Positions 1-64,000 of a DNA stretch of 64,000 nt are shown here, piece by piece. The DNA comes from Sipunculus nudus (taxonomy: Eukaryota > Annelida > Sipuncula > Golfingiida > Sipunculidae), in NCBI GenBank assembly GCA_026874595.1, contig CM049307.1, positions 33,088,862 to 33,152,861 of the forward strand, written 5' to 3'. The notes beneath the pieces are model-generated. The model made no database searches and was not told the DNA's origin. It was given only the letters and a program-made list of their open reading frames with translations. Each line of letters starts with the position of its first letter. Position 1 is the first letter of the stretch. Made by a program: the position numbers and the translations under genes.

Positions 1-129
1 CTGTATCACCCTTTTTTGTACGGGGGTCATCAGTGCCCGTACCATACTGACAGCTACAAATAACTTCTTCTCTGAAACGAAATGGCCAAATTGTTTAATA
101 TGGCACAGAAATGATCCTAGGGTAGTGCT

Positions 130-740
130 TTCTGATGTTTGTTCAAATGGTCTCAGTTCAGTGACTTTTGGCTAAGTTATGGGAAGCTGAATTTAGTCAG
201 ATGCCATAACAGGCCATTTTAGCTAAGTGGCTGCAAAAATATTCTTCTCAAAAACCACTGGGCCAAATTCTTAAATCTCACACATTAATTATCCTTAGAT
301 GTTGATAATTCAAGTTTGTTCAAATGGTCTCAGTTCAGTGACTTTTAGCTGAGTTATGGGAAGCTGAAATTAGTCATATGCCATAACAGCCCAAGTAAGC
401 TAAGTGGCTACAAGAATATTCTTCTCAAAAACCACTGGGCCAAATTCTTAAATCTCACACATTAATTATCCTTAGATGTTGATAATTCAAGTTTGTTCAA
501 ATGGTCTCAGTTCAGTGACTTTTGGCTGAGTTATGGGAAGCTGAATTTAGTCATATGCCATAACAGCCCATGTTAGGTAAGTGGCTACAAAAATCTTCTC
601 AAAAACCACTGGGCCAAATTCTTAAATCTCAAACATTGATTATCCTTTGAAGTTGATAATTCAAGTTTGTTCAAATGGTTTTGGTTCAGTGATTTTTGGC
701 TGAGTTATGGGAAGCTGAACTTTGCCATTTTGCTGTATTT
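130..740. repeat. ~177-base tandem repeats inside family A
   Basis: The block beginning GTTCAAATGGTCTCAGTTCA recurs near 137, 314, 492 and 666 (steps of 177, 178 and 174). Each unit also carries GAGTTATGGGAAGCTGAA, CCATAACAG, CCACTGGGCCAAATTC and a TTATCCTTAGATGTTGATAA-like end. The mirror units are at 44100-44500. Confidence 0.85.
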
Positions 741-1436
741 TCCCATATGAGTTATAAACCTACAAAACGTTTTTCAACTGATGATACTGAGGCCAGTTTG
801 TTTAATATTTTGCAAGAATAATTCCCTGAATCATTCTAATAATAATTGTCTTTTATGGTTCCAAAAATGAATTTTGGCTGAATTATAAAGATTGAATTGA
901 GTCATTTTACCATATATGTTAGCTGTGTGAAGCAGATACATCTAGCCTAGCACCAGTTTATCAGCATCCATTACATCATGCCTCTAGACATTTAGATTTC
1001 AGAATATCTATGGAAAATATTGACAAGAATGTTTTTTAAAAGCTTTTAAAAAATGTAGATTTATGATATTACAAATCATCTGTACACTAACTCATAATTT
1101 CTCAGGAATAGCAGGAGCTACCATCCCCAAATTTTATGCAATTATCAGTCACATATCAAATGTTGATGGATTCAGCTTATTTTTGCTATCTGCATTTACT
1201 TAGTTTTAACAGGGAAAAAGCTGAAAAAAAAACTTTAAAAGTCTTCTTCTTGTAAACCGTCCAGCCAAATTGTTCAATATTTTACAGAAATGATCCCAGA
1301 GGCGAGCCTTCTCAAGTTTGTTCAAATGGTTTGTGTTGGATAAATGTTAGCAGAGTTACATAACAGGCCAAGATTGTGTATGTTTCTTGAATAGGTTGAG
1401 AAACTGCCAACTGTTTCAGATTTGGCAACATTACAA

Positions 1437-1860
1437 GAGTTCATTCAGTGCAGCCAAATATAGGTCAACAGTTCAATCAGTGCAGCCAAGAACAAGGCAT
1501 GTGATCACATCATGGGCAGCATGTGATCATCTCATGGGTAGCATGTGATCACCTCATGAGTATCATGTGATCACCTCATGGGTGTCATGCCCCTCAGGGC
1601 TGCATATGGAGCCAATCTGTTAGCTTATGCAATTGTGTGGCTGCTATTTCAGATTTGGCAATAGGCAAAAGGTCAGCCTGGATTTATTTATAGCTTTGGC
1701 AGACTGCCAACTGTGTCAGATTATGCAACAGGTCAAGAGTTCACTCAGTGCAGCCATGTACAGGTCAAAAGTTTACTCAGTCTAGCCAGGTGCAGGTCAA
1801 GAGTTCACTCAGTGCAGTAGCCTGAGCCTGTAATTTGTCACAGTACACTCGGGGCAACAG
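1437..1860. repeat. Minisatellites in family A
   Basis: Two short arrays lie here. At 1498-1590 a 22-base unit starting CATGTGATCA occurs four times (1498, 1520, 1542, 1564). Around it (1437-1500 and 1735-1830) a looser unit of about 35-40 bases repeats, built on CAGGTCAAGAGTTCACTCAGTGCAG. Both are mirrored in copy 3 at 43010-43390. Confidence 0.8.
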
Positions 1861-2313
1861 CCTTTCTCACCTAAGCTTGGTCAGCCCCGTGCATCAGACT
1901 CAAGGTAAGTTTGATGTATTGGCCTGATATTCTGACCTGTCTATGTGTCTTTAATGGCTTTATCGTTCACAAGACAGGTGTCGCCATCTACAATGACTTT
2001 TGCAAAGTGTATGTGCCTGCTTAATTCTACGGGGGAATTTGATATATCAGCCTGAAATTATTATACATGTCAAATAGCTTTGTCGTATACAAGACTGGTG
2101 GTGTCACCTACAATAATTTTTGTGTTGTGTGCACCCATGCCAGAATTTCAGCAGTGATGTTGTGTATTGTTTCTTGTTCAAAATGTTTAGTACTTGCATT
2201 GTTCATATATATGAAAAGTAGTGGTTCAGCATTGAAGCGTTATACCTGGTGTATATCCATATGCACAGGTTCGCATTAGGCCTGTGGGCCTTGTTATTTT
2301 TTTTACGTGCTTT

Positions 2314-3456
2314 TGGTTTTACTTCATTCAGTACATGTAATATAGTATTCATGTGATGTGTATTTATACGTAAAGAGAATGGACACCTTCCACGCTAATG
2401 TCTACATATCCAACCAGTTAAGAAGAAAAACTGCCCAATATTTTCAATATACCGTTTCAACATTTATGCATGGAGTTTGACACAGTCGATTTGACCACAA
2501 ACATAAATGATCAAATATCAAGCCGTTTACAGATTTGTTATATCATATCCCTTCATTCCCATCGGAGCACTGAGCTTTCACTATAAGCTAGTGATTACCA
2601 TGTACGAAATCTTCTTTTTTACCTCTTGGGTCTCGAGACGTACTCTGCTGGGTAATGTCAAAATATGCGATTACATCAATTTAAGCCAGCAAAAACGTTT
2701 AGATTTCATATTGTGTGTGATGTGCATGAGTATGTTTAAAATGTGTGTCTTTTTCATGCAACCTTCATATGTTGTGTTAGTATCATATTCCGACTTCAGG
2801 CAAACTGACGTCAGAGATGTCTTTAGGTGCACAGCAGGTATTTATCATCATTAGCTTTGTGGAGAATGCAATGGGAGTCGTGTTACATATTTTGCAGGTA
2901 AACAGATCATCTTGCATGGACGCCTATACAAGATACATAGCGCATGTTTTCGCTACTCGTGCCGACAGCCTGTATGTGTTATCTGCTGTCCCGCTATCAC
3001 AATGTATATGTAATTATGATAAAAATAGCTTTTTCAATATTTGCAAGGCAACCATTTTATCCACCACTGGTTTTCTTTTTTACGTTCTATCCAGCAAATA
3101 TAATGGTTTCCCTTCCGATGAATCGATTTTATCAATAAGAGCGTTAGAACATTAGAAATGAAAAATGTTAAAAGGCACCTGTAAATACCAAAGCATTATA
3201 CATAACACTGGTTTTTTTTTCATTAGAGGTTCCAACAAAGAACAAGATAACTTAGGAATATACTTAAAGAAAACCTTTGGTGATGGGAAAGCTCGATATC
3301 TCAAACTGAGTTAACAAATCACTTTGAATATACAGATATAGGGAAATATTCATCTGTTTCTCCAATCTCCTTTCATGTTTTAGGGTTATGTTTTTATTTT
3401 ATAATAAATTTGATTGCAGAAATATATATTTTATCAAAGACAACCTTGATACTGAT
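2314..3456. other. No recognisable feature
   Basis: AT-rich DNA. Short overlapping open frames up to 119 codons occur, but they use rare-looking residues, lack recognisable motifs and lie in several frames at once, as expected by chance. Confidence 0.5.
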
Positions 3457-5600
3457 GTTTCCAAAAACAATAGACCTTTCTCCGTGAAATTCTTATATAT
3501 GTCAAGGCCCAAATTGCGATCTGGACAGATCTTAGATCCGACCAGCCCAGATTACGATCACAGTTTAGTCCGGCCAGATTGCGATCCTGTCTATCTTGCT
3601 TCAGAATTGTAATCTGGGCTGGACAGATCTGTCCAGCCGAGATTGCGATCCTAAACTTGACCAGCCCATATTGCGATCCATGCTTTTTCTATCACAGGAG
3701 TGAAACCTGTTTTACCAACTTATTTGGTACTGCATGGTACCATTTCCCCATAATTAATACAGTTATAATACAAAAAGGCACTTTTCACTCCTTCCTATCA
3801 CAGGAGTTAAACATGGGATGGCTCACCAACTTATTTAGTTTTGAATTGTACCATTTCCCCATATTAAATACAATTATAGGCCTAATACAAATAGGTCATG
3901 CAAAAAATTTGCTTGTTAAAGAAGGTTTAAAAAAATGAAACAACTAGAGCTAAAATGCAAAATCCATGTAAGTGATCAATCCCAAGTAATTATTTTGAAA
4001 TTAACCTTAAGGGTATCATCTAAATATTATACTTTCATCCATCATGTATCTTTTAAAAAATCTGTATTTTTAATAAACCTTAATATTATGTATTATATAT
4101 TAATTTGTTACCAGTAGCTGTTCTGCTTGACTCATTTAGGATTTGGTTTGATTAATTAGTTACCTATTCATGGTGCCTGGAATCCTGTGATCTTTCCATT
4201 TGCTTGAATAAACTGACTGATATGATTCATAAACTTGTGCAAGCTTTATTAAAATATAAATTAGTTTTCTTTGATTCAAGTTTTTATAATACCTTTCACA
4301 AAATTATTCTATTATAAACATAAAAAACATAATAAGTGAATTTCCATGTTATTTTATGAGTGCATTGGATAATATACAATCACTGGGTTACATGCAACAA
4401 AGTGGCCAAATTTTGTAATGTACCCTTGAAGGGTTATAGACCATTTCATGATCTTTAATGCCAGAAGTCATATTCCAAACTCAAATCATTGAGATACTGT
4501 TTGATACCTTGTATACCACTTTGTTTAATGCAAGCCCTTGTAACAAGAATAAACAGTATTTCAGATCCACTCTTATTTATATGTGTCTGGCAATTGCATT
4601 GAATTTTTATCAAGTAAGTAAATCTTATTGAAAAGGCTCCAAAAATAAGTTCTTTTTCTTGTGATGTTTGTTATCATCTATCTTGTAAGAAGTAGACTCA
4701 CAATGTTAATTTTAAAAATGTAAAATTTTAGCAGAGAAACATGTACAGAGATCCATATTGTTTATTGTTGCCATTGTATACTTCAAAAGGGGAAAAGTGT
4801 GTTGATAGAGCACACTTCAAGCACTGCATGGTGCTACCGCCATTTTCAAGACTGAAAAGATTGGTGCCGACCAACTACTTTTAACTGCCTTTGTGTAGTC
4901 TAATTGTATTTATTATGGGTAAATGGTACCATGCAATACTCAATGAGTTGGTAAAACATCCAAGGTTTCACTCCTGTGATAGTAAAAGCATGGATCGCAA
5001 TATGTGCTGGTCAAGTTTAGGATCGCAATCTCGGCTGGACAGATCTAAGATCTGTCCTGCCCAGATTGCGATCCTGAAGCAAGAAAGACAGGATCGCAAT
5101 CTGGCCGGACTAAACTGCGATCGCTATCTTTGCTGGACGGATCTAAGATCTGGCCAGCCTGGATTGCGATCGCAGTTCAGGCCGGCCCAAACTGCGATCA
5201 CAATTTGGGCTGGACAGATATAAGATCCGTCCAGATCGCAATCTAGGCCTTGACCTATATATGTTTAACCTGTGGATGGCCATTGGAATTTAACAAATTG
5301 TTCTCTTTAATTTAAAGATTGCCACAGTTTGACAGTAAAATTGATTAAGGGCTAAAAGGATTAGAATGATATAAAAAAAACTCAAGCAAAATGTTTTATT
5401 AGCTCAGTTTTTGATGTTCCAAAAAACAAAAGACCCTTCTCCGTGAAATTCATATAAACATGTTCAACCTGTGGATGGCCATTGGAATTTAACAAATTAT
5501 TCTCTTCAATCTAAAGATTGCCACAGTTTGACAGTAAAATTGATGAAGGACTAAAAGGATTAGAATGATATAAAAAAAAATAAAAAAAAGTTTTTATTAG
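3457..5600 (+). repeat. Tandemly duplicated ~200-base segment, first copy split by a foldback element
   Basis: The segment that starts near 3457 (GATGTTTCC, then AGACCTTTCTCCGTGAAATT) resumes at 5256 and runs to about 5410 (CTGTGGATGGCCATTGGAAT, GATTGCCACAGTTTGACAGT, AAAAGGATTAGAATGATATA). An uninterrupted second copy follows at about 5410-5600 with the same landmarks in the same order. The second copy therefore acts as an empty site for the insertion in the first. Confidence 0.75.
3502..5255. mobile_element. Foldback element with long inverted arms
   Basis: The left arm (about 3502-3775) is the reverse complement of the right arm (about 4900-5255), imperfectly but throughout. Outer ends read TCAAGGCC and GGCCTTGA. 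Inner parts share CATGGATCGCAATAT, TCACTCCTGTGATAG and GGTACCATGCA in inverted order. The loop (3776-4899) is AT-rich and has no convincing gene. The octamer TATATATG flanks both ends (3494-3501 and 5256-5263), like a target-site duplication. The arms are packed with short units built on GATCGCAATCTGGGCTGGAC. No transposase is encoded, so it would need help from elsewhere to move. Confidence 0.75.
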
Positions 5601-5845
5601 CTCAGCTGACTTTAAATCAACTGAGCTGTAGTGATCGGCCAGCGTCCGTCCGTCTGTCTGTCTGTGTGTTTGACTGGCACGTTTTGACACCGTTTGACTC
5701 AGAAATCTTTAAATGAAAATCCAGGTAGGTCAATAAAAAATCTCCTTGGAAACCTGAAATTAGGTCACTGTGACATATATCCTCCGAGTTGTGTGGCTTG
5801 TAAATACCCCCAGAATAATTAAAAATTTGATACAAAACCTCCAGT
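5599..5845 (-). repeat. Family B repeat fragment (reverse orientation)
   Basis: It begins with the near-palindromic end AGCTCAGCTGAC...GTCAACTGAGCT-type hairpin, followed by a CCGTCCGTCTGTCTG tail. It then runs through the reverse complement of the family B unit (CCTGAAATTAGGTCACTGTG, CCCCAGAATAATTAAAAATT, GATACAAAA). Full copies of the family are at 31149-33203 and 53159-54440. Confidence 0.75.
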
Positions 5846-6229
5846 GTCTTGATAATTAATACATGTATTGCCCTGAATCTTGCCTTGAATATTGATCATG
5901 GCTAGGGTTGTCAGTTTCCAAAATTTTACGGCGCCACTTGTGTTTTTCTAATTTTGCGATTTATTTTCTGTGTTTAGACCATCAGATGACAGCAATTATG
6001 TAAGTTTCTCGACCTTGGTTTCAACTAGTGCCCGGAACCTGGTGTGGTTATTGATTATGACTGGTTTCTTCAGCTCCTGAAGACTTTTGCCGCCACCTGT
6101 ATTTTTTATAACTTTTTCCAATTTTTTTTCCTTCATTTTGAGACAGCCAAATTATATTGATACTATCAGATTTGCAACTGTTGTTTCATCTAGTGTCCTG
6201 AACCCTGTGCTGTGTATTATTGGGACCCC
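5846..6229. other. No recognisable feature
   Basis: Non-coding. There are two loose repeats of a TTCAACTAGTG-C-GGAACCTGGTGT block (near 6020 and 6185), perhaps decayed repeat sequence. Confidence 0.4.
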
Positions 6230-6880
6230 GCTTGATTAAGTGGTTGCCTTATAGTAATCACCCTGTCCGTCTTTCTGTATGTCCGTCAAATTTGTTTTCT
6301 GATGATAACTCCAGTTGGATTGACGTATCGAATTCAAACTTGAATTATGTATGGCCCACCTTTAAAGCAAGGCCTCTACTGAATTTTGGGGTCATGAGGT
6401 CAAAGGTCAAGTTCACACTCACAGGATCCACTTATTAAGAAAGGTTGTGGATGCATTTTAAGCCACACTTTCCATTCCAAACCTTCCATCTTCCACATTT
6501 TGCTCACCTGCAAATAGGGATAGAAACGTATGGGTTTTGGGGTCACAAAATAAGGTCACAGGGGCCATCTGCTCACATATTTGATTCTAAATGATAGCGC
6601 CAGTTTGAATTGACTAATTGATATCAATCTTGACAAACATATGGTCTTCCACTAAACTTAGAACCTTTTTGATTTTGGGGTCAAGAGGTCAAAGGTCATT
6701 ATCACAGGATTCACCTCTTTAAATAAATTGTGGATGCATTTTAATCTTTTCATCCACAACTTTCGTCGACCACATGTAGTTCACTTGCCAATAGGGGAAG
6801 AGTCTGTTGATTTTAGGGTCACAAGCTCAAAGGTCAAGGTAACAGGGACTATCTATTCACAAATGAGTTAATGGATGATA
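6230..6880 (+). repeat. ~290-base tandem repeats with AGGTCAAAGGTCA boxes
   Basis: Blocks starting GATGATAACTCCAGTTGGAT (6301), GATAGCGCCAGTTTGAATTG (6593) and GATGATAACTTTCGGTAGAA (about 6876) recur about every 290 bases. Each is followed by TTTTGGGGTCA and a run of AGGTCA half-sites. Perfect AGGTCAAAGGTCA occurs at 6397-6409 and 6686-6698. Confidence 0.7.
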
Positions 6881-8122
6881 ACTTTCGGTAGAAAGGTTGG
6901 CTTCAAAATTGTTTATTATTTACATGCATATTACAGTCTCTTAGTGTAGATACCAGTACCTCTTCATATATGTAATCATGATACTCCTGCATAATTTATG
7001 TTGCCCATAAAAGTATACAGTCAATCAAAATATGAATATTGCGTATATTTCTCAAATAATGATAACCAAAAACATTAACCATTCGGCATATTTCTATATG
7101 TTTGGTTATTTATAAAAAAAAATATTCTCACAATCAATTTCAACTAAGCGCCGTGGCCCACAGGTCAGGTTATTTTATAACCTTCTCGTTTTTCTGGATC
7201 TTGTTATCAAGTGACATGGCGTCTTAGTTTACATCATGATGATTAATTTTGTAGAGTATTTATGATACTTAACAACCAATCAGGAGTTTTTTTAAATGTA
7301 GTTCTTTAAGCATGTTACTAATGACCTTGGGCTTCGTTAATGGGGTTTTATTTTAGTATAATCTTTCTTCTCATATATTGATTTTATTGCATAGCTTAAA
7401 TAGTTTGCAAGGTATATAGTTTCTATTATTTCATTTTAGTTTATTAGGCTTGTGCCTCATTCAATTATTGCAGTTTACTCTTTGGAAGTGATCTTATCAA
7501 ATTATGATAACATTGCCAAAGTTTATCGTGGCTCAGACCATACATATTATATATAATTATTATTAAACTTCAAAATATTGAAGAATTGTGATTATAATAC
7601 ATATATAGTATTAAACCATAACAGATGGTAGAATAATAGTAATAATGAAAATGACCATAAGCAAAATAAACACCTTTCACAACTGATGGCTGAACGTGAG
7701 AGCAAACGAGCACCTGGAGCGTTCAGGTGAACAGACCTACTAACAGTTCATCTGACCTTGTTTGGACCGAAATAAAACTCTAAAACAGCCCTGCATCACG
7801 ATATATATCCTGTATCATGATAAATAACGGCCATTTTGTATGCGTGCACGTTTTGTACAACTCGTTTGCTGTGTGCGTATTTCACCCAAATAAAGGTCAT
7901 GCAGGGTAACCTGTTCGCACGTGGTTTTCGTTTATGCATTTACCTGTGGAACTCGTGGAAGTGAGCCCCTGGTGGATTGATTGACTGCTGTAGCCGTCAT
8001 GCCAAGTAACATATCGGTTATTTAGGTCAGGGACAGATGAAGTACAGATCTGGGAAATAGACCTCGGAAAGATTGTATGCAGATGGGCTCAACAGATGCG
8101 AGTCATCTTACAAACTTTAAAA

Positions 8123-8153
<31 letters not shown>

Positions 8154-11100
8154 CCAAGATAATAAGAGTTACTTTGACAACCCCCTCCCCGACCGTCCAG
8201 TGTTTAATTATCATTTTTCGTAATGTATTTTAAGTTAGGCTCTCGGAATATATATATATAGTTAAGGGTATACAGATATCTGCATCATGTTGAGTTAGAT
8301 GCTCATGTTGAATTAGACACTGCATGGGTTTATACATGCATGCAGGAAACCACCTGATGACCACACGCGTGACTCCAAGGCGACCTCTCGAAGGTAAACT
8401 ATTGTCGCGTTTACGAGATTTTATTGTATTTATATCTGTAAAAATCAATACGCATTTATTTATTTGGTTTATGAAATACCTCTTTTTTCGCTTAGTATAA
8501 CAGAAATATCTCAAGCTGGCAAAAACGATAGCCTATGGCCTGAGAGAGGACTGGTCCAGGCAAGACATATATATGATCTATGTGCATGCATATCAAATTG
8601 TAAGTGCAGTGTTGGCACTGTGATAAATAAACAGTTCTGGGAATGGTTGCATCATAACGCAGGTACATGTAAACACGGATAAATAAACAGTCCCAGGCGA
8701 CTTGCATCAGCCTGAGCTGTTGTGTAGCTGTACTAGGTCAGCACGGGTGCAGACATCAGCCACAAATAGCCACGCAAAGGCTGAATACTGTATGGGTTTA
8801 TAAATCACTGAGTGACGTGCGACCCATACCTACCCACAGCACTGGAAGTTACATATACTAGTATATTAAAGGGCACTGTGCCACTCTGTATAATGTCCAC
8901 AATTCAAACAATTATTTATTCATATAAATAATTAATAACAAATGTAAATAATCAGAGCAAAATTAACCGGGTTTTGTAGATCATTTAAATATCAAATCTA
9001 TATAAAAATGACAAATTTTCAGGATCTTCAGACGTATGTATATGTATATACCGGTTTATATGAAAATATGAAGCCGACCCATGTTATCAGAATGTGACAT
9101 ATATGCCGATATCCACACCGAGAGGTGTTATAGCAGCTCGCTGGGACATTAACAATAACTCTGGTGTCCGTGTAATGTTATCGCGTTTTATATTAAACCT
9201 GCACTAAGGAATACTATTCTGCTTTGAATAAGAGCAGTTGTGGGTAAGTGTGAGATACTCAGTGCATGGAGTGTTTTGGCCTATACAGACTGCTGGCTTG
9301 TACACTGAAGGAAAGGAAGGTACATAATGAACACACAGGAGAGATATCTGACCTAAGCAGGGTATCACACTTGTAGCGTGCGACTGTGTAGTTTCGTTTG
9401 CTGGTTGAGTTCATGCCCATAAAACCGCCGATATCTGCGGAATGAATGATAATGAATATTGCAGGATTATTGGTTTATCAAGCACGGCTCGAAGATATCC
9501 TTTTTGCAGCTGATTTCCAAATGTGATAAAAAACACAGACCCCAAATGATTTCACAATTTCATTGCATAAGTAAATCAACACAAGTTAAATACACATTGG
9601 TGAGGTATGATATTATACTGGAGGGATCGTTTGGACAAAGAGGGTCCAGAATATTTATACCTATAAAGAAAACAAGATAAAAAGTGGATCATGAAAACTA
9701 TACATGGCATTGATTATAGTGACTGAAGTGTAATGTGAAACGTGGTAATTTAGTATTTTAATTTACATACAATTAACGAGCTTTTACGAAACAAAATAAT
9801 TTCTGATGAGTATAAACGGTGGACTTATAACTCGACTAACCTGCAGTTTCAATATCAATATTGCCAATTCGCATTTAAAGTGTACCTTCTGGTACTATAT
9901 GGTATGGAAGTTTAATTTAATATACAACATTTACAGAGTTGATACGTATCAAATATATATTAGGCCATTCGCACAACTGTTTATAATCAATAAATTAATG
10001 CAATCTAATTGCTAATCATCTAAACTAGCGACTAGGAGATTTTACTATTGACTTGTAGAGCTCAGGACTAAAAATATAATCAGGACGAATCTATATAATC
10101 AGATACAACGTAGAAAGCATTTTTGTCTCCGACTTGGAGAGCCATGCCCCATACTACATATAAAATGCAGACTAATATCCTGTTGCCCAAACCTAGTTTC
10201 GTAATAAACACGGTTATTATTGCGTGCATGCATTCAGAGTCATATTATCCATATCTCGATCCAAGGAAAACCCCGAAAGATTCACGTCTGACCTAACAAA
10301 CACTACAAATGCTTCAACCTTGTTAAAATTTCAGAGATCTAGTATAGGTCACCGACTTCAAGCGCGATATTTCCAGGCTGAATATGAATTAAACAAGTGC
10401 ACCTATTTCAATTAACAAAGTGTCTTAATCTTGTGTGGCAATTACACACGTGCCTTCAGCCCGGTATATACTGAAACGAGAATTTTTCATTCGAAATATC
10501 ATGATGCATAGTGTGATTAATATATACATTAAATGAAAATATAGATTGGGTAGTCATTGTAACATTATACTGGTATATAATCAAAGAAAAGGTCCATATT
10601 TGTCACAGAAAAATATCTCTTACTGTTTTTTTAATTTCTTCTTGCCATTTTTACAAACGGCATGCCAACATTAAGTGCCTGTTGCCGGACTACTTAGGTT
10701 TTAGCTTAGACGGAGATGTCGGAATATCATGAACTGCCTAACATCAACACGTGATGATCCCATGCGTATATATCTATACAGCTATGCCATATACTGTCAT
10801 ATACTGTCTGTACCCACTATATAGTACCCACTCTTCTAAATAAAGAAACAAGTTGTGTATAGCTTAACATGGAATGGGTCGAAGACAGGTATACATATAA
10901 AGGATGGAATCAGGAAACTCATGTAACTGTCCAATGAAAGCACAGTGACACTCCCGTCGGTCCACTGAGTGAACTCTCCCATGTCTCTGGGATACAACAG
11001 TCATGCAAGGTTCTCCTTTTCTTGGGTAATCATAACCTAATTGGATAATTTTTTCTGCGAATGAGTTTTTGCTCGATAAGTGGTGAATAAGGAGGAAACA

Positions 11101-11247
11101 TTGTGCAGTCGACGATACTTAATTGTAAATCACCCTTAATGCTGGCTGCGTGCACCCTCAAAGTGAACTCGTATATCATGTTGAAAAGACCAGTCAACAC
11201 ACACAACCCATCTCAAAATGCAGAAAACCAAATCAAAGCCTGTACTC
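6881..11247. other. Low-repeat AT-rich DNA, no gene seen; (TG)n at 8131-8153
   Basis: I see no protein motif, RNA gene or dispersed repeat here. The only clear simple repeat is an alternating TG tract at 8131-8153. Open frames (maximum 94 codons) look like chance. Confidence 0.5.
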
Positions 11248-11727
11248 CTAATCATGGAAATGTAAGCCTTCTTCCACGGAATCTGCAATATCATTCACGA
11301 AAAACTCGCAATCAAAATATAGACACTGTGTGAGGAAGATGTTGGTTTTCAGAGTCAAGTCACCAAATACCATTTTTGCCTGGCGGACCAGAGTGTCCCG
11401 TAATGTTTTACAGGTCTCCTCCGCTTCCTCCCGAGACATTGGTACTGAGACAAAAGCGTTCGTCTCTCGATTTCCCTCCACATACTTCCAGCGAATGTCA
11501 CATGCCTGGGCGGGGGACAAACGCCCTGCCCCCAGGGGTATACCGTTAATCAGTCTCGGGAGCTTCTTGTAGACAGCGTGGGAGGGGGAGGCACACCCGT
11601 ATACAGGGGTAAATGATACTTGTATCATGAAGCACGAACTGTTGTCGTTTGTTCCCCCGTACGTCTGCTGCCGGACGAGTCTCTCTGCCTCGCGAGGGGT
11701 AATGGTGAAAGGAGAATGCTTAGACAT
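11248..11727 (-). CDS. Unrecognised single-exon protein, 159 aa
   Basis: An uninterrupted minus-strand frame runs from ATG at 11727 to TAG at 11248. I do not recognise the product. Reasons to think it is real: balanced amino-acid composition; noticeably higher GC than the surrounding AT-rich DNA; no repeat sequence within it; and a length well beyond neighbouring chance frames. It looks soluble, with no signal peptide or membrane segment. The middle (about residues 32-72) is rich in Gly, Pro and Ser (GCASPSH, NGIPLGAGRLSPAQ). An acidic/basic stretch at about 95-120 (SREEAEETCKTLRDTL) is probably helical, and the C-terminus is acidic and ends HFHD. Five or six cysteines are scattered rather than arranged as a zinc site. 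The frame opens and closes without needing introns, but upstream UTR exons are possible. Confidence 0.55.
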   Translation of the reverse strand: MSKHSPFTITPREAERLVRQQTYGGTNDNSSCFMIQVSFTPVYGCASPSHAVYKKLPRLINGIPLGAGRLSPAQACDIRWKYVEGNRETNAFVSVPMSREEAEETCKTLRDTLVRQAKMVFGDLTLKTNIFLTQCLYFDCEFFVNDIADSVEEGLHFHD

Positions 11728-13624
11728 TGTAGATCGTGATTGCTATCCGTTCAAATCACTTATTGCCAATGAGTTTCATATACTCAAAATATTTGTCTCA
11801 ATCCCTTGAGTTCGGTTAAGTTAGTTTCATGTGCTGATCCTTATCCGTTGAAGAACTTTGTGTGCCAAGTTGAAACATCCTACCGCAAAGCGTACCACCC
11901 AACGACTAATGTTTTTTAAACCAATTAAACTATTGAACTTTACTGTGTATCAGACCATTGGCAACTTAGAAATATTCAAGAGAGAATACCGATGCTGTGT
12001 GAAACGAGTCCACAATTCTTTCAGAATAGTGTTTTCACCTTTTTTCAGCTGTACGTTTTGTAAAAGCTTCAACAGTTTCACTTATCACTCTGACCACATC
12101 TTCCTGGATATGAACCGTCATTCACCGTCGCCACAGACGACAACGTTAAATAATAATAAAACGAGAATGACAAGTTATATTCCACCACAATAAAAAATAC
12201 TTTGGTTGAAAATTTCCGCTTCTTATCAGTCTTTCCGTTTTGTTGTTACAAACGATACAGCCAAACCAGTTTTCTCCACTCGCACTGACTGTTTAATGTT
12301 CATAGTAGCAAGCGATGATGCCGAGTTGTTTTGTTTACGCTGTACAGTGACGGAAGCAGCTCTGCAAACCAGCGTCAGAAATAACCTTCGTAGCATTGCT
12401 TGCCGGCCCTCGAGGGAGCAACGTATATTAAGAAACGCGGATAGCTACTACTAATATGACATAGGCGTATCCTGCTCGGGCCATGGATTCCCCTCACCAG
12501 GCGAGGTGTACAGCCGAGGTTGGCCAGCGTGTACGTCAGGCCTACCTGTTCAGCAGGTGCAAATCTTGGTCTCCCAGCAGACACCGGTATTAGTAAATAG
12601 TAGGCCCGCTGTCCCGGCTTAAATGTATATTGGTTGACAGGTTCAAAACATAAACTCGGTAAACATTAAGTACATACTTCGTTATTTCTAATATAAGAAA
12701 TACAGAAAGTATAAAAACTGTAGCGTTTGTCACATATATATTTGACACGTGACATTAACAGGAAGGAAGTGGATTCCCTAACAACGTGAACGAATAAGTC
12801 CCTCGGTAAACCTAAAGGAACGTTACAATTAAGTTTGCTAATTCTGTAAGCTCATATTGGTTTAGTATTTCGTAAACTTCATTTCACATTGCAGCAGCTT
12901 GGCCGTTTATGCATGTAAAGGAAGACAGGATATATCTTAGCATACAGATTGTTTTGTTTACTGTTGTTATATCTAACACTAATCATATAAGATCTATCCA
13001 GGCGAAAATAAGGTTTTGATTTAAAAAGTAAATATGTGCTTTCGGTGGTACTGAATTGTAAGTATAGGGAAAATGATAACAACGAGTTTAGCTTGTGGCG
13101 AGGATCGAGTCCCGGGTCGTAAAGTTTTGTGTAACCTATCCAAATCAGTTTAAAAAAGGGTATGTCCTTTCCCGTGTTGACAGATTTTAGGACCAACATC
13201 ATATAACGAAATTCACCTAGGTAATGCACATACATTTTTACATACGTGTTTTAGACAGAGTTAAAGTCTTCCGCAATCGGAAAATCCACACTGCTTGCTG
13301 TTTCTGGTGGATTTTCTTTTAACCCTATAGAGAAAGGGAAGGTAACAGAGTAAACCTAATTTTAATCTGTATCATTTAACTCTCTTTTGAACTGAAAAAA
13401 AATAATTTGACAAGGCAGCTTATTAAATATATAAGTTTTCTGAATATAATTAATTTTGTTTTATGACTAGTTTTATAACTTTGTGGAATAATTTGAATTA
13501 TAACTAGTTTTATAACTTAGTGAAGTATAAAGGTCAGGATGAAAGAGAGCTTCGAACCGACGCTAAATGGAAAGGACGGACACACGGAAGGGGGAGCCAG
13601 GTCACAGTGGATATATATAATATA
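11728..13624. other. Flank of the 159-aa gene; no coding feature confirmed
   Basis: The part at 12200-12620 is less AT-rich than its surroundings. On the minus strand it contains a plausible splice donor (CAACAG-type end, then GTAGGC, near 12555), so it could hold a 5' UTR exon or promoter of the gene at 11248-11727. This is conjecture. I see nothing else. Confidence 0.25.
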
Positions 13625-13752
13625 TTAGAAACGGATCCAGGGGCGGGGGTCTAGGGGGTCCGGATCCCCCCCCCCTTCGGCCCTGCGGACCTTTTCTAGG
13701 TTTGGTCATTGATTAGTCCTACAGGGTTGGACCCCTCCTGGATCCGCCCCCA
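13625..13752 (-). mobile_element. Small GGATCC-ended TIR element (MITE), copy 1
   Basis: Ends read TAGAAACGGATCC and GGATCCGCCCCCA, an imperfect inverted pair, and the inside carries GGGGGTCCGGATCC and poly-C. Two relatives occur at 35533-35702 and 38239-38456, in the opposite orientation. It is only about 130 bases and encodes nothing. Confidence 0.65.
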
Positions 13753-16700
13753 TCAGCAGAGCTAAACAGACGTGAGGTCAGGTCGGTGTATGACGGACTT
13801 CTGAAGAACCGCTGGTAGTCGTAACTACCACATATATAAATTTATATAACACCCGTTTTCACATACGTATTCCTTCGCAGACACCTGCAGTTGTAATCGT
13901 TATTTTGAAAAAAAAATATCTAACCTTTATATTGCGAAAATATATATCCTGTGGAGGTCTGCAGTCGCCCAGCGATCACTGGGCAAATTTTGTCACCTCT
14001 GTTGCTCTGATCAAAGACCAGTTTTGGAAAAGCAGCCGTTTTGGAGGTCTAGCGAAAACATGGGCAGAAGAAATAGAATGAAAATCTGGTCTTCGCTAAA
14101 AGCTTCCCCTTCCAACTTGGGTTGGGGTTATAATGTAATTTAAGATTAAGGATCCTTTGCAAACTTGATGTAGGACAATCTTTTTTTCCCAAACGAGGGT
14201 CAGGGTCATTTACTAGTTATAGCGGCCGCCTCAGGTCTAAAGCTGATCTGTGGTTTGACCATAAATGGGATTGGTGAACCACAACATACATTTTATATGT
14301 AGCACACGGAAAAAGTTTTATCATAATTGTTCAGCGGTCAATATTGCTGCACATTCAGTATGTCACTATAAAATGCAGTGTGGCGTCCAGGAGTGAAACG
14401 AACTTGTAATACAGGATATGGATTAAAAAAGGGTATGGGTATTCGAAGTAAATAACAGTTGATAAAGACTGTTATGCATGTTTTCATACTGATGTGTGGA
14501 AAATGTGTGGACGAACAAGTCGTTACTAAAATACCCTTCACTGATCACCCCAACTGTCACCATCCCTAGCTGATGTCCAGGAAAATAAAAAAGTGCATTA
14601 AAAACTTTTAAATATGTAGGTGCCATCTTTTGAAGAAAATAGTGGGCATTGATTCGTCATCTTACGTGTGTTTAACATAATAAAACAAACTAGATAAACC
14701 AGATGCCAGTTTAATCGCCTTTTGAACGCTATAACCAATACAGGGGGAGCTTAATGATCCATAAACGATAAACAAGACAAACAAAAAAGATAGGGGCCGT
14801 GTCACATCATAAGTCAAGCATACAGGAGGATATACTAGTTTACACATGAACAGCTGAGCATTCAGCCTTCTACTACGACCAACTGAGTGCATGGATCTCC
14901 AGTTGTAAGGTGAAAACAAGAGGATCCAGAGGATAAGAAAAAGTAGTTTTTATATATAGAAGATTTATACTTCAAACGACACGTGCACCTTTAAGCGTAG
15001 ATTACTCACCGTGTTTGGAGATTTAAAGAGTTCTGCCGTCTCATATATATGACTCATATATATGTCCCTATAGGCTAGATCTCTTTAATATTCGTAACTC
15101 AATCATTCTCCAGTGATTTTAACAGACAATAGAGCACTTATGGGAAATGTTGATAAAAAACCTATTATTTAATTAAAATCGACACTGGTCATTCGCATTT
15201 TGAGCACTAATACAAAAACTTGTTGCTTGGCACACGTATATTAAATCTATAATTCGATTACTTGTCCCTGGCATACGCACCTTAAAATTGTAATTCGAAT
15301 ACTTTTTTCTTGTCATATATTAAAACACTCTAAGGATGTCTTTCTATACATTTTTGTCCATTTTTGTCCGTGCGTCGTTCCATAGGCCCTAATAGTAAAT
15401 GTACGGGCCGACTTCGTATGCGTATAACCAATTTATTACGGGAAACGCATATTGTTTCTTAAATTTTTATGTTACGTTTTCATATTATATTCAGTTGAAA
15501 CATTTATGCTGTGGAGGCAATTTTCGATCCTGATTAATATCTTATAATATCTTAAAAGACAGACTAACATGGTGGCTATATATTTATCTTCTTTCGGCCC
15601 ATATATCTCGGCGAGGTACGGCTATATAGTCCATTATTATATCGCCATATAGCCCAACAGGCTCTGTCAGCTTTCACGTGTTAGCTCGTATATAGAGTAT
15701 GCATGCCCCCCCCCCCCCGGGTCCCGCATGCATGGAAAAGTCCCCTTATTCGAATACTTTTTTGCACAAGCTGGGTCATTAAGTGACTAGCGGAGTTAAT
15801 GATTAACCGGTATCACCAAACTGGGAATTTCTACATTTATACATCCAAACTAGACCATTCGAAAATCCCATACTTCATTCATACAGATAAAAATATCCCA
15901 ATCCACATCTTTATGCGGATAACCTCAATATAAAAAATCACAGTCAAGGTCAGCAGGCAAGGTTGATACATTCTATTAACCGCCCACTTTGTGAGCATGC
16001 ATGGTGGAAATCTTGTGCTCTAAATGCAAAGTGCTCTATATCGAGCGTACTATGGCTGGGTTCGAAATTGCAGAAGGTGATCCTTTCCGATGTAATAATA
16101 AATAAGATAAGGGCAAAGGTGATCCTATTCAGTTTCGATTAATAACGGATCGTGGGCTGTCCGGGGTGCCGTGCGAGGTAATATGGCGCAAGGGTCAGAC
16201 ATACGAATGAGGACATGTGTTCAGCTCAGAGCAACGGGCAAACATATAACAAGTATCAATGGAAGAATCCCTCTTGACGGGAACAATTCATTGCACACAA
16301 ATTATAGCCTTGCAAGATAAATAAGGTCTGGGCTTATCATTGTTGGGGTATCGGCTACAGTTGTGCCGAAACAAATTCAGCCTTCCCTTTGACCTATACT
16401 CAGTTACAGCCCCATGGCACCGGCGGCCAGCCGTCTGTCCTGTGTCAAGAATATGGCAATTGAAGCGTGTCGCCCGATTACACATGTTCCAGGTTTACTG
16501 GATTAACCATGCTTATGACAGATGTAATTGCCGTGGTTCATTTGAACATTTAGGTTTACAATCCACGGCAAATACGCCGCACACATATGTCAACTTACCC
16601 GGCCACTTACGTGACGCTGGCTTATGGCAACGGTAGAGTGGGTCACTATACTTACCGTGTACTGAACGTAATGACTTTTGTCACCAGTCATACAGGTGTT

Positions 16701-17484
16701 CACTTCAAGCAAAGAATCTAGGGACTTACATAGAAGTATGCGATTAGTAACCATTGGCTACGGCTCAACGTGGGCACTGCAAAACCTAAGACCATGGTAG
16801 CGGTGATCGGTTTTGTGCGTATAAATATAATTTTTGGTTCACTGACCATACAGTCTTGTTGATATGGACGTCTCATATATCAAGAATAAAAATGTCTCAC
16901 GGCTGATAAAAAATGCACATATGCGTGCTAAAGAAGAAGGATTAAACTAATATGCTTAGTTAACCTAACCTTAGGTATACGCTGCATTTTATGGATATAC
17001 AAACAAGTACTATTCGCGTTGATCAGGATTTACACGACACTGGAGCTGTTGTATACGGAAAGCGTTAGAAAACAAACCAGCTTAATTGGAACGATTGAAC
17101 CAAAGCAGCTCATGGAGCGCAAATAGTATAATGCCAAACAGGTTAGTATACGTTTTGATCTAACCGGCAAACGGTTTCGCCTTTCGGGTGTGAAGTCTGA
17201 GCATAAGATGGAAAAAGCGAATGTACCCGTTTTGGAGGGCTGCAAACGAGCTGTTGAAGAAAAGCATTATTATAATATGATTTCTGCATGTCAATGAAAC
17301 TATTTCAACGTCAGCAGTTTTGTTATTTCCGACAAAAAAAGAGTCCTGGGGGTCTTGTCTTATTGACATTGATCAGAAAGGCATGAACATTCACTTCCAT
17401 ATTTATAAAGTGGTATGCCGACGACGGCGACATTAAAGACAAAACCTTTTGTGATCGTGTAGGACAGGACAAACTCGTCTCAGA
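13753..17484. other. No recognisable feature
   Basis: Low-repeat intergenic DNA with short C runs (15707-15718). No exon with both a reading frame and splice signals was found. Some of it is presumably the promoter and 5' UTR of the gene starting at 17485. Confidence 0.45.
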
Positions 17485-20400
17485 ATGATAGCGATGGTAT
17501 ACACGCCCTCGCCACGGGGAAGCACGCCCATCTTCCTGAGGGGCACTCTTCCTGGCACCCCGAGTACCCCAGCCTCCGGTGGATCAATGTCACGTTCAGA
17601 AAGTAAATCTAATCTGACACCCAACCTGGTACTCGATCCCCGGCTTGTGGAGGCGCCCAAAACTGAAAATGTTCGTGGCGTGCAAGGATTCTTCCCGCCT
17701 GTCAAACTACGGGGGAACGGATCAAACTCGCAAAACGGTGGCTGCCAGCAAAGTCAAAGCAAGAAAAAACAGCATCACATCCTGTCGGACGCTGGTGACC
17801 AGTCTCCGAGGCAGTCGAAATCAAGGGTAAGATTGTTAATATTGATTTTATCTATATTGTATTAAGAAAATAGATCAACAAAACTATGAAAAAGAAATAA
17901 AAAAACATATATTACAAAGTGCAAGTATTTCATAGTCGGTGTATATAGGAATAATAAAACCCTCTAGCGTGTCTATGCAGGGCGTTAATGTATGTTTTGT
18001 CAGTGTCAGTATTTTCAACATTCCTTAATTGCCATGGCATTACACGAATATTGAAATTAAGAAATGAGGTACCGTTTGAATAAATGTATAACGCATGCAT
18101 GGTCGCCCCGGACTGAGGTCGTAACGTCTGTGTCAGCAACCAGGAATAGGGCCAGTATCACGATAAATTAATACTAACTCTAAAGCAAGAAACCGCATAT
18201 ATAGATCTTTATTGACAATGAATTAGTGACTGGTACATGGCAACGGAAGGTGCCACTGATTTCAGTGTATCAAAAGAGCTCTTCATGAGAGCTCTTCAGT
18301 AATGAATTGGGGACAACTCTCAGAGTTTCGGTCTTCCCAAGAGCCCTTATACCTCATGAAGTGTGGATATAAAGAGATCATTCTACAACACTACCGACTT
18401 TGTTGCTGGGAAGACCATATACGTTGCGTTTATACATTCTTTTTATCTGATAAAATGAATATGACTGTAAGATTCATTGTTTTTAGATATTATAACATAT
18501 CTATCAGAACGTCTCACGGAATGACAACACCGCAAAGAAAGGGTAAAATAAGATAACATGATAAGCTATGTTATTTATATAATTGATAGAGGTGGCACTC
18601 AACCTTTGTTACACAACTCCTTTGCGGCCACACCTCAGAATTCCTTTTTGTCTTCAAGTGTCGGGCACGATTACATGTGTGATTTTCTATTGTTTATCAT
18701 TAACATTCAGAAAGTTGACATTATTTCACGAAGGATCAATCGCAGCGCCACCTTTCAGAAGCTATGTTTGTGATATTTGCCCATGGAAAACCCATCTCGC
18801 ACATCCCGGCCTGAGTCCTATTGGCCTAATCTAGTGAACGTTTAATATGCTAGTCATAGCAGTATATAATTATTAGTATTTAAACAAGAAAGCAGTAAGA
18901 AACAACCTCCACAAGAATCCTAATCAGACTTTACATTTGTAGACTACAAAGGAAACGTGTAACAGTTCACCACCTCCAAGGTTGGATAACAGTTAAGTAA
19001 GATGTAAATCACAGACGGCCACTAATACCCTTGAATGCAAATTACCCAAAGCCGGGATAAAGAATGGAATAAAATCTTTTAAACTGAAAACAAATTCTGG
19101 TGAAGCAGATCAACCTCAACATGTAAAGGATTGTTCCTAGCATTAGTAATACCAATAGTTCTAGAAATTTCATCAAAATCCATTCATTTTTTTTAATAAT
19201 GTTGCAGACGAACCAACCAATAAAAATTCCAACCAAGGGAAAAATTCTTTACCTTGTGGAATGTATAATATGTTACGGAACCTAATATAAACAGATCACT
19301 TATGCGTGATGAACACAAATTTTGTAATGGAGATAAAAACAAATCAGATTCTGTAACACTAGGCAGCGTGAAATGTTTAGGGGAATGAATAAAGAAGTCA
19401 GTGGTTTTTTGTTAACAAATAACTATAATTTATTCTTAAAACAACCCTAACAATACAATACACTTAATCAATACAGTTATACAGTAAAACAGAGGTATAG
19501 CAACAAGTCAATACAAACACATAGAAACATAATGTGCACAGTACCTGGATACCAACGCCGTCACCACGATAAGTTCTTTAAATGTATACTCTCGGAGAAT
19601 GACCGTCTAGTGGAAAGTTCTTGTAACAACCCAGAAAGTAAACTGAAGTCTAAATGCATAAAATCCAGGAGAAAGCCTTAGAACATCTATAATTGTACGC
19701 TCTTTACACAGCGCTTTAACTATAGGCCTACATCCTATATGGTAAGCGCTGTTTGTTATGACCTCGTATCCTGAATTGCTACATTAGAGGGGAGCACTGT
19801 ATTTTTGTCCAATCAGATGAGACCTTGTGCTGGAAGACACGGGCAAGCGAGGAATACACGGAGCCAATCATGTTCATTTCGTTTTGAGTGACAGCTCATC
19901 GCCCCGGTAACCGTATGAACAGGCCACAGGCTCAGAGAGAATTGCCGCAGACGTGGTTTACTTAGGGCCTTTGGCACATAGGATGCCCGGTCGGTGAGCT
20001 GTAATTCAAACGAAACGTAACAACAAAGGCTGCGTGCACACCTCGCTGGCTGGTTTCAGTTCTGCAGACACATGGCTACGCTAACACAGTAACACTGTCA
20101 AAATCGAATCGGTCGATGATGCGAGAATGCAGAGGGAGTAATTATAATTCGAACGTAAACTTGTCTTCAAACGGCGCTTGAAGCGCAGCTATGAGCGGAG
20201 CCAGGATGTATGTCGCGTGTTTGTTTATTGGCATCTGGTTGGCTGCTTTTCACATCATACGCACGTTTTGTTCAGCGGACAACGAACCGCCATCTGGTGT
20301 CTAAATATATCATAAACGGTCAAAGCTGGCAGCGTGAAAATCAGTTGCTTCTTTAGAACCCTAAGATTTCCGCTGCCTCGGGAGCGTACTATAATTGCCG

Positions 20401-21524
20401 CATTCGTCGGATAAGATCCTAGAAACTGACACACGCTTCTGCGTCCGCTGGAATCTGCTCTGCTGTTCTCTCTGCCTGGTTCTAAAACACAGCCCCTTTA
20501 TATACTTTATATACCTTCACACCTCAAGCCGAGAATTTTCCACTTCTCGAACAGTCCATAAGATCCTGCACAACACAGTAAACACGCGTTTCAGGAACTC
20601 TCTAGAAAAACAGCGCTGTGTATTTCCACATACCAGGCTCATCACGTGACCTCGGCCAGGCGTGAAAGCCCAAGGCTTACATGACAACTAGAGCCAAACC
20701 AGTACAGCTTAAACAGAGATTGTAATACGCGGCCAGACATGAGTGCCACAACAGGAGTTACGCCCGTGTCACATAATAAAAAGAGCACCTGTAACAAATA
20801 ATATAATCATTCCTCCCTGGTCCGTTTCGATTACCCATCCAACACAAAACGGGAAGCCATTCAACTAAATCAAGCTAATAAAAGAAAAATCCCACGATGT
20901 TTTTTTTTCCAATTATATACTAAGACGACCTAGCGGCGTGTGAAGTGACCGTAAAATTGCCGTATACCTTAATGAAAAGGACATCACTGATAGACCGTAA
21001 TTCATGTTGGTTTATGTCACCGACACGATGTTAAGTGGTAAAACACAGCTGAGCAACACCGCCGGATAATTCGTGAGTTTTGTGAATCAGTGTTGGTATT
21101 TTCACGAGAGTGCTGATGATCCATTATTCCCTCTTGTTTTCAGTGCTTACCCAGACCTACTTTGGAGCTGATACCGGAGTCTTCAGGTCCAATGCCAGAT
21201 ACTCCTTTCCGAGGTCAACATCCATCTCTGAAAACCCCGCCTGCACAAGTCAGTTCCAGGACAACATCCAGGGCCACGCAAAGACCAGAGTCGCTACGGT
21301 CTCGTTTCTCAACACCCGAGAGATTATACCCAAACCTTCTTCTTGCCAAAACCGAAAACAAAAAGTGTGCGGACTTGAGCTACCTGCCAAGACCAAGAAA
21401 ACTTATTCCAAAAGGGGAGCTTCCGTGGGTATACAGGTTCAAAGTTAAGAAAGGCATGAGCGAGCTCAGCAAAATAATGGCTAGCAAGCCACCCCAGGGC
21501 TCCCTTCAGCCTTTAGCGTTATAA
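17485..21524 (+). CDS. Unrecognised two-exon protein, 240 aa, Ser/Pro/Arg-rich
   Basis: Coding exon 1 is 17485-17826, ending AGG before donor GTAAGA. Coding exon 2 is 21144-21524, after a pyrimidine tract and CAG. Both joints are phase 0, and the joined frame is open to TAA for 240 residues. The ATG at 17485 is the first after an in-frame TGA at 17452; a second ATG three codons on is also possible. The protein is basic and low in complexity: early SPRGSTP and PGTPSTPASGG, a KKKQHH stretch near residue 92, many Ser-Pro/Thr-Pro sites, and a more ordered basic C-terminus (LPRPRKLIPKGELPW, then RFKVKKGM). It is probably intrinsically disordered and may be phosphorylated by proline-directed kinases. 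I cannot assign a family. AATAAA signals follow at 21562 and 21632. Upstream exons cannot be excluded. Confidence 0.65.
17827..21143. other. Intron of the 240-aa gene
   Basis: Bounded by GTAAGA at 17827 and CAG at 21141-21143. It contains no dispersed repeat that I recognise. The part at 19530-20750 is less AT-rich than the rest and could hold an alternative exon or regulatory DNA, but no supported frame was found. Confidence 0.5.
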
Positions 21525-21561
21525 AGGACAATGAACCAGATCGTCGATTTATTAATTGTAT

Positions 21562-21637
21562 AATAAACACTTATGTACTAGCTTGAAAAAGTGAATGTCG
21601 TAACTAAGCATAAACTTATTTATTTTAAGCAAATAAA
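21562..21637 (+). terminator. Poly(A) signals of the 240-aa gene
   Basis: Two AATAAA hexamers, at 21562-21567 and 21632-21637, lie 38 and 108 bases after the stop codon at 21522-21524, a normal spacing for an animal 3' end. Confidence 0.55.
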
Positions 21638-21913
21638 GACCTGGTCTTCGGTAATACTGTTATGTTTTGCTATGGCACAAATTCATGAAAAAAAGTTTTT
21701 AAGGTAAGAAAAAATGTCTAAATTTTGTGTTGATAATATACATCATTTCAAGGTATGAGAAAATTATTTGTATTCTCTTTGCATGCAGCCGAAAATCCAG
21801 TTACTGTGTCTTGATCGGAAAAAATAATAGAAACAAATACCCCGCTCGCACCATGATTTTCATTCTCAATATCCTTAGAACAACATTTTATCTTTGTGGT
21901 CTTATTTAAAACA

Positions 21914-23140
21914 GAATACGGATCGTCGACAAGCGATTACGTGTATCCGCCGAAATCAAAGTGGTGTGGGTGATGTGAGGCATGTATTGAGACGAAAAGT
22001 GAAATAGAGCGAGATATGTTTCTTATTAGCATAGATGTCTGCGACTAAAACATGACCGTAGGTGGCCCCACCTGACATTGGAATGAGAAAGCTATCTAAG
22101 ATGTTTTCAAATGCAAATTTCAGGTGGAGCAGACAAAGGACTGCTGAGATATGAGTGATTTTTATTCCAGGCAGATGAACAGATGGACACCAAGCAAAAG
22201 TTGTAGCTGTAGAACTATGTAATATCAAAACTCATGAAAAATTTCAGACCGATATGTCAAACCAGTGCCGAGATATTAGCAAGGATGTCTACAGTGTAAA
22301 CGTGTTTATAGGTGTTGCCACCTTCCAACTCAACGAAACATCTTTCAAATACGTATGCACATGCAAAATTTCAGGCGGATAAGTCAAGCCACTGCTCAGA
22401 TAAATGAAATTTTCACCCAACAAAGACACACGAAAACCATAGTAGGTGGCGCCATCAGTCTTCTGTATGGGATAAAGCCATCCAAGTTTATGATCATGAA
22501 ACATTTCATGCCGATAGGTCCAACCACTCCTGAGATATGTGCATATATGTATGGCAAACAAATTGTCAATGGCGCCACCTGTCTCGTGTACGAAAAAACT
22601 GTTGATGATGCATGGACATGATAAATTTCAGGCCGATACATTAAACCACTGCTCAAATATATATGATTTTCACCCAACACAGACGCACGTATGTATATTG
22701 CGCCACCGTTCTTGTGTATGGAATAAAACCATCTAAGATCTATGATCATGCAAAATTTCAGGCCGATATGTTAAACCAATCCTGAGATATGTGCATGCAT
22801 ATATGCCATGAAAACGCAATTTAAGGTTGCGCCACCTGTCTTGTGTAAAAGAAAGCTGTCCAAGATGCCTGGACATGCAAAAATTCAGGCCGATAGATCC
22901 AACCTCCCTGAGATATGCGGAAAAATCACCTGACACACACCTGACGCACAGATGGACACCAGCACAGCGGAAAAGTCAAAGGGCAACGCAAAACGGTTAG
23001 GCACTAGTTCACATGTGACCCGATAATGGGGACACATTTAGGAAAATCGGTCCATTGGTCTCAGAGAAGTTCTCCGGAAACAAACGCGGCGGCGGCGGCG
23101 GCGGCGGAACCCGGTCAAAAACATAGTATACGCAAAACTT
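21914..23140 (+). repeat. Family C tandem-repeat element (GGTGGCGCCACC core), copy 1
   Basis: It starts with ATCGTCGACAAGCG and CGTGTATCCGCC, and contains units of about 128 bases in which the gcGCC core recurs at 22444, 22569, 22697 and 22828. Each unit carries a variant of AAGCTATCCAAGATG, GCAAAATTTCAGGCCGATA, AAACCACTGCTGAGATATG and CAGACGCAC. It ends with TTCACATGTGACCCGATAAT, a CGG run (about 23088-23106) and GGTCAAAAACATAGTAT. The same start and end are at 33440 and 34870, so this is a dispersed element with an internal tandem array. No coding. Confidence 0.8.
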
Positions 23141-23572
23141 TGTTAAAATAGTTTCCTTCTTCTAATACATGTAGCCTATACGGACACGCAATAGACCTGT
23201 TCGGCTGATAAATTAAGCTATCTCACATGAGTTAATGAGAAATTCCACAGTAATACGTTAGCTTTTGTGTTATACTGATGAAAAACAGCATGAAATCAGG
23301 TAAAGGGATGAAGGTGACCCAATAATATCCCGCATACAAGAGAAGGCTGCCTTGCCTGCTGCATGGGTGGGCGTCAATATAAAGGGGAGGGGATACCCCC
23401 CCCCCCGCCGTTTTTGCATCCCCCTGATATTCAGGGAATAATATTTATATATTGGAAATGAAATATTTTAATAATCAGAAATATACACTTTGGTTCCATA
23501 TATGAGTTTACTATGAAATATTATAAAACTAAACCTGTTTTATAATTAATCTATTATACTGAAAACATAATA

Positions 23573-24623
23573 CAGTCGACCCCACTTTGTGTCATATCGG
23601 TTAATAGAAAATCCCGTTTATTGTCACATAGATCTGAAATCCCAAACCATTTCCTATATATATAATGGTAAATCTGACCGGTTTATATCATGGAATATTG
23701 TCATAAACCCGTTTTTTGTCATGCTTGGAACCCTTGGCAGTGATACCAGTTCGCAGTTATTATCACATCGAACACCGACACGGCGATCAACGAGGCCAAG
23801 AGCCTGTAATCGGTCAGGCGTATCAAACGATCACATCTCCCACCTGTGTGTGGCAGGCAAGTATAGTGATGCATGCGGATCACTTCCCGTCACTTGGCTA
23901 ATTAACGGCTTAAGATAACTCTGTAATCCAGATAATTGCGTTTCTTCGTATGTTAGCAAGGCCGATGTTGGCGATCACATGTCATAAATTATGATCTCCT
24001 GGCCTTTGCAAGACCGTGGTTTACACCTCGGCCGAGATGATATGAGCGGTAAACGTTGCTTTCGACTGGAAAATCCTCTTTAAGGGTACACGAAAAGCTG
24101 GAGGTTTTGTGAGCACTTGAAGCACCCGCTCCAAAATCTCAATCGCGGCGAAACGTCAAAATGATGACAATGGCATGATGATGCCCGCTGCCCGATCAGT
24201 TCTATTATAAAGACAGTCACGGAAGTTTGAGTCATTAATAGGATATCCTGAAAATAAGGCGCAATATTCGGGGAAAGAATTATCTAGTCAAATAGTTTGC
24301 CTACGCATAACGTTATAACTGTGCCGCATATTTCCAAACATTTGACCTCATGACCCAGACGCTACGTCTCTTTCTGTTGGCGAGTCCGATTGTCAGTTTT
24401 TGCGGCATGCTGCATAATACTTACAGGAAATAAATTGTAAGGTGCGCATAAACGTAATTTAATATGCCGTTGTGCAATAAAAATATTCATAAACATGTCT
24501 GTTTCATTTTTATTGACGATTTATTAAATTTAATTTGAGACAAAACTCTTCTTGTATGACACATCCCGGTTATTATCATAATTTACGCATGCACCAACGA
24601 TATGACAATAAGCGGCTTGACTG
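23573..24623. mobile_element. Tigger/pogo-like non-autonomous DNA transposon
   Basis: The left end reads CAGTCGACCCCACTTTGTG. The right end reversed reads CAGTCAAGCCGCTTATTGTC. They align as inverted repeats that include a shared TGTCATATCG block. A TA dinucleotide flanks each side (23571-23572 and 24624-24625), the target duplication of the Tc1/mariner/pogo superfamily, and the CAGT(C/T)-type start fits the Tigger branch. Subterminal CCCG-TTATTGTCA motifs repeat inside (23610, 23709, 24566). At 1051 bases with no DDE motif in any frame, it would depend on a transposase made elsewhere. Confidence 0.7.
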
Positions 24624-24678
24624 TACCTTATTTTCTTAAAGCTTACACTTAATTGTAATATATTTGAAATGCTTCATA

Positions 24679-24679
<1 letters not shown>

Positions 24680-24733
<54 letters not shown>

Positions 24734-24741
24734 TGTGTGTG
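24680..24741. repeat. (AT)n microsatellite with TG tail
   Basis: About 50 bases of alternating AT run into GCGTGTGTGTG at 24731-24741. Confidence 0.9.
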
Positions 24742-25757
24742 CAAGTCACCCCCCCCCCACCCTTGAAGATAAGTTGAGGCCACTATTTGACGCGATTTTT
24801 CTGCGGTGCGATGACGTTGCGTTGGGTGTCAGAATGGCTCTATCTTGAGCATTATAATTTGGTGTGATTGAGATTTAACTCTCATCTGGATCATTCAGGC
24901 CATTATTTTTGAATGTGTCGTTTCTCAAACCCGCCGACCCTAAAAACTGGAAAAATGAAATTTTGACTTTTTTTTATTTCCGCCGGTCACGCCAACGCAG
25001 CAGTTATCAAAATTATTATGTATTATTTATATCATTAGTATCCCACTTGTTTCCACAAAATTTTCGTTTAACTTTTGTGTGAAATGTACCGACCATTGTT
25101 TGAGTAGACTTTGGCGCTTATCGCTAATTTAGGTTACAAAACTCCCGACTTGGTAACGATAGTAACCACGACGACGCGGCATGCCTTGGCTGGACAAACG
25201 ATTTGGTATAGTCTACGAGACAGACACACGGTGGTGCTCCCGTTTCCTCCCCAAGATTCATGTCAACTCATTTGCATAACCTAAGACATTAAACGGCACT
25301 CCCTCCGAATGTTGCCGACTTCCGGGCATATGTGTTTGTAGATAATGAGCCCTAAGAGGAATACGAACGATCTCAGCTCAGTACTTTTGATACTGAATTC
25401 GAGGCTACGGCCGTCAGACACGGACTCTGGGAATGGAATCCTCATTTAGAAAGGAAGGAACCACTCATTTCCCCAGGGGAACATTTTTAATATCTTTTAA
25501 AGCGCTTTTTGTATTGCGTTAACTCTGTTCTCACTAAGCACGTGGTTTCGCGGGTATATTGGAACCAGTTTTGAGACCATTGTCCCGGCATTTGAAATAA
25601 CATATGATTTCGTGCGATTTGTGTATCCTTATAGAAAAATATATCATGTCCGGAGTTGTGGCTCAATGTTCGTTTTTCATTTCAAATTCAGGTTTCAGTT
25701 AAATCCACACCCACAGGTCATTTTCGTGGTTGATCCAACAGGCTTCACCCCTATTAT
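24742..25757. other. No recognisable feature
   Basis: Mixed-composition non-coding DNA, with a poly-C stretch near 24750. No supported exon. Confidence 0.45.
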
Positions 25758-26185
25758 TATCACGTTGAGGTTGTTTTATTAATATAACTCTCACGTTGAG
25801 GTTGATTTTATTAATATAACTCAAAGAACTCGAACATAACAATGACGACTCAAATCACAAACAGAAGGGGTTTATATAATTTATTGAGTGATACGTATGC
25901 CTATGTACCTAAATGCCACAGGTATTGACATCGTCAGGTGACGAAGCTTGCACGACTTAGCGGTCGGTTAATCCAGCCCGCATGTTGACAAAATACGTAT
26001 TCTTTTTAAATATTATTTAAAAGAGAACATATAGATAATAAGAAATAACAAACACCAAGTGTATATATCTTAATGAGTGATACATCCACATACTTATCTA
26101 AATGCCACGGCGACTGACATCGTCATGTAACTGACCTTGCACGGCGTTGCGGTCGGTCATTAAAGCTGGCATGTTGACGAAGTCT
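25758..26185 (+). repeat. Local direct duplications
   Basis: A 31-32-base unit (TCACGTTGAGGTTG, then TTTTATTAATATAACTC) occurs twice in tandem at about 25760-25822. Just beyond, two diverged blocks of about 125 bases lie in direct order at 25868-25998 and 26061-26182. They share GAGTGATAC, TAAATGCCAC, TGACATCGTCA, TTGCACG, GCGGTCGGT and GGCATGTTGAC. Confidence 0.75.
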
Positions 26186-27879
26186 AGTCCAGAATTTGGC
26201 TCTCAGACATTATAATCAGAGTTTATCAATTAAAATTATTAAATTAAACACGTTACAGAATTCATAAGTTCCTTTAATACATCAGATAAAGAATATAGGT
26301 CACTCGAATCGGCCTTTCCGTCTATTTCCTCTCAAAAATGACCTTCAGCTTTCCGTTATTGCCCACATATGTCATTAGCACGATGATAACATCAAGATAA
26401 TCACCTGTCTAAAGCCGCAGTGCGAGATAGATTATATATACAGTTGTTGGCATTTCATCAAGCATGCAGTATTTTTTTTCATATTCAAATGAAGGATGAA
26501 AGTCTTATTGGCGAAATATATAATTAACCATAGACTGAACAGACAGTTTGCTCTTTGATTTCAATGCAAGTTTAGTTCAAATTATGAAACAAATGGAAAA
26601 GTCCTATGTCTAGCATCTGTCAACAGAGTACCTGACAAAAAAATCATAATGATTTTTCTTTGTTTATGAAGTAATTTTATGCGGGAAATGGCTGTGGGTT
26701 TATCCTTATAAATATGATAGCAAAACATAGGTTGCATGGTAAAATTTTATTTTCAAGGTTCTTATTATTTACTCTTAAGGTATTCGGACTTTAAATAATG
26801 TTCATTTAGTATTTTCATTTCCTTTTTTTCTGTTAAAAAAAATTAAGAGATAAAGCTTAACATTGGATTTTTGAGACAGATTCCTGGAATAATATCTTGG
26901 CATTCATTATTTTTTTTCATTTTATGTGTAACATCTCTGTTAAGTTCCTCTGACAAAAAATGAATGCCAAACACCATGATTTAAAGTTGTAACAAACCTT
27001 TAACTTAAAATTTTGAACTGTTGTTATCTGAAAAAAAGATTATTTTAGATTGTAAAATTATCCTGGATATCCTGAATGTCCTACTTTTTGACAACACCTT
27101 ACATTTGTATGTTGCCCGAATGATCATAATATTTCATTTAAATGTGAGGGGAATTTATTTTTGTGTTCGTAGAAAGGTTTCTCAAGGTTAATTGAAGATG
27201 TGTTATGATCTTTTTGTTGAAATATTTTATGTTTACGTTTAATATTTAAAACTGATGCCAAAAACTTAAATCAGATTTGATTTTACCATGCTCAATTGAG
27301 TGTTAAGTGAAATTTTGCATAAAATAAATACTTAGAAGAACATACAACTGGATTTGAGATTATTAAACCACTACCTATGGTATAGGATATGGTAATTACG
27401 TGTTCCAAGTTTGTGTTATGATAACAGTTTATAAAAAAGATTGAAAAAAGTCTTTATTTTATTTATTTTTGTTTACAATGGCCAGTAGCATATTCATGAC
27501 ATGACTCGTTAACAAAATTAATTAACGATGATACTTTCAGTTTTTTATTTTTATTATTTTCCCCTCCTCTTGCCCTAAAGTTTTTTCAGCTCCGTTCGAG
27601 AAACAATTAATTAAAAAAAAATGGCCTTAGGGGTTAAAGGAGATGTGCGTGCGATCAACTTTTACAGCTGAGTGTTCATGGCAAGGATTATACAGGGTTG
27701 GGGACAAGGGTAGGGCGTATAATCCCTGAATGATCCAGATGAAAATTAAATCACAGTCAAACTTCAACTAACAGGTAGGTCTCTTTTAATTTAACTATTT
27801 AACTATCATCTGGTCATTCGGGATTCTACGAGATTTCAAAGCTGTCATGAACAGGAACTTTCACATAAAACCCGCCAGA
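26186..27879. other. AT-rich DNA, no feature
   Basis: Very AT-rich with frequent stop codons in all frames. Nothing recognisable. Confidence 0.5.
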
Positions 27880-27985
27880 CTCATGAACAAGTTCTTGTGT
27901 TGCTTTAACACAAGTTGACGCTGTTCATATAAGACACAAGCACTTGTGTTTGAGGAACACAAGTTTGTGTTATTTATAACACAAG
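27880..27985. repeat. Cluster of AACACAAG inverted repeats
   Basis: Within about 100 bases the octamer AACACAAG or its complement occurs repeatedly: CTTGTGTTGCTTTAACACAAG, CACAAGCACTTGTG, AACACAAGTTTGTGTT and TTGTGTTATTTATAACACAA. Neighbouring copies can pair to form alternative hairpins. This is either a clustered binding site or the remnant of a short inverted-repeat element. Confidence 0.7.
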
Positions 27986-30900
27986 GGAATTTAGAGTGTG
28001 TAACAATATGATTTATTCCGGAAAGGGGGTCGGCAACTGTCCAGCAGGGCCAACCAAAACATACCCTCTACGCAACATGCAATATCATGTAATAGAGTCT
28101 TATTTAGAATTACTCTGTGACAGGAACACACGAAAAAAGTTACAAACTTTATTTAACAAGTTTCAAGTGCAGAACTTGTTTGATTCATCATGTTAATAGA
28201 TTGACAGGAATGTGCCAGTAAAACTTATGTTATGTGACACATATTAGTTACAAGCTGGGCGAAGTACTGATATTGCATAAAAGTCCCGTTCAGTTGTGGG
28301 TTTATGATAGTATTTTACAAAGGTATTCTTATTATTGTGGTTATGGGTACATTGACAGCAAAAGCCTACTGGTTGATGCTGACCTTGTACTGTGCACTGT
28401 GAGCCTTAAAAATATTCTCATCTATTCCAGCATTTGACATTACTGTCTATATCCACCTGGCAACAGTGTCCTTGTTAAATGGTTTGTGTGGTTTAATAAA
28501 TATATGGAAAAGTTTTGAACTATCACTACTTCGAAGTGTTCTAGTCCTTACTAAATATTGATGTAACAAGTTAAAACACAAAGTCTGTAATCGTCAGGGA
28601 AGGGAGGCAAAAGAATCAGTGGTTGTTCCCTTGCTGGCTTAGATTGTTTAACTAGTCTGTTAATATAAAACACAACCAGGTGTATGAACTGGCATCTTTG
28701 TCCAGGGATTAGAGCTATCGGCATAACTAGCTTGTGTGTGAGATTTCTCAGAGATAAACTACTGAGTATTGATAACTGTTTCAGATATTAAGCACTACGT
28801 CTGTATCCCAGATTAGCTGATACCTGGGGAAGGCAGACCTGCTATTGAAAAAGAAAAACTTTTTTTGATCGCTTGCGAGTGGATAAGTCCCAATAGTAGT
28901 ACCATCTTTTAACTGTATTAGAGCTGACAGAGATGATCTGGCTGTGCAAATGGCATAGTAGGTAACCCTGATTCATATAAATCTGTTAAAAACAACTCTT
29001 TGACATATTTGGTTGAAGTGGATCAAAATTCTGTGTAATACAGTTAATTTTTTCTAGGTACCATATTGCCGCTTAGTTCCGTTCCGCCATGGCTGCAGAA
29101 AAATGTCTCCAGTTTTACTTGAAATGCCTTTCTTTTGCAGGATTTCCTACGCTCCATAACCAGTGGTTACACTTTGCTCAACTATTTGCTACACTACCCG
29201 CGGCAATAAACCGCGGTTGCCAGTCAGGTTTGGCCACAAGGCGGTGCTGTCTCTGTGGAATTCCCCATGCTTAATATTTAACCAATTACATTGCAGGTAT
29301 CACCAGCACTATCGGCTGTTCTTCGAGGTACCGCTCACTTTGCCCGGCGATGGAAAGCGCTTGGTAGCGCAGACTATTCCCCCCCCCCTCCCCCCCCCCC
29401 CCCGTTGGAATACAGACGGTGGAACCATCAAACTTCCACACAATCTCTATACTGACTTGTTATCCCCCACTAGCTGTCTGCATATTTCTTCTCTTGCAGT
29501 GCTAGACGAGCTTGCCACGGGCACAGCCCTGTTTGTTTACACGCCAAGCCAATCAGATTTCTTCTACCTGTTTTGTAGATTTGTTTTAACGCTGAGCCAA
29601 TCAGATGTTAGTTTATCCAGCGCAATCTGGCTTGGTGTTTGGCACCTTTCCAAACCTGAAGAATCCTGCTATTTCGCACAGCGTGTGAGTGGAAGGTAAC
29701 CAGGAGGCCACGCGCTGTGTTCAGAGCGTAAGGCTTTCCCTGCTTTCCTTGATTTGTATATAGGCAACTGCAGTGCTACTGTTCATTTGTAGGTGAACAT
29801 GTTTACCTCCTAAATAGTCTTTGAAAGATTTTAAACCCAGCTGAGCAGCCTTAAGTTCTAAAAATATTATGTTATCTGATGTTTCATGTTCAGTCCATCT
29901 ACCCCCTGTAGTCCTGTCTCTGAAAACTGCACCTCATTCTTGCAAATACACGTATTGAAATGGCTCTTCAATAAAGGGTACAATCACCCCTTTTGAAAGC
30001 AGTTTCTCTATATCTGAGGATATTCATTAGTTTTAAACATACATAGGTACATAACACAGTACTTACATATCTGGTGATATTATATATTGATTTTAAGTAA
30101 TTTCCGCTAGCATTTACCGTGTAAAATAGCATACTACGTACCACCCCCGTTTTCAGCCGCGCGTATCAAAACTTGTCTGACATTCATTTTACATACAGCT
30201 TTACCTTCCTAAAAAGAAATTTATTATTCTTTTATAAATGAAATATTAATAATAATACATAATATTTATTGTTAATAAACATTAGAAAACCCTGTATCGG
30301 AGTGAGCGTTAGCAGAAATATGGCACAATATGCGCCATCTCGATGTCAGCAACGTACTGAATAACGTTATGGCTGACGATCACAATAAACGTCGATATTT
30401 CCCAGTTACAACACATTGTTATTCCAAAACAAACGGACAATTCATTATATATCCCTTATTTTTATACATATTAATGTCTCCTCTTTTGATTATACTACGA
30501 TTTATAACATTATACATACATATAAACTGTCTTTATGGATTTATATAACCCGCTATAATGCACAATTACCCTGTGAGATTGTCACTTTTGCTGTTGCTGC
30601 TATGCGAGCATGCTCGTTCACAATGCCTGGACGATCCCCGGCTGTTTTGTTTATTGGCGCGGCGAACGGCAAATTATGCGGCGTAGGTATCCAGTTTCAC
30701 AGATACCCGCCGCATAAGAAGCTTCAAGTAAACTGCAGAACGTCAACCTTGTACCGGACAAAAAATTGTAAAAAATCAAACATTCCGTGTAAGACAGTGA
30801 AACTTATGCATTCGGGTTTTTAAATGTTATATTGTACTCCAAAGAACATAAAATTTCGCTGAAAATCCTACTAAAGTCTATAGGGTCTAAAACATTAATG

Positions 30901-31148
30901 GTCCGGTTGGCAGTGTGTCACCCTGTAAGCATCAGTGCACAGCCAGCCACACCCTATCACCTTCTTAAATCTATAAATAGCTGCATAAACAGATTAACCT
31001 TTGCCTAAAATATGAAATGCACAATAACAGTTACAGTACATTAAAGAAAACATGATATTTATTATAAATCATTAATATTGTTTCATATAAATCATAAAAA
31101 TACTTATCCAATATGTACATATCCAATATGTACAATAATCTGTAAAAA
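27986..31148. other. No confirmed gene
   Basis: Frames of up to 178 codons occur (29163-29699), but that one reads through a run of about 30 mostly C bases (29378-29403), overlaps another frame and has no motif. An ATG in good context (GCCATGGCTG) lies at 29089, but its 61-codon frame is not recognisable. CCAATCAGAT boxes occur at 29547 and 29601. A promoter or first exon near 29050-29700 is possible but unsupported. Confidence 0.35.
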
Positions 31149-33203
31149 TGACCCATGGGTCATGACGCTCAGCCGACTGACATGTTGATAATATGTCCTT
31201 GCACAGACAACTAATTAAGATAGGTGGCATCATTGTTCATGCATATTAGCTTAATTTCATCAAGACCCAACCCATAAAAACAAATTTGATGACAATCCAA
31301 CCAGCCTTTCTTGAGGAATCTGGCAATTTTTGTGTATTTTGCATTATTTCTGGGATGCTCAAACATACCCCAAAACTCTGAGAAAATAGGTCACTGTGAC
31401 CCAATTTCAGGTTTCTGGGGAGAACTTTTGAGGAACTCTCACAATGTCAAGTTAGAAGATTCTGGGCCCCATTGTTATGATTTGTGCCCTACTTTGGGTA
31501 TCAAATTTTCAATTATTCTGAGGGGTGCTTATAAGCCCCATGGCTCAGAAAATATGGGTAACAGAGACCTTAATTCACGTTTCCAAGGAGACTTTTCACA
31601 GATCTCCCTGGATGTCAAGTTTGAAGATTCTAGGACCAATGGTTAAATTCGAGCTCTGTTAAGGGACGACCGCATCTTTGAAGGTCTCATAAATAGGCCT
31701 AGCGAAAAAAATGTGTTAAAATTTTTTTAAAATTAAGGTGGTGCCACCAGTCCACAAGAACTGATGAAACACTCCATGATGAATATGCATGCAAAGAATC
31801 AGGGTGATTATTGGAATAGTTGCTCAGATACTGGAGCTTTTGTATCAAATTTTTAGTTATTCTGGGAGGTACTTCTAAGACCCATAGCTCGGAGAATATG
31901 GGTAACAGAGACCTAATTTCAGGTTTCCATGATTTTTTATGGACCTCCCAGGATGTCAAGAAAGAAGATGCAAGCTCAAATAGTTATGATTTGTGCCCTG
32001 TTAACAGACGACCACATCTTTGAAGGTCTCAAAAATAAAGATAAAAATGCGTAAAAATTCAAAGTAGTCCCGGTGGCACCACCAGTTTGCATGAACTGAT
32101 GAAACACTCCATGATGCATATGCATGCGAAGAATAATGCCGACCAATGCACTAGTTGTTCAGATACCAGAGCTTTTGTATCAAATTTCAGTTTGGTAAAC
32201 TGTTCAAAGTTATATTGAAAAGAGAATTTCCTCCTTGTGTAATTAGAATTTTGTATGAAATGTATACCAAACAGAGCATAACAGTGAAGTGGATGAATTG
32301 CCATTCGGTCAGTTTTTCAGCAACAAACGGAGTGAGACAGGGAGGAGTGGTAAGCCCACTTTTATTTAATATGTATCTTGATGTTCTTGTCGTTGAGCTT
32401 AAAAAGATGGAACAGGTTGCCATATTGGACACTTATTCTCTGGATGCCTGGCCTATGCCGACGATCTCACGTTATTGAGCCCTTCGGTTAATGGTCTACA
32501 GCGCATGCTAGACAGGTGTGCATTTTTTGGAAAAGAAAATGGCGTCAAATACAATGCTGCAAAGACTGTTTGTATAAAATTTACGGGTAGGTGTCTGTAC
32601 ATGTAAATGTACGAAATAAATATTATATATAAATTTTTAGTTATTGTGGGGGGTTTTTCTGAGCCCCATAGTTAAGACAATATGGGTGACAGAGACCTAA
32701 TTTGAGGTTTCCAAGGAGACTTTTCATGGGCTACCCAACATGTAAGAAAGAAGATTCTAGGTCTAGATGTTACGATTTGTGCCCTGTTAACAGACGACTG
32801 CATCTTTTGAGGTCTCAAAATTAGATAAAAAAATCGTAAAAAATCGAAAAAAATACAGGTGGCGCCACCAGTCTGCAGAAACTGATGAAACACTCCATGA
32901 TCAATATCTATGCAAAGAATCATGGTGATCAATGCATTAGTTGTTCAGATACTTGAGCTTTTGTATCAAATTTTTCATTATTCTGGGGGGTACTTCCGAG
33001 CCCCATAGGTTGAAGAATATGGGTAACAGAGACCTAATTCCAGGTTTTCAAGAAGACTTTTTATGGACGTCTCTGAATGTAAAGTGAGAAGATTCCAGGT
33101 CCAGCGGTCACGATTTCTGCCCTGTTAACGGCCAGACGGCCGGACGGACGATGGACAAAAAGGGGGGTCGATATAGCTCAGATGACTTACAGTCAGCTGA
33201 GCT
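31149..33203 (+). repeat. Family B element (AGCTCAG ends) with ~340-base tandem units
   Basis: The left end has the palindrome TGACCCATGGGTCA (31149-31162), followed by GCTCAGCCGACTGACAT. The right end is CAGTCAGCTGAGCT (33190-33203), preceded by GGACGGACGATGGAC. The two GCTCAGC-GACTG ends are inverted copies. Internal units carry TTTGTATCAAATTTTTAGTT, AATATGGGTAACAGAGACCT, TTGTGCCCTGTTAACAGACG, AGGTGGCGCCACCAGTCTGC and CTGATGAAACACTCCATGAT. Successive TTGTGCCCTGTTAAC marks are about 340 bases apart once the LINE insertion at about 32195-32635 is removed. A second copy with identical ends is at 53159-54440. Confidence 0.8.
32195..32635 (+). pseudogene. Non-LTR retrotransposon (LINE) reverse-transcriptase fragment
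   Basis: Two overlapping frames encode adjoining parts of an RT palm. First comes a segment with VRQGGVVSPLLFNMYLDVLV (about 32326-32400). Then, after a frameshift near 32420, the frame continues with GCLAYADDLTLLSPSVNGLQ (about 32448-32507) and a C-terminal part ending in KTVCIKFTG. The YADD catalytic box is intact, but the fragment lacks both the endonuclease and the rest of RT. It sits exactly between TATCAAATTT and TTTAGTTATT of a family B unit, so it entered that repeat. The clade cannot be fixed from so short a piece. Confidence 0.85.
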
Positions 33204-33239
33204 AAAAATACGCATAATTTCAGGCTGATGTAAAAAAAA

Positions 33240-35530
33240 AGGAAAACAAGGCCTACAGGCCTAATGCGAACCTATGCAATGAGATTACACCAGGTATAAT
33301 AATTCAATGCTGGACCATTACTTTTCAAGAACATGTGTAACATGTATATGAACAATGCAAGTACTAAACACTTACAACAAGAAACAAATAACCAAACATC
33401 ACTGCTGAAATTCTGGCATGGGTGCACACAACCCAAACCTAGAATACAGGTAGTCAACCGGCGACCACGTGTATCCGCCAAATCAGAGTGGGACGGGTGA
33501 AGTGAGGCATGGATTGAGTGGCAAGGGGAAAACGAGTGAGGTGGATTGCATAATAGCCTGGATGTCTGCAGCCGAAATGTGTATGTAGGTTGCGCCACTT
33601 ACCACAAAATCCAGAAAACTGTCCAAGTTGTATACATATGCAAAACTTTAGGCAGATCAGTCAAACCACCACTTATATATGAGTGATTTTATCCCACAGC
33701 AGACAAACAGAAGGACCCTGTGCAAAAATGGTGGTAGGTGGCGCTACCAATTTGTGTATGATTAAGAAGTATGTGAGATCTATACACATGCAAAATATCA
33801 GGGGGATATGTCCAACCAGTCATGAGATATAAGCCTGAATTTATGCAGCGTTAACATAAATGTAGGTGGCGCCACATGCCAACAAAAATCGAGAAAGCTA
33901 TCCAAGACGTATAAAAACGCAAAATGTTATGCAGATAAGTCAAACCACTACTGAGATATGAGTGATTTTAGCCCACGGCAGACAAACAGACGAACACTGT
34001 GCAAAAATGGTTGCAGGTGGTCCCTCCAGTTTTGTGTATGATAAAGAGCTATGTGAGATCTATACACATGCAAAACTTGGCCCAATCGGTCAAACGATTC
34101 CCGAAATGTGAACTATGTCTGCAGCGTAAACGTGAATGTAGGTGGCGCCACCTGTCATAAAATCAAGAAAGCTGTCCAGGATGTATAAACCTGCAAAATT
34201 TTAGGCAGTTATGTCAAACCACTACAGAGATATGAGTGATTTTGGCCCACGGCAGACAAACAGACGGACGCTGTGCAAAAATGGTTGCAGGTGGTCCCTC
34301 CAGTTTTGCGTATGATAAGGTGCTATGTGAGCTCTATACACATGCAAAATTTTGGCCCAACTGGTCAAACGGTTCCCGAGATATAAGTTTTGATGTGTGC
34401 AGCGTAAACTAGAATGTAGGTGGCGCCACCATTCATAAAATCAAGAAAGCTGTCCTGGATGTATAAACCTGTCAAATTTTTGGCAGATATGTCAAACCAC
34501 TGCCGAGATATGAGTGATTTTAACCCAAGGCAGACGAACAGATGGACACTGTGCAAACATTGTTGCAGGTGGCGCCACCATTTTTTGTGTATGTTATAAA
34601 GCTATCAAAGGGCTACATTTGTACAAAAAAATTTTCCTGATCGGTCAAGCGGTTCCCGAGATATGTGGGTTTATGTGTGGAAACAGACGCACAAATGGAC
34701 GCTAGGCAGAGGAAGGGTCAGAGGTCAACGCCAATTGGTTAGGCACCAGTTCACATGTGACCCGATAATTGGTGTAAGTTTCGGAAAAATCAGTCCAGTA
34801 GTCTCAGAGGAGTGTTCCGGAAAAGAATACGGCTGCGGCGGCTGAACCCTGTCAAAAACATAGTATCCTTTGTTTTGGCGGATACAAATAAGCAAATACA
34901 CACATTGTGCAAAAATTATTGTAGGCCACCACCAGACTTGTATACGACAAAAATATTCGATATGTATAAATATGGCCAATTTCAGGCTGATATTTCAAAT
35001 TCCTCTGTAGAAATAAGCAGGTACATACACTATGCAAAATTCATTGTAGGTTGCGCCACCTGTCTTGTGAACGAGAAAGCCATCAAAGACACATAGACAG
35101 GTCAATATATCAGGCCAATACATCAAACTTACCTGGAGTCTGATGCATGAGGCTGATGAGGCTAAGGTGAGAATTGCAGTTGCCCCGAGTGAACTGTGAC
35201 AAAATTGCTGGCTAAGGCTACTGCACTGAGTAAACTCATGACCTGCACCTGGCTAGACTGAGTGAACTTTTGACCTGTTGCATAATTTGACACAGTTGGC
35301 AGTCTGCCAAAATTATAAATAGATCCAGGCTGAATTTTTGGTGCCAAATCTGATGCACTGGGCAGTCTGCTAATGCTATAATTAGAATGCAGCTACTGCA
35401 CTGAGTGAACTCCTGGCCTATACCTGGCTGCACTGAGTGAACTCTTGACTTGTTGCCTAATCTGATACAGTTGGCAGTCTGCCAAAGCTATAAATAGATC
35501 CAGACTGACCAAATCTGAAATAGTAGCCAC
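33240..35530 (+). repeat. Family A repeat element, copy 2 (interrupted, right end lost)
   Basis: It begins CAAGGCCTACAGGCCTAATG at 33248, as in copy 3 at 42537. It follows that copy to about 33435 and picks up again at about 34905 (AAAAATTATTGTAGG, TTGTATACGACAAAAATATT), running through the CACTGAGTGAACTC minisatellite to 35530. There a small TIR element begins and the family A sequence does not resume. The gap at 33440-34900 is filled by a family C block. Confidence 0.8.
33440..34870 (+). repeat. Family C tandem-repeat element, copy 2, nested in family A
   Basis: It starts CGACCACGTGTATCCGCC and ends with TTCACATGTGACCCGATAAT, GGCTGCGGCGGCTGAACC and GTCAAAAACATAGTAT, as in 21914-23140. Internal GGTGGCGCCACC or decayed cores fall at 33587, 33735, 33864, 34015, 34140, 34290, 34417 and 34567. 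Spacings alternate between about 150 and about 127 bases, so the true repeat is a two-unit block of about 278 bases. Confidence 0.8.
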
Positions 35531-35532
35531 AC

Positions 35533-35702
35533 CAGGGGCGGATCCAGGATTTAAGAAAAGGGGGGGTCCAACACAGGAGGGCTATTGATCATCCTAAAAA
35601 AAGGTCATCAGATCAGTAAAGGGGGGGGGGGGTCCAGGCCGCAAAATTTCGTCTAAAACCCTTTAAAAATGGTTGTTTTTGGGGGAAAAGGGGGGGTCCG
35701 GA
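35533..35702 (+). mobile_element. Small GGATCC-ended TIR element (MITE), copy 2, right end missing
   Basis: It begins CAGGGGCGGATCCAGGATTT, carries GGTCATCA, a G run, GTCCAGGCCGCAAAATT and GTCTAAAACCC as in 38239-38456, and stops at GGTCCGGAC where DIRS gag-like coding sequence begins. The right inverted repeat is absent. Confidence 0.75.
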
Positions 35703-35711
35703 CAAGGCTGT

Positions 35712-36196
35712 TGCCCTTGGGAAGGACATTACCCCAAAACTGGCGGAGCCTGTCCACGGCACAGCTTACCACGGTAAAGGTCAACCCGGATGTCTGGGGT
35801 AAGCTAAACAAACCTTCTAGGTCAGCAGACTTGCGTCTTCAAAAGGACCAAGATCTGATCATGGCGGCCCTTCAACCGATCGTCAAAGTTACAGATCAGC
35901 TACTGGGGGTTGTTAAACATTCAGTGCCATTGTCGAGTGCTGAAACAGGAGAGGCTATAAAAACACTCATGGACGCAACTACATTGCTATCCTGTGCCAA
36001 AATTGGGTTAAATCAAGCCCGAAGGGAACAAATCAGACCTGTTCTGAAGGACAGGTATAAACCTATTTGTAACAATAAACTGTACCCTACAAGCGGGTAA
36101 TGGTTGTTTGGCGATGACATCAATTCCACAGTGAAAGAGGTGGAAGATGCTAGTAAGCTGGCTCCAAAGATCCTGGAAATCTTTTGTGCATCCTAA
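35712..36196 (+). pseudogene. DIRS gag-like ORF remnant
   Basis: A single frame reads from about 35712 to 36196 with one in-frame TAA at 36098. It contains VNPDVWGKLNKP, a helical stretch around QPIVKVTDQLLG, RYKPICN and, beyond the stop, LFGDDINSTVKEVED. The motif order (asparagine-rich start, long helical middle, LFGD near the end) is that of DIRS/Ngaro ORF1 proteins, which are thought to bind element RNA. Its upstream end abuts the MITE at 35533-35702, so the true start codon is absent. Confidence 0.65.
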
Positions 36197-36412
36197 AAAC
36201 TTCGGGGCCGGTCGCATGGACAAGAACGGCACAGGGAGTCGTTACAGTGCGGCGCACGCCTCTCACACCCAGACAAAAAGCTCTTTTTTTGTCCAAAAAC
36301 CACGCAAACAGGGGGAAGCCCCAACCAAGAGGCCACAAAAGACAGTGGAGATACTAAAAACCGACGCAGAAGCGGTAAGATTCACAAATCAATCATTCAT
36401 AGCTGATAAAGC

Positions 36413-37466
36413 TTGGTTATTAATACCCTGAAATTTGAAGCGGATACGTTTCAGGCAGGAAGGATTGCTGAATTCCTAGATAAATGGGAATCCTTAACCT
36501 CTGATGCTTCTGTTTTACAGACAGTAAGAGGCTGTAAGCTTGAGTTTTCGAAAAAAAAAACCTATACAGTTTTTTGTTCCAAGAGAAACTCAGTTTTCAG
36601 ATAGAGAATTGACAGTAGTTGACCAGGAACTGGGTAAACTTTTACAGAAAGGGGTCATACAAAAATGTAAACATACAAATGGAGAATTCATTTCGAATAT
36701 TTTTCTCAGAAATAAGAAAGATGGTTCACATAGAGTTATACTCAACTTGTCGGCATTTAATAAGTTCTTGGAATATAAACAATTCAAGATGGAGACATTC
36801 CAGACCATGCTCACGCTGGTTAGAAAAAACTGCTACATGGCATCAATAGACTTAAAGATGCATATTATTCTGTGCCTGTGGATGCAAGTGATAGAGTTTC
36901 TTAGATTTAGATTCAAGGGATCTTTATATCAGTTCACTGCATTACCAAATGGATTAGCCTCAGCGCCTCGCATATTTACAAAATTATTAAAGCCTCTTTT
37001 CTCTACCTTGCGGAAGCAGGGACATATATGTGCAGGATATATTGATGATACCTTTCTCATTGGGGACACATTGCATGAGTGTTATGACAATATAACTGCG
37101 ATTTGCAACCTCATAAGAGAGCTGAGTTTTCTTATACATCCGAAAAAATCTGTGCTTCAGCCCACACAGCAGATAACCATATTAGGATTTACTGTAGACT
37201 CAAGTTCTATGACTGTGGTGTTAACCAAAGATAAAGTTGACAATACTGTATCAAAGTGTGCACAGCTTATGGGAAAACAAGAGAGCACTATACAGGAAGT
37301 GGCTGAAATTTTGGGTGTTATGGAAGCTTACAGTGTAGCTGTACTGTTCGGCACAATACATTACAGACAGACTGAAATTCACAAGGCAGAGGCACTCCGT
37401 AAGAGTAAGGGCAATTACAAGACCAGCATGGCTATTCGTAGTAGAATGGTAGAAAACTTGCAGTGA
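36413..37466 (+). pseudogene. DIRS reverse-transcriptase remnant
   Basis: The RT starts in one frame (36413-36550, AGRIAEFLDKWESLTSD, LQTVRGCKLEF). It shifts frame in the A run at 36550-36559 and continues open to 37466. Visible RT boxes are FLRNKKDGSHRVILNLSAFN (motif 1), ALPNGLASAPRIFTKLLKP, the catalytic AGYIDDTFLIGD (YIDD, about 37041) and LSFLIHPKKSVLQP. Around 36852-36895 two single-base losses displace about 16 residues into the wrong frame, replacing the first catalytic region after IDLK. The enzyme would be inactive, although the frame stays open there. Confidence 0.85.
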
Positions 37467-37469
37467 TAT

Positions 37470-37975
37470 GGAGTAACCCTTTAAATTTGAGTCCTAGACC
37501 AATCAAAGCTACACTGCCAAAAATAACACTACAGACTGATGCATCTGGAACAGGATGGGTTGCTGTGTGGGGTGATCGGAAATATGGTGGAAACTGGAAC
37601 AGTGAGCTTGCTGATAAACACATAAATTATTAAGAGCTGTTAGCTGGGTTTTTTGGGTTAACCATCTTTTGTCATGATCAAAGTAGAGTACACATCAGTT
37701 TTCAAATGGACAATTCCACGGCTGTAGCTTATGTTAATAACATGGGGGGCAGGATGCGAGAGCTCAATGACGTGGAGGCCCGAATATGGGCCTGGGCAGG
37801 GAAAAGGTCTGTGTGGATAAGTGCTGCCCATCTTCCAGGTGTTCAAAATACGGAGGCAGATAAACAGTCGCGTTTAAAACAGGATAATACTGAATGGATG
37901 CTAAGTAGAATTATTTTTCTGCAATCACTGATTTATTGGGTACCCCTGTATTGGACCTGTTTGCCTCCACTCTGA
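37470..37975 (+). pseudogene. DIRS RNase H remnant
   Basis: After the RT stop the element continues in another frame with TLQTDASGTGWVAVWGD, a TAA at about 37631 just before ELLAGFFGL, and then MDNSTAVAYVNNMGG (37706) and LPGVQNTEADKQSR. The D, E and D residues expected of an RNase H active site can be placed in these three segments. In DIRS elements this domain follows RT directly, as here. Confidence 0.75.
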
Positions 37976-38019
37976 ACAGACAATGTTATAAATATGTTTC
38001 ATGGAAACCGGACAGTCAG

Positions 38020-38870
38020 GATGTGGCTGTAGATGCATGCTGATGGTTTTATTTTATATGCTTTCCCTCCTTTTAGTTTGGTGGGCAAAGTCATGGAGAA
38101 AGTGGTACAGGACAAAGCAGAATTAATACTAATAGCACCAGTGTGGACCACGCAGCTCTGGTTCTCTCACATGACATGGCTACTAGTGGAATGTCCGCGA
38201 CTATTACCAGTGAAGAGGACCAGCCTCACACTACCATACAGGGGCGGATCCAGGATTTAGGAAAAGGGGGGGTCAAACCTCGGAGGACTAATGAAAATCC
38301 TAAACAAAAGGTCATCACGTCTGAAAAAGGGGTGGGGGGGGGGGGGTCCAGGCCGCAAAATTACGTCTAAAACCCCTTAAAAAAGGTTGCTTCAGGTGAA
38401 AAAGGGGGGGTCCGGACCCCCTGGACCCCCCCCCCCCCCCCCCGGATCCGCTTCTGCCATACGACCCAAATGCAGTTTATCCACTCGGTCACTTGAAATT
38501 AGGGACCTGGCGCCTGTCAGGAAATGCCTCCAGGACAAAGGCATTCAGGGACAAGCTGCGGACATCATTGTGCACTCGTGGAGAAAGGGAACACGTAAAC
38601 AATACGACACGTTCATCAGTAAATGGTTTAAGTTTTGTGACAAAAGGGGTTTCATTTCATATACACCCTCTGTGAACATGGTGCTTGGTTTTCTTACGGA
38701 GTTGTTCAATCAGGGATAGCTCATTAAAAACAGCGCGCTCAGCTTTGTCTACATTTATAAAGCTAGACAGGGTCGGGGCAGGCTCGCACCCGTTAATAGT
38801 GTGGTTCATGAAAGAAGCGTACAGCTGAAACCTGTGATACCCAAAACAACGGCTATAGGGGATACAAGTA
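38020..38870 (+). pseudogene. DIRS connecting region and tyrosine-recombinase N-terminus, split by a MITE
   Basis: The frame at 38040-38233 reads YAFPPFSLVGKVMEKV, APVWTTQLWF and CPRLLPV, typical of the segment between RNase H and the recombinase in DIRS. A 218-base MITE follows. After it come WRLSGNASRTKAF and, in shifted frames, WRKGTRKQYDTFISKWFKFC, VLGFLTELF and (from 38724) ARSALSTFI, SHPLIVWFMKEAYS. These correspond to the SAM-like N-terminal domain of the YR protein. Similarity fades by about 38870, and the catalytic domain is absent. Confidence 0.75.
38239..38456 (+). mobile_element. Small GGATCC-ended TIR element (MITE), copy 3, complete
   Basis: It starts CAGGGGCGGATCC and ends GGATCCGCTTCTG (an inverted pair), 218 bases, flanked by CCATA on both sides (38234-38238 and 38457-38461), a target-site duplication. 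The CAG...CTG ends resemble hAT-type termini, but hAT duplications are usually 8 bases, so the superfamily is left open. It is non-coding and G/C-tract rich, and it interrupts the DIRS recombinase region, so it is younger than that element. Confidence 0.8.
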
Positions 38871-39134
38871 ATGTGCTTAGTAGTGCGGCGGCTAATGGAA
38901 AAATTTTTCAAATTGTGATAAAAGTACCAAATTTGGTACAGTTGTGGTATTGTACACTGGCTATCATTTAAGAAATAGTTCCACGAAATATTCATGGTAT
39001 TTCAGGGTTGGATCCTGCAATTACCTCGGGGGTACCGATGAATAAATTAAATAATTGATAAATAATGTCTAATCTAATCGGAACTCTGCCTGTCTACATT
39101 TCCTGTTCATATGAGGGCTCTAGACCTATTAAAT

Positions 39135-39625
39135 TACAGACCAGTCAGAATTCCAATTTGGCCACCACAGCCCAATCGCTGATTTTCTTTCGCACGTGAT
39201 AACTCAACAACAACAACATACTTTAGCTTTCCCAATTTCACAGTGATGATTGGTACATACGAGGGCTTCAGACCTATTAAATTATAGACTTGTCGAAATT
39301 CCAATATGGCCACCAGATCATAATAGGTGATTTTCTTTCGCACCGGATATCTCAACAAGAACATGCTTGATCTATCCCATTTACACAGAGAAGATTGGTA
39401 CCTATAAGGGCTCCATCTCTGTCGAAATGCAGACCTGTCGGAATTCCAATATGGCCACCAGAGCACTATCGCTGATTTTCTTTCGCAACAATATGCTTGA
39501 TCTTTTTCAAATTCACAGGGATCATTGGTGCCTATGAGGGCTTCTGGCCTATTGAAATACAGACTTGCTCAAAATCAAATATGGCCAACAGAATACAATC
39601 CGTGATTTTCTATTGCACACATTAT
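39135..39625 (+). repeat. ~145-base tandem repeats, four units
   Basis: The block GAATTCCAAT-TGGCCACCA recurs at about 39148, 39296, 39438 and 39569 (steps 148, 142 and 131). Each unit is followed by CGCTGATTTTCTTTCGCA, CTTGATCTTT, TTCACAG-GATGATTGGTAC and GAGGGCTTCNGACCTATTAA-like segments. The last unit is the most decayed. Confidence 0.8.
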
Positions 39626-39829
39626 TGCAGACATATCTTCTTTAACCAGTAGGATTTTTTCCCTCATGCATATGGATAAAAACCTGTTTCTGTTTGTCAT
39701 AACTTTAACTTAATTTTTCACCCATATGTAAACTAGTCCAGCACTAGCAGAAATGCGGGGCCCTGTGAGGACCATTGTCCGACCACATCTAGTAATATTA
39801 ATAATCCTGATGATGATGAAAACTGTCGA

Positions 39830-40680
39830 ATAGATGTAATAACACTAGCAACATGGAATGCACGTGGAATTAAGAAAGAAATTAAATCAGTAAAAGTTAA
39901 AGAATTGATAAATAATTACAGTATTGTATGTATCACGGTGACATGGGCAACCACGGATGATGAATTTTCTGATGCATTCCTCAGGTACTATGGTTTTGGA
40001 ATAGTCAGGAAGAGTACAGGGAGAGGAGGGGTCTTGTGTTTACGTGCAACAGAAATTAAAGGGTATGATAAAGAATATTAATAAATATGCAGATATCATC
40101 ATATTGATTACGGATGGTACCTTAATTAATGAAGATAACGATTTGGCCATAGTTTGCTGCTATATTGCGCCAGCAGGTTCATCATTTTTATGTAGATGAA
40201 GGTGAAATAAATGGTATCAACAGGCTGGAAAATGTATTGGTAGATACTTTAGCAGAATTGGATGAATTTAATTTAATTCTCCTTGGTGATTTTAATGCCA
40301 GAACTGTAAATATAACAGATATAGCAGATATACCAGGAGACTTAATTATGTGTTTTTATTATGTCCTTTTGGTTGCAGTGTAGTTGATTATGTAATTGTC
40401 AATAGTTGTCTACTTCATAAGGTAGATGGATCCTGTGTTTTATCAGATGATCTGTCCGATCACTTTCCTTTAAGCTGTTCACTTAATATTATCAGACCAA
40501 GGAAAGAGCTTTCGAATGAATATTTATGCGAACTGACAAAATGGGTAAAATTTTATCAGACTGATGAAGATAAAACAAATATTTCAAAATCATTAGAACA
40601 AATAGAATGTGAGTTACTTTTCAACATATTTAATGAAACCTTAGAAACATATACGGAAATAAACAAAACTTCCGAGACAA
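39830..40680 (+). pseudogene. LINE apurinic-type endonuclease remnant
   Basis: Reading across frames: LATWNARGIKKEIK (39855, the WNxRG start), NYSIVCITVTWATTDD, STGRGGVLCL, LILLGDFNART (about 40275, the GDFNA box) and DDLSDHFPLSCSL (about 40446, the SDH box). The normal catalytic order is kept, but stops and shifts near 40080 and 40330 destroy it. Confidence 0.8.
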
Positions 40681-41089
40681 CATGAAACTAAAGCAACCAA
40701 AATGGTGGGACAAGGAATTTGAATTTTGAAAAAAACGAAAAATATATAGCTTCGAATAAGTATAGATGTACAATATCAGATGGCGACTTACTTAATTATT
40801 AACAAACAAAACAGAGATTTAAAAAGTAATGTGAAGAAAAGAAGGCAATCATCCAAGCCTCAGAGGTGCAAAAGGTGATAGGTGCAAAAAACACTGATTC
40901 CATGTGGAAAAACATGAGATTTTTAAAACAAAAAGAAAATCGTTAAAATAGTAGAAACGGTCCGTTGGTACAATTATTTTAAGGAAGTTTTTGAATTCAT
41001 CAACACATGAAATTAATCAAGAGTTTAAGAATCATACTCTGGAATATTTAAAAAAATGCATTAGAAATTGAAAATGATACAGAGCTTGA

Positions 41090-42536
41090 TGGACTCATAA
41101 CACCATGTGAAGTACAGAAACCATAAATGAAATGAAAAGAGGAAAGGCCCCAGGGCCTGAAGGGATAACGGTAGATATATTGAAAGATACATATAGTCTT
41201 ATATATTTAAATTATTTAATAGTGTACTAGGAAATGGATTTTTCCCAGCCTCTTTGAGCAAAGCATTTATTGTACCAATTTTCAAAAAGGCTTCCATCAT
41301 AGATCCTAAAAAATTATAGAGGTATTTCATTACTTTATACCGTGGATAAACTATTTACAAAAATATTGGCAAACAGAATTCAAAATTATGTTGATCAAGC
41401 TGGATTATTATGTGAAGCACAAGCTGGCTATAGGAAAGGTTATTCAACAGTAGACCATACATTTTCTTCAATGGGGTGTGTGCAGAAAAATGTAACAAAA
41501 AAAAATTTTTATTACACATTTATTGATTTTTCAACTGCTTTTGATAGTGTACAACATGATTTATTGTGGTATGTTCCAGTTAAATCTGGGATAAAAGGGA
41601 AACTCTTACAAACACTTCAGTCAATATATAGTCAAATGAAATCACGTGTTCTTACAGAGGAAGGATTAACAGATTATTTTGAATGTACTAACGGAACTCG
41701 ACTAGGGTGCATGTCGAGTCCCCTTCTGTTTTCTTTATTCATAGATGAATTTTATGAACAAATTAATGAAACAGATTGTCATGGTATAAATATTGATGAA
41801 TATTTGCCAAACTTAATGACATTTAAGTACGGTGATAATTTAGTATGCTTCAGCGATACAACAGGACATCTCCAAGAACAAATAAACCAGTTGCAAGTTT
41901 TTTTCTGTCAATTATGGCTTATAAGTTAATTTAGGAAAGACAAAAATTATGGTTTTTAGACAGGGGGTTCATTAAAAAGAATAGAGTAATGGCACTATCA
42001 AAAATACTCGAATTGAAACGGTAAATGACAATATATACTTAGGGGTAATATTTAAGAGTATATTGTCTTGGTATAAAACAAGAAAAAAACTGCAGGCAAT
42101 ACAGACTGAGAGAGCAGCGACTCCCATTAAAAAACTTTTATAGGAAATATAGTTGTTTATCAGTGAGCCAGCTATTTTATCTATTTAATTGTATGGTCAC
42201 ACCGGTATTATTATATGGTTCAGAACTGAGGGGCTATGAAAGATGTGTAATAATTGAAAAGGTGCAATATAAATTTTGCAAATACATTCTAAAAATTATC
42301 TCATCAGCTCCGAACGCAGCATCATTGGAAGAGTTTGGAAGGCATCCAATGTATGTCGGTCAGTTATTAAGATGTGTAAAATACTGGAAAAAATAGTAAA
42401 TTATGGGAATAATAGATATCCAAAACGTATATATAACATGCTGTTTAATCTAGATATGAATGGAACACAAACATTGGTTACTCATATAAGAAGCAAAATA
42501 TGCAGCGCAGGTTTTGTGTGTGGGGGGATGAATAAA
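41090..42536 (+). pseudogene. LINE reverse-transcriptase remnant
   Basis: Pieces include GPEGITVDILKD (41155), a clean frame at 41342-41929 with QAGYRKGYSTVDH, FIDFSTAFDSVQHDLLW (first catalytic Asp), NGTRLGCMSSPLLFSLFIDE, and the palm box in which the usual (F/Y)ADD reads YGDN. Then come a shift, thumb sequence (MVTPVLLYGSE, EFGRHPMYVGQLL) and NRYPKRIYNML up to the insertion at 42537. Loss of the second Asp of the dyad means no activity even if the frames were whole. Confidence 0.85.
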
Positions 42537-45125
42537 CAAGGCCTACAGGCCTAATGCGAACCTGTGCATATGGATACACACCAGGTATAACGCTTCAGTG
42601 CTCAACCACTACTTTTCATATATATGAACAAATGCAAGTACTAAACATTTTGAACAAGAAACAATACACAAACATCACTGCTGAAATTCTTGCATGGGTG
42701 CACACAACACAAAAATTATTGTAGGTGGCACCACCAGTCTTGTATACAACAAAGCTATCTGACTTGTACACATGTGCCCAATGTCAGGCTGATATATCAA
42801 ATTCTTCTGTAGAATTAGGCAGGCAAATACACTTTGCAAAAGTCATTGTAGATGGCGACACGTCTTGTGAACGAGAAAGCCATAAAAACACATAGACAGG
42901 TCAGAATATCAGGCCAATACATCAAACTTGCCTTGAGTCTGATGCAAGGGGCTGACCAGGCTTAGGTGAGAAAGGCTGTTGCCCCGAGTGTACTGTGACA
43001 AATTACTGGCTCAGGCTACTGCACTGAGTGAACTCTTGACCTGCACCTGGCTAGACTGAGTGAATTTCTGAACTGTACCTGGCTGCACTGAGTGAACTCT
43101 TAACCTGTTGCATAATCTGAAACAGTTGGCAGTCTGCCAAAGCTATAAATAAATCCAGGCTGACCTTTTGCCTATTGCCAAATCTGAAATAGTAGCCACA
43201 CAATTGCATAAGCTCACAGATTGGCTCCATATGCAGCCCTGAGGGGCATGACACCCATGAGGTGATCACATGATACTCATGAGGTGATCACATGCTACCC
43301 ATGAGATGATCACATGCTGCCCTTGAGGTGATCACATGCCTTGTGCTTGACTGCACTGACTGAACTGTTGACCTATATTTGGCTGCACTGAATGAACTCT
43401 TGATCTGTTGCCAAATCTGAAACAGTTGGCAGTTTCTCAATCTATTCATGAAACCTACACAATCTTGGCCTGTTATGCAACTCTGCTAAAATTTATCCAA
43501 CACAAACCATTTGAACAAACTTGAGAGGGCTCGCCTCTGGGATCATTTCTGTAAAATTTGGACAATTTGGCTGGACTGTTTACAAGAAGAAGATTTTTAC
43601 AAGTTTTTTCAGCTTTTTCCTTGTAAAATCTAAGTAAATGCAGATAGCAAAAATAAGATGAATCCATCAACATTTGATATGTGACAGATAATTGCATAAC
43701 ATTTGGGGATGGTAGCTCCTGCTATTCCTGAGAAATTATGAGTTAGTGTACAGATGATATGTAATATCATAAATCTACATTTTTTAAAAGCTTTAAAAAA
43801 CATTCTTGTCAATATTTTCAATAGAAAACCTGAAATCTAAATGTCTAGAGGCATGATGTAATGGATGCGATAAACTGGTGCTAGACTAGATGTATCTGCT
43901 TCACACAGCTAACATATTTGGTAAAATGACTCAATTCAATCTTTATAATTCAGCCAAATTCATTTTTTGGAACCATAAAAGACAATTATTATAAGAATAA
44001 TTCAGGGAATTATTCTTGCAAAATTTTAAACAAACTGGCCTCAGTATCATCATCAGTCGAAAAGCGTTTTGTAGGTTTATAACTCATATGGGAAAATACA
44101 ACAAAATGGCAAAGTTCAGCTTCCCATAACTCAGCCAAAAATCATTGAATCAAAACCATTTGAACAAACTTGAATTATCTCAGGATAATTAATGTGTGAG
44201 ATTTAAGAATTTTGGCCCAGTGGTTTTTTTAGAAGATTTTTGTAGCCACTTAGCTAACATGGGCTGTTATGGCACATGACTAGATTCAGCTTCCCATAAC
44301 TCAGCCAAACTCACTGTACTGAGACCATTTGAACAAACTTGAATTATCAACATCTCAGGATAATTAATTTGTGAGATTTAAGAATTTGGCCCAGTGGTTG
44401 TTGAGAAGATTTTTGTAGCCACTTAGCTTACATGGGCTGTTATGGCATATGACTAAATTCAGCTTCCCATAACTTAGCCAAAAGTCACTGAACTGAGACC
44501 ATTTTAACACAATTCAGAAAGCACTACCCTAGGATCATTTCTGTGCGATGTTAAACAATTTGGCCATTTCGTTTCAGAGAAGAAGTTATTTGTAGCTGTC
44601 AGTGTGATACGGGCACTGATGACCCCGTACAAAAAAGGCCGACGCAGGTGGCGCCACCAATACCTCAATTTCAGATACGACTCATGCGACCAACATTGGC
44701 ATAAAATTTGGTGATGATAGCTCCAGCCGTTTCTGAGATTTAAATTTTAATATGCTTTTTTGCACAGTTAACAAAGTTCAACCTCCTGTAACTCAGCCAA
44801 AAATCTCCGAACTGAACCATTCGAACAAACTTGAGAAAGATTGTTCCAGGGATCATTTCTGTGAAATATTGGACAATTTGGCTGGACAGTTTCAGAGAAG
44901 TTTTTAATTTTTTTTAGCTTTTTCCCTATAAAATCCAAGAAAATGCAGTTAGAAAAAAAATAAACAAAATCCGATATAGTTTTTTGGATGACTGAATATT
45001 TGCAAAAAAATTTGTGTTGCTAGCTCCTGCCGTTTTTGAGATAGCTATGGTTAACGTACAGACGACGCACGACGCACGACACACGACGGACGACGCCGCA
45101 CCATCGCATAAGCTCACAGGTTCGC
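42537..45125 (+). mobile_element. Family A repeat element, copy 3 (complete, inserted in a LINE)
   Basis: The left end is CAAGGCCTACAGGCCTAATG, directly followed by GCGAACCTGTG (42556-42566). The right end is CACAGGTTCGC (45115-45125), the exact complement of those 11 bases. It carries the same ~177-base units (44100-44500), a 22-base GATCACATG minisatellite (43255-43340) and the CACTGAGTGAACTC repeats (43020-43100) as copy 1. The right end has a run of GACGACGCAC-like units. It has no coding capacity. LINE coding sequence lies on both sides, which defines the boundaries. Confidence 0.8.
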
Positions 45126-45490
45126 TAAAAAGTAGGAGACATTAGTTTAGTTTTGGCTAAGATAAAGGAAAGAAATATTGATATGGCAGAACAAAACTGG
45201 TCTTGTGATGTAGAATTAAATACTAAATTCAATGTTTATGGTACTTTTAAATCTATGCTCTAAACGGAGAAAAATGTACTGTGTGTGACTAATACCAAGC
45301 ATAAACAAGCGCTAGCCAGATTGAGATTGTCATGTCATGATTTGATGATTGAAAAGAGAAGGTATACGCAAATGGATAGAGTTTATTGGTTTTCAAGATT
45401 TGTTTGTAGAAATAAAACTTTAAAACGCTGTTTAGTTGTACATTTACGTAAACATTTTAAAAGAATGTACCCTGATAATGAAATATGATC
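45126..45490 (+). pseudogene. LINE C-terminal remnant
   Basis: Directly after family A, sequence of the same LINE resumes: AKIKERNID and AEQNWSCDVELNTKF in shifted frames, then an open stretch from 45285 (KHKQALARLRLSCHDLMIEK, then RYTQMDR and a basic tail ending YPDNEI). The ARLRLSCHDLMIEKGR-type block is the region that follows RT in this kind of LINE. Confidence 0.7.
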
Positions 45491-45518
45491 CGCCCCTGAT
45501 AATTAAATATGATCCACC

Positions 45519-46088
45519 CCTGGAAATTCAGGGGTTTATTTCAGTGCTCATATGGAAATTTCCATAAGCTCATTAATACAAACAACAGATATTTTGCACT
45601 TAGAACAATAAAACTGTATATGATTTTTAAGCACGAAACAACATACACATTTTATAATGAAATATGTAATGTTTATACGGTGTACCCATACTACGTAAGT
45701 AGTACCCCCCCCCCCCCCCTTTCTCATTTCCCTTCCCCACGTCTCCTATATTCCTCAAAGGAGACATCGACGAGATGTGAATTGAGAATTGTGGTTATAC
45801 CTTACTTTAAAACAGAAGATTTATGCCATATTTAACAATAAATTAAATTCAGTTAAATACATGTCGTTGAATGGCAAATAGTCATCTTTTAATTACAAAT
45901 GTTTACACTAATAAGATCACAAAGGTGGTTTTACATTTCTCATGATGATGTTAATTAAATAGAACCAAATATTCCAAAATTTTACCTATCTATAAGGAAT
46001 ATTTAAGATGTAATGTAACTATGATGATCTTCTGTGTATTTTTCATATAAATTTGAGTACCCGAACTTTAACGTAGGCTCCGCCCCCG
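45519..46088. other. Spacer before the Harbinger element
   Basis: AT-rich, with a C run at about 45704-45719. No gene or RNA feature seen. Confidence 0.45.
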
Positions 46089-46091
46089 TAA

Positions 46092-46340
46092 GGGCCCTTT
46101 TCCATGATCGCGTTTCCGCGCGCGTTTCCGCGCGCGGAAAAATCGCCCTAGTGTTAACCATGTTTACCGTTTCCACGATCGCGTTTCGGCGCGCGGGTTA
46201 ATTCCGCGCGGAAAAATAAATTGCGCGATGCGCGATTTTTCCGCGCGCGTTTCCGCGCGCGGAAAAATCGCTCCAGTGTAAATCATGTATACCTTTTCCA
46301 TGATCGCTTTTCCGCGCGCGGAAATGTTGTTGTCGTCTGC
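46092..46340. repeat. Left TIR and subterminal CG-rich arrays of Harbinger
   Basis: Three loose units begin TTTCC(A/C)(T/C)GATCGC at about 46101, 46169 and 46287. Each is followed by one or more copies of TTTCCGCGCGCG and its complement. The same blocks occur inverted at 52755-52849. Such subterminal repeats usually bind the transposase or its Myb-like partner. Confidence 0.8.
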
Positions 46341-46355
46341 TTGTATAGCATCAAC

Positions 46356-48155
46356 ATGTCACAACAAACAGAGCTCCTTTTATATTTGATCCGACGAAAA
46401 CGTTTAAATGCGACACGACTTGTCATGGCCCAGCAGCAAAAGAGGAAACATAGGTTCTGGGTCCATGACATGTTAAAAAAGAGAGAAAATCATGGGGCCT
46501 ATTACCACTTGGTAAGGGAGCTGGCACTGGACAGCCAAAAACATCACCAGTATTTCAGGATGTCTGCTGAGAAGTTGGAGGAAATACTCGGGTTTGTTGG
46601 ACCAGATATCCAGAAAAGAACTCTTGTGCGAGACCCACTGGAAGCGAACCAGAAACTGGCAATATGTGTAAGGTAACGTACCCTTAATATATTGTAATAT
46701 AGGAACCTAAATGTAATACTACCTGTTTGCCTCCCTGCGGAGGGATATATACATATATATAGCCTGGAACTTCAAGTATTAATCATTTGATGAGATATAG
46801 GGATTCATTATTTTCAGTATCTAATAAGAGTATAAATCCTGTGACATCTTAAGAGTAACATCCCATAAGGTAACGTGCCCTTAATATATTGTCATAGGCT
46901 TTGGAACCGGGGGGGGGGGGGCGAGGGGGGCGCGAGGGGGGGGGGGTATATTATGATATTATTTCCTGTTGGAAATATAATACTCTACAGAGAAGCTGAG
47001 ACTCCCGGAACCTATTGGTCATCAAGACTGTTGCCTCTGGGGTGCTCACGCTGGTCAGGCAGATGATAAACTGGTTGTACTTCAAGTGTCGACTTAATCG
47101 CTCATGGCATTTTTGGCGGCATAGGTGGTAGTACCCGCACCTCCTCCCCCAATTTTGTCATTGACGTTCCTGTACTATATAAAAAAAATTACACTTGCTA
47201 TGCTAACAAAAAAACATGCATACATAAACTATATTCATAAAAAAGAGGGAGCAGGCAGGCAGTGTCAATGCTTCCTACACTGTCAACCATCGAAATCATG
47301 GGATATTAATTGATCATAGTGTTACTATAGTCAGGTCAGGGCCTCTGAGGCTGCCACTGCATGCTGAGAACCTGGGTCCTTGCACCCTGAAGTGTGAGAC
47401 AGTCCAGATCATGTAGGTTGGGCATCTTTGCTATTCATAAACTGTCTTGCTGGTCATTCACAGTCACATTTACTGTCTGAAATTGAAGCTTGAAAGACAT
47501 GTCTATAGTCAGTTTGTATAGTGTTTAAATGGCATCTAGCAAAAAGCAGAAGGTATCTGACTTCTTTGTAAAATCTCAAGATTCCACCTATGACCCAGTG
47601 AGGTATGTAAAATTATATTTTGTTCCTTTAAGTTTCTAAATAAATAAGCTATTAGTAAACTATAAGTTTTTAGCTCAGCTGACTGTAAGTCATCTGAGCT
47701 ATATAAGCAGCTTTGGCCTTATAGCTGTCATATGTTCTGCCACCAATTCCAGACGCTTGCAGTAACTCAGTAAAGCAAATCGGAACCTTTATATTTGATA
47801 ATTACAACTCAAACTTCAAGTAAGTTTGAAAATGTTATATATTCTTTGCCTATTTGTATCGTGCTTTATACCTCACACACCAATGGTGGAGTAAAATTAA
47901 AATCCCAGTATAAATATTATCAATTTGGCACACATGATTCTGTAAATTAAATATTTAATCATTTTTTGTGTGGTGCAGCATGTGATTAAAAATAGGAAAT
48001 TGGTAAAAATACTGCACTGAAAATGCATTTTTTATGTTTTATTTTTTCAAAATTTTCCAAACTGTGAGAGGGGGATACCCCCTCCCACACCCACCCCCTT
48101 TCGGGAGCTTATGCACAATATGCCCTATATTTCACTTTTAAAAAGCTCAAAAAAC

Positions 48156-48204
<49 letters not shown>

Positions 48205-48304
48205 CAAAGTGCGCCCCCCCCCCCCCCACTTTCAAAACTATTCCGTAGCCTATGATTGTAATATAGGAACCTAAATGTAATACTACCTGTTTGCCTCCCT
48301 GCGG

Positions 48305-48348
<44 letters not shown>

Positions 48349-50319
48349 GATTGAGATTCAGCCTGGAACTTCAACTATTATTCATTTGATGAGATATAGG
48401 ATTCATTATTTTCAGTATCTAATAAGAGTATAAATCCTGTGACATCTTAAGAATAACATCCCAGAGGTAGACTTATAAACTTGATGTATACATGACTGAT
48501 ATTTTAACGTTTTAAAATTACTTTTATCTAATTTTTATCATATTTTTAATGTCTCGAATGAATATATATATGGATCAACCATTGCCCTGCAGTACCCTCT
48601 GGCTACTTTTGACGTCATCATTTTGGAGAATTAGCTTATGAAGAATCGATTAGGTTTGGGTGTGGGTCTGGCTCATGATCCGGATAAAACCTAACATTAA
48701 TCAGCTTATTTTGTTTTATGATGAATCTGTTATTCAGTGTATGGATGGCTTCCTGCATGCATGAAGTAAAGACTGCAAAGGAAATTAATCTGTTTTATCA
48801 AGAGTATGAAAGGCTTCCTGCATGCAGGAATTCAAGACTGCAAAGGAACTGCGGCTTCCGTTTTGTTCAACATGATCATAGTGATGTACACCAGTAGTTG
48901 AGAGTGAGGGTACGGATGCTTGAGGGACCGGCACAGGTGGTTGCTGGGAGGAATTATGTGGAAAGGAGGGGTGCTGGTGGGTTTCTTCAGCGATCCTTCT
49001 GCTCTGCTCCAGTTGCATATATGTGTTCCATATATGGTCTTCCATGTACAGCTGGTATGACTTCGGGAAACTGGCCATTTTTTCTCCAATCATCATGTAA
49101 AAGCTACCAGCTTTCTTTGTGGCTGAAATTTCTCCCTCCAGGCGCTTTATTCTGTGTGTGTCCTCTTCATAATCATCCTCTATTCTCTCAATCAGTTGTT
49201 GCATTGTTGTTCTTTTTCTTTTCTGTTGTTTTCCTTTTTTGTCAGAGGAGCTGGTTGATAAACATGCCGTTAGCCTTTTGTGCGAACCTCCTTGTGTTCT
49301 GAAATGTAAGAATTAGAAAACTAATAAGTAAAGAAAAATTTGCTTTGTTTTAATATTTTCTCGATGGATCAAATAATTATTATAACTATTTCAGATTTCT
49401 GGCTACTGGAGAAAGCTATGTTTCCCTTGCTGCACAGTATAGGGTCGGGGTCACGACCATCAGTCGCTTGGTACCAGAAGTGTGCACTGCCATATGGAAC
49501 AAAATGGGAGAAGCTTTCATGAAGATGCCACAAACGGAGCATGAATGGCAAATTGTTGCTCAGCAGTTCAAGCAAAAGTGGGACTTCCCACACTGTGTGG
49601 GAGCAGTGGACGGTAAACATATTGTCATCAGATCTCCCAGTAACAGTGGTTCTATGTACTATAATTACAAGGGTACATTTTCAATCATGCTTTTAGCTCT
49701 TGTGGATGCGTGTGGCAGATTTCTATATGTCGACATCGGGGCATATGGCCGGCAGTCAGATTCTGGGGTGTTAATGAATAGCAGCCTTGGTAAAGCACTT
49801 GCACCCCCCAATGCCCTAAATATACCACGGGCCGACTCCATTGAAGGAGCAGAACATATCGGGCCTCTGCCTTACGTTGTTCTTGGGGACGAGGCCTTTC
49901 CTTTGCAGGAACATATCATGAGACCGTTCCCCAGGAGACAGTGTGACCTTAACCAGGATGCGTACAACTATCGGCACTGTCGGGCAAGGCGCATTGTGGA
50001 ATGCGCATTTGGCATTCTTGCCACGAGATGGCGTGTTTTCTACAGCAGGATGGCCATTTCTCCAGAAAACGTTAAAACTGTAGTGCAGGCAGCCGTCATA
50101 CTACACAACATGTTACAAGCTGAAACAAGCCCAGGACCTGAATATGAGGAGATGATGAAGGGTTACCAGCCTGATAAAGTCAAGGGATTTAAAGGTGTAC
50201 CCGGTTTCGGCACCAGAGGTTCCACAGTTGCTGTGGATGTAAGGAACAGATTCACTGCTTTGTTTAACGAGTTTCCCTTGCCTTGGCAAACAGCTTACAT
50301 ACAAAAAGGACTTTATTAA
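46356..50319 (+). CDS. PIF/Harbinger DDE transposase (HARBI1-like), 413 aa
   Basis: Exon 1 is 46356-46672 (donor GTAACG). Exon 2 is 49395-50319 (acceptor TTTCAG). The joint splits an Arg codon and gives LAICVRFLATGESYVSLAAQ, the usual motif at this place in the family. The N-terminal ~100 residues are basic and helical. A helix-turn-helix (SYVSLAAQYRVGVTTISRLV) follows, then the DDE nuclease fold with D178 (GAVDGKH), D271 (VLGDEAFPL) and E308 (RRIVECAFGILATRWRVF). Length is normal for the family and no catalytic residue is missing, so it may be active. The upstream ATG at 46221 is in frame but lies in the terminal repeat array, so 46356 is preferred. The 3' UTR runs antisense through exon 3 of the partner gene, to AATAAA at about 50457. 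Confidence 0.92.
46893..48254. mobile_element. TIR element nested in the transposase intron
   Basis: The left end CATAGGCTTTGGAA and the right end reversed CATAGGCTACGGAA are inverted repeats, flanked by ATTGT on both sides (46888-46892 and 48255-48259). At 1362 bases it splits the second unit of the ~190-base direct repeat. It contains a G run at the left, a C run at the right, a (TA)n tract, an AGCTCAGCTGAC hairpin (about 47672) and a short coding-like start at 47530. The superfamily is not determined. Confidence 0.7.
47530..47605 (+). other. Possible 25-codon mini-exon in the nested element
   Basis: ATG begins MASSKKQKVSDFFVKSQD and stays open to a GAG|GTATGT-type donor at about 47602. 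The KKxKVSDFF start resembles N-termini of zinc-finger or BED-type transposase-derived proteins. It may be a remnant of the element's own first exon. Nothing downstream could be joined to it. Confidence 0.3.
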
Positions 50320-50772
50320 GCTGCAGTCTGAATATGTATTTGACAAACTCACTCATCCCCGGGTCCAGTCAAGCTGGAGAGGTTGTCGTCCGACTCATCT
50401 GGCGGTGAATTGTCCTCAGGAGTCATCTGTACATTAAAGTTGGAAACCGTGCTGCAAATAAAATAAAAAAAATCATTTTATATTTTTATCAGTATGTTTA
50501 ATGGGGGGAAAATATGAAGAGGGATACAGTGTGTGTGTGAGGCTGTGTGCGTGTCCCATGCATGTCTGGTGTTATGATGCCGGTGCTTAATCCCTGTTGA
50601 TTGTTTATTTCGCCATCACCTTACTCTCACTATACATGTGGTTGTCACTGAAGGTGCGTTCTATTGTGCACGCTTTCTCCTGAAAAAGATAGAGCTCATA
50701 TATTCCGATACCGCCGTGACAACCTCCATGTCCGTTAATTTAGCCGGCACTCAAATTTGTCTAGCTATAACC

Positions 50773-50834
<62 letters not shown>

Positions 50835-51990
50835 CTGTGTGACACATCTGATATATATTCCAATAAAAAATCTTTTAAAAAATAAGGTATAATGTTTAAG
50901 TACATGTATATTTAAATATTATTCTCTAAATATCGGGGGGGATGATTTCATTGACCATTCCCGATTGCTAAAAAGTACCCCATTCTCTCTCTCCCCCCCC
51001 CCCCCCCCCCTCCTTATTGATGCCCCTGAGTTTTGCACTCAAAACTTTCATTGCATATTATAAACACTAGTGTACCTTCCTTCTGTAGAACATTGGGATA
51101 AAAATTGGAGGCGATCCCAAAAGGGACCCTTGTTCAAGTATGCGGCCTCTGAACCACTCCGCTGTAACTCTTTCAGTTTTTTCTTGATGGTGCTGAAATA
51201 ATCTTTAAGATTTTTCCATTTGGTCCTTGCCATTTCCCCTGAAAAAAAAGAAATAATAAACTTGTGGTTGTTTTAATCAGATCAGTACGTTGTTGTCTAC
51301 AACAGGAACCACAATCATGTGTGATACGAAGGAATATTTTTATATATAAATTATCATGATTGTTCAGACATGTTAAGCACAGAGGTCGCAAATCGAACTG
51401 AAGGATCAGGGGTGGGCAGTGTTTTAAATATACCCAAAATGTTAACTTGATATATATATTTGAATTTATTTTATTATTATAATCTCATATATACCTTTGA
51501 TATAATATAAATATGGTTAACCTTTACTCGCCATGTAAACTAGTCTTCCCATATAAATTGTAAATTGTGAACAGGAAAATTGGAGGAATCTATTGAGAAA
51601 TAGGCCTCTATAGACCTGTTATAGGACACTATCCCAAATGCACAGCTCATATGCAACTATACATGCATGGGAAGATACAGAGACTAACTTAAGTTGACTA
51701 AAACCGAACATTTTTACATGATGATATATTTGTTAAATGATTAATAAATATGAAGCTTTTCTCAGTCGGTCCATGACAACAAATTAATGAATGAAGATGA
51801 AGTATGCATCTTTTAAAAATGAAGGGGGGGGGGGGGGGGGTGATGGGGTATTTGGGGCACATCCGGGGGGGGGGGGCAATAATAAAAAGGAAAAACATAA
51901 AGAGTAACAGTATTCCTAAGTACAGTTAGTTTTTTCTCCTGTACAGGACTGTAATGGACCAACCCCTCCCCAAATCAACCCCATGAGTGC

Positions 51991-52045
<55 letters not shown>

Positions 52046-52705
52046 CATGTATGTCTATTATTGCCCCCCTCAACCCCCATGAACATTTCGCTACGCCGCC
52101 AATGCATTTTGTATTGCCCCCCCCCCCCCCCTTTCGCGCGGACCAGATGTTATTTTTGTTTGTGAACGTAGGGCTACCGATGATGCGATAGACCTACAAG
52201 TTATATGTTAGACTTTGGGGATTATGATGAACTTTTCATTGTGTAGCTTTAATATTTTATTAATATTTTTTTAATAGTAATCTATGCATGCAAGATATAC
52301 AATATAGCCCAACCTTATACAAGTTATAATTTCTTATAGGCCTAAGCCCTACTATACGGTGCGAATTTTGTTGACTTTAGGCTTATTTTAGTTTGTATAG
52401 GCCTATTTATTATGAGGCCTATGCCTATTAATTATACTTTACTGTTTTAAATAAACTTTGGACAGTAGCCTATTGACTATTGTAGTATTTTCTTATTGAC
52501 AGTAATACCAGTAGGCCTACTTACAATCCAGCCCCTCCACGTCCATTTCTCTGGCTATCCTTGTCCAGGTTTTTTGTGCCAGGACCTTGTTTCTATGATC
52601 CTTCATTTTAGGATCATATAGCCATGGATTCCTCTCCACCAAGTCAATCAGACTTTCCTGCTGAGCCTGTGTCAGCTTCACGACCTGTTTTATTTGGCTT
52701 GTCAT
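48785..52705 (-). CDS. Harbinger MADF/Myb-like partner protein, 318 aa
   Basis: Four exons on the minus strand: 52705-52525 (donor GTAAGT), 51238-51076 (donor GTACAC), 50451-50353 (donor GTGAGT) and 49298-48785 (stop). All phases agree and the joined frame is open. Exons 1-2 form a MADF domain: LIDLVERNPWLYD, KTWTRIAREM, and across the joint WEMARTKWKNLKDYF, with the three spaced Trp/aromatic positions of MADF/Myb DNA-binding folds. Exon 3 is acidic (PPDESDDN). Exon 4 has a KKGKQQKRKRT nuclear signal, a helical IERIEDDYEEDTHRIKRLEG stretch and a Gln/Pro/Ser-rich tail. In zebrafish and plant systems the partner brings transposase to the nucleus and the element ends. Exon 4 lies in the transposase intron, and the transposase's exon 2 lies in intron 3 of this gene. 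Confidence 0.88.
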
Positions 52706-52754
52706 GTTGCTGGAGGACGGGGAATCCCTGGTTAAAACACGTCATGCAAGGGGG

Positions 52755-52849
52755 ATTCCGCGTTTCCGCGCGCGTTTCTTCTCACATGGAAAAGCTGAAT
52801 TCCGCGCGTTTTTTTCCGCGCGCGGAAACGCGATCATGGAAAAGGGGCC
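52755..52849. repeat. Right TIR and subterminal CG-rich repeats of Harbinger
   Basis: TTCCGCGTTTCCGCGCGCG and its complement precede the end GGAAACGCGATCATGGAAAA followed by GGGGCC. These mirror the blocks at the left end, but the right array is shorter. Confidence 0.85.
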
Positions 52850-53158
52850 TAACACTGAGAATATTTGGTGGAACTAATAAAAAAATGAAAATGTATTATC
52901 CAAAGTTCATCTCCACCAAATTTGGTTCTTTTATCACAATCTGAACAATTCTTCTGTATTTTGCCGTTAACCGCTGCACTATAGGCATTTAGCAACTTAT
53001 GACGAGTCATCTAGTTTAAAGCAGGTTACTTGTAAGATGGTAACATTGCTTGCTTTGCTTACCGGACAGCGTTTACAAACTTTGCGAATGTTAGATATTA
53101 ATGATATATTGTTTCATGAAAGTTCATGTATATTAAAAGTAGGGGCTTTGCTAACAAG

Positions 53159-54440
53159 TGACCCATGGGTCATGACGCTCAGCCGACTGACATGTTGACA
53201 ATATGTATTTGCACAGACAACTAATTAAGGTAATGTAGGTGGCATCATTGTTCATGCATATTAGCTTAAGTTCATCAAGACCCATAGGCACAACAAATCT
53301 GATGACAAACAAACCGGCTTTTCATGAGCAATTTGTGTGTATTTTGCATTATTTCTAGGGTGCTCAAACATACCCCAAAACTCTGAGAATATAGTTCAAT
53401 GTGACCCAATTTCAGGTTTCTGGGGAGAACTTTTGAGGAACTCTCAGGATGTCAAGTTAGAAGATTCTGGGCTCAAAGGTTATGATTTGTGCCCTACTTT
53501 GGTATCAAATTTTTAATTATTCTGAGGGGTCCAGATGACCGCATCTTTTGAGGTCTCAAAAATAGATAAAAAAATAGTAAAAAATCGAAAAAAAATTACA
53601 GTTGGCACCACCAGTCTGCAGAAACTGATGAAAAACTTCATGATGAATATCCATGCAAAGAATCATGGTGATCAATGCATTAGTTGTTCAGATACTTGCG
53701 CTTTTGTATCAAATTTTCCATTATTCAGGGGGGTAGGAGCCCCATAGCTCAAAGAATATGGGTAACAGAGACCTTATTCCTCGTTTCCACAGAGACTTCT
53801 CACGGGCCTCCCTGCATATCAAGAGAGAAGATTCTAGGTCCAGTCCTTAGGATTTGTGCCCTGTTAACAGATGACTGCATCTTAAGAGGTCTCAAAAATA
53901 GAGAAAAAAAAATCGTGAAAATCGAAAAAAAATACAGGCGGCGCCACCAGTCTGCAGAAACTGATGAAACATTCCATGACCAATATCCATGCTAACTATC
54001 ATGGTTATCAATGCATCAGTTGTTCATATACCCGTTGTTCAGATAGGCCTACTAGTTGTTCAGTGACCTAATTTTGTTTCCAATGAGACTTTTCATGGCC
54101 CCCTTGCATATTAAGAGAGAAGATTCTAGGTCCAGTTGTTAGGATTTGTGCCCTGTTAAAGGATGACCGCATCTATTATGGTCTCAAAAATAGAGATAAA
54201 AATTCGTGAAAATCGAAAAAAATACAGGCGGCGCCACCAATCTGCAGAAACTGATGAAACATTCCATGACCAATATCCATGCAAAAAATCATGGTTATCA
54301 ATGCATTAGTTGTTCAGATACTAGTATTTTTCATGGACCTCCCTGGATGTCAAGTTAGAATATTCCAGGTCCAGCGGTTGGCCGGACGGACGACAGACAA
54401 AGAGTGATCGCTATAGCTCTGACTTACAGTCAGCTGAGCG
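53159..54440 (+). repeat. Family B element, copy with the same ends as 31149-33203
   Basis: TGACCCATGGGTCATGACGC and GCTCAGCCGACTGACATGTT at the left match 31149 base for base. The right end is GACTTACAGTCAGCTGAGC, preceded by GGCCGGACGGACGACAGAC. Three to four internal units carry TTGTGCCCTGTTAACAG, GGCGCCACCAGTCTGCAGAA and CTGATGAAACATTCCATGA. It is shorter than the other copy through loss of unit parts, and has no LINE insertion. Confidence 0.8.
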
Positions 54441-54554
54441 AAAAAAATTGCTGGCCATTTTACGCCATAGCGTCTCGGGTTTAAGGTTCCACTTTCCTAG
54501 AAATGTAATCAGTACGTAAAAAGATGATTGGTTCAGAGTCGAGGCCTACACAAT

Positions 54555-54775
54555 GATGATGACTTTTTTTCTCACGTTTCGATTGCTTCAAAATTAAGTA
54601 TACTTAAATGACAAGACTTCTTTTCTCTCAAGTTTGAATTGGTTCAGAATTTTTTGGATTGGTCTCGAATTAAGTATAAACAATGGTTTATTTTTTTTCT
54701 CAGGTTCGGATTGGTCAAGAATCACACAGGAATGACAAAACGACCCGTTCTGGATTAGTTCAGAATTTGCATTCC
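54555..54775 (+). repeat. Short decayed tandem repeat
   Basis: TTTTCTC(A/T)C-GTTTNGATTGGTTCA-type units recur near 54563, 54625 and 54697, each followed by AGAATT or AAATTAAGTAT. They are loose, about 65-75 bases apart. Confidence 0.5.
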
Positions 54776-57018
54776 ATGATTTGTTGAATGATAGTTGCAA
54801 TTTCCGTTATATCATCGTAATATCATTGCAATTAAATTGCCATGCTCTCACAGGCACTCACGTGGACGGCTCAAACAGCAGGGACTCCCAGATTGTAAAA
54901 AAAGGAAAAAAACTTTGTTAATTTTACATTTTAATATGACTTGTCTTCTACCTGTACATAATTACAGAATACACAATAAATGCGACCCTGAAAGACAAAA
55001 ACGACACGTTATTAGGCAATAAATATTTTCAATTGTAGTGCTCACTATCGCTACACTACAGATTACAACAGTCATTTGTGAATAAATACAGGCTTCTGTT
55101 TACCGAGAGAAGCTCATACCGTAACACAACATCAATTGACAAGAGGTAGCATGATCTTCTGATGTCACAGCAACTGGAACTGGTCAGGACGACGACCCAA
55201 TGACCATCCACGCTGTCCTGGAAGCACTCTATCCGGAAACATCTGTAGACCTGGCGAACCATCCTGGGGACCTGGAACTTGCTGGAAACCTGTAAACACT
55301 ACCAGATGGGACAGACGCCCAACTGACGACTTCACCTTTACTGCATGTTAACTTGGATCGGGGATTATTAGGACACTGCGAACAGCCATTTTGCTCAAAC
55401 AATGGTATAACAGAAACTTGCGTTAGTCCAGAAAACAGCAGATTATATCTGGCAAAAGGCTGACTAAAACAACGGATCTGTATCCTACGAGCCTTCATGG
55501 ACGGACCACGCTGAACGATTCCTCTGGACGACTTGGCTGGTTCCTTCCGGCGAAAATCCTGTACTCTCTCTGGGTCTGATGACCTGTACTCTTGACAGCC
55601 TGAAAATTTTAATCATAAACCTTGCGAACAAATAATTTCTTGGATCCGCCTAAGATTGCACTGGAGATCTCAAAATAATTTAGACTAGTCCATCTGATAA
55701 CCTCCAGCCTCCGAATTTCAATAAGTCATTCAACCATTATAGGTTCTTGATTATACCTCATGGCAAGACATTTACCCACTTTACACTAAGAACGAAACTG
55801 TCTGATATATTTCAATGTCCGGTTTACTTCAAACTTAATACACCGACGCGACAGGTTCCTCCCACGTTTCTTCCTCGGCCTGATAATCTGGACTTCCGTT
55901 TGCCTGAAAACTCCCCTTATACATCTAGTACATAAACAATTTGCTTGACATCCTCGGGACGTAGAATAATTTTGTGTCTTTCTGAGACAGCATTCCTCTA
56001 GCATCAGCATTTGAATAACTAACGGCGCATTCATCGCGTATTCTTAATTAATATCACAGGTGGCGTTGCTAATGACTTCGTCAGAATAGTCTTGCACATA
56101 TTAATACAATTCTTCAGTACAACCCATAATGACATAACTGGGTCAAACCATGTGAAAATTCTTCTAATTCATTTCGGCAGCGCACTGAATAAAAAGGGAT
56201 GGATTGCCGATGAAAATGCTTTCGGAATTGCTATAATTCTAACTTCTTTGATGATTTGAGCGGCAGAACTTGACTGGGGCTATTTATCAGCAAATAGGGA
56301 AATTGTCTCTGAAACAAAACTAAAATACACAATGTCAGCCCCTGACGTAGTTTGGTTGTCCATTCTTTTACACAGTTCACTCAACATCTACAAACACGAA
56401 CCCGGAATATCAATCCTCTGCGTGTATTTCCTTTGGTCGTCTCGTGGTGTTATTGGAGGAATAAACCTTATGCCTACTGAATATTGTATTTGGCCCACAT
56501 CTGCTGCTCTTCGTTTTGAACAAGTTTTTTTTTTCCAATAAATACGGGGGCCCTGACGAATTCACATTTAAAGGCTTCCCACTTTTAGACACGAGGATTC
56601 TTTAAGAACTCTCTTTTACCTACAGAAGGTACCATCATCATCATTTCGGATCTGGCACACTGGCTGTTGGCGTTTTGTTGACTCCCTAAATTAACTAAAC
56701 GATACTATCAATCGATTTTGATATCGGCAGTATTTCCTAACAGCTCTTCTCCTTCCTCATTACAGTTCTTTGTGCGATAATATACATCCTTGTTTCTGTC
56801 ACTCTTGAATGTCCGTAGGCTGAACGGTTGATCACTTTCTGGACCACCATACATGTGACCAGCCTCGTTACCCCACAAGGAATGCAGCTGTTCCCCCATG
56901 TGCCCCCCTCAAGAAGGGGCCGCAACATGGAAGAAAGCTGCATCATCAATGACAGACAAAATGAGGAAAAGAAAAGAAAGAAACATGATATTTGATGGAT
57001 GATGAGAAACAGACGAGA
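54776..57018. other. No confirmed gene
   Basis: Two short plus-strand frames near 55160-55296 and 55297-55463 look protein-like (for example DDDPMTIHAVLEALYPE, and GHCEQPFCSNNGITETC), but they are in different frames with no clean splice joining them. The part at 56640-57018 is presumably the 3' UTR of the LENG8-like gene (minus strand). Other frames look like chance. Confidence 0.35.
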
Positions 57019-60000
57019 TCACTTGGCTTGAACTGCAGCCGAACTGGCCTTGCAATCTACATTCTGCTTGTTGGCGGACAAAGTAACCCCCATCTTGGTA
57101 AGGAATTCATGGCAGTCGTCCACAGATACAAAGGCCAGCTCTTTCTGAATGAATTCCACAGGGACTGTGGGGCGATATCTGAGGTAAACAAGTACAACAC
57201 ATGTACATAACATGTTCAAAACATTACACAACATGTAGAACCATTGATCTAGGTTCAGAAAGGTGGCACTTGCCGTTTTCTGATGGCCTTGTCCTGAAAA
57301 TGCAAAACAATTTACCGGTCTCAATCTTCTGTGATACCTGTAAATATTTCCTTACCTTTTTCCTGTTGTTTGGTCACCCACGTCTGTTATTCTTTATAGC
57401 ATACATGTGTAGTATTAACAACATTAATACACAGTTGACCTTAGACTGTACAGGTAGTGAATATATAATTTTTTAAAGTATTCATGAACCCATGATACTC
57501 ACCAAAGCTGCTTAAAAAGAGGGGATAATTGACAATGTCTAAAATCATTTATAAGATAACCATTATATAAATACATTAATACTATATTGATCATAATTAA
57601 CTTTAAAAGAAGTGCAATGATGAAAGTGAATTTGTGACAGGGACTTAATGCAAGTCAATATGAAGAAATTTTTGAAAGCACAGGCACTTTCCCTGTTTAG
57701 GTTACAAACAAAAAGTTAGAATTAATATAAATTTGAGTCAAACTCATTGGCAAATTCCATTTTACCACACTTGAACATAAAGGAAGGGCAAATATATATA
57801 TTTATGAGAGATGGAAATGAAGAGGTGCCTCTATAAATACATACGATTTTACAATAGCTTTCAATGCAGAAGTCCTTTCTCGTTCAATGAACCAGTCTAT
57901 CAAATATCCTGACATTCTTGGAGAGTCATTATACAACTGAAAGAATTTGTGATAATTGTTCAAGGCTAAGGATGATCTGACAGCCAGAGCATGTTTAATA
58001 CATTCGTCATCCTGTTCTTGAGGTGTTAGATGTGTCAGAACAGTGGTCATATCTGATGAAAAAGTCAAGGTCTGTTAACAAGTGAATATACCCTAACCTG
58101 TTCATGAAATCACAAGCAGTAATGCAGCACTACTATCATTACATGAGATCATAAAATAAAGTACGCTTACAAAATATAGAGCATTTCTACTTTGACCTGT
58201 AAATGCAGAATCTTGACAATTTTTCGCAAGGACTGAACTCATTATTTTTACAATGCTTTCTTAGCATTGAAAAGCTTATAACAATAAGCATTACTCAGCT
58301 AAAAAATTTTTGTTGTTGTTTTGTATGTTAGCTGAAAACATGATTATATTTCATCAACTTAACTTATTAACTAAAGACTTATACAAAAAGGTAAAAACTC
58401 CAACAAATATTTTGTCACATTGCAGTATTTGTAATTCAGAAAACCTGAAACAATTATTGGTTCAATTGAGAAATGTGGCGAAAAGTCCAGAATACATAAT
58501 GCACAAAATTCAAGACTGTTGGATTAATGATCATGGTATATATTACAGACAATAAAAAGGATACCCAGTGAATTTTTTGTGAATAGGTAATATAGAATTC
58601 TGTATGCTGTAAACTCCAACTGGTTTCCTGTGTTGCCCTCTGCGAACAGAAGCTTGAGCTGGGTTTGGCACTGGTTAAATTCCTCATGGTCTCCCTGTAA
58701 AAAGAGTCTTAGCATCAGAACTATCACCATAGCTCACCTTGAAAACCTGTATGCTGTGTAATATTTTTTATGATTAAAATCATGGATTATTACCATCAAT
58801 TGCCAATTTACAAGTGCCAGGAAGTATTTGACAAAAAACGGTGAAAGAAATCTACAGTTCACACTAAATTACAAATTAAATGTCAGAAAAAATCTGCCAT
58901 GTTTAATGTTAGAGTGCACAGTAGGGTTTATTGTAGGGTGTACAGGTCATATGCCAAAAATCCTGATTTATGTCATGCTGCTATATTTATAATTTTTTGG
59001 TGATAACTCTTAACCTTACTAAAGAATTCAAGGAATTAATTTAAATAATTGTGTGCTCACCTTCTCTAATGCCACTCTTGCATGGGTTTCGTACACTTTG
59101 ACCGTGAACTGATCCCTCACACACTGGATCTGAAAACAGGATGAAGAAATTATGTCATATCACTTCATCAATGGAACACTTGATCTTAACAGCAATAAAA
59201 AGAGAGATCAATCAAAATAAAGAAATACCCAACACATTTTATAGAACCAGGGTTTTATTCCATTATCTTCAAGGTCTGCAAATTTTTTCATCCCAGAAAC
59301 ACCATCGCACTTAAACTTGAAACAGTAACATTTCTGTACTCACTGTCAGATCTTGACGTATAGACTTGAGCTGTTCACATGTGTAATGGTAATCTTGTTT
59401 ATTCTTCCATGCTGATATAACCACACTCAAAGATTTTTTCAATACTGCCACAGGCCGCACAGAGGACGGATCTGGTGCCTGTAATTATTAATGAGAAATA
59501 AATCATGAACATACTCAAAAACAATCAAACAAAACAAATACTAATTTTTTTTTTATCTTGAACCTATCAAGTACAATTCTGATATCATCTACCCAAATAA
59601 ATGGTACATTTTGCTTGAAAGCTAACCAACACAATTTACTTCCATAATCTGATATTCTTGATATTCTCCACTGGAAAATAGTTTATATATGTATATATAA
59701 TAAGGCTGCAATGTCTGGAGTTGCCATGTATTGTTCTTATTCTCCTTTCATTTCCATGTAAGGCATACTTACACTAGTAAGCCTAAGATATGGTTTCTCT
59801 AGATTTTGACAAGTTCCAACAATTGTGTACTGGCTCCAGTCAAGATCTTCATCACTGTCATTCTGCAAGTAAAATACATTTTTTTAATAAGTTTACCACG
59901 GCACCCTCAGAACCAGTGCCTGATCTTGTTCTGATAATTCATACTTATACAATCTTACAATAACACATGAGCATGCAAGGTAAGTGCAGTCAGTTGTTAA

Positions 60001-62932
60001 TTTGCACCACCAAGTCTCTTGCTTGGAATTTAGATATGACCTATGATATGCTTATCATGATACCACTTATCTGTAGCACCAATTGTCTTGCTTGGTCCAA
60101 TAGTCCGTGACAAGATTACCATGATATTGTTTTTCTTTAGCACCAGTTTGTTTGCCTGGTTTTGTAGTTATAATCAGTAATATGCTTACCATGATATTGT
60201 TTATCTGTAGCACCAGTTTCTCTTGTCTCGGCTTCTTGTTTGAATCACCCAGATGTTCACCAAATCTTGCCAGCCTCTTCTGCAGACGCTCTGCCCTCCT
60301 TGGATCATCATAATCCATGTGGATTTCCCTACAGATACAATCATTCATATTTTCCTCTAGTTTTCATACTATGGTCAATAACACTTTGGACACTGAGAAG
60401 ACACTTGAAACTAGTTTTGGAAAAACACCTTTAAAACATTTCTAAAATATAACTGATACACCACGTTAACTTTATATACATTTATCAACACAAATTTCTA
60501 GTAACACTTAGTAAGCAGATTAACATTCTTTCATTGTAAGTGTGATCTCATCTGTTGAATTTATTTAAAAACCACTGTAAAACAAAATATAAAACTGAAA
60601 CAACTCCTTTGGTATAGAAAACGTTATGAAGAATTACTTTTTACTGTTTTTCCTTTGCTTGCCCGCTTGCTTCTTTGGTGTGTTATCTTCTTTGAATTTA
60701 TTATCCCAGTTTCTGCCTCCTCGTCCTCTCCCTCTATCTTTGTCACGACCTCTGGCCCCACCATGACCCCTGACACCTTGACCACTGAAGGAATGTTCTG
60801 AGCTGTGGTCAGTGTCCGATTCACTTTCACTGCCACAGAAAAGGTTATAAATTAAATATGCATAAAAATAAATAATAAAGCAATTCATAAAAAAGCAGTA
60901 AAAACTGTTCGACTCCAGACTTGCTTATTGATACTGCATAAGCAGAAACTGCACAAACAATGGAACATTTATTACTTAGCTTAAATACTGATGAAATGTT
61001 TCTATAAGATAAATGCATTTGCTCAATAATGACTATTTGAAATAGCTACTGTTGTCATTTTAACCAACAAAAAAAAAGACTAAATAAACATGACTGGAGT
61101 AAGGTTTAAAACCAATCAAGACTGGTTTGTCAGTTTAGGGTCAAATAGGGTATGCCATGGAAAATGTTAAACAGGAATATATAATCTACTTAAATAATAA
61201 GCTCAATTCTTAACTGAATGGGTGTTTCCTTAGAATAATATGTGGTTAAATCTTGAACAGCTGTGATATCAGATTAAAATCAGCATTCACCTGTATCTTC
61301 TGCGCCTGTTTTTATTCCTCCTGTATGGTGGTGTGCGGGACCTGGACCTTGAACGCGAAGCCGACCTAGATCTAGACCGTCGGTTGTTGAAATACCTACC
61401 TCTCTGCAAGTTTTTTCCTGGAGTTCTCTCAACATGTCTGGGATTCACTTGACGTGGCTGTGCTCTGTCAAGTATGATAAATTATATCTGATAAAACAAA
61501 GTTTAAATCAGCTAATAGCTGAGGTAATTAAATTAATAGCTTGATAATCAAGCAACACTGTTTAACAACTCCACAGAGAAACAATTGCTTTAAACTCAAA
61601 AATGTATAATGTAACATAATACCTGTTATGTATACAGTTCTCTGTATTACTGGGTGGAATTTCACACTGCTCACCAGTCTTTTACTTTTTCCTGATAATC
61701 CAAAACATCTATTGATGATAACAGTTCATTTGATACACTGATTCATTCTGAATGTTTAAGACCCACACAACAAACCAAGATCGTGAGGGCATCAGATTAC
61801 TTTTGTTATAGTGGTAACATGTCCACTTTATATCTTTAATATACTTTGTGATGCCTACCCTGGAAGACCTTCATTATCCCAGTCTATTGTGTATGCACTG
61901 CCATCATTGAAGACTTGTGTAAGACGTTCCTTCAGCATCTTTTCTACTTCATCTTTTTCCATCTCGTTCTTCACGCTATTGAATGCCCTCTGGACGTAAG
62001 CCCTGTAAAATCAGCCAAGTTAAAAAATTAGACCAGGTTCTTCCTTTCTGGAATAATACTTCTGATGTGTAACAAGAACACCCATGTACATATGCTGTGC
62101 CAAACTGCATTACAATTAATTTAGATTAGGAAATTTTAACCTTTCTAAATGATCCTTTCCAGTATAAGTTGCCAAATCCATTATTTTTTTATACTTTATA
62201 TAACCACATCTACATTCCCTGTATTTTATATAACTACTTCTACAATTCTTTTATATTACATAACTACATCTTTCCCGTATTTTTTATTATTATGTCCACA
62301 ACATTTCCAGAATTTCATATTAAAATGTCTGAGAATTCCATTTAATATTTATTCAAAGGAAATATGTTTAACACATTATTGATAAAACAAAACTGTCTTA
62401 CTTCAGTGCTGGGGGCCACTCTCCAGCTGCTGCTTTAGCACCAGCACTGAAAGAACAATGATCAATGTGACAATGAATACATAAGATTACCAAAAAAATA
62501 CAGATAAACTAAGCTGTGTGAATACAATTGAATTAAAGCAGGGGGAGGTCTAATTTTAAAACCTGTGCAAAACTATGGTTGACATAACAAATTTCAAATA
62601 TGGTTGACAAACATCTTTGTTTTCTAAAAAGCATTCATTTCATTTCGTATAATATTTAAGATAAACAGTTTGAGGAACTGAGTATTTAATAGCTTAACAT
62701 ACTTACTCTTGCTTAGCAGATTTGTTCTCTGAGCTGCCAATCTTCTGTTCTTTGTCTGCTGTAGGTGGAGGGGTGGATGGGGTCTGAACTGGGTGTGCAG
62801 AGTTTTGTTGGGGCCACCTCGGGGGCTGGCCCTGGAACCTGGATGGTGTGTATCCGTTCATAGCATTTCCCTGTTGCATATTTGGATTTCTTTTAGGAAG
62901 CTGGAAGCGGATATTAGGAGTCCCTGGTGCTT
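57019..62932 (-). CDS. LENG8: LENG8-like SAC3/GANP/THP3-family protein, C-terminal 569 aa (5' end beyond window)
   Basis: Twelve exons on the minus strand: 62932-62707, 62446-62402, 62002-61859, 61464-61291, 60829-60638, 60328-60190, 59862-59773, 59478-59344, 59129-59061, 58694-58565, 58052-57845 and 57178-57019 (TGA). Every joint has GT/AG and agrees in phase. Domains in order: Pro-rich linker; LKERLTQVF and [16 protein letters not shown]; an Arg/Ser block ([17 protein letters not shown]); an acidic then RGRGRGG/basic block; [13 protein letters not shown] and EKLVLQ; then the SAC3/GANP domain ([99 protein letters not shown]). This matches animal LENG8 throughout. Known relatives act in nuclear mRNA processing and retention/export. 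The N-terminal ~200-300 residues are not in the window. Confidence 0.96.
60045..60215 (-). repeat. ~69-base tandem triplication of a LENG8 exon end and splice donor
   Basis: The plus-strand block TTACCATGATATTGTTTATC followed by TGTAGCACCAGTTTCTC, which holds the 3' end of the exon 60328-60190 and its GTAAGC donor, recurs at about 60115 and, more decayed, at about 60048 (GCTTATCATGATACCACTTA). The extra copies lie downstream of the real donor, inside the intron. One still reads as exon-like [10 protein letters not shown]-type sequence followed by GTAATC. Confidence 0.75.
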
Positions 62933-64000
62933 CTGCAACAAACCAGTACAAATGCACTTCATGCTAACAAATACTAAAACACGGTTACTTCCCTATGCAC
63001 TTAAATGGGCCAAATAACTGTCAAGTTACCCAATCTTATGTCATGTCTGTTAAGGCACCAACAACCAGGGGTAGAAATTAACTGATTTAAGCAGTAGGAA
63101 GGGCTGGCTACCAAGTTTAATTTTGGTAGCAAATCTGAGAATTCTGTAGCAAATCACGAGGGTCTGGCGCGGGAGCAAAGCCAACCAAGGGGGGTATGGA
63201 GGCATTCCTCCCCCAGAAATTTTTAAATAAAGCATGCAAATTGGTGCATTCAGAAGCATTCTGAGGTATTTTTTATACAGAAACTGGAGCTAAATTTGTG
63301 TAACATTATGTATTGTAAAACTAGCATAAAAGATTTTCGAGGAACAGTAGAGCGCTGTATTTCCGAATGCCGAATTTCCGAAAATTCGATTTTATGTAAT
63401 TTAAAATTGGGAACCGAAAATTTATTCGTATTTCTGAAATATTTCTCAAGCATATTAACATCTCAAATGAATTTTTATAATTACGAGTCACAAAAGGTCT
63501 GCAGTCAGGTGGTTAAGCCAAGTTGTGACCCTTATTAATTAGTTCTGGGCCGATGCTGTCGCCGGGGGCAAAGGTGTGATAACGCCAGTCCCAGTATACC
63601 CCAAGGAAGCGGCTGAGCAGTTTATACATGAGCACTTGTGTATTATCAACCATATCTCGTTTGTACTCAAGCTTGCACAGTTCGCGGGCTTGGGCTTGGA
63701 TGTCAGACCAAACAACTAAGCAATTTACTCGCAAAGTGTATTGGTGAGGTATCATTCGCACATCCCTTGTGCTCAAGTTGGTTAAGATACGAGGCCATAG
63801 CACGCGGGCCTGGCCATACAATTCATTCTGAGAATGTATATACTTGTTACACTTACTCAAACTTTCCTTTATTCAGCTAAGTTTTTGTCAAGAAGAACAC
63901 AAATCGAACACGATCGTCTTGCTGTCACTTGCCAGAGATATGGAGTCAAAGAAAAGAAAACGGACTGCATTATGCGTGTGCGGCACTGGCGCCATCTGCG
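62933..64000. other. Upstream intron of the LENG8-like gene; repeat-like sequence
   Basis: Ends at the acceptor TTGTTGCAG before 62932. The stretch 63066-63270 (CAGGGGTAGAAATTAACTGA, TAGCAAATC-type direct repeats, CTCCCCCAGAAATTTTTAAA) looks like an interspersed repeat. No further coding exon of the gene was found. Confidence 0.45.
63513..63860 (-). other. Open frame of 115 codons, unrecognised
   Basis: The frame has plausible protein composition (ARVLWPRILTNLSTRDVRM, QAQARELCKLEYKRDM, LLSRFLGVYWDWRYH) and a richer GC content than the flanking intron. It sits within the presumed intron of the LENG8-like gene on the same strand. It could be an exon of a nested transposon or a gene fragment. 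No motif supports a family. Confidence 0.3.

What the first reader, a model, noticed from the sequence alone, without database searches (positions are those of the whole stretch)
46356..52705. Two Harbinger genes interlocked: each has an exon inside the other's intron
Transposase exon 2 (49395-50319) lies wholly within intron 3 of the opposing MADF gene (49299-50352), with 96 bases to spare on one side and 33 on the other. MADF exon 4 (48785-49298) lies within the transposase intron (46673-49394). Splice phases of both genes agree and both frames are open. The transposase 3' UTR must run antisense through MADF exon 3. Convergent two-gene layout is known for Harbinger; this degree of interdigitation is not something I know as a described arrangement. 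It could couple the dosage of the two proteins through antisense pairing or transcriptional collision.
Basis: partly seen in the sequence, partly recalled or inferred. Interest (0 to 1): 0.75.

Follow-up and report, generated by a model that had tools for sequence, protein, structure and literature searches.

The report
Jumping gene with interlocked gene pair
A jumping gene in an unnamed eukaryote carries its two genes on opposite DNA strands threaded through each other, each with an exon inside the other's intron, and distant relatives in the same genome keep this layout, so it looks like an old, inherited architecture and not an accident of one copy.

Summary
The window has a complete PIF/Harbinger DNA transposon (46092-52849, TAA target duplications). 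The transposase gene (T, +) has two exons; the MADF gene (M, -) has four. M exon 4 lies in the T intron and T exon 2 lies in M intron 3. Splice dinucleotides and phases fit, and all 8 splice sites recur in two near-identical copies. The new result is depth: the same order (T1, M4 reversed, T2, then M exons) occurs in relatives down to about 50% transposase identity, forming one clade (98/96). The neighbouring family has a T intron at the same site but ends its MADF gene before the transposase, so it is convergent; seven more distant loci have a one-exon transposase. The interlock is best read as derived once from a convergent ancestor. Against L019, dN/dS is low in T2 and M2. In 4 of 4 models the T 3' UTR must cross M exon 3 antisense. 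No RNA data were available: splicing, antisense pairing and dosage coupling are unproven, and the M3-M4 join rests on phase and conservation. Best explanation: an ordinary two-protein Harbinger whose genes became interlocked by a local rearrangement and cannot easily be untangled. Boldest reading: the lock stops one-gene deletion derivatives from parasitising the element.

The parts
46089..46091 (.). target site duplication TAA, left
   Evidence: the L017 copy aligns from here
46092..46123 (+). left terminal inverted repeat, GGGCCCTTTTCCATGATCGCGTTTCCGCGCGC
46356..46672 (+). transposase exon 1 (T1)
   Evidence: tblastn in relatives
46673..49394 (+). transposase intron, GTAACG...TTTCAG; contains MADF exon 4 on the other strand
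48785..49298 (-). MADF gene exon 4 (M4): basic stretch, charged stretch and BESS-like stretch, ends with the stop
   Evidence: BESS match weak
49299..50352 (-). MADF gene intron 3, GTGAGT...TTTCAG; contains transposase exon 2 on the other strand
49395..50319 (+). transposase exon 2 (T2), DDE_Tnp_4 domain, stop
   Evidence: Pfam PF13359 E 8.7e-33 on the whole protein
50353..50451 (-). MADF gene exon 3 (M3), acidic linker beginning S-T-V-S-N; lies antisense to the inferred transposase 3' UTR
50433..50467 (+). candidate transposase polyadenylation signals ATTAAA (+114) and AATAAA (+138, +143)
51076..51238 (-). MADF gene exon 2 (M2), second half of the MADF domain
52525..52705 (-). MADF gene exon 1 (M1), start codon and first half of the MADF domain
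   Evidence: PF10545 E 1.5e-14 on the whole protein
52818..52849 (-). right terminal inverted repeat, GGCCCCTTTTCCATGATCGCGTTTCCGCGCGC
52850..52852 (.). target site duplication TAA, right

Best explanation
This is an autonomous-looking PIF/Harbinger transposon whose two genes are physically interlocked. Both primary transcripts run inward from the two ends, overlap for about 1.7-1.9 kb in the middle, and are spliced independently, each discarding the other gene's exon as part of its own intron. T encodes the DDE transposase and M the MADF DNA-binding partner. The layout arose once: a convergent ancestor with a short T intron and an M gene ending downstream of T underwent a local rearrangement that put the last M exon into the T intron. 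A tandem duplication of the T2-M4 block with complementary loss of one copy of each would do it in small steps. Since then it has been inherited by about seven lineages in this genome (two of them seen only in part), mainly because it cannot be untangled by deletion. Shown: gene models, conservation of order, one clade, a convergent neighbour family, purifying selection on T2 and M2. Inferred: splicing in vivo, the direction and route of the rearrangement, absence of a regulatory role.
For: Window models in frame with canonical splice sites; all 8 splice sites kept in both near-identical copies L017 and L018. Same order in L019, L052, L053, L054, L055, L060 and, less complete, L020, L059, L061, L021. 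M3/M4 phase 2 in the four models read base by base: window, L019, L052, L054. One clade 98/96, 99% of 200 bootstrap trees. Neighbour family L056/L057: homologous T intron of about 300 bases (AG|A); in L056 M2 to the BESS end is one frame ending at 2798 while T ends at 2473. T1 and T2 in one frame in 7 more distant loci. Window against L019: dN/dS 0.077 for T2, 0.094 for M2; M4 dN 0.42 with synonymous sites saturated. TIR and TSD found for the window, L017, L052, L054, L060, L056, L057.
Against: No RNA evidence. Homology of M4 to the C-terminal BESS part of the neighbour family is weak (hhalign P 0.043, probability 1.2%; Pfam BESS E 0.043 in 1 of 5 M4 sequences, below its cut-off), and the presumed C-terminal frame of outgroup L058 has no BESS match, so the M3-M4 join rests on splice phase and conservation. 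L018 has a frameshift in M4, L017 a stop in M2, L060 no clear M3 donor, L053 and L054 stops in T2. M4 was not found in L035, which falls inside the clade. L060 and L061 have long branches, so their place is less sure. The M3/M4 intron is absent in L056, so intron history is unsettled. The layout of 11 unlabelled tree rows (L035 among them) and of 109 further T2 matches was not established. The tandem-duplication route is untested.
Confidence: 0.75

Rival explanations
1. The interlock is a regulatory device: the antisense 3' UTR over M3, or collision of the two polymerases, limits and balances the two proteins, a built-in brake on transposition.
For: In 4 of 4 models the first possible T polyadenylation signal lies inside or beyond M3, so the mature mRNAs should share about 81-156 complementary bases, the length of M3. 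T stop to M3 donor is short in these four: 33 (window), 11 (L052), 27 (L019), about 16 (L054) bases. Convergent and nested antiparallel overlaps were enriched among overlapping pairs conserved between human and mouse (PMC2330155, passages).
Against: In L055 the gap is about 190 bases (by count on the printed sequence). M3 length and sequence vary between lineages, with little but the S-T-V/E-S-N start shared. No RNA or small-RNA data. Persistence needs no benefit.
Confidence: 0.13
2. M4 is not an exon of the MADF gene but a separate small antisense gene or ORF inside the T intron; the MADF gene ends in or just after exon 3.
For: The window M3 frame meets a stop just beyond its donor; the M4 exons hold internal Met codons; homology of M4 to the BESS part of the neighbour family is weak.
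Against: M3 donor and M4 acceptor phases agree in the four models read base by base, and residues at the very start of M4, before any Met, are shared: QG in window and L019, RS in L053 and L060. L056 has the MADF end, an acidic linker, a basic stretch and BESS in one frame, the same order.
Confidence: 0.1
3. Anti-cheater lock: interlocked exons make it nearly impossible for a deletion to leave one working gene alone, so one-gene derivatives that exploit the partner's protein cannot arise. The layout is then favoured between element lineages.
For: One-gene variants are common in another Harbinger: 2263 intact transposase-only and 452 intact DNA-binding-only copies in one sea krait (PMC8437027, passages). 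In the interlocked layout a deletion removing a whole gene also removes an exon of the other (follows from the map).
Against: No count of one-gene copies in convergent and interlocked families was made here. Non-coding derivatives seem able to arise: the left end has 59 matches in the genome.
Confidence: 0.15
4. Assembly error or chance open frames.
For: A 175-codon antisense frame is reached by 4 of 1000 Markov sequences.
Against: Three near-identical copies on three chromosomes and several diverged ones share the order; low dN/dS against L019.
Confidence: 0.01

Closest known systems
PIF/Harbinger DNA transposons with a MADF/Myb-like second gene
   Same: DDE_Tnp_4 transposase, MADF protein, TIRs, TWA target duplication
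   Different: The passages read on this superfamily speak of two genes or ORFs and do not describe interlocked exons (PMC9710019 section 3 and passages, PMC4482050 passages)
Convergent neighbour family in the same genome (L056/L057)
   Same: Transposase intron at the same site; M on the opposite strand; TIR and TWA duplication
   Different: In L056 M2 to BESS is one frame ending before the transposase stop: convergent, not interlocked
Convergent two-gene transposons of the RAG-like kind
   Same: Two convergent genes between TIRs (PMC7204232, passages)
   Different: Tail to tail; no interlocking in the passages read
Nested and embedded overlapping animal genes
   Same: Antiparallel genes with exons in introns (PMC2330155, passages)
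   Different: Nested and embedded classes are one-way; here each gene holds an exon of the other. Mutually interleaved host gene pairs are known to me from recall only; the paper I looked for (PMC151185) is not held

Membership tests
PIF/Harbinger | DDE transposase of the DDE_Tnp_4 kind | tested here: met
   PF13359 E 8.7e-33, 113.6 bits against a cut-off of 24.8
PIF/Harbinger | second gene for a Myb/SANT/MADF protein | tested here: met
   PF10545 E 1.5e-14, 54.6 bits against a cut-off of 22
PIF/Harbinger | TWA target site duplication and terminal inverted repeats | tested here: met
   TAA on both sides; 31 of 32 TIR bases match by eye; script found pairs in 8 of 12 loci tried, L053's being doubtful
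PIF/Harbinger | both proteins needed for transposition | not testable with these tools
   Indicated by studies of rice and zebrafish members (PMC9710019 section 3)
MADF-BESS protein | C-terminal BESS motif | tested here: inconclusive
   No BESS match for window M or M4; L053 M4 E 0.043 alone and 0.12 in a joined protein, below cut-off; L056 E 2.5e-6 and L057 E 3.1e-7, above it
Mutually interleaved gene pair | each gene has a coding exon in an intron of the other | tested here: met
   From the sequence and gene models; not confirmed by RNA

The most novel reading that the evidence does not exclude
Interlocking is a selected genetic lock: by threading two jointly required genes through each other, this transposon lineage makes its two-protein machinery indivisible, so one-gene cheaters and single-gene domestication are blocked, while the forced antisense overlap adds a brake on its own activity.
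Probability: 0.17. Interest if true: 0.8.

Novelty: new variant of a known kind. Interest (0 to 1): 0.62.

Why it matters
It is a two-gene transposon whose genes cannot be separated by deletion, kept across lineages that share only about half of their transposase residues. With a convergent neighbour family in the same genome it offers a natural comparison: whether gene layout affects the rise of one-gene parasites, silencing by antisense RNA, or domestication of one partner. It also matters for annotation: gene predictors that forbid overlapping opposite-strand genes would split or drop one of the two.

Tried and rejected
Viral contigs scanned with T2: 6 stretches matched a pattern, none encodes a relative. 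The bacterial genome contigs and the phage and plasmid collections were not searched. TIR search by script over 12 loci found no pair for L018, L055, L058 or L020; by eye L018 has both ends but TTA on one side and TAA on the other. The pair the script gave for L053 belongs to ends of the L052 type; L053's own left end is AGCTACGTTTCCAT at 2525. BESS homology of M4 was tried with Pfam and hhalign and left inconclusive. Near-identical copies were useless for dN/dS (0 to 3 changes per class per gene); L020 shows relaxed values (T 0.62, M 0.54), as for a dead copy; M1 and M3 of L019 were not in that comparison. A 600-base gap between T1 and T2 in L051 shows no BESS-like frame by eye. L035 lies in the clade and has M2 and an M3-like frame, but no M4 was found; it was left unlabelled in the trees. 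Eight loci (L001-L008, found by the DDE_Tnp_4 search) gave no T2 match and were dropped before the trees; L019 was dropped from the second tree as identical to L031. One search looked in wrong files and found nothing; one search repeated it. Papers: ten searches used; no title or abstract start in their lists names an interlocked Harbinger, but Repbase and most subscription journals are not covered.

Full report
The window lies in an unnamed 1.43-Gb eukaryotic assembly (G000, contig C2). T: 46356-46672 and 49395-50319, 413 aa; of five donor-acceptor combinations only the reported one is in frame with one stop. M: 52705-52525, 51238-51076, 50451-50353, 49298-48785, 318 aa, all introns GT-AG with matching phases. 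Pfam gives DDE_Tnp_4 (8.7e-33) for T and MADF (1.5e-14) for M. TAA duplications at 46089-46091 and 52850-52852 bound near-perfect terminal repeats, so this is a PIF/Harbinger element of about 6.76 kb with both genes open.

M exon 4 lies inside the T intron, and T exon 2 lies inside M intron 3 with 96 bases on one side and 33 on the other. Two copies on other chromosomes align end to end at 97-98% (L017, L018) and keep all 8 splice sites (4 junctions). They are not intact throughout: L017 has a stop in M2 and L018 a frameshift in M4.

The own-genome search with T2 gave 139 matches, a lower bound (129 of 543 candidates scored). I looked for T1 in the best 30 loci with short flanks and examined 15 loci with wider ones (L017-L021, L052-L061). 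Apart from the two that brought in L060 and L061 (and L021), the remaining matches were not examined. The order T1, M4 on the other strand, T2, then M exons on the other strand is seen in the window, L017, L018, L019 (65% T2 identity; its M1), L052 (58%; M4 about 20%), L053 and L054 (about 50%), L055 (61%; M4 weak, no M1 found) and L060 (T2 pieces at 51% and 40%). Partial cases that fit: L020 (no M2), L059 (no T1), L061 (no M1-M3), L021 (only M4 and T2). In the models read base by base, M3 begins after its acceptor with S-T-V/E-S-N (window, L019, L052, L054) and M3 to M4 is phase 2 in all four. L054 is a compact element of about 3.7 kb with TAA duplications, and its T intron is only about 900 bases with M4 inside it.

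On the T2 tree with 32 rows, the 12 rows labelled interlocked form one side of a branch (98/96; 99% of 200 bootstrap trees); L035, unlabelled because no M4 was found, falls inside (an earlier tree of 31 rows gave 97/94). Eleven rows bear no label, and two labelled rows, L060 and L061, have long branches. The neighbouring family L032/L033 (wider: L056/L057) has the T intron at the same codon (AG|A) but only about 300 bases long with no M exon found in it. In L056 one M frame runs from the MADF end through an acidic linker and a basic stretch to a BESS motif (2.5e-6) and ends at 2798, while T ends at 2473: convergent and separate. In L057 that frame is broken. Seven more distant loci have T1 and T2 in one frame; in one, L058 (the wider L036), the MADF exon lies on the opposite strand downstream. 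The simplest history is a convergent ancestor, then a T intron, then one event that interlocked the genes. The root is assumed to lie on the outgroup side; the tree alone does not prove the direction.

Selection. Window against L019: T2 dN/dS 0.077, T1 0.18 (38 codons), M2 0.094; M4 dN 0.42 with synonymous change saturated; M1 and M3 not compared. Window against the dead-looking L020: T 0.62, M 0.54. Comparisons with L017 and L018 have too few changes (all). Both genes have been kept as proteins over a long time; for M4 this rests on dN well below a saturated dS.

Antisense overlap. After the T stop the first AWTAAA is at +114 in the window (inside M3; next +138), +561 in L052, +174 in L019 and about +208 in L054, M3 starting within about 35 bases of the stop in these four; so the T 3' UTR should cross M3. 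For L054 the script's stop position was three bases short (it printed GAG, the TGA follows), and I correct for that here; L054's T frame also holds an internal stop. In L055 the gap to M3 is about 190 bases. In the window the AATAAA pair also lies in the pyrimidine tract of the M3 acceptor when read on the other strand. Whether any of this matters cannot be told without RNA.

The weak point is the M3-M4 join. M4 has a BESS-like stretch by eye, but Pfam sees it in only 1 of 5 M4 sequences at 0.043, below its cut-off, and hhalign to L056 gives P 0.043, aligned at L056's BESS. The presumed C-terminal frame of L058 has no BESS match. Phase agreement, shared residues at the very start of M4 and the same order of features in L056 favour the join; a cDNA would settle it.

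Mechanism. Both proteins are reported to be required for transposition in rice and zebrafish members (PMC9710019, section 3). A tandem duplication of the T2-M4 block followed by complementary loss would interlock the genes without ever losing a function; short tandem duplications are visible in this element (T donor region; M4 3' end). This route is inference. Once interlocked, no single deletion restores the convergent layout, so persistence needs no selection. A selective idea remains open: in sea kraits a Harbinger whose gene layout the passages do not state has many one-gene copies (2263 and 452 in one species; PMC8437027, passages), which an interlocked element could hardly produce.

Literature. 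Ten searches listed no title or abstract start naming an interlocked Harbinger. The passages read in PMC4482050 and PMC9710019 do not describe such a layout. Repbase Reports, where exon coordinates of such elements may stand, was not available, so novelty is provisional.

Noticed in passing
window 46893-48254: An insertion inside the transposase intron with its own short inverted ends (CATAGGCT..GGAA) flanked by ATTGT on both sides; looks like a nested small transposon.
   Followed up: partly
window 46671-46866 and 46867-46892 plus 48255-48466: The exon 1 donor region appears tandemly duplicated within the intron, the second copy being split by the nested insertion (by eye; second blastn matches).
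   Followed up: no
window 48728-48785: The last stretch of MADF exon 4 is repeated just downstream of its stop (by eye; second tblastn match in L017 and L018).
   Followed up: no
G000, many contigs: The left end (46089-46340) has 59 matches, 41 of them long (three near-identical copies, L020 and others at 72-85% identity), a lower bound since 40 of 285 candidates were scored; more than the coding copies found, so probably short non-coding derivatives.
   Followed up: no
L053 2155, 6261, 6617: L053 sits among ends of the L052 type (GGGTGCTTTTCCAT), suggesting small derivatives of one interlocked family inserted in and around another.
   Followed up: partly
L059 5210-7811: Open frames resembling a non-LTR reverse transcriptase lie beyond M3 of a broken interlocked copy; recognised by eye only.
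   Followed up: no
G000: At least 150 DDE_Tnp_4 matches (150 of 701 candidates scored), in several distinct Harbinger families.
   Followed up: partly
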